Assembly: GCA_903955385.1 (NCBI GenBank)
Contig: CAJBNH010000016.1
Location: 1 to 35,663, forward strand
DNA from: an uncultured Myxococcales bacterium
GTDB lineage: Bacteria > Myxococcota_A > UBA9042
Direction: 5' to 3'
DNA: 35,663 nucleotides
Below, in pieces: positions 1-35,663 of this stretch (position 1 is its first letter; each line of letters starts with the position of its first letter). The notes beneath the pieces were generated by a model. The model ran no database searches. It was not told the DNA's origin and was given only the letters and a program-made list of their open reading frames with translations. Both the position numbers and the translations under genes were made by a program.

Positions 1-961
1 ACAGGATCGCGGGGTTCAGCATCGTCGCGCCAAACGGCCCCTGCAGCGTCATCGCCTGGGGACCCGGCTTGGCCACCGGGGACACCAACGACAGCGCCGG
101 CACCTGCGCCCCGCGCACCGACCCCGCACTGCCGGGAGACAGCTCTACAGCTCCGCCCCCAACCGACGCAGATGTCACGTTGCCCAACGCTGCACCGTTC
201 AGCGTCACGGCGGCACCGTCCAGCCCCACGACACCCGGCTCGACCCGGTCCAGTCGCGGTGCACGCCCGCAAGTGAACGAACCGGCGGCATGGGTTAACC
301 CGCTGCCATGCCTGACGGAAACCAGGACCTGACTCAAGTCGGCCTGCGTGTCGAGCGGGCAGGGCGGTGTCAGGGCGACCAGCGTCGTGCCGTCGACGAC
401 CTGAGTCGACTGCGCCTCGGCCAAGCCAACCAGAATCCGGTCGCCTGGCAGAAAGCCGCTGCCGCGCACCTTGATCACCACGCCTCCCAGCGCGGGACCC
501 TGCGTAGGCTCGAAAGAATCCACCGTCACTTCGGTCAGGTAGGCATAACCGTGCGGCAGCGAGACCGGCGTGCCGCTGCCGTTTCTGGCAAGAACCTCCA
601 CCGTTCCCGGTGCCTTGCCCGCAGGCACGCGAACGTAGATGTGGCTGCCTCCAGCGCGATACAGGACCTCGGCCGGTTGGTCGGCAAACCACACCAGTGT
701 CTCGTCGGAGAACCCGGTGCCCTCGATGTCCACGTCACCGCCGCCGGCAAGCGGACCGCGGGGAGGCGAAAGCTGCAGCAAGGACAATGGCTTGGACGGC
801 GGCTGGGAACCGATGTCGCTGTCAGACTTGGCGTCGGAGGCGTCCGCGTCCGTGCCGGTCGAGTCGGACGTGGTGCCGTCGGAGCACCCCAGCGCGAGGA
901 CCAACAGCCCCCAAGCGATGGCGTGCGCCAAGATTCGTCCACGCTTCGCCACGCTGGTCAT
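1..961 (-). CDS. IPT/TIG-repeat lipoprotein, 3' end outside window
   Basis: The reading frame is open from an ATG at 961 to the left edge of the window, giving 320 residues without a stop. The N-terminus is a lipoprotein signal peptide with lipobox LALGC (Cys about residue 26), followed by an Asp/Ser/Thr-rich linker. Immunoglobulin-like IPT/TIG repeats then follow: the pattern P-x-x-G-P-x-x-G-G, a hydrophobic strand and G-x-G-F occurs at about residues 67-90 and 157-185, and a third, divergent copy starts near residue 240. Such domains are typical of surface or periplasmic binding and adhesion proteins; no enzyme motif is visible. The start is supported by GAGG about 7 nt upstream, and an upstream ATG is out of frame. 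It lies 83 bp downstream of the sppA-like gene on the same strand and has its own -10-like hexamer. The substrate or partner is unknown. Confidence 0.85.
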   Translation of the reverse strand, partial: MTSVAKRGRILAHAIAWGLLVLALGCSDGTTSDSTGTDADASDAKSDSDIGSQPPSKPLSLLQLSPPRGPLAGGGDVDIEGTGFSDETLVWFADQPAEVLYRAGGSHIYVRVPAGKAPGTVEVLARNGSGTPVSLPHGYAYLTEVTVDSFEPTQGPALGGVVIKVRGSGFLPGDRILVGLAEAQSTQVVDGTTLVALTPPCPLDTQADLSQVLVSVRHGSGLTHAAGSFTCGRAPRLDRVEPGVVGLDGAAVTLNGAALGNVTSASVGGGAVELSPGSAGSVRGAQVPALSLVSPVAKPGPQAMTLQGPFGATMLNPAIL

Positions 962-993
962 CGATCCTCGCCGGGTATTTCACGCATGTCGGG

Positions 994-999
994 ACTATA
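994..999 (-). promoter_or_regulatory. Candidate -10 element for the TIG lipoprotein gene
   Basis: On the minus strand this reads TATAGT (5 of 6 matches to TATAAT), 32 bp before the ATG at 961, in the 83-bp gap behind the sppA-like gene. The -35 region 17 bp further upstream (TGGCGA) is poor, so the call is tentative. Confidence 0.35.
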
Positions 1000-1044
1000 C
1001 ACGGCGCTCTTCGGCCTCGCCATCGCCGAACGTCCGGATCGTGT

Positions 1045-3594
1045 TCAGCGAGGGTCGCCGTCGATGTCGATGGGCAACAAGGCCAGCGGCGCGCCGTCCG
1101 CCGCCAAAGTTGCCAAGGATGCCGCGTCCAGCCACGGACCCAGCGCCGGCCGCAGCGCGCTGACCCACGACGCGGTCACCTGACCCGCCGCGCTCGCTCC
1201 AGTCGCCAGCCCTTGCAGCTGCTGGAACAGTCCGGGTTCCGGCAGGAAACGAATCGTCGGGGCCTCTGCCAAGTCCGCTCGCTGCACCACATCGTAGATC
1301 GCCGCGCTCAGGCCGCCGACGTGGTCGACCAGCTTGCGCTCCACCGCCTCGTCGCCAAACCAAATCCGCCCTTCCGCCAGGTCGATCAGGGCGTTGCGCT
1401 CGATCTTGCGGCGCTGCGACGTCCGGTCAAGGAACAGGTCGTAGTAGCGGCCCAGTGCCTTGCGCACCGACGCAAGCTCCTCAGGCGTCCATGGCCGGTT
1501 CAGGCTGGTCACATGGCTGTGCGGGCCGATGCCGAAGGGCGTGACCGTCACGCCCAGCCGCTGCCACAGGTCCGCAAGCGACGGCTTCATCGCGAAGATA
1601 CCGATCGACCCCGTCACCGTCGCCGCGTCTGCGTAGACCGTGTCCGCGCCCAGCGACAGCCAGTAGCCGCCGCTTGCCGCCACGCCCGCCATCGACGCGA
1701 CGACCGGCATCTCCTCGCTGGCCTTGCTCAGCGCCTCGCGCATCAGGTCGCTGCCCAGCACCGTGCCCCCGGGCGAGTGCACGCGCGCGACGATGCCGAC
1801 CGTGTCTGAATCCTTGGACGCCTCTCGAATGGTCGCGGCCATCTCCGCACCGCCAAACGTCCTTCCCAGCGGCGAGATCCCTCCCTGCCGGTCCGCAATG
1901 TTGCCCTCGATCTCGACGATGGCCACGCTGGGGCGCGCCCCCCAGCGGGAACGCCTTGCCGCCAGGGGTCGGTCTGGCTGCACGTCTTCTCCCGCCGCAA
2001 GGAAGCCCCAGTCGCGCAAGCGGTCTTCCAATTCCGTGAACTCGACCACGGCGTCGACCAGCCCGGCCTCCAGCGCGTCCTGCGGGAAGATCGCGCCGCG
2101 CGCGAGGGTCTCTTCCAGTGCCGTCGCCGACACCTGACGACCCAGCGAAACCGCGTCGGTAAAGGTCTGCCAGCGCCGCTGCATCGCGTGCTGCACCTGA
2201 TCCACCAGCTCGGGCGAGGGCGTGGACCCGGTCAGTTGTTCCGGAGCCGTCTTGTGCGCGCCGAAGCGAACCGCCTGCACGGCGACGCCGACCTTGGCCA
2301 AGGCCTCTTGCAACCCCACGTAGTCTGAAGCAATTCCGTGGGCCGACAGCGTTCCCGCCGCGGGCACCGCGATTCGGTCACACGCCGCTGCCACGGCAAG
2401 GGCGCGCGTGTCCAGGTCGTCGCCGTGCCACACCACCCGCTGGCCGGCCGCGCGCATCTGCCCGATGACGCTCCGCAATTCCTCGACTTGCGCCCAGCTG
2501 GCCTGCATCCCCTGCGCGCGCAGCACGACCAGTCGGGTCTCCGGCGTGGCGGCGATGCGGCCCAAGTCCAGGATCAGACGGCCAAAATGCGTCTCGCCGC
2601 TGTCCTGACGCTCTGACAGCGCGCCCCGCAAGTCCACCCGCACGGCCGAGGGCCCCTGCTGAGTCATCGAGTGCGGGACGTCGCCGGACCAGCGGAATCC
2701 CGCGGCCAGACCAGCTTCTCGCTCCTGACCCGCAGCACGACCGTAATGGGGCGCGAGGTCGACGCCCTTGTTGCCCAGACCAAAGCGGAACAGCACGCCG
2801 ATGCGCTGGTCCTGCTGTTCCAGGGCCGTCCAGTCCCCACCGCCGGCCCGCGCATGACGCGCTTCCACCGCCACCGTCACGCCGTCGATGACGCGAGACG
2901 AGACAAGTGCAGACGTACTCGACAAATTCTCGCCGGCCGGCCACTCGGCATCCACGGCGAGCGTCAAGCGGTCGCTGCCCCGCAAGGGCCGCACCGCGAC
3001 GCCCCACCCCCATCTCGTCGGTTGGGGGCTGATGCTGCCAGCGGCCCCGTCCTCTCCCAAACCTGCCACGCGAGCACCCACCGACAGCCAGGACCACGGG
3101 CGCAACAGAATCCCCAAGTCCCACGAACGCAAGTCCGTGCCACCCGCCACCGCGCTCCACCTCGCCACAGAGCCGACGGAGGCGCGTTCTCCCATGGCCA
3201 CCGCAGCGCCCAGCGACCAGCGTGAGGCGTTGTACCAAGCGGGGCTTGTCCCAGCCGTCAGCGGGTCCTCGTCGTGCTCGACGGATGCACCCAGCGCGAG
3301 CGGGCCGATGGGAATTCCGAAGAATCCTCCCCAACCAGCATCCTTGGCGACCCCCAGCCGATCGCCCCCCGCGTTGAGCTGCAGGCGGGCGTCGAAACCG
3401 GAAGGACCCACCAGCCCTGCGGGGTTAGAGGAGAGGGAGAGGGCGCCGTCGGGTGTCGCCAGCGTCTCTCCCGCCAGAAACACGCCAGTGTCGGCTGGGC
3501 GGGCGGTCGACACAGCGGAAAGACAGGCGAGCCCCAGACAGGCAAGGGCGGTCAGGGCGGGACGGGCTGCGGAACCGTGCAGGCGCGTAGACAC
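1045..3594 (-). CDS. sppA: SppA-type signal peptide peptidase with N-terminal beta-barrel-like domain
   Basis: This 849-residue exported serine protease belongs to the SppA (peptidase S49, 67K-type) family, which degrades cleaved signal peptides. The two tandem S49 domains occupy about residues 310-810. The Ser/Lys dyad is present: Lys448 in RFGAHKTAPE and Ser641 in VAASGGYW, 193 residues apart (Lys209 and Ser409, 200 apart, in E. coli SppA). The first 300 residues are not typical of SppA. After a signal peptide (about residues 1-30) they contain SSNPAGL and alternating Gly/aromatic strands resembling a PorV/UPF0164-type outer-membrane barrel. The GTG at 3594 is chosen because CGAGG precedes it, the signal peptide begins there, and a start further upstream would overlap the neighbouring gene. 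The protease call is secure; the barrel is inferred from sequence texture. Confidence 0.9.
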   Translation of the reverse strand: MSTRLHGSAARPALTALACLGLACLSAVSTARPADTGVFLAGETLATPDGALSLSSNPAGLVGPSGFDARLQLNAGGDRLGVAKDAGWGGFFGIPIGPLALGASVEHDEDPLTAGTSPAWYNASRWSLGAAVAMGERASVGSVARWSAVAGGTDLRSWDLGILLRPWSWLSVGARVAGLGEDGAAGSISPQPTRWGWGVAVRPLRGSDRLTLAVDAEWPAGENLSSTSALVSSRVIDGVTVAVEARHARAGGGDWTALEQQDQRIGVLFRFGLGNKGVDLAPHYGRAAGQEREAGLAAGFRWSGDVPHSMTQQGPSAVRVDLRGALSERQDSGETHFGRLILDLGRIAATPETRLVVLRAQGMQASWAQVEELRSVIGQMRAAGQRVVWHGDDLDTRALAVAAACDRIAVPAAGTLSAHGIASDYVGLQEALAKVGVAVQAVRFGAHKTAPEQLTGSTPSPELVDQVQHAMQRRWQTFTDAVSLGRQVSATALEETLARGAIFPQDALEAGLVDAVVEFTELEDRLRDWGFLAAGEDVQPDRPLAARRSRWGARPSVAIVEIEGNIADRQGGISPLGRTFGGAEMAATIREASKDSDTVGIVARVHSPGGTVLGSDLMREALSKASEEMPVVASMAGVAASGGYWLSLGADTVYADAATVTGSIGIFAMKPSLADLWQRLGVTVTPFGIGPHSHVTSLNRPWTPEELASVRKALGRYYDLFLDRTSQRRKIERNALIDLAEGRIWFGDEAVERKLVDHVGGLSAAIYDVVQRADLAEAPTIRFLPEPGLFQQLQGLATGASAAGQVTASWVSALRPALGPWLDAASLATLAADGAPLALLPIDIDGDPR

Positions 3595-3622
3595 GGGCGA
3601 CCTCGCGTGGAGTGGTCGCACG

Positions 3623-3651
3623 AGCCTACCATCGCCCGCTATCGGTGGCGA
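3623..3651 (-). promoter_or_regulatory. Candidate promoter of the sppA-like gene
   Basis: The minus strand shows TCGCCA (3646-3651), a 17-bp spacer and TAGGCT (3623-3628), placing transcription start about 22 nt before the GTG at 3594. Each hexamer is an imperfect sigma-70 match, but the same TAG(A/G)CT -10 form precedes other genes in this window. Confidence 0.35.
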
Positions 3652-3704
3652 TGTGGTGCAAGGGCGGTTGAGGCGATGCGGGGGAGGGAAACTTGGACCC
3701 GAGA

Positions 3705-5315
3705 CTACTGGCGCGAGTGCGAGAACTGCACGATCTTGAAGTTGTTCTCGGCCGCCCGACGTAGCAGCAGGCGGAAGTTGGCCACGCCTGAGCACGTCAG
3801 CGACACACGGAACAGCTCGCCCGCAGGCACCACGTTGTACATCGTACACGCCAGCGGCTTCTTGCCTTCACGCTGCTTGGTCAGTTCTTCCGAGTACTTC
3901 TTCTGCTGCTGGTCGTCCAACCGCAGGTAGGCGCCGCGGTGGATGCCGAACAGCGTCGGGATCAGGGTGGCCACGTCGGCGTGCACTTCGGCCGGCCCCA
4001 AGTCGCGCACGTAGTTGGCCAATTCTCCGTTCCGCACGGACTCGCAGGCCTCAGCCGTCGTGAACTCCTGCTTGATCCGCATCTTTGGCTGGCCGGCGGT
4101 GATGTCGATGGCCACGGTCTCGTCGAAGGCGGCGCACAGCTTGTCCACGTTCGCCCGGACCATCCAGTCGCTGAACCCGATGAAGGCACGGGCAACTTCG
4201 CTTGCGATCTTCGGGTCATACGTCTCGGCTGGCGGCGCGACCGGGCGCTCTGCAGCGGCGGCCTTCTCGGCGGCGGCGCGCTCGGCAGCGGCCCGTTCGG
4301 CCGAAACCCGCTCAGCGGCGATGCGTTCGGCGGTAGCCTTCTCAGCCGCGGCCTTGTCGGCAGCCGCACGCTCCGCATCGGTCTTGCCGGCGGCCTTCTC
4401 GGCAGCGGCGCGCTCTGCGGCGGCGCGCTCCAGTGCACCACCGCGGCCGCGGTCGGCCAGCGCTTTCTCAGCCGCTGCCTTGTCCGCGGCAGCCTGCTCG
4501 GCAGCGGCTCGTTCAGCGGCGGCTCGCTCGACTGCGGCGTAGTCCACTTTCGGCCCGCCCGGTCGGTCACCAGCGGCCTTTTCGGCAGCAGCTTTCTCAG
4601 CAGCAGCGCGGGCCGCCAGTGCACGTTCGGCGGCAGCGCGGTCGGCCAGCGCCTTCTCCGCAGTGGCCCGATCGGCGTTGGCGCGCTCTGCAGCTTCCCT
4701 GTCCGCCGCCTTGCGCTCGGCCAGAGCCTTCTGCGCGGCGGAACGGTCAGCAGATGCGCGCTCGGCGGCAGCTCGGTCAGCGGCGTTGCCCGACGACTTG
4801 CCGGTGGTGGGAGTGCCTTGGGTCTTTCCTGGAGTCGTCACGGGGTCGATCGGGGCGTCGGCGGTGCGAATGCATCTGCCTTCCCAGTCGTGCTCGGGGT
4901 TGATCACGACCTCGTCGATATAGATCGGCACTCCGTTGGCCCCCAACGTCTTGTTGCGGCGCGTCGACTTCACTTCGCGGCGGATCGACACGATTTCGGC
5001 AACCGCATCGCAGCCATAGCGCGCGGCGAACTTCTTCAGGGTCTCTTCGGCAGCCGGACGGTCTGCGGGGTCGCCCTTGGTGGTGGTGCGCAGCACGCCC
5101 ACCAGCACGGTCGGTTGGGGCAGATCGTGTTCCGCTGCTGCAATGCGTACCACCGTACCCACCGGCAACGAGCGGTACTTGTTCGCAGTCATCCGCTCAA
5201 AGCCCGCGCCACCGCACGAGGCGGTCCACAGACCCAGCGCAACCGCAGCCAAGGCCAGTCGGCCGGCTCCCGCCGCAAGTCCCTGTCGCTGCACCTGTAA
5301 CGTCGACCTGACCAT
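3705..5315 (-). CDS. Putative lipoprotein with long Ala-rich helical repeat (TolA-like texture)
   Basis: This is a 536-residue exported protein of unknown function. It has a signal peptide with a hydrophobic stretch ending TASCGG; the lipobox is non-canonical (Thr at -3), so lipidation is likely but not certain. Residues about 40-150 form a compact domain with two Cys. Residues about 174-357 are an almost uninterrupted Ala/Glu/Arg/Lys/Asp repeat based on AAAERAAAEKA, predicted to be one long helix or coiled coil, long enough to span much of the periplasm. The C-terminal domain (about 365-536) has three Cys and ends in a beta-rich segment. The ATG at 5315 is preceded by AGAGG and a good promoter. 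TolA-like spacers have similar composition, but no TonB/TolA C-terminal signature is seen, so I do not assign that family. Confidence 0.85.
   Translation of the reverse strand: MVRSTLQVQRQGLAAGAGRLALAAVALGLWTASCGGAGFERMTANKYRSLPVGTVVRIAAAEHDLPQPTVLVGVLRTTTKGDPADRPAAEETLKKFAARYGCDAVAEIVSIRREVKSTRRNKTLGANGVPIYIDEVVINPEHDWEGRCIRTADAPIDPVTTPGKTQGTPTTGKSSGNAADRAAAERASADRSAAQKALAERKAADREAAERANADRATAEKALADRAAAERALAARAAAEKAAAEKAAGDRPGGPKVDYAAVERAAAERAAAEQAAADKAAAEKALADRGRGGALERAAAERAAAEKAAGKTDAERAAADKAAAEKATAERIAAERVSAERAAAERAAAEKAAAAERPVAPPAETYDPKIASEVARAFIGFSDWMVRANVDKLCAAFDETVAIDITAGQPKMRIKQEFTTAEACESVRNGELANYVRDLGPAEVHADVATLIPTLFGIHRGAYLRLDDQQQKKYSEELTKQREGKKPLACTMYNVVPAGELFRVSLTCSGVANFRLLLRRAAENNFKIVQFSHSRQ
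4245..4795 (-). repeat. Ala/Glu/Arg/Lys-rich coding repeat
   Basis: About 550 bp of degenerate repeats encode 5- to 8-residue units such as AAAERAAAEKA and ALADRAAAE. Units vary at synonymous positions, indicating old duplication with drift rather than recent slippage. A Gly/Pro interruption near 4545-4570 and a second near 4430-4445 split the array into three helical blocks. Confidence 0.85.
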
Positions 5316-5366
5316 TGTCGCCTCTTGCCTGGCGCGCAGACGCTGTTGCGCGCACACGAGCCGGGC

Positions 5367-5395
5367 ATGATGGGAGTACACCCGACTCAAGTCAA
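5367..5395 (-). promoter_or_regulatory. Sigma-70-type promoter of the Ala-rich lipoprotein gene
   Basis: The minus strand carries TTGACT (5390-5395, 5 of 6 to consensus), a 17-bp spacer and CATCAT (5367-5372, 4 of 6). Predicted transcription start is about 45 nt before the ATG at 5315. This is the best-looking -35/-10 pair in the 247-bp gap between this gene and the divergent pepP. Confidence 0.5.
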
Positions 5396-5562
5396 CGTCC
5401 GGCACCCCCAACGGCAGGGGAAACCGCATCGGTTCCGTCACCTCGCCCCATCCTGCTCCGCCCCGGGTTGCGTCCGGCCGCGGAAAGCACTACCACGCCC
5501 TTGCAACGCGCATCCGGTCCAACCGCTTCGACCGCGGCACCGAAAGCGCAACAGGAGTCTCC

Positions 5563-6915
5563 ATGTCGACCCCCTTCGCTCGCCGTCGCCGCCACTTGAT
5601 GGACGCATACGGCACCGGTTCGATCCTCGTCATCCCCGGCGCGCACATGGTTTCGCGCAACAGCGACGTCGAGCATGACTTCAGGCAGGACAGCGACTTC
5701 TGGTTCCTGACCGGGTTCGACGAGCCCGACAGTCTGCTCGTGCTGGCTCCTGGTCGTGAAGGTGAGGAGACCGTGCTGTTCGTGCGGCCGCGTGACCGCG
5801 ACGCCGAGACGTGGACCGGCCGGCGGGCTGGAGTCGAAGGCGCCGTGGCCGACTACGGTGCCGACAAGGCCTTCCTGGTCGATGCCTTCGAGGTCGAGCT
5901 GGCGCGGCTTTGCGAGAACGCCAAGCAGTTTTGCTTCACGCTGGGTCGCGACCCCGATCTGGACCAGAAGGTGATTCGCGCGGCTCGCCGCCACCGACTG
6001 CAGCCCCGGCTGGGTCTGGACGGGCCCGACCACTGGAGCGACCCTGCCGTCGTTCTGGGAGAGATGCGTCTGCACAAGGATGACGAAGCGCTGGCCGACA
6101 TGCGCAGGGCAGCATCGATCACCGCCCACGCGCACAACGAGGCCATGCGCTTGTCGGCTGCGGGGTTGGGAGAGCGCGAGCTGCAAGCCGCCATCGAGTA
6201 CGTCTTCAAGGCAGCGGGCGCGGACCGGGTAGGGTACAGCTCGATTGTGGCCGCGGGCGCCAATGCGACGATCCTGCACTACAACACCAACCGGATGCAG
6301 ATCGGCGCTCAGGATCTGGTGCTGATCGACGCTGGCGCGGAGTACCGCTATCAATCTGCGGACATCACGCGCACGTTTCCGGCCTCAGGGCGTTTCACGC
6401 CAGCGCAGCGCTTGGTGTACGAGGTGGTGCTTCACGCGCAGAAGGAAGCGATCGACGCTTGCCGCACCGACAAGTCGGTTCAGGACGTGCACGACCTGAC
6501 GGTGCGTCTGCTGACGGAGGGCATGGTGCGGATCGGGCTGCTACAGGGCGAGGTTGCCGCGCTCATCGCCGATAACAGCTTTCGTCGCTACTACATGCAC
6601 CGCACCAGCCACTGGTTGGGCATGGACGTGCACGACGTCGGAACCTACCGGGCCAAGGGCGAGTGGCGTCCGCTGACACCCGGCATGGTCCTGACGATTG
6701 AGCCCGGACTGTACGTTGCAGAGGACGACGAGAAGGCCCCGGTCGAGTTCCGCGGCATCGGCGTGCGCATCGAGGACGATGTGCTGGTGACGGGAGGGGC
6801 GCCGGAAGTGCTCACCGCAGAATGCGTCAAGGAAATCCACGACATCGAGGCCATGGTCGGAAGCGGTCCGCGGTATGTGTCGCGGGTCGTCCTGCCCGGT
6901 GCGCGGCTCGACTAG
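5563..6915 (+). CDS. pepP: Xaa-Pro aminopeptidase (peptidase M24B)
   Basis: This 450-residue cytoplasmic metalloaminopeptidase removes an N-terminal residue preceding proline. An aminopeptidase P N-terminal domain occupies about residues 1-165 (DFRQDSDFWFLTGFDEP) and the creatinase/pita-bread catalytic domain about 170-435. All five dimetal ligands are visible: Asp256 (LIDAGAEY), Asp267 (ADITRTF), His350 (SHWLGMDVHD), Glu380 (TIEPGLY) and Glu404 (RIEDD), matching E. coli PepP Asp260, Asp271, His354, Glu383 and Glu406; the second active-site His is His357. The length is usual for the family. AGGAG lies 8 nt before the ATG. The gene is divergent from the Ala-rich lipoprotein gene and followed by a Ser/Thr kinase on the same strand after a 193-bp gap. 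Confidence 0.97.
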   Translation: MSTPFARRRRHLMDAYGTGSILVIPGAHMVSRNSDVEHDFRQDSDFWFLTGFDEPDSLLVLAPGREGEETVLFVRPRDRDAETWTGRRAGVEGAVADYGADKAFLVDAFEVELARLCENAKQFCFTLGRDPDLDQKVIRAARRHRLQPRLGLDGPDHWSDPAVVLGEMRLHKDDEALADMRRAASITAHAHNEAMRLSAAGLGERELQAAIEYVFKAAGADRVGYSSIVAAGANATILHYNTNRMQIGAQDLVLIDAGAEYRYQSADITRTFPASGRFTPAQRLVYEVVLHAQKEAIDACRTDKSVQDVHDLTVRLLTEGMVRIGLLQGEVAALIADNSFRRYYMHRTSHWLGMDVHDVGTYRAKGEWRPLTPGMVLTIEPGLYVAEDDEKAPVEFRGIGVRIEDDVLVTGGAPEVLTAECVKEIHDIEAMVGSGPRYVSRVVLPGARLD

Positions 6916-6947
6916 TTCAACCCATCGGATTGCTGCGGCATTTTCCT

Positions 6948-6964
6948 ATTCCGACGATCGGAAT
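6948..6964. repeat. Perfect 7-3-7 inverted repeat between pepP and the kinase gene
   Basis: ATTCCGA and TCGGAAT flank the triplet CGA, 33 bp after the pepP stop and about 145 bp before the kinase ATG. A T-rich patch follows only at 6971-6974. The site could be a weak terminator or an operator for the kinase gene. Confidence 0.5.
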
Positions 6965-7108
6965 TCGGGCGCTTTTCGAGGCTGTGTCCAGGTCTGGGCA
7001 TCCTCCGCACGAAAAACTGGACCGCGGCCCACCAACCGCTAGTTTCCGACCTTGAGTGCATCTGCCCGAAGTCGGGTGAGTGTGCTCCGGCAACCGGTCG
7101 GGTGGTCC

Positions 7109-9793
7109 ATGGCGATGATCTCGGGCTCGCTGAATCCCCAGCGCCCCTTCGGGCGCTTCTTGCTCACGGCCAAAGTGGCTTCGGGCGGCATGGCCACTGT
7201 CTATCGGGCAGAGGTCGGCGAGAACGACCCTCTGCACGGCAAGCCGCTTGCCCTGAAGATCCTGCACGAGCACCTGTCCGAGAACTCCGACTTCATCCGG
7301 ATGTTCAAGGACGAGGGCCGCATTGCCCAGCAGTTCGAGCATCCGAACGTCGTCCGCGTGTACGAAGTGGGTGAGGTCGATGGCGCCCACTATCTGGCGA
7401 TGGAGCTCGTCGACGGCCGCGACCTGGCACAGCTGCTCGTCGCGCATCGGCTCAATCGCGTGACGATGCCCCAGGGGCCGGCGTTTGAGATCCTGCGCCA
7501 GGCGCTGACTGCGCTGCGCTACATCCACGGCTACAAGTCTCGCAACGGCCGCGGTCTGGGCATCGTGCACCGTGACATCAGCCCCCAGAACCTGCTGATC
7601 TCTCGCCAGCCCCTGATCAAGCTGACCGACTTTGGCATCGCCCGTGGTGCCCACCGCTCTGACCGCACCCGCACCGGCACGGTCAAGGGCAAGATGCACT
7701 ACATGGCGCCGGAACAGGCAGCCGGCGTTCAGGTCGACGCGCGCGCTGACCTGTACGCGTTGGGCGCTGTCGCCTACGAGATGCTGACGGGCCAGCCGCT
7801 GTTCGGCCCCGGCACCACGGAAGTGCTGCACGAGCGGGCTCGGACCGGTCAGTTTGAATTCAGCGCGAAATTTGGGCGGTTGCCAGAAGACGTCCGCAAC
7901 TGGCTGATGAAGTCGCTGGCGCCCAAGGCGGAGGACCGTTTCCAGTCCGCCGACGCCATGCTTGCGGCGATGGAACGCATCCACAAAGCCTCGCGCACCC
8001 ACTACAGCCCTGAGGCCTTGCTCGGCCTGCTCGACCTGCCCGACGCCAGCCGCAGCAAGCAGCGCGACCAGCGCCTGTTCCTTGATCAGGACATCGACAG
8101 CCCCAGCCGAGCGCGCGCCCGCGAAGTCGCCGCCGAGCCGTTGTCCGAGCTGCGCCCCAGTCAGATCGGGCGCACGGACTTGAACCTGCAAGCGCGCATG
8201 GTCCGATTGGGGAATGACCGCCCTGACGGACGAATCGCTTGGGACGCCCCCATCGCCGAATTGAAGCCTGTGACCGGGGTTCGCGAGCCCATGCCGCGCC
8301 CGTCGCGCCCCAGTCGGTCAGACATGCTTCCCGCGGAGGTCGTCGTCGGCAAGTCGTACGCGCCTGACGACGCCGCGTCCGCCAAGCCCCGTATGTCTAG
8401 CCCGCGACAGCCGGTCGTCGATGCGACCACCGGCCTGACCGGTATGACGTCAGCCTCCTCGGAGGCAACCCGGCACCGCTCGGCCGCGAAGGGTCAGACC
8501 CTTGTGGCTTCTCGCAAGCTGACCCCCGATCAGAAGGGACTGGCGATGGCCAGCATCGTCGCGTGGTCGTGTGGCGCGCTGGTTGCTTTCGCCGTGCTCC
8601 TCGAGGTCGTGGGCATTCAGGTGCAGCTGCCTGAGATGCGAGACGACATGGTGGCGAGCCTGTGGGACGAGGACGAGCCGGCTGTCGCGCGTTCGGACGC
8701 TACGGCCGTGGCTTCGGCGGAGGCAGTTGCCACTGTCTCGCACGACCGCGTGACATCGACCAAGAGCCCGCTGCAGTTGGACAAAGCTCGCCTGATTTCG
8801 AAGACGGTGGCCCGCCAGGAGTTGCCGGTCGAGAAGGCCGCGCCCCCGTCGCCCGTCGAGACTGCCGCCCGCCAGGCTCGCGAAGAGCGGATGGCGCAGC
8901 GCATGGTCGAGGAAAACGCCGAGCGTGCGGCGTGGGCCGGAAAGCCGCTGGAGACGGTCGAGAAGCCGACGCCGAAGTCCGCAGAGCCCACCGAGAAGGT
9001 CGAGCCCGCAGCCAAACCCACGCCCGTGGCCAAGGTGGCACCCGTCGTCAAGCCGGAACCCGTTGCCAAGGTCGCCGTCAACGCCAAGGTCGCCGTCAAC
9101 GCCAAGGTCGATGCGCCTGCGAAGGTCGTTGTCGCCTCCAAGCCTGAGGCCGTTGCCAAGGCAGAGTCCGCCGCCAAGCCTGAGCCCGCTGCGAAGTTGG
9201 TCCCTGTCGCGAAGCCCGTGCAGGACGAGCCCATCGCCCAGAAGACGGCGCCCAAGTCAGACGCCGCTGAAGGGCGGCCGACTGTCGCCAAGCCGGGAAG
9301 CAAGGTCGTGGTTGCGCCCAAGCCCGCTGTCAAACCCGTCACCAAGGTCCCTGGCGTCGCTGCCGTCAAGCCTGTGGCCAAGCCCGCTGCCAAGGTCGTC
9401 GCCAAGCCCGCTGCCAAGGTCGTCGCCAAGCCTGCTGTCAAGGTCGTCGCCAAGCCTGCTGTCAAGGCAGCTGGCAAGCCCGTCGCAAAGACTGCGACCA
9501 AACCCGTGGTCAAGTCGGCCGTCCAGCAGGCCACGAAAGCGCCGACGAAGCCGGTGGCCAAGAGCACGATCAAGCCCGTCTCCAAGACCAACCTGAAGCC
9601 CGCTGCCAAGGTGACCACGAAGCCGGTGGTCAAGGGTCAGGCCAAGTCAACCGCCAAGCCCGTTGGCAAGTCCGCGGTCAAGCCCGTCGTCAAGGCCGCC
9701 GCCAAGCCCGTCGCCAAGGCCGCTACCCGTCCCGGCGCCCCCGCCACGGTCCGCGTTCCCAAGGCTGCTGCGCGTCCCGCCGGCACCCGCTAG
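7109..9793 (+). CDS. Receptor-like Ser/Thr protein kinase with Lys/Pro/Ala-rich C-terminal tail
   Basis: This 894-residue eukaryotic-type kinase has its catalytic domain at about residues 14-285. It has a Gly-rich loop (VASGGMATVY), Lys50, the catalytic loop HRDIS with Asp156, the Mg-binding DFG with Asp174, and MAPEQ. A low-complexity juxtamembrane region leads to one transmembrane helix at about 477-503, so the kinase should be cytoplasmic and the remainder periplasmic. From about residue 620 the tail is dominated by Lys, Pro, Ala and Val in units such as AKPVAKV, strongly basic, ending a few residues before the stop. The tail resembles histone-H1-like or cell-wall-binding basic repeats; no known ligand domain (PASTA, WD40) is present. 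The start is uncertain: the ATG at 7109 follows GGGTGG, but the frame is open upstream to a TTG at 7052. Confidence 0.93.
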   Translation: MAMISGSLNPQRPFGRFLLTAKVASGGMATVYRAEVGENDPLHGKPLALKILHEHLSENSDFIRMFKDEGRIAQQFEHPNVVRVYEVGEVDGAHYLAMELVDGRDLAQLLVAHRLNRVTMPQGPAFEILRQALTALRYIHGYKSRNGRGLGIVHRDISPQNLLISRQPLIKLTDFGIARGAHRSDRTRTGTVKGKMHYMAPEQAAGVQVDARADLYALGAVAYEMLTGQPLFGPGTTEVLHERARTGQFEFSAKFGRLPEDVRNWLMKSLAPKAEDRFQSADAMLAAMERIHKASRTHYSPEALLGLLDLPDASRSKQRDQRLFLDQDIDSPSRARAREVAAEPLSELRPSQIGRTDLNLQARMVRLGNDRPDGRIAWDAPIAELKPVTGVREPMPRPSRPSRSDMLPAEVVVGKSYAPDDAASAKPRMSSPRQPVVDATTGLTGMTSASSEATRHRSAAKGQTLVASRKLTPDQKGLAMASIVAWSCGALVAFAVLLEVVGIQVQLPEMRDDMVASLWDEDEPAVARSDATAVASAEAVATVSHDRVTSTKSPLQLDKARLISKTVARQELPVEKAAPPSPVETAARQAREERMAQRMVEENAERAAWAGKPLETVEKPTPKSAEPTEKVEPAAKPTPVAKVAPVVKPEPVAKVAVNAKVAVNAKVDAPAKVVVASKPEAVAKAESAAKPEPAAKLVPVAKPVQDEPIAQKTAPKSDAAEGRPTVAKPGSKVVVAPKPAVKPVTKVPGVAAVKPVAKPAAKVVAKPAAKVVAKPAVKVVAKPAVKAAGKPVAKTATKPVVKSAVQQATKAPTKPVAKSTIKPVSKTNLKPAAKVTTKPVVKGQAKSTAKPVGKSAVKPVVKAAAKPVAKAATRPGAPATVRVPKAAARPAGTR
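9068..9103 (+). repeat. Perfect 18-bp tandem duplication in the kinase tail
   Basis: Two identical 18-bp copies (9068-9085 and 9086-9103) encode KVAVNA twice. Copy-number change would stay in frame. Confidence 0.9.
9377..9466 (+). repeat. 24-bp tandem repeat in the kinase tail
   Basis: Units at 9377, 9401 and 9425, and a partial one at 9449, encode AKPAAKVV and AKPAVKVV. The first two copies are identical and the next two share the same Ala-to-Val change, which suggests stepwise recent duplication by slippage. Confidence 0.9.
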
Positions 9794-9842
9794 TCGGCCG
9801 GGCCCTGTCTGCGAGTCAGAATGTCGAGTTGTCAGTTGCGGG

Positions 9843-9871
9843 TTGCCTCCTTTCCCGGTCATCGCGACAAT
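9843..9871 (+). promoter_or_regulatory. Candidate promoter giving a leaderless apaG transcript
   Basis: TTGCCT (9843-9848), a 17-bp spacer and GACAAT (9866-9871) each match consensus at 4 of 6 positions. Only 7 nt separate the -10 from the apaG ATG, so transcription would start at or next to the start codon. This fits the absence of a ribosome binding site before that ATG. Confidence 0.4.
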
Positions 9872-9878
9872 CCCTGAC

Positions 9879-10268
9879 ATGTACACCTCCAGCGCCAACA
9901 CCCGCGGCATCCAGGTCGACGTCTCTGCCCGCTACGACGCCCAGCAGTCGGTACCGGAACAGGGACACTGGTTCTTCTCCTACCAGATCACGATCAGCAA
10001 CCTCAGCGAGCGCACCGTCCAGCTGGTGAGCCGCCACTGGGTCATCACCAACGCGGAGGGCAAGGTCCAGACGGTGCGCGGCGCCGGCGTCGTCGGCCAG
10101 CAGCCCAGCTTGCGACCGAACGAGGGCTTCCAGTACACGTCGGGCTGCCCCCTCGACAGCCCCGTCGGCACCATGCACGGCACGTATCAGATGGTGTGGG
10201 AGGACGGTGAGGCCTTCGATGCCCTGGTCGCGCCCTTCACGCTCGCCGACCCGATGGCGGTGAACTGA
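9879..10268 (+). CDS. apaG: ApaG family protein
   Basis: This 129-residue protein covers the whole single-domain ApaG (DUF525) fold, a fibronectin-III-like beta sandwich. Family hallmarks are visible: YTITISN-type strand (here YQITISNLSERTVQL), SRHWVITNAEGK, and the Gly-rich signature GAGVVGQQPSLRPNEGFQYTSG followed in shorter pieces by PLDSPVGTM and GTYQMV. The biochemical role of bacterial ApaG is not settled; it has been linked to Co/Mg tolerance and resembles the ApaG domain of eukaryotic F-box proteins. The frame is open further upstream, but that part overlaps the kinase gene and is low-complexity, so the ATG at 9879 is chosen. No ribosome binding site is seen. The next gene begins 4 bp after its stop. 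Confidence 0.95.
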   Translation: MYTSSANTRGIQVDVSARYDAQQSVPEQGHWFFSYQITISNLSERTVQLVSRHWVITNAEGKVQTVRGAGVVGQQPSLRPNEGFQYTSGCPLDSPVGTMHGTYQMVWEDGEAFDALVAPFTLADPMAVN

Positions 10269-10272
10269 CGCC

Positions 10273-10869
10273 ATGAATTGCCGTAACCCGCACTCGCGCC
10301 TGCAAGTCCTGCTCACCCTGACGGTGCTGCTGGCCTTGAGCGCGTGCGGTTCAGCCCAGGTTCGAGAAGATGCGCCCGAGGTTGGCCGTCCCCACGGCTA
10401 TCGACGTGTGTGGGTGACGCCGCCGTCGCAGGACGGGCCGCAAGAGGCGACCGAGCTGCTGGAGCGACGCATGGCGCAGCTGATCGATCAGGCTCGCGCA
10501 AGTCCAGCGTATCAGGCAGAAACGAAGGGGAGGGCGCTGCCGCTCGTGTGGGACCCGGTACTGGCCAATGTCGCTCGGGCCCACGCGGCGGACATGGCGA
10601 GGCGAGGCTACTTTGACCACATCACGCCGGATGGCGCGACGCTGCAGAACCGAATCGAGGGCGGCGGGCTGGCGTGGCGGAGAATCAGCGAGAATATCGC
10701 CAAAACGTTCTCGATCGAGTCGGCGCACCAACTGTTTCTGGACGAACCGGCGTTCGAGCCGAACCACCGCGCCAACATTCTGGACCGCGAAGTGACGCAC
10801 GTCGGCGTTGGCATCGTGCGTGCCGCGGAAGGCTATCTGTATATTGTCGAGGACTTCCGCCTCCCCTAG
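10273..10869 (+). CDS. CAP/SCP-domain lipoprotein
   Basis: This 198-residue secreted lipoprotein has a signal peptide with lipobox LALSAC (Cys25) and one CAP (SCP/PR-1/YkwD) domain at about residues 65-198. Visible family features are LPLVWDPVLANVARAHAADM, GYFDH, SENIA, HRANILD and HVGVGIV. His residues in the first helix and the HRANIL segment line the usual CAP cavity. Bacterial CAP proteins are extracytoplasmic and mostly of unknown activity; some bind lipids or peptidoglycan-related ligands. It begins 4 bp after apaG and is almost certainly co-transcribed with it, although no functional tie between the two families is known. Confidence 0.92.
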   Translation: MNCRNPHSRLQVLLTLTVLLALSACGSAQVREDAPEVGRPHGYRRVWVTPPSQDGPQEATELLERRMAQLIDQARASPAYQAETKGRALPLVWDPVLANVARAHAADMARRGYFDHITPDGATLQNRIEGGGLAWRRISENIAKTFSIESAHQLFLDEPAFEPNHRANILDREVTHVGVGIVRAAEGYLYIVEDFRLP

Positions 10870-10926
10870 TTCCGTCGGAAGCGGCTAGGGATGCAGCCGC
10901 GGGACGCAACGGGACTTCGGCGGAAC
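10869..10926. terminator. Nested hairpins between convergent genes (possible bidirectional terminator)
   Basis: A perfect GCGGCT/AGCCGC hairpin (10881-10886 with 10895-10900, 8-nt loop) sits inside a longer imperfect stem pairing about 10869-10881 with 10915-10926. It fills the 92-bp gap between the CAP gene and the convergent 59-codon gene. No T-tract follows on either strand, so Rho-independent function is unproven. Confidence 0.4.
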
Positions 10927-10961
10927 GGACCCGGGCCTGACCCAGATCGCGGCAGCGAACC

Positions 10962-11141
10962 TTACTTGGCTTCCTTGGCCAGGAAGGCGCGCAGACCGAC
11001 CATCTTCTCCTTGCGGACGCGGCGCAGCTTGTCGCGAGTCGCCGTGCTGAGGCTGCCGATGACGGCCTTGAGGCGGCGGCGCTGGGCGCGCTTCAGGGAC
11101 TTGCGGAGCGAGATGTCTTGGACGTTCTTCGTGTTCGCCAT
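10962..11141 (-). CDS. Small highly basic protein, 59 residues
   Basis: The frame runs from an ATG at 11141 to a TAA at 10962-10964, preceded by AAGGAA 8 nt upstream. The product starts MANTKNVQDISLRKSLKRAQ and ends VGLRAFLAKEAK. About a third of its residues are Lys or Arg against four acidic residues, with no signal peptide, transmembrane segment or Cys. Two short amphipathic helices are likely (about 10-30 and 34-57). Composition and size suggest an RNA-, ribosome- or DNA-associated protein, but I do not recognise the family; the MAN start recalls ribosomal protein bS20 without real similarity beyond it. The strong ribosome binding site and ordered codon use support a real gene. It is downstream of, and co-oriented with, the lipoprotein gene at 11259-12212. 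Confidence 0.75.
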   Translation of the reverse strand: MANTKNVQDISLRKSLKRAQRRRLKAVIGSLSTATRDKLRRVRKEKMVGLRAFLAKEAK

Positions 11142-11258
11142 CGGTCAGGTTCCTTGTCGGCGTCGGCGCCGTTCCATGGGGTCCGCGGATGCGGATAGGG
11201 CGGCGAAGTGTAAGGGCGATGCGCGTCTGGCGCAAGTGCTGGGGCTTGTTGGGAGGCC

Positions 11259-12212
11259 TCAAGGCCTTGCAGTCGACGGCGCACAGCCCTCGGGCGGGAC
11301 GATGCCTCCGACCATCACAGCAAAATGCGCGGTCCACGGGCTCGGCTTGCGGTCTCCCGGGGCGGCGAGCGCGAAGACACGCCACGCTCCCGGACGGGGA
11401 AAGGTCAGGACAGCGGACGTCGGTGTGCCTGCGCCCGCCGCAACGCTGCCTTGGTCGGCGTCGATCGCGAGGTAAGCCACCTGTGAGCCTGTCTGGTCTG
11501 CCGCAAGGCTGGCAGGAGCCCCCTTTCGCGTCCAAATTGAAGTCAGGCCAGTGGGTTGGCAGGCCGTGGGACCGAGTGGGGACGGCAGCAGCTCTGCTTC
11601 GACACCATCCGCAGCCGACCAGCGCAACACGGTGTCCTGACGCGGGATATCGACCACGGGAGGACCATCGACCGTGATGAACGCGGGTACGGCCGTGAGC
11701 TGGTAGCCCTTCGGCTTGAAGACGACGTACAGCACGTGGCTGCCCGAGGTCGGAAACGTGATCTCGAATTCGTGCGTGGCGCGCGTCGGGGCGCTGAGAG
11801 CGGTCGCCCGGATCACCTCCACCCAGCCCCGATCGGCGCGCAAGGCCACAAGCGTCAGGCGGGCTCCCAGCACGGTCTCGAGGTCGCGCACGGGCTCGCC
11901 GGACCGGGTGATAGGGGTGATGCGGAGTACGGAAGGCTGACCAGCCTTGGGCAAGCGGAACTGATCCTGACCTTTCGGAGCAACGTGCAGCGCGATCGAG
12001 GCGTCCATGCGCGGTTCGGCTGTGCTTGGTGTGGCAGCAGTCGGCATGGTCACCGCGGCGACAAGCGTTGGAGCCGTGGCAGGTGCCGCGGCGATCGTGC
12101 GGTCGGCAACCGGAGGGGCGCTGGCCTTGGACGAGGCTGGGTCGCGCTTGCACGCGGTTTGGGCGGTCAGGGCGACAATCAGCAACGCGATGCGGAGGGT
12201 CCTGGGGTGCAT
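11259..12212 (-). CDS. Lipoprotein of unknown function
   Basis: This 317-residue protein has a lipoprotein signal peptide with lipobox TAQTAC (Cys about residue 21), an Ala/Pro/Thr-rich linker to about residue 75, and then a mainly beta-strand body. Two segments resemble immunoglobulin-like or transport-associated sandwich repeats: a strand-rich segment around FEITFPTSGSHVLYVVFKPKGY and a second ending TFPRPGAWRVFALAAPGD. Only two Cys occur in the mature body, suggesting one disulphide. No catalytic motif is visible. The ATG at 12212 is preceded by CCGGAG; upstream in-frame codons do not encode a plausible signal. It follows the kinase-TPR pair on the same strand after 137 bp and could be part of the same transcript. 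Confidence 0.85.
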   Translation of the reverse strand: MHPRTLRIALLIVALTAQTACKRDPASSKASAPPVADRTIAAAPATAPTLVAAVTMPTAATPSTAEPRMDASIALHVAPKGQDQFRLPKAGQPSVLRITPITRSGEPVRDLETVLGARLTLVALRADRGWVEVIRATALSAPTRATHEFEITFPTSGSHVLYVVFKPKGYQLTAVPAFITVDGPPVVDIPRQDTVLRWSAADGVEAELLPSPLGPTACQPTGLTSIWTRKGAPASLAADQTGSQVAYLAIDADQGSVAAGAGTPTSAVLTFPRPGAWRVFALAAPGDRKPSPWTAHFAVMVGGIVPPEGCAPSTARP

Positions 12213-12349
12213 GCGGCTCCGGTAGAGGCGGGCAAAGCGAGGCCCGGCGACGGTATAGCCCAAGCCCCGTGGGAGACCAACCCGTCCTGCGCAACCGAAT
12301 CGCAGTGGGACACCGCAGGCGTCGCGCGGCCTTGCTCACGCTCGATGGG

Positions 12350-13198
12350 TCAGAAGCGGACGGCGGCGACCATGCCAGCGCTGTCCGGGCCGCCCCACGG
12401 CAAGACCGCCACAACGCTCCCCGCGGGTTGTGGCCAGACGGCCCAAGTCAGACCTGCCACCAGCGCCGCGGCTCCCAGGCCGAGGGTTCCATAGGCGCCC
12501 CAACGGTTGATGGAGATCACGTCGCGGTCCTTGGCCGCCTTGTCCGAGCCACCGGGATAGACGTACTTGCCGGCCGCCTCATCGGCATCCAAAGCCTCTT
12601 GCGCTGAGGCGACTTGCATCAACCACGCGGTGCCGACCACTGCTGCCGCGACTCCAGTTGCCGCGGTTGCCCAGGCAGGAGCGCGAGAGGGAGCGTCGAC
12701 GGACCGGGCCGCCACGGCATCCATGGGCGGCGGTGCAGCGATCGCGGCAGCCGGTGCGGGGGCAGGCGCCACAACCGGTGCTGGCGGAGGGGCGGGAGCG
12801 GGTGCTGCAGCGGCCTCGAGCCGAGACTTCAGCTGCGACAGGCGGTGGACGACTTCGTCTCGCTCGGGTCCCGGCGGGGCGAGCTCCAGATAGCGCTCGA
12901 ACAGGTAGCGCGCGTGCTCCAGACGCCCGGCTTCCTCAAAGGCGCGTCCGGCGTTGCGCAACCTCACCAGCTTCTCGGGATTCAGCGAAAAGGCCCGCTC
13001 GAACAGCTCAGCGGCTTGCAGAAACTTGCCCTCCTTGAACAGGGCAGCGGCCTCGTCCGCCAGCTCCTTGCCCAGATCCTGCACGCTCTTCTCGGCCAAA
13101 GCAGGACGGGCCGCAAACATGGGTGCGACGACGATCGCGGCAAGCGCAAAGGCGAACAGTCCAGAGAAGCCGCTGCGGGTCGGGCGGGCAGTTGTCAT
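12350..13198 (-). CDS. TPR-repeat membrane protein coupled to the upstream kinase
   Basis: This 282-residue protein has a signal peptide or signal anchor (about residues 9-35, ending ARPALAEK). Two to three tetratricopeptide repeats follow at about 40-130 (EAAALFKEGKFLQAAELFERAF, split here as one repeat of about 22 residues, then RNAGRAFEEAGRLEHARYL). An Ala/Pro-rich linker (about 135-180) leads to two hydrophobic segments near 185-207 and 240-265. The pattern of TPR, proline linker and C-terminal hydrophobic segments is common in Myxococcota proteins encoded next to Ser/Thr kinases. Its ATG overlaps the kinase stop codon (ATGA), so translation is probably coupled. It may be a kinase partner or substrate; that role is inference. 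Confidence 0.88.
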   Translation of the reverse strand: MTTARPTRSGFSGLFAFALAAIVVAPMFAARPALAEKSVQDLGKELADEAAALFKEGKFLQAAELFERAFSLNPEKLVRLRNAGRAFEEAGRLEHARYLFERYLELAPPGPERDEVVHRLSQLKSRLEAAAAPAPAPPPAPVVAPAPAPAAAIAAPPPMDAVAARSVDAPSRAPAWATAATGVAAAVVGTAWLMQVASAQEALDADEAAGKYVYPGGSDKAAKDRDVISINRWGAYGTLGLGAAALVAGLTWAVWPQPAGSVVAVLPWGGPDSAGMVAAVRF

Positions 13199-14766
13199 AG
13201 CGCCTGATCTCCATCGAAAGCCGGCTTGGACCGGGATGGACGCTTTGGAGCGGCGCGTGGACGATCCGGCTTTGCCGCGGGCACCGCTGCGACAGGTGCG
13301 GGGGCTGCTGCTGGAGCCTGAGCCGCGGCCGGGACGACAACAGGCGCAATCGTTGGAGCAGAAGCTGCGGTTGGCACGGGACTGGCCGTGACGGACGCCG
13401 GGGCAAGGGGTGTCACCGGGGCCGCGGCAGGTACCACGAGGGGGTGGGCGGCCGGGGCGGGCGCAGGAGCCCCCGTCCACAGCAACACGCCCGCACCGAT
13501 GCCAATGGCGACCAGCGCGGCGCCCACCAGACCGGTCACCCACCATCGGGATCGACGGTTGCGGACAGAGACGACGGGTACCGGACGCGACAGGGTCAAG
13601 TCGGTGTGCACATTCGCATCGCCGCCTGCCGCCTGCAGTTCCGAGGAGTCCAGCACCGCCGTCCGCGTCTGGCCCGTCTTTCCTTGCGTCGGATGCGGTG
13701 GCGCCGATGTGGGCTGCTGGACGGTCGCGACACGGTCCTCGGCTCCCGCGGGTTCGACCGCACGCACCTTGGCCGAGAGCGCTCGCTTCTGACCCGCGGC
13801 GGCACCGACGCCCGTCTGCTCCAGGACGTCTTCCAGCGCCGCGCGCATGTCTTCGGCGTCGACAAAGCGGTCCCACGGCTGCTTGCGCAGGGCACGCATC
13901 ACGACGTCGTGCAGGCCGGCGGGTAGGGGCGCCGCAGCCACCTCGCGCAGGGGCCGGGGCTCTTGCTGCAGGTGGAGCATCAGCGTCTCCATCGGGCTGT
14001 TGCCGACGAACGGCACCTCTCCCGACAGGCACTGGTACAGGATGACGCCCAGGGCATACAGGTCCGACCGGCCGTCCAGCGGCTTGTTCAAGACCTGCTC
14101 GGGACTCATGTATTTGGGCGTGCCGACGGTAAAGCCCGTCTTGGTCAGCCCCGAGTCGCTGGACGTGTTGGTGGCCTTGGCGATGCCGAAGTCGATTACT
14201 TTGACGAAGTCGTCCTCGCCATGAACCTTGCACAGGAAGATGTTGTCCGGCTTCAGGTCTCGGTGAACCAACCCGGCCTGATGCGCCTCTGCCAGCGACC
14301 GCAACACGCCTACCGCGATGCGTACGGCTCGCAGCGGCTCGATCGTCCCCGTCTCACGCAGGGGCGCCGCCAGCTCGACGCCGTTCAGCAGCTCCATCGC
14401 CATGTACAGCAGCCCGGTGTCCGTCTGGCCGAAGTCGAACACGCGCACGGTGTGGTGGTGCGTGAGCTGTGAGGTCGTGCGGGCTTCGTTGAAGAAACGC
14501 TGCACTTGGGTCGCGTCGTCCGCCAGATCCGGCTTCAGCACCTTGACGACCAGATCCTGCTGCGTGGCGACGTGCTTGGCGCGGTAGACGGCACCGAAGC
14601 CACCGCGCCCCAACATCTTTTCGATGCGATAGCGGCCGCCGAACACGGCGCCGGGCACGACGGCATCGACCGACGTGGGCGTGCGCAGCACAGTGGGGCA
14701 GTGGTGCGCCGGACAGACAAGTTCCGCTGTGTCCGTGCCACATTGGGGGCAGAAGCGGTCCGTCAT
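13195..14766 (-). CDS. Ser/Thr protein kinase with N-terminal zinc ribbon and one transmembrane helix
   Basis: This 523-residue Hanks-type kinase begins with a short zinc-ribbon-like motif using Cys6, Cys9, Cys18 and Cys23. The kinase domain (about 46-310) has Gly-rich loop LGRGGFGAVY, Lys75, catalytic HRDLKPDN with Asp170, DFG Asp192 and MSPEQ. A linker with TVQQPT- and TAVLDSS-type segments, possible autophosphorylation sites, leads to a transmembrane helix at about 408-430. An Ala/Pro/Val-rich periplasmic tail ends with a basic patch. GGAGA lies upstream of the ATG at 14766. The downstream TPR gene starts inside the stop codon. N-terminal zinc ribbons are a recurring feature of myxobacterial kinases; what this one senses is unknown. 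Confidence 0.95.
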   Translation of the reverse strand: MTDRFCPQCGTDTAELVCPAHHCPTVLRTPTSVDAVVPGAVFGGRYRIEKMLGRGGFGAVYRAKHVATQQDLVVKVLKPDLADDATQVQRFFNEARTTSQLTHHHTVRVFDFGQTDTGLLYMAMELLNGVELAAPLRETGTIEPLRAVRIAVGVLRSLAEAHQAGLVHRDLKPDNIFLCKVHGEDDFVKVIDFGIAKATNTSSDSGLTKTGFTVGTPKYMSPEQVLNKPLDGRSDLYALGVILYQCLSGEVPFVGNSPMETLMLHLQQEPRPLREVAAAPLPAGLHDVVMRALRKQPWDRFVDAEDMRAALEDVLEQTGVGAAAGQKRALSAKVRAVEPAGAEDRVATVQQPTSAPPHPTQGKTGQTRTAVLDSSELQAAGGDANVHTDLTLSRPVPVVSVRNRRSRWWVTGLVGAALVAIGIGAGVLLWTGAPAPAPAAHPLVVPAAAPVTPLAPASVTASPVPTAASAPTIAPVVVPAAAQAPAAAPAPVAAVPAAKPDRPRAAPKRPSRSKPAFDGDQAL

Positions 14767-14840
14767 CGGCAGGGTCTCCGCCAGGTCGGGCGAACGGAAT
14801 CGGGGGTCGCATCACCGGCGCAGGTGACCGACGGTTGCCG

Positions 14841-14869
14841 AGCCTAGCGACAAGCACGCGGCGAGTCCA
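14841..14869 (-). promoter_or_regulatory. Candidate promoter of the zinc-ribbon kinase operon
   Basis: The minus strand shows TGGACT (14864-14869), a 17-bp spacer and TAGGCT (14841-14846), about 75 nt before the kinase ATG. It lies in the 211-bp divergent gap. Confidence 0.4.
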
Positions 14870-14932
14870 GACGGCGGCGTCACCGTTGAGGCCGGTCCGT
14901 CCGTTCCAGGTGCAGACCGTCCTTTTCCAAGC

Positions 14933-14938
14933 TAGACT
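14933..14938 (+). promoter_or_regulatory. Candidate -10 element of the propeller lipoprotein gene
   Basis: TAGACT lies 39 bp before the ATG at 14978. No convincing -35 is seen at 16-18 bp, so support rests on the hexamer, its position and its recurrence before other genes here. Confidence 0.35.
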
Positions 14939-14977
14939 GGCCGTACCCTGCAACTTCCCCACCTCGGAAGCGCCTGC

Positions 14978-17900
14978 ATGAAGCCAATTTCGGTCGCATG
15001 GTTCTGTGGAATGACCTTATTCTTCTCAGGTTGCGGACTTGGGGATGTGGGGCCTGATCTCGACGCATGGTTGGCCGCGCATGGCGACACCGACTCGGCT
15101 CAACCTCCCGACGGTGCCGATGCATCCGACGAAGCCGATGGAGTTGAGTCCGACGCCGCGGCTACCGACGTTGCCGCAGACATCGCCGTCGATGCGACCC
15201 CCGACGCGGAACAGGATGTCGCAGAGGACGTGGACGTACCCGTGGACATGGCGGAGTGCGCTACGGATACCGACTGCGACGACGGCGACCCCTGCACGGC
15301 CCTTGCCGCCTGCGTTGCGGGGACTTGCGCCAAGCCCCTTGCCATCGATTGCGGCGACAGCAACCCCTGCACGCAAGATGACTGCGTCGCGCTGTCTGGC
15401 GAGTGCACCCACACCCAACTGACTGGTTCATGCGATGACGGCAACCCCTGCACGGTCGAAGACACTTGTTCGGTCCTGGGTTGCGCAGGTCATCCGCTGG
15501 GCTTTGCGTACCAACCGGATCTGGAAGCCGGAGCGTTGCGGGCGGTCGTCGCAATGCCCGACGGCGGGGCTGTGGGCGCGGGTTCCGTAGGCAAGTACCC
15601 TGACCTGAAGCCGATGGTCATTCGGCTCGACGAGCTCGGTAGCCAAATCTGGAAATGGACCGGGGGTAGTGGAGGTGTCGCAGACCTGGTGGCCTCGTTG
15701 GACGGCGACTTGCTCGCCGTCGGTGTGCAGGTGACGAAGGGCAAGGTCTCCGGCATGGTCATGCGCCTGACTTCACAGGGGGAAGCCATCGGCGACCCGG
15801 TGGAGTACGCGGGCAGCGGAGGTCGGTCGCTGACTGCCGCCGCGCTGCTGCCAGGCGGTCATCTGCTGGTCGCCGGAGAGGCGCAGGAAGTGACCTATGG
15901 CCCCACGCAAGCGTTGGTCATGCGGCTCGATGCCTCGCTCAAAGTCGTTTGGGAGCGCGTACTGCCCACCGAAGGCGTCTCAGTCACCGACCTCGCGGTG
16001 TCGCCCGGAAACGGATTCGCCGTCGTGGGCCATCGCGTGATACCCGGCGGCGCCGTGGTTCCGTGGGGCGCTCGCCTCGACAGCACTGGACTGGTGGCCT
16101 ACGAGCTTGAGGTGCCTGAGCTGGCGAACGCGCAGTTGAGGGCCGTCCGGGGGATGACCGACGGGGGGCTGTTGGTGACGGGAGTCGCTCCGCTCGCGTC
16201 AGACTTTGGCCAGGTGCACGTCGCTCGTCTCGACGCTGCAGGCAAGCTGCTGTGGCACAAGAAGATCGGCCTGTCGGGTCTGCAGTCCATCGAGGCCATC
16301 CTCGCGCTGCCCGATGACCGCTGGCTTGGTGTTGGCTATGCGCCGGGCCCGTCGCCTCAGAAGCCGGTTCAGCCGTCCCTGTGGTGGTTCGGCGACGACG
16401 GCATCCTGCTGGGGACGCGGGGCTGGAATCAGGACGCTGCTCTGGCCGCCGGCGCAGCGTCGGGACCAGATGGCTTTGTGTTCGCGGGGATGCGGGCGGC
16501 TGACAGCGACCTGAAATCGGCCATGCCGGCCATCTACCGCACCGACGCCTGGGGTGCGCTCGAGTGCGAGCCCGCTGACCCCTGCACCGGCAAGTCCACG
16601 ACGGGTTGCAGCGACGGGAACGTCTGCACGTACGACCACTGCTCTGGCGGTCAGGGCTGCAAGTGGCAAGCGCACGCGCTGACGTGTCAAACCGCGGCTG
16701 CTTGCGCCGAACCTGGCACTTGCGCGGCGGGGGCTTGTGCTCCCGTAGGTCCCGCTTGCGACGACGGTAACCCGTGTACGGACGATGCGTGTGAGAACGG
16801 GGCAGGTTGCAGCCACGTCGCAGGCCCGGCTGCGGGCTCGTGCGACGACGGTGACCCCTGCACAACGCAGGACCAGTGCTCGGCTGGCAAGTGCACAGGC
16901 GGTGTCCCAACTTCCTGTGATGACGGCAATACGTGCACGCTGGACCTTTGCAACGGCGTGTCTGGCTGCCAGCACCCCCCGGTCGAGCTTGGCCAGGCCT
17001 GCGGCGAGGCAGGCGTTTGCGTGTCGGGCAGTTGCACGGCTCCGTGGGCCACGCGCATCCAGGCGGGCAAGGCGGTCACCTGCGCACTCGACACATGGGG
17101 CACCGTTCGCTGCTGGGGCGAACCCGGTGCGCTCCCGTTGGGATCCGCCACGGTCGGTGCGGTGCCCAAGATGGTCGAGAAGCTGTCCAAGTCGGTCATC
17201 TTCACCCTGGGGCAGTCGCACGGTTGTTCCATCTCGACCGACGCGTCGGTGCAGTGTTGGGGCAACAACGCAGACGGACAGGCAGGCGTCGCGTCACCGC
17301 CGGTCGTGACGGAGGCCACCACGATCACCCTGCCCAAGGCCGCAGAACTTGTCGCAGGCAACGCCCACACTTGCGCCCGCCTGCTCGACAGTTCGGTGCG
17401 CTGCTGGGGCTCAGACGCGGCGGGGCAGCTGGGCAACGGCGGGGCTGGCGGCGGGTCGGTCCCGTCCCCTGTCGTCGGACTCTCTGGCGCAACGGCCTTG
17501 GCGGCCGGCGGCGACCAGACCTGCGCCCTCGACAGCGATGGCAAGGTCTGGTGCTGGGGACGTCTGGCCTCGAGCGCCGGTGGCGGGACCGAGAAGCTCT
17601 CCGCGGTTCCGAAGGCCATCTCACTGCCGACCAAGGCTACCGGCATCGCGGTGGGCGGCACGTTCGCCTGCGCGGTTCTGGAGGCCACTGGGGCGCTGGC
17701 CTGCTGGGGAGACAACGGGCGGGGACAAATGTCGAACGGAAGTACCAAGCCGGTCGAGGGGATCCAAGTGCTGCCGGTGCTGACCCAAGTGCAACACGTC
17801 TCATTGGGCGACGAGCACGGGTGCGCCGTGACACCGGACGGAGCACTTTGGTGCTGGGGACCGAACGATGCAGCCCAGCTGGGGTTGGGGCACCTGAATC

Positions 17901-18079
17901 CGACGCCGGTGCCGCAGGTCGTGCTCGGCGGGGTGCGTGACGTCGCCGTGGGCGCTTTCCACGCGTGCGGCCTGCGCAAGGATGGCGCGGTTGTCTGCTG
18001 GGGGGCCGATCTGGGGACGTCGGCGCCGATCAAGCAACTACCGATGCTGCTCGAAGGGACCACGCCGCAGGTGCCTTGA
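14978..18079 (+). CDS. Cys-rich lipoprotein with propeller-like and RCC1-repeat domains
   Basis: This 1033-residue surface-type lipoprotein has lipobox FFSGC (Cys19) and an Asp/Ala-rich linker to about residue 88. Three 'CDDGNPCT' modules follow at about 90-169. Residues about 170-525 carry repeats ending MRLD...W-like strands, suggesting a first beta-propeller. Four more Cys modules lie at about 530-685. Residues 690-1033 hold seven RCC1-like repeats, each with a hydrophobic-Gly segment, Cys, a D/G turn and CWG (CALDTWGTVRCWG through CGLRKDGAVVCWG), predicted to close a seven-bladed propeller. Paired Cys in each RCC1 blade suggest disulphides, consistent with export. The start has CGGAAG upstream. 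RCC1-type propellers usually bind proteins; the ligand here is unknown. Confidence 0.93.
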   Translation: MKPISVAWFCGMTLFFSGCGLGDVGPDLDAWLAAHGDTDSAQPPDGADASDEADGVESDAAATDVAADIAVDATPDAEQDVAEDVDVPVDMAECATDTDCDDGDPCTALAACVAGTCAKPLAIDCGDSNPCTQDDCVALSGECTHTQLTGSCDDGNPCTVEDTCSVLGCAGHPLGFAYQPDLEAGALRAVVAMPDGGAVGAGSVGKYPDLKPMVIRLDELGSQIWKWTGGSGGVADLVASLDGDLLAVGVQVTKGKVSGMVMRLTSQGEAIGDPVEYAGSGGRSLTAAALLPGGHLLVAGEAQEVTYGPTQALVMRLDASLKVVWERVLPTEGVSVTDLAVSPGNGFAVVGHRVIPGGAVVPWGARLDSTGLVAYELEVPELANAQLRAVRGMTDGGLLVTGVAPLASDFGQVHVARLDAAGKLLWHKKIGLSGLQSIEAILALPDDRWLGVGYAPGPSPQKPVQPSLWWFGDDGILLGTRGWNQDAALAAGAASGPDGFVFAGMRAADSDLKSAMPAIYRTDAWGALECEPADPCTGKSTTGCSDGNVCTYDHCSGGQGCKWQAHALTCQTAAACAEPGTCAAGACAPVGPACDDGNPCTDDACENGAGCSHVAGPAAGSCDDGDPCTTQDQCSAGKCTGGVPTSCDDGNTCTLDLCNGVSGCQHPPVELGQACGEAGVCVSGSCTAPWATRIQAGKAVTCALDTWGTVRCWGEPGALPLGSATVGAVPKMVEKLSKSVIFTLGQSHGCSISTDASVQCWGNNADGQAGVASPPVVTEATTITLPKAAELVAGNAHTCARLLDSSVRCWGSDAAGQLGNGGAGGGSVPSPVVGLSGATALAAGGDQTCALDSDGKVWCWGRLASSAGGGTEKLSAVPKAISLPTKATGIAVGGTFACAVLEATGALACWGDNGRGQMSNGSTKPVEGIQVLPVLTQVQHVSLGDEHGCAVTPDGALWCWGPNDAAQLGLGHLNPTPVPQVVLGGVRDVAVGAFHACGLRKDGAVVCWGADLGTSAPIKQLPMLLEGTTPQVP

Positions 18080-18109
18080 GGCGACCGAGGCAGACGCTGT
18101 CACGCCTCA
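18077..18109. terminator. Inverted repeat between convergent genes
   Basis: TGAGGCG (18077-18083) pairs with CGCCTCA (18103-18109) across a 19-nt loop. It overlaps the stop of the propeller lipoprotein gene and lies in the 55-bp gap before the convergent kbl stop. No T-tract is present. Confidence 0.3.
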
Positions 18110-18134
18110 GGCGACTCGGAAGGCCCGGTCTCGC

Positions 18135-19334
18135 CTACGCAATCACGCCGTGCTTCCGGCCGATCTTGGTAAACGCCGCGACCGCCTGCTCCAGGTGCTC
18201 GCGCCGGTGCGCCGCCGAGATCTGCACGCGAATCCTGGCCTTGCCCTTGGGTACCACCGGAAACGAGAAGCCGATGACGTAGATCCCCTCGGCCAGCAGG
18301 TCCTTGGCCATGTCTTGGGCCAGCTTGGCCTCGCCCAGCATCACCGGCACGATCGGGTGCACGCCCGGCCGAATCGCAAAGCCGGCCTGGGTCATCTGCT
18401 CGCGGAACCACGTCGTGTTCTCGACCAGTTGCGCGCGCAGGTCGTTGCTGGTGTCGAGCAGCTCGAAGGCCGCCACCGACGCCGCCGCAATCGTGGGGGC
18501 CAGCGTGTTCGAGAACAGGTACGGCCGCGACCGCTGGCGCAACAGCGCGATGATCTCCTTCTTTCCCGTGGTGAAGCCGCCACTTGCGCCGCCCAGCGCC
18601 TTGCCCAGCGTCGACGTGATGATGTCGATGCGGTCCAGCACCCCGCGGTACTCGGGCACGCCGCGGCCGGTGGGGCCAAAGAATCCGGTCGCGTGGCTCT
18701 CGTCGACCATCACCAGGGCGTCGTACTTCTCGGCCAGGTCGCAGATCGCCCGCAGATCCGCCACGTCACCGTCCATCGAAAACACGCCGTCCGTCGCGAT
18801 CATGCGGGTGCGGGCATCCTGCGTGTCCTTCAGGGCTTGCTCCAGCTCGCTCAGGTCGCCGCGGGTGTGGTCATAGCGATAGCGACGCGCCTTGCACAGC
18901 CGGATGCCGTCGATGATCGAGGCGTGATTCAGCGTGTCCGAGATGATCGCGTCCTCTTCGTCCAGCAGTGTCTCGAACAGGCCGCCGTTCGCGTCGAAGC
19001 AACTGCCGTACAGGATCGTGTCCTCGGTGCCGAAGAACCGGGCGATGGTCTGCTCGAGCTGCTTGTGGATGCCCTGGGTGCCGCAGATGAAGCGCACCGA
19101 GCTCATGCCGTAGCCCCAGCGGTCCAGACCGTCCTTGGCCGCCTGCACGAGCTTGGGGTGGTTGGCGAGGCCCAAGTAGTTGTTTGCGCAGAAGTTCAAC
19201 ACCTCACGGTCGCCGTTCAGCACCGTGATGCCGGGGCCTTGCGGGGTCTGGATCACGCGTTCGGGCTTGGTCAGACCGGCGGCGTCGATGTCGTTCAGCG
19301 TCGTCTGCAGGCGGTCGCGGAAGGAACCGTACAT
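18135..19334 (-). CDS. kbl: 2-amino-3-ketobutyrate CoA ligase (glycine C-acetyltransferase)
   Basis: This 399-residue PLP enzyme of the alpha-oxoamine synthase family converts 2-amino-3-ketobutyrate and CoA to glycine and acetyl-CoA in threonine catabolism. Visible features are [35 protein letters not shown] (in two shorter parts), [11 protein letters not shown], the PLP-phosphate and ring-contacting [10 protein letters not shown], and the Schiff-base lysine Lys245 in [15 protein letters not shown]-specific wording throughout separates it from 8-amino-7-oxononanoate synthase and ALA synthase. CAGGAG precedes the ATG. Threonine dehydrogenase (tdh), its usual partner, is not in the window, so the substrate must come from an enzyme encoded elsewhere. 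The gene sits alone between two convergent Cys-rich lipoprotein genes. Confidence 0.97.
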
Positions 19335-19449
19335 GGCGGAAACTCCTGGCAGGGGTTGGGCGAGCGGCGGTCAGGGGGGAAGCCGCAGCGTAGCTGGAGT
19401 GTAGGAGCCTGCGCGCCGCGAGACCAGAGGGGGCCGTCCGCGGCGACGA

Positions 19450-22400
19450 CTAGGGGACCTGAGCCGTCAGCAGCCGCAGCCCGCCGTCCGTCTCCCACGC
19501 CAGCGTGAAGCGCGTACCGGAGGGGTCGATCACAAGGTCGCTGAGGCCGCCCGAGCTGGTGACGACGGAGCCCGAAGCGTGGCTGACGAAGTCGGTGCCG
19601 ACCGTCTCGATCGCCTTGACCAGCAGCGTCCCATCGGCCACCGGTGTGACCCGCACCACCTGCACCTGCCCGCTGGCCGGCATCGACCACGCAACCAGAA
19701 AGTCGGCCGTTCCCGGCAGTTCAGCGAGCCGGAAGGCCTGCAGTACGGGGGGGCCCAACAGGTCAGCTGGTGGTGTGAACAGCTTGAGCATCGCCGGCTG
19801 GACCGCTGCGGGCGCCGACGGGTGCGACAGGGCGAAGGCAAGGAAGCCCTTGACCACGCCCTGATGTTTCGCCGTTCCGGCAACCAGAATGCCGAGTGCC
19901 TGGCCGTCAGAATCCCAAGCAGCATCCAGACTTTGGTAGGCCACCTCAGTGGCTACGTAGGCCACGCCGGACGCCACCGCAGCTGCCTTTGGCGCCAGAG
20001 CTCCGGCCGCATCGAACGTCACGACCTCTACGGTCGGCTGCGGGTCGAGGCCCACAGACTGGTGCTGCACGATCGTCAGGACGGCCTGCTGGGCACCCCA
20101 CACGACCCGCATCGGCCGAGCCGCCGTACCGACGCCAACGGAATCCCCCAACTGCGCAACAGGCAAAGCGGTTCCGGGGCCGCCCCAAGTCGTGGTCGCC
20201 AGACCGCTCCAGCCCAACGGCCCCAAAGGAGACGCACGCAGCAACAGCCCGCCCAGCCCGGTCGGGTCCGCGGGGTCCGCGCCGAACCCGGGCAACAACA
20301 CCACGACCGGCCGCGAGGTCAGTCCGGACAGCAGGTTGGTGGGGCAGGGCGCAGCGGGCGCAACGGTCAGCGCGGACGTCGCCGGATCCAGAACCGCCAG
20401 CCGCGTTTGCCCGCCCGTCGCATCGAGCGGACAGCTGCTGGCAAGAGCCCCACCCTCGACCCAACCCGCTACGAGCCGCGACGGCTGGTCGGGATGCGCA
20501 ACGACAATCGGAAGGGTCGCGCACCAGCCCTGAGCTTCGGGCGGCGGCTTGGGCTGGAAGTAGTGGAACGCAGGGGCACCCTTGACCGGGTCCAACGAGG
20601 CCACGCAAACGCCTGAGAAAACACCCTGATCCGGCGAACAGGCCTTGGTCTGCGCGGTGATCACCAGTCGAGGCAGGGTGTCGCCGCTTCCGGCCGGTTG
20701 CCACCGCAAGCTCGGCGCCTGAGGCTGCGGAGCCAGCGTAGGGTCGAACGGCACAAGGGCCGCCCCAGCCACGCCCGGCTGCGTCACGGTCAGGCAGAGG
20801 TTGTCGATGCACTCGTGCATGGCGGGACACGTCGAGACGGGGATGCATCCCAGCTGCGGGTCGCACTGCGGTGTCGTGCAGCCCGTGGCGGCTGCGGGGT
20901 CGCAGACCTTGACCTTGCCCCCCAGGCACTTGCCGGCGGCGCAGGCATCCTCGACCGTGCAAGCGTTGCCGTCGTCACAGGCGGCCGCGATGGGCTCGTG
21001 GGAGCAGCCCGTCTTCGATGAGCAGGTATCGGCCGTGCACGGGTTGCCGTCATCGCAGACGTTCCCGAGCATTCCGATACACGCCCCGCCGGAGCACGCG
21101 TCGGCCGTCGTGCATGGGTCGCCGTCGTCGCACGGGGTCCCCTTCAACACCGACCACTCGGTCTGCGACACCTGAGGCAGGCACCCAAGGCAGGGCAGCT
21201 CTGCGGACGACTGGCCCGGTACCTGACACATGTTGTCGATCAAGCAGGAGGCGGGCTGGACCGTGTGCAGGCAGTCCCCCGTCATGCAGGCGTCCTCCGT
21301 GCAGTCGAACCCGTCGCTGGGGCAGGCCGAACCGTCCGCCTGCTTCGTCCACGAGCACCCGGTCTTCTTGTCACAAGCGTCCGCGGTGCAAGGATTGTCG
21401 TCGCTGCAGGTCAAGGGCTGACCCACGCACGTTTCTCCCAAGCACGCATCCGAGCCAGTGCACGCGTCACCGTCGTTGCAGGCGCCGGTCACGGGGACGA
21501 ACAGGCAGGGCTGCTCGGCGGCAAGCGGGTTGCAGCCGTTGAACGTGCACGCGTTCTGGTCGTCACAAACCAGCTCGGAGCCCTTGCATTTGCCGTCCGA
21601 CAGGCACAAGTCCATCACAGTGCAAGCATTTCCGTCGTTGCACGGCAGGCCCACGCGCTGGGACCAGCCGGTGTTCTTGACCTCGGATTGACACGCAAGA
21701 CAGGGGTCCGCCGGGTGTGGCAGGCCGTCGACCAAGCAGGCGCCGCCGATCAAGCAGGAACCAGGCGAGATCCCTGTGTGTTTGCACGCGCCGCCCGCGC
21801 ACTGGTCGATGGTGCAGGCGATCCCGTCGTCCTGACAGGGCGCACCCACGGCGTCTTCATGCTGGCAGCCCCCCGTCTTGGGGTCGCAGAGGTCGATGGT
21901 GCACTCGTTGCCATCGTCACACGTCTTGGCCGTGCCGTTGCACTGGCCGCCGATGCACAAGTCTCCAAACGTGCACGCGTTTCCGTCGTTGCAGGGGGTA
22001 CCGGGAACCAGCAGGGCGACGCACCCAATCGTCGATGAGCAGCTCTCAATCGTGCACGGGTTGCCGTCTGCGCAGTCCACCTTCGTTCCGCGGCAGCCAC
22101 CGTCGACCGCACAAACGTCACCCGACGTGCAGGCATCGGCATCGTCACAGGTCGCCAGCACTTGCTTGACGTGTTCGCACCCCTGGTCGGTCACGCACTG
22201 GTCCAATGTGCACGCGTTGCCGTCGTCGCAGTCCTCTGTGCCGGCGCACGCACAAACGACCTGATCCGACATGCACTTTGCGGCGTTGCAGTGGTCGCCG
22301 CTCGTGCAGACCTTGCCGTCGTCGCACAACGCATTGTTCGGCGTGTGCGTGCACCCTGCGGCGGCCAGACAGGCGTCGTCGGTGCACGGGTTGTCGTCGT

Positions 22401-23952
22401 CGCAGTCCAGCAGGCCCAAGGCAACTCCCGCGCACTTGCCGGCGACGCACTGGTCACCGATCGTGCACAGGTTCTGGTCGTCGCACGGCCCGGCCGCTGG
22501 CGTGAACTGACAGCCAAGCTCTGGGGTGCAAGTGTTCTTTGTGCAAGTGTTCTTGTCGTCGCATTGACCTTGCTCTCCGACACACTTGCCGCCCAGGCAT
22601 ACGTCGACGAACGTGCACGCGTTGCCGTCGCTGCAGGGAACGTTTTCCAGCGGCGTCCAGCCCGTGGGGTCGCGAGCGGGGTTGCAGATCAGGCAAGCGT
22701 TCGCGTCTGCCTTGACCCCTGCGGGCACACACGTCCCGGCGATCTTACAGACCGACGTCAAGGGGACAGCGATGCAGGCGCCACCCATGCACATGTCTTC
22801 GGTGCACGGGTCGGCATCCGCCAGACAAGACCCGCTGTCAGGAGTGTGCGTGCATCCCTGTTGTACCTGGCACACATCGAGCGTGCAGGAGTTGCCGTCG
22901 TCGCAACCGACTGGGGCCCCTGGCGTGCAGGTGCCGTCGCTGCACGAATCGCCCTGCGTGCAGGGATTGCCGTCGTCGCACGGTCCGGGGCTGGGTGAAG
23001 TGACGCACCCCACGTTCGGCGCGCACGAAGGCGTCAAGCAGGGGTCGTCGTCCGAGCAGACGACCGGCGTGCCGTGGCACATGCCGGCCTCGTCGCAGGA
23101 CTCGTTTTCCGTACACGCATCGCCGTCGACACAGGGACCGGCATAGACCTGGGTCCACGCCATCGCATTCTGGTCGGGCAGACAGCGAGCGCAGGGTTCG
23201 GTCGACGACGCGACGCCCCCTACCTCGCACTCGCCGTCGATCAGGCAGTTGCCGGCGGTGACCGTCATCTCGCACTTGCCGTCCAGGCACGCTCCGGTGG
23301 TGCAGGGCAGGTTGTCGGAGTCGCAAGAGGTTGCGTCGGCAAACGCAACCCACAGGCAACCGTTCGGGGTGCAAGTGTCGAGGGTGCAAGCGTTGCCATC
23401 ATCGCAGGGCTTGCTCTTGGGAGATGCCGAGCACTCGCCCAGCTTGCACGTGCCACTTGTCGGGCAAATGGTGTCGGTGACACAGGTCGCGTCTTCCGCA
23501 AGCGGTGCGACTGTGCAGGTGCCCACCCCTTTGTCGCAAACCGCGGCTCGGCAAGGCGGCAAGATTCCGTACACGTTGCGGCAGTCTTCGTCGACCGCGC
23601 ACGTCGGCTTGCCTGTCGTGTCGACGTCTGCATCGACGGTATCGGCGCCAGTGAGGTCGCTGGTCGCGTCGGTCGTCCCACTCACGTCTGTGATGTCGGG
23701 GACTTCTTCGATGCACAGCCCGGCGAGGCAGCGCCCGGTGGCGCACTCGCTGTCGAGCTTGCACGCCGTCTTGGTGGGCGGAGGCACCCGCAGGCAACCG
23801 GTCAAGCACAGCCCCACCAACCAGGCAGCCACCACGGCAATGCGCGCAAACCGTTTCAAGAACGGCAAGTTGCGCGGGTCCGTGTGCTGTGGCGAGGAGG
23901 CAACCAAAAGCAGCTCCGTACGGGCGACAGGCCCGCACATAAACCTTCGCAT
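19450..23952 (-). CDS. Giant Cys-rich modular lipoprotein
   Basis: This 1500-residue secreted lipoprotein has an extended N-region and then a signal helix ending in lipobox CLTGC (Cys about 53). An Asp/Thr-rich stretch and two divergent Cys modules lead to about 26 tandem modules of about 25 residues (about residues 182-1018). They alternate between a type reading CDDGNxCTxGDxCxxGxCxG and a type reading CDDGNPCTxDxCxxxxGCxH. Four longer inserts with a CLIxGxC...PCLxC...W pattern interrupt the array at intervals. The C-terminal part (about 1050-1500) lacks Cys clusters and is strand-rich, possibly a propeller. AAGGAT precedes the ATG at 23952, though a start at 23940 is possible. Regular Cys spacing implies a rod of small disulphide-bonded domains, suggesting an adhesin or spacer; function is unknown. 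Confidence 0.9.
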   Translation of the reverse strand: MRRFMCGPVARTELLLVASSPQHTDPRNLPFLKRFARIAVVAAWLVGLCLTGCLRVPPPTKTACKLDSECATGRCLAGLCIEEVPDITDVSGTTDATSDLTGADTVDADVDTTGKPTCAVDEDCRNVYGILPPCRAAVCDKGVGTCTVAPLAEDATCVTDTICPTSGTCKLGECSASPKSKPCDDGNACTLDTCTPNGCLWVAFADATSCDSDNLPCTTGACLDGKCEMTVTAGNCLIDGECEVGGVASSTEPCARCLPDQNAMAWTQVYAGPCVDGDACTENESCDEAGMCHGTPVVCSDDDPCLTPSCAPNVGCVTSPSPGPCDDGNPCTQGDSCSDGTCTPGAPVGCDDGNSCTLDVCQVQQGCTHTPDSGSCLADADPCTEDMCMGGACIAVPLTSVCKIAGTCVPAGVKADANACLICNPARDPTGWTPLENVPCSDGNACTFVDVCLGGKCVGEQGQCDDKNTCTKNTCTPELGCQFTPAAGPCDDQNLCTIGDQCVAGKCAGVALGLLDCDDDNPCTDDACLAAAGCTHTPNNALCDDGKVCTSGDHCNAAKCMSDQVVCACAGTEDCDDGNACTLDQCVTDQGCEHVKQVLATCDDADACTSGDVCAVDGGCRGTKVDCADGNPCTIESCSSTIGCVALLVPGTPCNDGNACTFGDLCIGGQCNGTAKTCDDGNECTIDLCDPKTGGCQHEDAVGAPCQDDGIACTIDQCAGGACKHTGISPGSCLIGGACLVDGLPHPADPCLACQSEVKNTGWSQRVGLPCNDGNACTVMDLCLSDGKCKGSELVCDDQNACTFNGCNPLAAEQPCLFVPVTGACNDGDACTGSDACLGETCVGQPLTCSDDNPCTADACDKKTGCSWTKQADGSACPSDGFDCTEDACMTGDCLHTVQPASCLIDNMCQVPGQSSAELPCLGCLPQVSQTEWSVLKGTPCDDGDPCTTADACSGGACIGMLGNVCDDGNPCTADTCSSKTGCSHEPIAAACDDGNACTVEDACAAGKCLGGKVKVCDPAAATGCTTPQCDPQLGCIPVSTCPAMHECIDNLCLTVTQPGVAGAALVPFDPTLAPQPQAPSLRWQPAGSGDTLPRLVITAQTKACSPDQGVFSGVCVASLDPVKGAPAFHYFQPKPPPEAQGWCATLPIVVAHPDQPSRLVAGWVEGGALASSCPLDATGGQTRLAVLDPATSALTVAPAAPCPTNLLSGLTSRPVVVLLPGFGADPADPTGLGGLLLRASPLGPLGWSGLATTTWGGPGTALPVAQLGDSVGVGTAARPMRVVWGAQQAVLTIVQHQSVGLDPQPTVEVVTFDAAGALAPKAAAVASGVAYVATEVAYQSLDAAWDSDGQALGILVAGTAKHQGVVKGFLAFALSHPSAPAAVQPAMLKLFTPPADLLGPPVLQAFRLAELPGTADFLVAWSMPASGQVQVVRVTPVADGTLLVKAIETVGTDFVSHASGSVVTSSGGLSDLVIDPSGTRFTLAWETDGGLRLLTAQVP
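20898..23410 (-). repeat. Array of about 26 Cys-rich coding modules with a higher-order period
   Basis: Each module is about 75 bp and encodes C-D-D-G-N-x-C-T followed by two or three more Cys. Modules alternate between two types. A longer module containing PCLxC and a conserved Trp recurs four times (protein text NCLIDGEC, VCKIAGTC, SCLIGGAC, SCLIDNMC), each preceded by a module of C-T-x-D-x-C form. The DNA copies are diverged, so the array is old. Confidence 0.9.
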
Positions 23953-24025
23953 TATCCTTGACGCGGATCATGAACGCAATCGACATCTGCTGTTGCGCGA
24001 CGGGCGAAAGCATCCTCGGCTGCGA

Positions 24026-24054
24026 TGGACTAGAGCGGCAGGCTGCCCTACGAT
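24026..24054 (+). promoter_or_regulatory. Candidate promoter of the mvaA-ubiE operon
   Basis: TGGACT (24026-24031), a 17-bp spacer and TACGAT (24049-24054) each match consensus at 4 of 6. Predicted start is about 55 nt before the ATG at 24117, in the 164-bp gap divergent to the giant Cys-rich lipoprotein gene. Confidence 0.35.
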
Positions 24055-24116
24055 CCCGTCGCTGTCCGCGTTGCCGCGGTCGCTTTCCACGCCTCGACCG
24101 TCCCGGAACTCCCACG

Positions 24117-25325
24117 ATGAACCCACGAGACCCCGCGCCCGAGTACACCAGCCGCCATGCGGGCTTCTATGAGAAGAACGGTGAGACGCGGCGCGGTGTG
24201 CTGGCGGCGTCTGCCTTGCTGTCTGCCGATGCCGTTGCGACGCTGAACGATGGGCGACTGCCCTTCGAGATCGCCGACCGGATGACCGAGAACGTCGTGT
24301 CGACCTTCGCGCTGCCGCTGTCGGTGGCGCTGAACTTCCGGGTCAACCAGCGCGACCATCTGGTTCCGATGGTGGTGGAGGAGCCGTCGGTGGTGGCGGG
24401 CGCCTCGAACGCCGCAAGACTCGTGCGGGCCAGCGGCGGGTTCCACGGGCTTGCGGACCCGTCGATCCAGACGACGCAGGTGCAACTCGACGGTGTGCCC
24501 AACCCAGTGCAAGCCGCCGAGCGAATTCGGGAGCGGCGAGACGAGCTGTTGGCGCTGGGCAACGCCTCGATCCCGCGAATGGTCGCGAGGGGCGGCGGCT
24601 GCGTCGATGCCGACGTGCGGGTACTGGACCCCGAGTCGGGGATGATGGTCGTGCACTTGTACGTCGACGTCGGTGACGCGATGGGTGCGAACCTGGTCGA
24701 TACCGTGGCAGAGGCGGTGGCGCCACAGCTACAGGCTTGGGTCGGTGGGCGCGTGGGGCTGCGGATCCTGTCCAACCTGCCGTTGCGGCGCATGGTTCGG
24801 GTGCACGGCGAGGTCAGCGTCGAGAGCTTGGGCAGCGCGCAGCTGGCAGACGGCATCGTGTCTGCCAGTCGGTTCGCAGAGTTGGACCCCTTTCGCGCGG
24901 TTACCCACAACAAAGGGATCCTGAACGGGATCGATGCTGCGGCCCTGGCCTTGGGTCAGGACTGGCGGGCCATTGAAGCTGGCGCGCACGCGTACGCGGG
25001 GCAGGGTGAGGGCTATCGGCCGCTGGCGGTCTGGCGGCGCACCCCGACAGGCATTCGCGGTGACATCGCGCTGCCGCTCGCGGTGGGCACTGTCGGTGGG
25101 TCCACGCGGGCGCACCCGGGCGTGCGCGCATCGTTCGAGCTCGCCCGGGTCGATGGCGCCCGAATGCTTGCGTGCCTGCTGGCCGCCGTCGGTCTGGCCT
25201 CCAACCTCGCGGCGTTGCGAGCGCTTTCGGGAGAGGGCATTCAGCAAGGGCACATGCGGCTGCACGCACGCAAGCAGGGGCTGGACTCGCACTCGCCCGA
25301 TGCGGCCCTACGGGAGAAGGGATGA
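24117..25325 (+). CDS. mvaA: Hydroxymethylglutaryl-CoA reductase, class II
   Basis: This 402-residue cytoplasmic enzyme belongs to the mevalonate pathway and interconverts HMG-CoA and mevalonate. The bacterial class II form is recognised from ENVVSTFALPLSVALNF, MVVEEPSVVAGASNAA, DVGDAMGANLVDTVAE and HNKGILNGIDAAALALGQDW. Catalytic residues align with Pseudomonas mevalonii: Glu89, Lys266, Asp282 and His379 (Glu83, Lys267, Asp283, His381 there). It lacks the membrane domain of class I enzymes. The frame is open to 23958, but that part has no family similarity and covers the promoter region, so the ATG at 24117 is chosen. Its stop overlaps the ubiE start (ATGA), linking isoprenoid supply to quinone tail use. 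Cofactor preference (NADH or NADPH) cannot be read with confidence. Confidence 0.97.
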   Translation: MNPRDPAPEYTSRHAGFYEKNGETRRGVLAASALLSADAVATLNDGRLPFEIADRMTENVVSTFALPLSVALNFRVNQRDHLVPMVVEEPSVVAGASNAARLVRASGGFHGLADPSIQTTQVQLDGVPNPVQAAERIRERRDELLALGNASIPRMVARGGGCVDADVRVLDPESGMMVVHLYVDVGDAMGANLVDTVAEAVAPQLQAWVGGRVGLRILSNLPLRRMVRVHGEVSVESLGSAQLADGIVSASRFAELDPFRAVTHNKGILNGIDAAALALGQDWRAIEAGAHAYAGQGEGYRPLAVWRRTPTGIRGDIALPLAVGTVGGSTRAHPGVRASFELARVDGARMLACLLAAVGLASNLAALRALSGEGIQQGHMRLHARKQGLDSHSPDAALREKG

Positions 25326-26083
25326 CCGACACGCTCCAGACACCCCCTGCGACGCCGGTCGGAGCGCCGCTTGCCCAAGTCGGCGTGGCCGGCGGCAGCG
25401 GTGCCATGTTCGACCGCATCGCCGCGCGCTATGACCTGTTGAACCGCTGGATGACCTTTGGTGTAGACCAAGGCTGGCGTCGCCGCGCCGTGCGGATGCT
25501 TCAGGCGACGAAGGGCGCGCGCATTCTGGACTTGGCGACGGGCACGGCAGACTTGGCGGTGGTGGCGGCGCGACAGCTGCCCGACGCCCACGTCACCGGG
25601 CTGGACCCCTCTGAAGGCATGATGGCCGTCGGTCGCGCGAAGATCGCCCGCTTGGGGCTGGTCGACAGGATCGAGCTCCTGACCGGCGATGCTCAGGCCC
25701 TGCCGTTCGACGACGCCAGCTTCGACGGCATCACGATGGGGTTCGGCATCCGCAACGTCCCCGACCGCGCCGCCGCCCTGCGCGAGATGGCGCGCGTCCT
25801 GAAGCCGGGAGCCCGGGTCGTCATCCTCGAGACCAGCCAGCCGCGCGGAGGCCCCATCGCCTGGGGGGCCCGTCTGTACATGGGTCGCGTCGTGCCGTGG
25901 TTGGGCGGGCTGCTTGCCGGGGCTCCCGTTGAGTACAAGTACCTGCATGAGTCGACAGCGGATTTCCCTGACCCTCAGGCGTTTGCAGCCCTGATGACGT
26001 CCTGCGGGCTGCGAGTGCTCGACGTGGTTCCGCTGCTGGCTGGTGTCGCTGTCCTGCACTGCGCTGAGCGTCCCCGGGACTGA
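25322..26083 (+). CDS. ubiE: Demethylmenaquinone/ubiquinone C-methyltransferase UbiE/MenG
   Basis: This 253-residue SAM-dependent methyltransferase methylates the ring of the polyprenylated quinone precursor, in menaquinone and/or ubiquinone synthesis. Visible are MFDRIAARYDLLNRWMTFGVDQ, the SAM motif ILDLATGTADLA, the acidic LDPSEGMM, the family signature MGFGIRNVPDR, and MARVLKPGARVVILETSQP. The length and order are normal for COG2226; the N-terminal 27 residues are an added Pro/Gly-rich extension. Start codon ATG at 25322 overlaps the mvaA stop by 4 bp, indicating translational coupling. A menaquinone role is favoured because the neighbouring multihaem cytochromes and Fnr-like regulator imply anaerobic respiration, but the protein alone does not decide it. 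Confidence 0.95.
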   Translation: MTDTLQTPPATPVGAPLAQVGVAGGSGAMFDRIAARYDLLNRWMTFGVDQGWRRRAVRMLQATKGARILDLATGTADLAVVAARQLPDAHVTGLDPSEGMMAVGRAKIARLGLVDRIELLTGDAQALPFDDASFDGITMGFGIRNVPDRAAALREMARVLKPGARVVILETSQPRGGPIAWGARLYMGRVVPWLGGLLAGAPVEYKYLHESTADFPDPQAFAALMTSCGLRVLDVVPLLAGVAVLHCAERPRD

Positions 26084-26157
26084 GGCAGCGGCGTTCGCTG
26101 GCCCGAAATGCCCATGTGGACTACGCTTGGCGCACACTTCGCATCGAGGTTCCCCCC

Positions 26158-27258
26158 ATGTTCGACGCAACCAAGATCAAGCGTATTGCCATCAACACGG
26201 GCGGCGGCGACGCCCCCGGCCTGAATGCCGTCATCCGTGCCACCACGCTGGCTGCGCTCGAGCGCGGTTGGGAGGTCTATGGCATCCGCCACGGTTACCG
26301 CGGCCTGCTGGATCTGGACGACATGATGCGTCTGGACGCCAAGGCCGTGCGCGGCATCACCCACTTGGGCGGGACCATTCTGGGAACGGCCAACAAGGGG
26401 AATCCCTTTGAGTTTCCGGTCAAGGCCGCCGACGGCACCGTGTCCGTGGTCGACCGCTCGGACGAGGTGGTCGCCAACTTCCACAAGTGCGGTCTGGATG
26501 CCCTGGTCTGCATCGGCGGCGACGGCTCGCTGCGGATTGCCCAGAAGTTCATTGAAAAGGGCATTCCGATCATCGGCGTACCCAAGACCATCGACAACGA
26601 CCTCGCCGGCACCGTGATGACATTCGGCTTCGACACCGCTGTCGCCACAGCTACCGACGCCATCGACAAGCTGCATTCGACGGCAGAGGCCCACGAGCGC
26701 GTGATGATCGTCGAGGTCATGGGGCGCTACGCCGGCTGGATCGCCATGAACGCCGGGCTGTCCGGGTCGGCCGACATCATCCTGATCCCTGAGATCCCGT
26801 TCGATATCGACAAGGTGTGCGCCAAGGTGCAGCGCCGCGAGGCAGCCGGTCGCCACTTCTCGATCGTCGTGTGCGCAGAGGGTGCCCACCCCGCCGGCAT
26901 GGACATGCTGGTCCGTGGTCCCAAGGAGGCCGGACGCGAGGTCCTGCTCGGCGGCATCGGTGAGTACGTAGCGAAGGAAATCGCTGCGCGAACCGGCAAG
27001 GAGACCCGCAGCATCGTGCTGGGCCACCTGCAACGCGGTGGCAGCCCCTCGACCTTCGACCGGTTGCTTGGTTTGCGGTTTGGTGCCGCCGCGGTCCGCT
27101 GTTTGGCGGAGGGCAAGATCAACGTGATGGTGGCCTTGGACCCGCCTACGGTGAAAGCCATCCCGCTGAATCAGGCCATCGAGCGCATGAAGACCGTGCC
27201 GCTGGACTGCGACACCATCCAGACGGCACGGGCTTTGGGCGTGGCGTTGGGCGACTAG
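26158..27258 (+). CDS. pfkA: 6-phosphofructokinase, group III-like, predicted ATP-dependent
   Basis: This 366-residue enzyme phosphorylates fructose 6-phosphate in glycolysis. Family motifs are INTGGGDAPGLNAV, IGGDGSL, PKTIDND with catalytic base Asp146, EVMGRYAGWIA and LGHLQRGGSPSTFDR. Donor specificity can be judged: Gly123 sits at the position equivalent to E. coli Gly104 (Asp in PPi enzymes), favouring ATP, while Lys143 sits at the position of Gly124 (Lys in PPi enzymes). This Gly/Lys pair is the pattern of ATP-dependent enzymes in the mixed group III, such as actinobacterial PFK. GAGG lies upstream of the ATG at 26158. Its stop is 4 bp from the stop of the convergent gene. Confidence 0.95.
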   Translation: MFDATKIKRIAINTGGGDAPGLNAVIRATTLAALERGWEVYGIRHGYRGLLDLDDMMRLDAKAVRGITHLGGTILGTANKGNPFEFPVKAADGTVSVVDRSDEVVANFHKCGLDALVCIGGDGSLRIAQKFIEKGIPIIGVPKTIDNDLAGTVMTFGFDTAVATATDAIDKLHSTAEAHERVMIVEVMGRYAGWIAMNAGLSGSADIILIPEIPFDIDKVCAKVQRREAAGRHFSIVVCAEGAHPAGMDMLVRGPKEAGREVLLGGIGEYVAKEIAARTGKETRSIVLGHLQRGGSPSTFDRLLGLRFGAAAVRCLAEGKINVMVALDPPTVKAIPLNQAIERMKTVPLDCDTIQTARALGVALGD

Positions 27259-27262
27259 CCGG

Positions 27263-28006
27263 TCAGTCCGGATTCAAGAAGCGCACGGCTTGGCGCAGCA
27301 GAACCTTGCGCCCGAACTCCGCGAACTCCACTTCGATCTTGTCGCCGCGGTCCGCCACCACGTCGCCATCGCCGAATCGGTCGTGGTGCACGCGAGCCGT
27401 CGGACGCGCGGGCCCGACCAGCATCGGCTTGAACGACCCGTGGCCAGACGAGGACAGGGCATCGACGATCGCCGCCTCCCCGTGGAAGTACGTGAAGACG
27501 TCCCGCACCCAATAGAACAGCGTGACCTTGTCGGCCGCCATCCGCTCGGTACCCAAGTACGTCAGCATCTCGATCTCGACGGGGTCCCCCGGCACGGTGC
27601 GGTCCATCGCGATGAACGTCGTGCGGTCGCCGGGCTCGGGGCGAACGGCCAGCGCGATGAGGCGGCGGGCCATCCCGTGGTCGTTCCACGCCCGTTGCGT
27701 GTTCGCGGCGACCTGATCGAAGCCAAACGACCGCCATTTCCGCAGCGCCGGCAGTCGAGCGGCGAACACGGCCAAGACGTCGTCCGGCAGAGCGGTACCC
27801 AGCTCCTCCTCGATGCGGAGCAGTTCGTCCAACTCGATGCAGGCAGGACCATGCAAGTCGTCGGACTCATGGGTGTCCGCGTCGTCCGGGTCGTCGCGCT
27901 GGGTGCGTTCGAGACGGGCGTGTTCGCGGGCGCGGAACCCGGTCAGCAATCGGCGGAGTTCTTCGGAGACGTGAAGGGCGCGGGGAGTGCGTGGGGGAAC
28001 GTGCAT
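27263..28006 (-). CDS. Hypothetical protein with SMI1/KNR4-like segment and UvrD-tail-like domain
   Basis: This is a 247-residue soluble protein of unknown function. The N-terminal 60 residues are charged and low-complexity. Residues about 62-95 (LLRIEEELGTALPDDVLAVFA) resemble the entry helix of SMI1/KNR4-type domains, weakly. The middle part reads like a globular alpha/beta domain. The C-terminal 45 residues (RVHHDRFGDGDVVADRGDKI, then EVEFAEFGRKVLLRQAVRFL) match the small barrel found at the C-terminus of UvrD/PcrA helicases and in CarD-like RNA polymerase binders: V-x-H-x-x-F-G-x-G-x-V, a turn, then V-x-F and a helix. That domain contacts RNA polymerase or nucleic acid, so a transcription- or repair-associated role is possible. 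No ribosome binding site is present and a promoter abuts the ATG. Confidence 0.85.
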   Translation of the reverse strand: MHVPPRTPRALHVSEELRRLLTGFRAREHARLERTQRDDPDDADTHESDDLHGPACIELDELLRIEEELGTALPDDVLAVFAARLPALRKWRSFGFDQVAANTQRAWNDHGMARRLIALAVRPEPGDRTTFIAMDRTVPGDPVEIEMLTYLGTERMAADKVTLFYWVRDVFTYFHGEAAIVDALSSSGHGSFKPMLVGPARPTARVHHDRFGDGDVVADRGDKIEVEFAEFGRKVLLRQAVRFLNPD

Positions 28007-28012
28007 GGGCCA

Positions 28013-28042
28013 AGTCTAGGTCGCGCGAAGTGCGGATGTCAG
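28013..28042 (-). promoter_or_regulatory. Sigma-70-type promoter for a leaderless transcript
   Basis: The minus strand has CTGACA (28037-28042, 5 of 6), an 18-bp spacer and TAGACT (28013-28018, 4 of 6). Only 6 nt separate the -10 from the ATG at 28006, so the RNA would begin at the start codon. Confidence 0.5.
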
Positions 28043-28069
28043 CCCCTGCCGTCACATTTTCGGCACGGG

Positions 28070-29590
28070 TCAGAAAGGTCCGCGGGGCTGCACGTAGTGC
28101 GGTTGCTCGCGGGGCGAGGCCCAGCGCTGGAACAACTCGCGCTCGAACGGGTCGGCGCGGCGGATGCGCGTCATCAGAAAGTCCATGATACCCATGTGCT
28201 TCTTGCACCACGTCGAGTCTGCCATTCGCCCGTGCAGGCTGCCCTGCTCGCCGTAGTTGTGCACCGGACAAACGCCGCACCAGGGCTTGTAGGCGCAGGT
28301 GGCGCAACCGGGCTGCCCTTCCAACGTTGAGGCAAGCGACATGGCGCGCACGACGGCCCCGGAGACTACGTCGCGGTAGCGGTCCTGGCCCACCACGCCG
28401 ATTTGGAACGTGGCGTCGCCCTTGCGGTCGACCATGCGCCCCTCGTCGCAAGTGAATAGCCGCCCGTCGTGGTTGTAAGCCACCTGCCCGATGCCCGCAC
28501 CGCATGGAGAGCGGATGTCCAGGAAATTCGGCTCGTCATGCCCCAGAATCTTGCCCAAGAACACCGCCGCAGTGCGCTCTACGAAGTCCACGCCTTGGCG
28601 GTTCAGGTCGACGACGGCCTCGAACGCCTCGCGATAGAACGCAAGGAACGCGTCCATGTCGTAGCCCAACCGCTCGCGAGCGACGCTGGCGAATCCGAAC
28701 GGGTCCAAGTGGCGCAGGAAAATGCCGCGACAGCCCACGGCGACGTACTCGTCGATCAACGCCTTGGCGTGGGGCAGCGACAGGCGGGTAACGGTGGGCA
28801 GTGCCTCGACTCGGTAAAGCGTCGGGTCCAACCCCCGCTGTCCGTACGCTTCGTTGATGCGGCGGATCCAGCGCACGGCAGTCTCGTGGGACGCGCCTTC
28901 CTTCCACACCCGCACGCCGTCGTGCAGGAATGCGGGACCGTCCAAGCTGGTACAGATCTGCACTTGGCGATCGAGCAGCCACGCCAACTTCTCTTCGTCC
29001 ATCAGGCTCAGGTTCGTCACCAGCGCGAACATCAGGGACTTGCCGGCGATGGCGTTCTTCTGCCGCGCGTACTCGATCACGTGTTCCACAACCGGCCAGT
29101 TGACCAGCGGTTCTCCGCCCTGGAACTCGATGGTCAACGAGGGCGACGTGGTCTCGAACGCGAAGTCCACCGACCGCTCCGCGATCTCGATCGACATGTC
29201 GGTCTCGACGGCATCCATGCGCGCCCGCGACGCGTGGCAGTACTGACAGGTGTGGTTGCAGCGCAGGGTCACGACCAGAATGTGCAGGTTCGGTCCGAAG
29301 GCCAGGAACCGCTGCTTGCGACGCACCCGCTCGGTCAGCAGGTCGCGGTCCAGTCCATCGATCCAAAAATGACGTTCTGCCAAGCGGACATGCAGTTCTT
29401 CATCCGGTGTCACCCGGCCCTCGAGGACTCGCGTCAGTTCGTCGTCCTCCACGAAGGCGTGGTCGCCAAAATCCGTCGTCAACAGCCACCGTCCGTCTAC
29501 GCGGCGGCGCTGGAACGGGACCAGCGCGTCCAAACGCAGCCGCTGCAGCGACACGCTCTGGACGGGTAGGGGGGGGCTGCGCAGGGTCAT
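28070..29590 (-). CDS. hxsB: HxsB-type radical SAM/SPASM peptide maturase
   Basis: This 506-residue radical SAM enzyme resembles HxsB of the His-Xaa-Ser RiPP-like system. An N-terminal domain (about 20-95; RRRVDGRWLLTTDFGDHAF, LAERHFW) precedes the radical SAM core. Its cluster motif is Cys111-x3-Cys115-x2-Cys118 in VTLRCNHTCQYCHASR. GGEPLVNW (the GGE motif), ALVTNLSLMD and CTSLDGPAFLHD follow. The C-terminal SPASM region starts at Cys363 (RSPCGAGIGQ) and continues with FTCDEGRM, GCATCAYKPWCGVCPVHNYG and a last Cys in STWCKKH. These would bind two auxiliary clusters. AGAGGTGGG precedes the ATG at 29590. HxsA, HxsC and HxsD, the usual partners, are not in the window; the immediate neighbours are a Crp/Fnr regulator and another radical SAM protein. 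Confidence 0.9.
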   Translation of the reverse strand: MTLRSPPLPVQSVSLQRLRLDALVPFQRRRVDGRWLLTTDFGDHAFVEDDELTRVLEGRVTPDEELHVRLAERHFWIDGLDRDLLTERVRRKQRFLAFGPNLHILVVTLRCNHTCQYCHASRARMDAVETDMSIEIAERSVDFAFETTSPSLTIEFQGGEPLVNWPVVEHVIEYARQKNAIAGKSLMFALVTNLSLMDEEKLAWLLDRQVQICTSLDGPAFLHDGVRVWKEGASHETAVRWIRRINEAYGQRGLDPTLYRVEALPTVTRLSLPHAKALIDEYVAVGCRGIFLRHLDPFGFASVARERLGYDMDAFLAFYREAFEAVVDLNRQGVDFVERTAAVFLGKILGHDEPNFLDIRSPCGAGIGQVAYNHDGRLFTCDEGRMVDRKGDATFQIGVVGQDRYRDVVSGAVVRAMSLASTLEGQPGCATCAYKPWCGVCPVHNYGEQGSLHGRMADSTWCKKHMGIMDFLMTRIRRADPFERELFQRWASPREQPHYVQPRGPF

Positions 29591-29622
29591 GGAACCCACC
29601 TCTGGGGATGCGTGCGAGGCGG

Positions 29623-30300
29623 TCAGGAGCGTGCCGCGGCCGACGAGGAGCGGGGAATCGGGCGCGTGGGCACTCCCTTGCAGATCCAGCGGCCGCGTAC
29701 GGTCACGAGGCCCGCCCGCGCCAGCCTCTGCACCACGCGAGACACGGTGGCCGGGGCCAGCCCCACCAGATCGGCAAGCTCCTGTCGCGTGATCGGCAGT
29801 CGCGTCCACGAGCCAGGTTCGGCGCGGTCGGTCAGGTCGAGCAGCAGGGCGCGCACCCGCTCCTCCGCGGTCATCGCACCGACGAGCAGGACAGAACGGC
29901 GCAGGGAAGTTGCTTCCTCGCTCAGGGCCTTCACCACCGCAACACCCTGTTCCGGAGTGCCGCGGATGCGGTCCAACACGGCCTGAACCGGAACCCGGCA
30001 CACCCTGGCGTGCGTCACGGCTTCGACGGTGCCTTGGTAGACGCCGTGGGATAGCGCCTCGGTCCCGATGAGATCACCCGGCTTGATCAAGCGGATGCCC
30101 TGACTGCGACCATCCGGAAGGGTGCGCGTCTCCTGCAGAAAGCCATCGACCGCCGTGAACACCGCATCGGCGACGTCGCCCTCCAGGTACAAGGTGCTGT
30201 GGCGCTGGATGTTCAGCTGGTTGGCCGGCCGACCGTTGCAGGTCGAACAGCTGGGCCGCAGGTGAATCTTCTTCTCGCAGACGGGGCAAGGCGTGGGCAT
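29623..30300 (-). CDS. Crp/Fnr-family transcription regulator with four N-terminal cysteines
   Basis: This 225-residue regulator has an N-terminal CPVC (Cys5, Cys8) and CSTC (Cys18, Cys21). A cyclic-nucleotide-binding-type beta roll occupies about residues 25-125 (LYLEGDVADAVFTAVDGFLQ, RLIKPGDLIG), with a dimerisation helix and a C-terminal winged HTH at about 165-215 (TRQELADLVGLAPATVSRVV). FNR senses oxygen through N-terminal Cys and a [4Fe-4S] cluster; here two CxxC pairs could bind a cluster or zinc. The cAMP-binding Arg/Ser signature is not evident. AAGGAAG precedes the ATG at 30300, and a palindrome of the Crp/Fnr type lies 47-62 nt upstream, suggesting autoregulation. hxsB starts 32 bp downstream, so the two are probably co-transcribed. 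Confidence 0.93.
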   Translation of the reverse strand: MPTPCPVCEKKIHLRPSCSTCNGRPANQLNIQRHSTLYLEGDVADAVFTAVDGFLQETRTLPDGRSQGIRLIKPGDLIGTEALSHGVYQGTVEAVTHARVCRVPVQAVLDRIRGTPEQGVAVVKALSEEATSLRRSVLLVGAMTAEERVRALLLDLTDRAEPGSWTRLPITRQELADLVGLAPATVSRVVQRLARAGLVTVRGRWICKGVPTRPIPRSSSAAARS

Positions 30301-30346
30301 TCGAGGGTCTTCCTTGGGACAGAGCAAGGCGCTTTGTCGCAGGGAA

Positions 30347-30362
30347 TGTGATCCAGGTCAAC
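30347..30362. promoter_or_regulatory. Crp/Fnr-type operator upstream of the regulator gene
   Basis: TGTGATCCAGGTCAAC on the plus strand is close to both the FNR box (TTGAT-N4-ATCAA; here GTGAT-CCAG-GTCAA) and the Crp box (TGTGA-N6-TCACA). It lies in the 84-bp gap between the radical SAM gene and the Crp/Fnr gene. Its position suits direct control of the regulator and hxsB. Confidence 0.6.
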
Positions 30363-30384
30363 GTCTGATTGTCCGGCTGGGGGC

Positions 30385-31599
30385 TCAACAGACGAAAGCA
30401 TCCAGATCGTAAGGCGCCGCGCGGGGACCACCGGAAGGCCATACGGTCTCCAGTGCGCGCTTGAACTTATCGAGTTCCCGCTCCGCCTCGTCCAAGGGCA
30501 GGGCATCGGGACTTCGCGCGTCCCCAGCACCCTCCGCTCCCTCGAACGGGCGGTACGGCGACAGGCTGACGACGTCCTGGACACCCAGTGGCATTCGGCG
30601 CAGGACCTCGGTCGTGTCGTGCAGGTGCCGGTCCGCCCACGCGCTACCTCCAACGCCCACCAGCACCGTCAGTCCGACCGACAGCCCCGCTTCGGCCAGC
30701 CGTTCCACAGCGGACTGCACATCCCGCAGCGGTTCGCGCCGACTCAGCGTCTCCCGCAGGTCGACGCACCCGCTCTCCAGCCCGAGATAGACCCGCCGCA
30801 ACCCGGAGTTGCGAAGCTCGATCAGGTCCGTAACCTGACGCCGCAAGACCGAGTCCGGCGCACCAAAGGCATCGACGGCAGCGAACTGGAATCGAGTCGG
30901 AATCGCCCGCAGCTGATCGAGCAGCACCTCTTGGGGGGGCAGGAAGGCGTCAGCGTCACCCAAGAAGGCCGTGCGGCGCATGTCCAACGCCGGTCCAAAA
31001 TAGCGTGCAACCTCGTCCAAGTGCTGGAGCCATGTCAGACCCTTGCGCACCGACGTCGGCACGTTCGCATATAAGGTGCAGTAACTGCAGCGGTTCCACG
31101 CGCAGCCGCGAGTCGACTGCAAATACACCACACGGTACAGCTCTCCCGGCACCGCGGGTACGGGCCCTCCGTAGAGCGCCTCGAACCGCGCTGCATCCGC
31201 GGCGTGCTCAGCAGGTCCTTGCGTCGCGGTGAAGGCCAGAAAGCGCTCGGCAGCGTCGCGCAATGCAACGACAGTTCCTGAAGCCGGGACGCGTGTGCGC
31301 AGGTCTTCCACCAACGCGGCCGTCTCGCTTTGCACGCGAGCCAACACCAAGTCGGCAGCTTCTCGCTCGATCCGCCGCGCCGGACGTGTGCCGACCAGCC
31401 CAGCTACCATCCGATGGTCCAGCCCCCGTCGGTAGTAGCGGCCGTCGCGAATGCCCCCCAGCCAACGCCCGCCCGCGTCCCACGTGTCGACGCGATGTCG
31501 CCCCAGCGCTGCGGTCAGCGACCCAGGCTTCAGCGAGAGGTGGACCGGACCAGCCGTCGTGTCGGGGAAGGTGACGATCAAAGCGGCTCCGCACGGCAA
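30385..31599 (-). CDS. Radical SAM protein with CX4CX2C cluster motif
   Basis: This 404-residue protein has an N-terminal domain (about 1-150) and a radical SAM core. The cluster-binding cysteines are Cys166, Cys171 and Cys174 in TRGCAWNRCSYCTLY, spaced CX4CX2C rather than the standard CX3CX2C. That spacing is found in a COG1032-like radical SAM group of unknown function with GCxxNxCxFC motifs. FLGDADAFLPP, RRVYLGLESG and LTVLVGVGG are the later core strands (the HemN/Elp3/MiaB-like order). No SPASM or B12-binding domain is seen. The start is a TTG at 31599, with a second TTG at 31581 possible. It is divergent from the multihaem cytochrome gene and upstream of the Crp/Fnr and hxsB genes on the same strand. 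Confidence 0.88.
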   Translation of the reverse strand: MPCGAALIVTFPDTTAGPVHLSLKPGSLTAALGRHRVDTWDAGGRWLGGIRDGRYYRRGLDHRMVAGLVGTRPARRIEREAADLVLARVQSETAALVEDLRTRVPASGTVVALRDAAERFLAFTATQGPAEHAADAARFEALYGGPVPAVPGELYRVVYLQSTRGCAWNRCSYCTLYANVPTSVRKGLTWLQHLDEVARYFGPALDMRRTAFLGDADAFLPPQEVLLDQLRAIPTRFQFAAVDAFGAPDSVLRRQVTDLIELRNSGLRRVYLGLESGCVDLRETLSRREPLRDVQSAVERLAEAGLSVGLTVLVGVGGSAWADRHLHDTTEVLRRMPLGVQDVVSLSPYRPFEGAEGAGDARSPDALPLDEAERELDKFKRALETVWPSGGPRAAPYDLDAFVC

Positions 31600-31670
31600 T
31601 CTCTGCGCGAGGGCGTGACGGTAGGAAGGTCTGGGTCAATTGGCAAGGAATGGCACACGCAAGGCCTCCT

Positions 31671-31686
31671 TGGCACGCGGATTGCA
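31671..31686 (+). promoter_or_regulatory. Sigma-54 (-24/-12) promoter of the multihaem cytochrome gene
   Basis: TGGCACGCGGATTGCA matches the RpoN consensus TGGCAC-N5-TTGCA at every defined base, with GG at 31672-31673 and GC at 31684-31685, 12 bp apart. Transcription would start near 31697, leaving about 47 nt before the ATG at 31744. Transcription would need an enhancer-binding activator, and none is encoded in this window. Confidence 0.85.
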
Positions 31687-31743
31687 GGACGTGACGCGCG
31701 TACACGGCGCGGCTTTGGCAGCTAGCGCGGGGGAGCCATCCAA

Positions 31744-34497
31744 ATGACGAACTATCTGAAGACGACTGTGATGCTTGCCGTTTTGGCGCTCGTTGCCGTG
31801 GGCTGCGAGGGTGCTGCGGGCAAGAACGGGACCCAGGGGTTGACGGGCGCGACGGGTGAAACCGGCCTCCAGGGTACCCAAGGCGATCCCGGCAAGGACG
31901 GCGCTGACGGCACCAACGGTACCGACGGCCTGCCCGGCACCAAGGGCGACCAGGGCGACCCCGGCACAAAGGGCGACAAGGGCGACACCGGAGCTGACGG
32001 CAACGTCGCTTCCGCCAAGGGCACCCTGTCCGGCACCGTCAACGACAAGGACGGCAAGGGCATCCAAGGCGCGACGGTCACCGTCACCCCCGTCGGCCAG
32101 ACGGCGACGACCGGTGCCGACGGCGCGTTCGAGCTCAAGGATCTTCCGGTCGGCGCATACTCCGTCGCCTTCGAGAAGGCGGGCTTCCTCCCCAAGACCA
32201 TCGCTGCCGTGGGCGTCGTCGCGCTGAATACGACGACCCTCGCTGTGGCCCTCGAGGTCGATCCGGCCGCCGGCAAGACGCCGACGATCACCGTCACCAG
32301 CCAGCACTCGGTCGGCTTCGGCAAGGCCGTCGACGTCCAGGCCACCGTGGTCGACGACGACAACGCCGCGATCGACCTGAAGTTCACGTGGACGCAGACC
32401 GCCGGTCGCACCGTCGTGCTCGCGGGCGCCACGACCGCCAAGCTCTCGTTCACCACCAAGGCCGTGTCCGAGGCCAAGGTCATCGAGTTGGCCCGCTTCG
32501 GCGTGCTGGGCTTCACCCCCGACGACGTCGACTACGCCTTCGAACTCGCCGTCACCGACCCGCAGGGCCACGTCGGCAAGGCCACCGTCACCGTCACCGC
32601 CGCCGAGGTCGCTTCCAGCCTGCGCAACGTCCCGAACGGCGTGGTGGTGTACCTGCAGGGCGACGACCTCGACAGCGCCGGCAAGGACAAGACCGAGTGG
32701 GCATGGACGCTGTCGGCTCCCGTCGGCTCGACCGCCAAGCTCGACGACGCCGCCACGCAGTTCCCGCACTTCACCCCCGACGTGAAGGGCACCTACAAGC
32801 TCGCCGAGACCAAGGCCGCCAAGACGATGGACATCCTCGCCGGCACGTGGACGGGCGTGATGGTCGGCGACGACATGTGCACGGTCTGCCACGATGGTTC
32901 GACCGCTGCCGACAAGTTCACGGGGTGGAAGAAGACCGCTCACTACAGCGCGGCCCAGCGCAAGCTCGACGGCGTCTCTGGCGCGTACTTTCCCAAAGAA
33001 TGCATGGCTTGCCACTCGGTCGGCTGGTCGCCCGTCGCCAACAACGGCGGGTTTGACGACGTAGCCGCCACCAGCAACTGGATCTTCGACAAGCCCGCGG
33101 CCGGCACCTGGGCCAAGCTCCTGAGCGACAAGCCCGAATTGGCCAAGCTGGCCGGCATCCAGTGCGAGAACTGCCACGGTCCGCAGAGCTCGTCCGCGCA
33201 CAAGGGCGGCGCCTCGCGCGTCTCGTTCAGCAACGAGGTGTGCGCTGCGTGCCACCAGGAAGAGCCGTACCACTACAAGCCCGAGCAGATGGAGGGCACC
33301 GGCCACTCGAACGCCGAAATCGCGGTCACCGAGGCCTCGTGGGAGAACCGCAACGCCTCGGTCGGCCACTGCGGTCGCTGCCACGCGGCGCAGGGCTTCG
33401 CCAAGTACGCCAAGCAACTCGAGCTCGGCTACTCCGGCAACCTGACCATGGACGGCAAGCTTCCCGCCGCCGACGGCAGCAACGTGCTCGTGTTCGACGT
33501 GGCCAACAAGGCCGCCCAGACCGCGAAGTCCGAGAAGTGGGCTCGCGACAACGGTCTGGACAAGGCCAACGTCCAGCCGGTGACCTGCACCGCTTGCCAC
33601 GACCCCCACGAGGCGACGAACCCCGCGCAGCTGCGCCTGTACAACGACATCGCCGAGCTGCCGAACGGCATCAAAGGCATCAAGGGCGTCGGCGCGGGCG
33701 CGCTGTGCATGGCCTGCCACAACACGCGCAACGGCGAGAAGAACGACTTCGTGGCGGCCCCGACGGGCTTCACGGGTCCCCACTACTCGTCCGAGACCGA
33801 CGTGCTCTACGGCTTCAACGCGTACTTCATGCCGCGCTGGACGCCCTCGCACCACTTGGCGATCAAGGACACCTGCGCAGGCTGCCACGTGGCCATTCCG
33901 ACCGACGCCCAGGCCGCCAAGAAGCAGGCCAGCAACCACGCGTTCAGGACCGACACGACGATCTGCAAGAAGTGCCACACGAACGTGGACGGCGAGGGCT
34001 ATCAGGAAGCCGTGCACCTGCAGATGACGGGTCTGGAGGCGTCGATCACTTCGAAGGTCAAGGCGTTGGTCGTCGAGGCCCTGGCTGCCGGCAAGAAGGT
34101 CTACGTTCGCGCGAACGACCCCGTGACCGACTACTACAGCAGCCCCAAGGACCCGACGGTCGAGATCAAGGTCGCGCCCGAGTCCGTGATGCTCGAGCAC
34201 GTGCACGGCCAGATCTCGTTCCGCTTCGTCATGAAGGACGCGATCGAAGTTCCTTGGGTCACCGCGGCGGGAGCCGATGCCGGCAAGACCAACATCAAGG
34301 AACTGTACTGCCAGTCGGGCACCATCAAGGTGGTCGCGGTGGACAACACGTCGACCACGCTGACGGCGCCGGCGTCGACCGTGATGAAGGCCATCTGGAA
34401 CTACGATTTGCTGCACAGCGACGGGACGCACGGCGTGCACAACCCGACGTTCTACCAGAAGGTTATCGAGGCCACGACGGCCGCGCTCGCCAAGTAA
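31744..34497 (+). CDS. Collagen-like nonahaem c-type cytochrome lipoprotein
   Basis: This 917-residue lipoprotein has lipobox VAVGC (Cys21). Residues 26-86 form 21 uninterrupted Gly-X-Y triplets, collagen-like and rich in KGD, DPG and GAD. A carboxypeptidase-regulatory-like beta domain (about 92-170; GTLSGTVNDKDGKGIQGATV) and strand-rich domains to about 370 follow. The haem region has nine CXXCH sites, starting at Cys379, 420, 474, 500, 543, 615, 655, 711 and 741. The C-terminal domain (about 746-917) has no haem site. Haem spacing and CHxxH surroundings recall cytochrome c554/hydroxylamine-oxidoreductase-type multihaem proteins, but I cannot place it in one family. GGGGGAG precedes the ATG. 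A surface electron-transfer role is inferred from lipidation, haem number and the next multihaem gene. Confidence 0.93.
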   Translation: MTNYLKTTVMLAVLALVAVGCEGAAGKNGTQGLTGATGETGLQGTQGDPGKDGADGTNGTDGLPGTKGDQGDPGTKGDKGDTGADGNVASAKGTLSGTVNDKDGKGIQGATVTVTPVGQTATTGADGAFELKDLPVGAYSVAFEKAGFLPKTIAAVGVVALNTTTLAVALEVDPAAGKTPTITVTSQHSVGFGKAVDVQATVVDDDNAAIDLKFTWTQTAGRTVVLAGATTAKLSFTTKAVSEAKVIELARFGVLGFTPDDVDYAFELAVTDPQGHVGKATVTVTAAEVASSLRNVPNGVVVYLQGDDLDSAGKDKTEWAWTLSAPVGSTAKLDDAATQFPHFTPDVKGTYKLAETKAAKTMDILAGTWTGVMVGDDMCTVCHDGSTAADKFTGWKKTAHYSAAQRKLDGVSGAYFPKECMACHSVGWSPVANNGGFDDVAATSNWIFDKPAAGTWAKLLSDKPELAKLAGIQCENCHGPQSSSAHKGGASRVSFSNEVCAACHQEEPYHYKPEQMEGTGHSNAEIAVTEASWENRNASVGHCGRCHAAQGFAKYAKQLELGYSGNLTMDGKLPAADGSNVLVFDVANKAAQTAKSEKWARDNGLDKANVQPVTCTACHDPHEATNPAQLRLYNDIAELPNGIKGIKGVGAGALCMACHNTRNGEKNDFVAAPTGFTGPHYSSETDVLYGFNAYFMPRWTPSHHLAIKDTCAGCHVAIPTDAQAAKKQASNHAFRTDTTICKKCHTNVDGEGYQEAVHLQMTGLEASITSKVKALVVEALAAGKKVYVRANDPVTDYYSSPKDPTVEIKVAPESVMLEHVHGQISFRFVMKDAIEVPWVTAAGADAGKTNIKELYCQSGTIKVVAVDNTSTTLTAPASTVMKAIWNYDLLHSDGTHGVHNPTFYQKVIEATTAALAK
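31819..32001 (+). repeat. Collagen-like Gly-X-Y coding repeat
   Basis: Twenty-one consecutive triplets starting with glycine lie directly after the lipidated Cys. Nucleotide copies differ, so this is a diverged repeat. Confidence 0.95.
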
Positions 34498-34513
34498 GTA
34501 ACTGAGAACGAGT

Positions 34514-34555
34514 CCGGCGAGGGGCAGGGGGGACCGCAACACTGCCTCTCGCCGG
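34514..34555 (+). terminator. Long hairpin after the nonahaem cytochrome gene
   Basis: A 14-bp stem pairs 34514-34527 with 34542-34555, perfect except for one G-U pair, with a 14-nt loop, starting 16 bp after the stop codon. No T-run follows, so it may be a Rho-assisted terminator, a 3' stabiliser or an attenuator that lowers expression of the downstream cytochrome. Confidence 0.6.
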
Positions 34556-34685
34556 GCGAAACGCTCAGCACGTCATGCATTGCTCGTTGGCCCTGGCCGG
34601 ATCTCCCGCCAGTGCGCCCCGGATCACCCCGACTCCTGCTTGCAGGGGTCCCCGTTGCCGCGATGCCCGCGGCCGTGATGCCACC

Positions 34686-35663
34686 ATGAGGATCCGCCGA
34701 TCCCTGTCGTCGCCGTCACGTGGCTCTCTCGTTGCGCTGCTTGCCTGCCTGCCCTTGTGGGCGGCCTGCGACACGGCGCGCGAGCTGCCACCTGACGCCG
34801 ACGCGACCCAGACGTGCACCGCCTGCCACGGCAGTGTAGACAACTCCGCTCCGCCCAAGGCGATTGGCGGCAAAACTGCCACCACCGAGCGCGGAGTGGG
34901 TGCGCACCAGGCTCACTTGAAGGCCGGTCTCACCACCGCCGTCGAGTGTGCGACGTGCCACGTCGTACCAAAGACGACCTACGAGGGCGTCCACCTGGAT
35001 GACAAGGTCGACGTGATGTGGACCGGCATCGCGCTTGCCAACGGCGCCACGCCCACCTGGGACCCGGCGACGCAGACCTGCTCTGGAACCTACTGTCACG
35101 GAGCGACGTTGAAGGGCGGCGGCAAGGTCAACTCGCCGAAGTGGACGCTTGTCGACGGCTCCCAGAAGGCCTGTGACGCTTGCCACGGCGCGCCGCCGCC
35201 CGCCCCGCACCCGACCAAGGGCGCGTGCGCGGGTTGCCACGCCGACACGGCGGGTCCGGGACTCTCCATCGCCAACAAGGCCTCTCACATCAACGGCAAG
35301 GTCGACATCATGCTTGCCGCCAACGCCCCCTGCGGCAGTTGCCACGGCGCGCCCCCGCCCTCGCCGCACCCGGCGGCGACGGCGTGCGAGACCTGCCACG
35401 GCGAGACGGCCGGCCCGAACATGACCATCGCGAACGCGGCCAACCACATGAACGGCAAGGTTGAATTTGCGGTCGGTCCTGGATCGTGCGCGGGCTGTCA
35501 CGGCGCCCCGCCCGCTGCGCCGCACCCGACCGGCAACGCCTGCGAGACCTGCCACTCGGAAACTGCCGGTCCCGGCTTGACCATCATCGGTAGCTCTCTG
35601 CACCGCAACAAGAAGACGGATGTCTCGGTCGTGAATGGTGCGGACTGCGCGGGCTGCCACGGC
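34686..35663 (+). CDS. Tandem-repeat multihaem lipoprotein (CXXCH/CX4CH), 3' end outside window
   Basis: The frame is open from an ATG at 34686 to the right edge (326 residues). A signal peptide ends in lipobox LWAAC. Ten haem-binding sites are visible: nine CXXCH (CTACH, CATCH, CDACH, CAGCH, CGSCH, CETCH, CAGCH, CETCH, CAGCH) and one CX4CH (CSGTYCH). From about residue 160 the protein is built of repeats of about 45 residues with CHGAPPPxPHP, a Cys-x-x-Cys-His site, TAGPG and a His-containing helix. The mixed CX4CH/CXXCH pattern is that of the Geobacter-type outer-surface multihaem family. No good ribosome binding site precedes the ATG, and the 188-bp gap holds a strong hairpin. It is probably functionally paired with the upstream nonahaem protein. 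Confidence 0.9.
   Translation, partial: MRIRRSLSSPSRGSLVALLACLPLWAACDTARELPPDADATQTCTACHGSVDNSAPPKAIGGKTATTERGVGAHQAHLKAGLTTAVECATCHVVPKTTYEGVHLDDKVDVMWTGIALANGATPTWDPATQTCSGTYCHGATLKGGGKVNSPKWTLVDGSQKACDACHGAPPPAPHPTKGACAGCHADTAGPGLSIANKASHINGKVDIMLAANAPCGSCHGAPPPSPHPAATACETCHGETAGPNMTIANAANHMNGKVEFAVGPGSCAGCHGAPPAAPHPTGNACETCHSETAGPGLTIIGSSLHRNKKTDVSVVNGADCAGCHG
35167..35663 (+). repeat. Tandem haem-binding coding repeat
   Basis: Three full units and part of a fourth, each roughly 135-150 bp, encode CHGAPPPxPHPxxxxC followed by a second CXXCH and a TAGP segment. The array continues past the window edge, so the total haem number is unknown. Confidence 0.85.

Follow-up and report, generated by a model that had tools for sequence, protein, structure and literature searches.

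Electrons are known to reach acceptors outside bacterial cells by secreted shuttles, by filaments of stacked cytochromes and by lipoproteins that stay close to the membrane, and cytochromes on the surface must get through a thick polysaccharide coat to those acceptors. Characterised relatives of OmcA/MtrC lie on the cell surface. Porin-cytochrome (Pcc) conduits are known as OmbB-OmaB-OmcB in Geobacter and as a two-gene version in Anaeromyxobacter, whose clusters hold only a porin and a cytochrome of 12-14 haems, with no outer cytochrome gene found (PMC4245776). Collagen is not mentioned in that survey. In the collagen-like proteins Scl1/Scl2, Lcl and BclA a Gly-X-Y stalk keeps another domain off the cell surface; these domains are adhesins or spore-surface domains, and cytochromes are not mentioned in the review (PMC8968730). 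PgcA of Geobacter, a multihaem cytochrome outside the cell, has a repetitive spacer, for which the authors themselves drew a comparison with collagen; in the parts of the paper on which we draw, PgcA has three haems and there is no report of a Gly-X-Y collagen (PMC5732950).

Our study analysed a window of 35 663 nucleotides, which is a complete contig of an uncultured Myxococcales bacterium and encodes a collagen-stalked nonahaem lipoprotein, here called collagen9. Like Scl1/Scl2, Lcl and BclA it has a Gly-X-Y stalk that bears other domains, and like PgcA it is a multihaem cytochrome with a repetitive spacer; its anchor is a predicted lipidated N-terminus immediately before the collagen. Like the OmcA/MtrC proteins (TIGR03507) it is a multihaem lipoprotein with beta domains and shares with them the Pfam MtrC/MtrF II-IV domain, but it has nine haems and a haem region of the C7/c554 type. 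The multihaem cytochrome that accompanies the porin in Pcc conduits has its counterpart here in a 13-haem protein of 373 aa, and the Geobacter conduit also includes an outer-membrane multihaem cytochrome; compared with the Anaeromyxobacter clusters, the cluster here has two more multihaem lipoproteins, of which one is collagen-stalked, and its porin-like protein is likened to the known porins by gene context. Pcc conduits and bacterial collagens were each already known; what appears new against the open literature searched is the conduit-associated cytochrome on a collagen stalk.

Anatomy of collagen9

The complete coding sequence lies at 31744..34497 (+) and encodes 917 aa, with full-length relatives in other genomes. 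The DNA is 67 % GC and the GC3 of the reading frame is 0.92, which is coding-like; a wrong-frame artefact of GC-rich DNA was ruled out by codon usage typical of real genes and by retention of the repeat in relatives. Signal peptide and lipobox (LVAVG-C) occupy 31744..31806 (+), the last codon being that of the lipid-bearing Cys21. The lipobox is of the kind found in outer-membrane lipoproteins; lipidation and membrane are predictions, and export would be by Sec, with haem attached in the periplasm.

The collagen stalk follows directly at 31810..32007 (+), residues 23-88, and matches Pfam Collagen (PF01391, 4.9e-8) above its curated cut-off. Glycine falls at each third position over residues 20-86, giving 23 triplets, of which 22 belong to the mature chain; the repeat begins two residues past Cys21 and runs without interruption over 22 triplets, as bacterial collagen-like proteins do. 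With a glycine frequency of 0.083 in the rest of the protein, the chance of 22 glycines in register is ~1e-24. The first-pass annotation had counted 21 triplets; the stalk itself stands and the number is revised. Proline is absent from the X position of the stalk and makes up 13 % of Y. Pairs of the K-G-D/E type exceeded shuffled sequences in five family members including that of the window (p 0.008); for G021, G014, G005 and G003N none of 2000 shuffles reached the observed count, and G007 was not enriched. Established collagen geometry gives 0.286 nm per residue, and if the stalk forms a triple helix it would be about 19 nm long.

Two beta domains come next. A CarboxypepD_reg or transthyretin-like domain, residues 93-173, is encoded at 32020..32262 (+) (PF13620, residues 94-171, 1.9e-16), and a PKD/Ig-like domain, residues 177-289, at 32272..32610 (+) (K319L-like PKD, PF22352, residues 194-285, 6.4e-7; VIA matches over 177-289). 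The nonahaem region (residues 379-745; 32878..33978, +) holds nine CXXCH sites at positions 379, 420, 474, 500, 543, 615, 655, 711 and 741. Cytochrome_C7 (1e-13) and the MtrC/MtrF II-IV domain (1.5e-10, above its cut-off) were matched in the protein. A C-terminal domain of a long helix and a beta-sandwich, residues 750-917, completes the chain at 33991..34494 (+), with AlphaFold2 pLDDT mostly 75-91.

The AlphaFold2 model, built from 11 sequences, was confident in the transthyretin-like domain, the Ig/PKD-like domain (177-289) and the C-terminal domain (about 755-890). The collagen of this single-chain model was not confident, and pLDDT in the haem region was mostly 24-43 at this depth of 11 sequences. 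A fold search with the whole model matched beta domains only, with VIA coverage of residues 90-289, and the transthyretin-like domain superposed on carboxypeptidase D (5aq0; VIA Z 14.9, rmsd 1.1 over 80 residues). The domain order first proposed for this single chain, which runs from lipobox through collagen, CarboxypepD_reg and further beta domains to the haems, is borne out. The proposed count of nine CXXCH sites also held, and the collagen directly follows the predicted lipid anchor at Cys21.

Three family assignments were rejected. There was no TIGR03507 match up to an E value of 1 (cut-off 209 bits), and collagen9 has nine haems rather than ten, which excludes the OmcA/MtrC family. The UshA-like (seleno)protein model NF041198 scored 46.1 bits over residues 372-507 only, against a curated cut-off of 275 bits. 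The match of the family profile to NrfA was weak (E 0.0009).

Conservation of the family

The genome of the window has a single copy of collagen9. Full-length relatives in the same family share 46-48 % identity, and those at 42-45 % are from metagenome-assembled genomes titled Myxococcales or Deltaproteobacteria, many of them from a fen; others come from the phylum's families f18, f21 and f58, three beyond that of the window. The nine CXXCH are invariant in all 17 aligned members, in which five histidines outside these motifs are also invariant and two more are kept in 16. CarboxypepD_reg is absent from the fen branch, and the constant parts are therefore the lipobox, collagen, PKD-like domain, nonahaem region and C-terminal domain. 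Tandem pairs of collagen nonahaem genes were seen in two genomes, G290 and G358; in the latter (L067:6722-13544) the contig also carries a collagen OmcA/MtrC gene close by.

Wherever the N-terminus of a relative is complete, the collagen comes after a lipobox, while the sequence and length of the stalk vary. The longest runs are of 9 to 31 triplets, with 6 in one more distant member. Stalks of the fen members are Pro-rich and short (9-12 triplets, 8-10 nm as helices), and those of G014 and G021 would be about 27 nm long. No trend between stalk length and the haem number of the partner was visible among the cases at hand, which are too few. In two relatives (L022:2283-5279 and L029:7548-10517) the collagen is broken by G..C.V..n.dG...I.C.dG repeats whose cysteines are paired; these may form a small module that links collagen segments.

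Neighbouring genes of a probable conduit

Downstream of collagen9 begins the gene of a CxxCH/CxxxxCH multihaem lipoprotein (34686..35663, +; the reading frame opens at 34575, with a likely Met at 34686; TIGR01904, 4.9e-17), and the window ends inside it. Queries for the 13-haem and porin-like proteins of a relative both matched one contig of the same genome, C43. The last 141 bases of the window are identical to the first 141 of C43 and have no other exact match in the assembly, from which we infer that the two contigs probably adjoin. The cytochrome gene then continues at L044:1-954, giving 16 CXXCH and two CxxxxCH sites in all, and is followed by that of a 516-aa porin-like protein (L044:954-2504). 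The joined order is collagen9, CxxxxCH cytochrome, porin-like protein, 13-haem lipoprotein, histidine kinase and sigma54 regulator.

The same four-gene order as in the genome of the window was found on one contig in G014 and in G021, where a module of NrfD, Fe-S and 4-haem proteins stands upstream of collagen9. G006 and G007 have the order cytochrome, porin-like protein, 13-haem protein, collagen9, and in G019 the conduit is beside collagen9 on a contig that begins within the porin-like gene; the conduit thus directly adjoins collagen9 in all five of these genomes. The two are on different contigs in G003. In the fen branch a NapC/NrfH-type gene directly follows collagen9; the fen loci that were read showed no porin-like gene.

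This downstream cluster looks like a porin-cytochrome conduit. A porin-like protein is encoded in the same cluster (through the 141-base overlap in the genome of the window), and a multihaem cytochrome, the 13-haem lipoprotein, directly with it; the latter is 373 aa long and adjoins the porin-like gene in all genomes read. Among 22 genomes of the same family, 14 encode the porin-like protein, and all eight with collagen9 are among these; the nonahaem protein occurs in none of the eight without the porin-like protein (hypergeometric p ~0.009, uncorrected for kinship). Six genomes have the conduit without the nonahaem protein, which is therefore not essential to it, and since the module of cytochrome, porin-like and 13-haem proteins is widespread without collagen9, collagen9 is an added part. 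The module as a conserved three-gene unit (L162, L163, L164, L168-L174 and others) has a CxxCH/CxxxxCH cytochrome of 16-34 haems, and in many genomes a sigma54-type regulator or kinase is near, in some the 4-haem, Fe-S and NrfD module.

The porin-like protein gave no meaningful match in Pfam and no profile match in the PDB. An alignment of 14 members showed a period-2 hydrophobicity signal (z 6.9) and no helical periodicity, whereas two cytochrome alignments used as controls gave z 0.9 and 1.1. An earlier and cruder count of peaks reached about 1.7 sd only, and the evidence for a barrel thus depends on the measure; structure prediction from two sequences only had pLDDT 29. The alignment supports a putative beta barrel, and the proteins apparently form an unnamed porin family.

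Recurrence of collagen on cytochromes

Within this class of bacteria, collagen was found fused to cytochromes of five types or more, a recurrence that the first-pass annotation had missed. Besides the nonahaem family, these include OmcA/MtrC-family decahaems above the curated TIGR03507 cut-off (L034:2015-5446, L165:366-5345, L166:10476-13607 and L067:1374-4112, the last with a repeat of 12 triplets only that Pfam did not report), HAO-like octahaems (L012 and L014), an NrfA-like protein (L016) and DmsE/GSU2203-like cytochromes (L011, L013 and L020). Most of the proteins outside the nonahaem family have a lipobox and some have CarboxypepD_reg. In G034 and G050 no more than a few kilobases separate a collagen-OmcA/MtrC gene from the same type of conduit, and G014 and G021 carry such a gene in the region that holds collagen9.

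In 46 genomes of the class, at least 18 of 65 distinct collagen reading frames hold three or more CXXCH; the 65 are the strongest Pfam matches, and 18 is a lower bound as many loci end early. The genome-wide background would be of the order of 1 % of genes. Lipobox-anchored collagens were not significantly richer in haem proteins (9/20) than other collagens (9/45; Fisher p 0.07). A full-text search of open-licence papers found no collagen-cytochrome fusion, and the open literature searched agrees with the first-pass annotation, which knew of no described protein with this domain order.

Proposed role and alternatives

Collagen9 is followed by a porin-like gene and by those of two further multihaem lipoproteins, and this neighbourhood supports a function in outer-membrane electron transfer and with it the earlier proposal of an electron carrier. 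We lean towards the reading that collagen9 is an outer-membrane lipoprotein, with its nonahaem domain on a collagen rod, that serves as an accessory distal cytochrome of the porin-cytochrome conduit. An inner-membrane quinol-oxidising module would reduce periplasmic carriers, the 13-haem cytochrome within the porin-like barrel would take electrons across the outer membrane and the long CxxCH/CxxxxCH lipoprotein would receive them next. The nonahaem head, on a triple helix of three lipid-anchored chains that would raise it by as much as about 19 nm above the membrane, may then hand them to minerals, humics or other cells past the polysaccharide layer. In favour of this reading are the invariant nine CXXCH, the retention of the stalk as its sequence and length change, the gene order, the co-occurrence with the porin-like protein and the barrel signal of the latter, the collagen-stalked OmcA/MtrC genes near the conduit, and the NrfD module upstream in G014 and G021. 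Against it stand the separate contigs of G003, the six genomes that have the conduit and no collagen9, and the fen loci. A rod of 19 nm, if rigid, would also keep the head apart from the porin; the long CxxxxCH cytochrome could span that distance, or the rod could lie flat. Anatomy, conservation, gene order and recurrence are observed, and outward orientation, triple helix, trimer, and the direction and partners of transfer are all predicted parts of this model. The 27 haems that the first-pass annotation saw brought together by trimerisation are likewise a prediction.

The stalk may instead point inwards, with its anchor in the outer membrane's inner leaflet and the rod crossing the periplasm, so that the nonahaem domain, close to inner-membrane quinol-oxidising enzymes, would feed the 13-haem/porin conduit. 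Outer-membrane lipoproteins face the periplasm by default, the stalks of the window (about 19 nm) and of G014 and G021 (about 27 nm) are near the width of the periplasm, and collagen9 comes after an NrfD gene in the latter two and before a NapC/NrfH-type gene in the fen branch. We nevertheless think this arrangement unlikely, as the fen stalks are just 8-10 nm long and the same type of stalk occurs on members of the OmcA/MtrC family, the characterised relatives of which are surface proteins. The chance that the tract is a flexible single-chain spacer on a monomer, with no triple helix, appears similarly small. No trimerisation domain was seen on either side of the tract, Pro is missing from X in the window stalk and makes up 13 % of Y, and Cys-bearing inserts break the stalk in two relatives; yet the glycine register is perfect while other positions change, K-G-D/E pairs are in excess in five relatives including the window, with Pro-rich triplets in the fen members instead, and bacterial collagens free of hydroxyproline do form triple helices (PMC8968730).

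That the head is a stalk-displayed reductase for a soluble substrate, for example a nitrogen or sulphur oxyanion, rather than a carrier to solid acceptors, we consider more improbable still. Residues 372-507 match UshA-like and c554-type multihaem stretches, NrfA gives a weak match with the family profile (E 0.0009) and HAO- and NrfA-like cytochromes of the class also bear collagen. The non-CXXCH histidines that are shared by all 17 relatives or by 16 of them number seven, fewer than the nine distal ligands, and an open haem site is therefore possible. However, there is no catalytic CXXCK and no known active-site motif, the enzyme matches are partial and collagen9 adjoins an electron conduit. 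An inward stalk, a catalytic head and a non-helical stalk are not mutually exclusive.

If the preferred reading of a distal cytochrome on an outward rod is true, the collagen rod would be a separate, length-tunable way to acceptors, and the fact that unrelated cytochromes have acquired one repeatedly suggests that such a rod works. We tentatively extend this, with rather more doubt than confidence, to collagen triple helices as a general electron-transfer scaffold in the class: tunable trimeric rods, repeatedly and independently fused to different multihaem cytochromes, that would set the distance of the haems from the membrane outwards or inwards and allow electron exchange between chains. 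The locus links bacterial collagens with extracellular electron transfer, which are treated only apart in the literature that we found, and collagen9 offers a way to look by sequence for the electron conduits of uncultured bacteria related to the myxobacteria.

Other genes in the window

Beside collagen9 lie two radical SAM genes, one for an HxsB maturase (TIGR03978, 7.5e-156) at 28070-30001 (-) and one for a second protein at 30385-31599 (-). In G003 an HxsB (1.2e-152; L038:7376-8917, -) and a look-alike of the second protein (L038:6092-7351, -) follow collagen9 in the other orientation. Neither an HxsA substrate nor HxsD was seen in a brief look at the lists of reading frames and one small translated frame. 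The window also encodes, at 19450-23952 (-), a 1500-aa protein with many Cys-rich repeats of the Dictyostelium type (PF00526, 4.3e-45).
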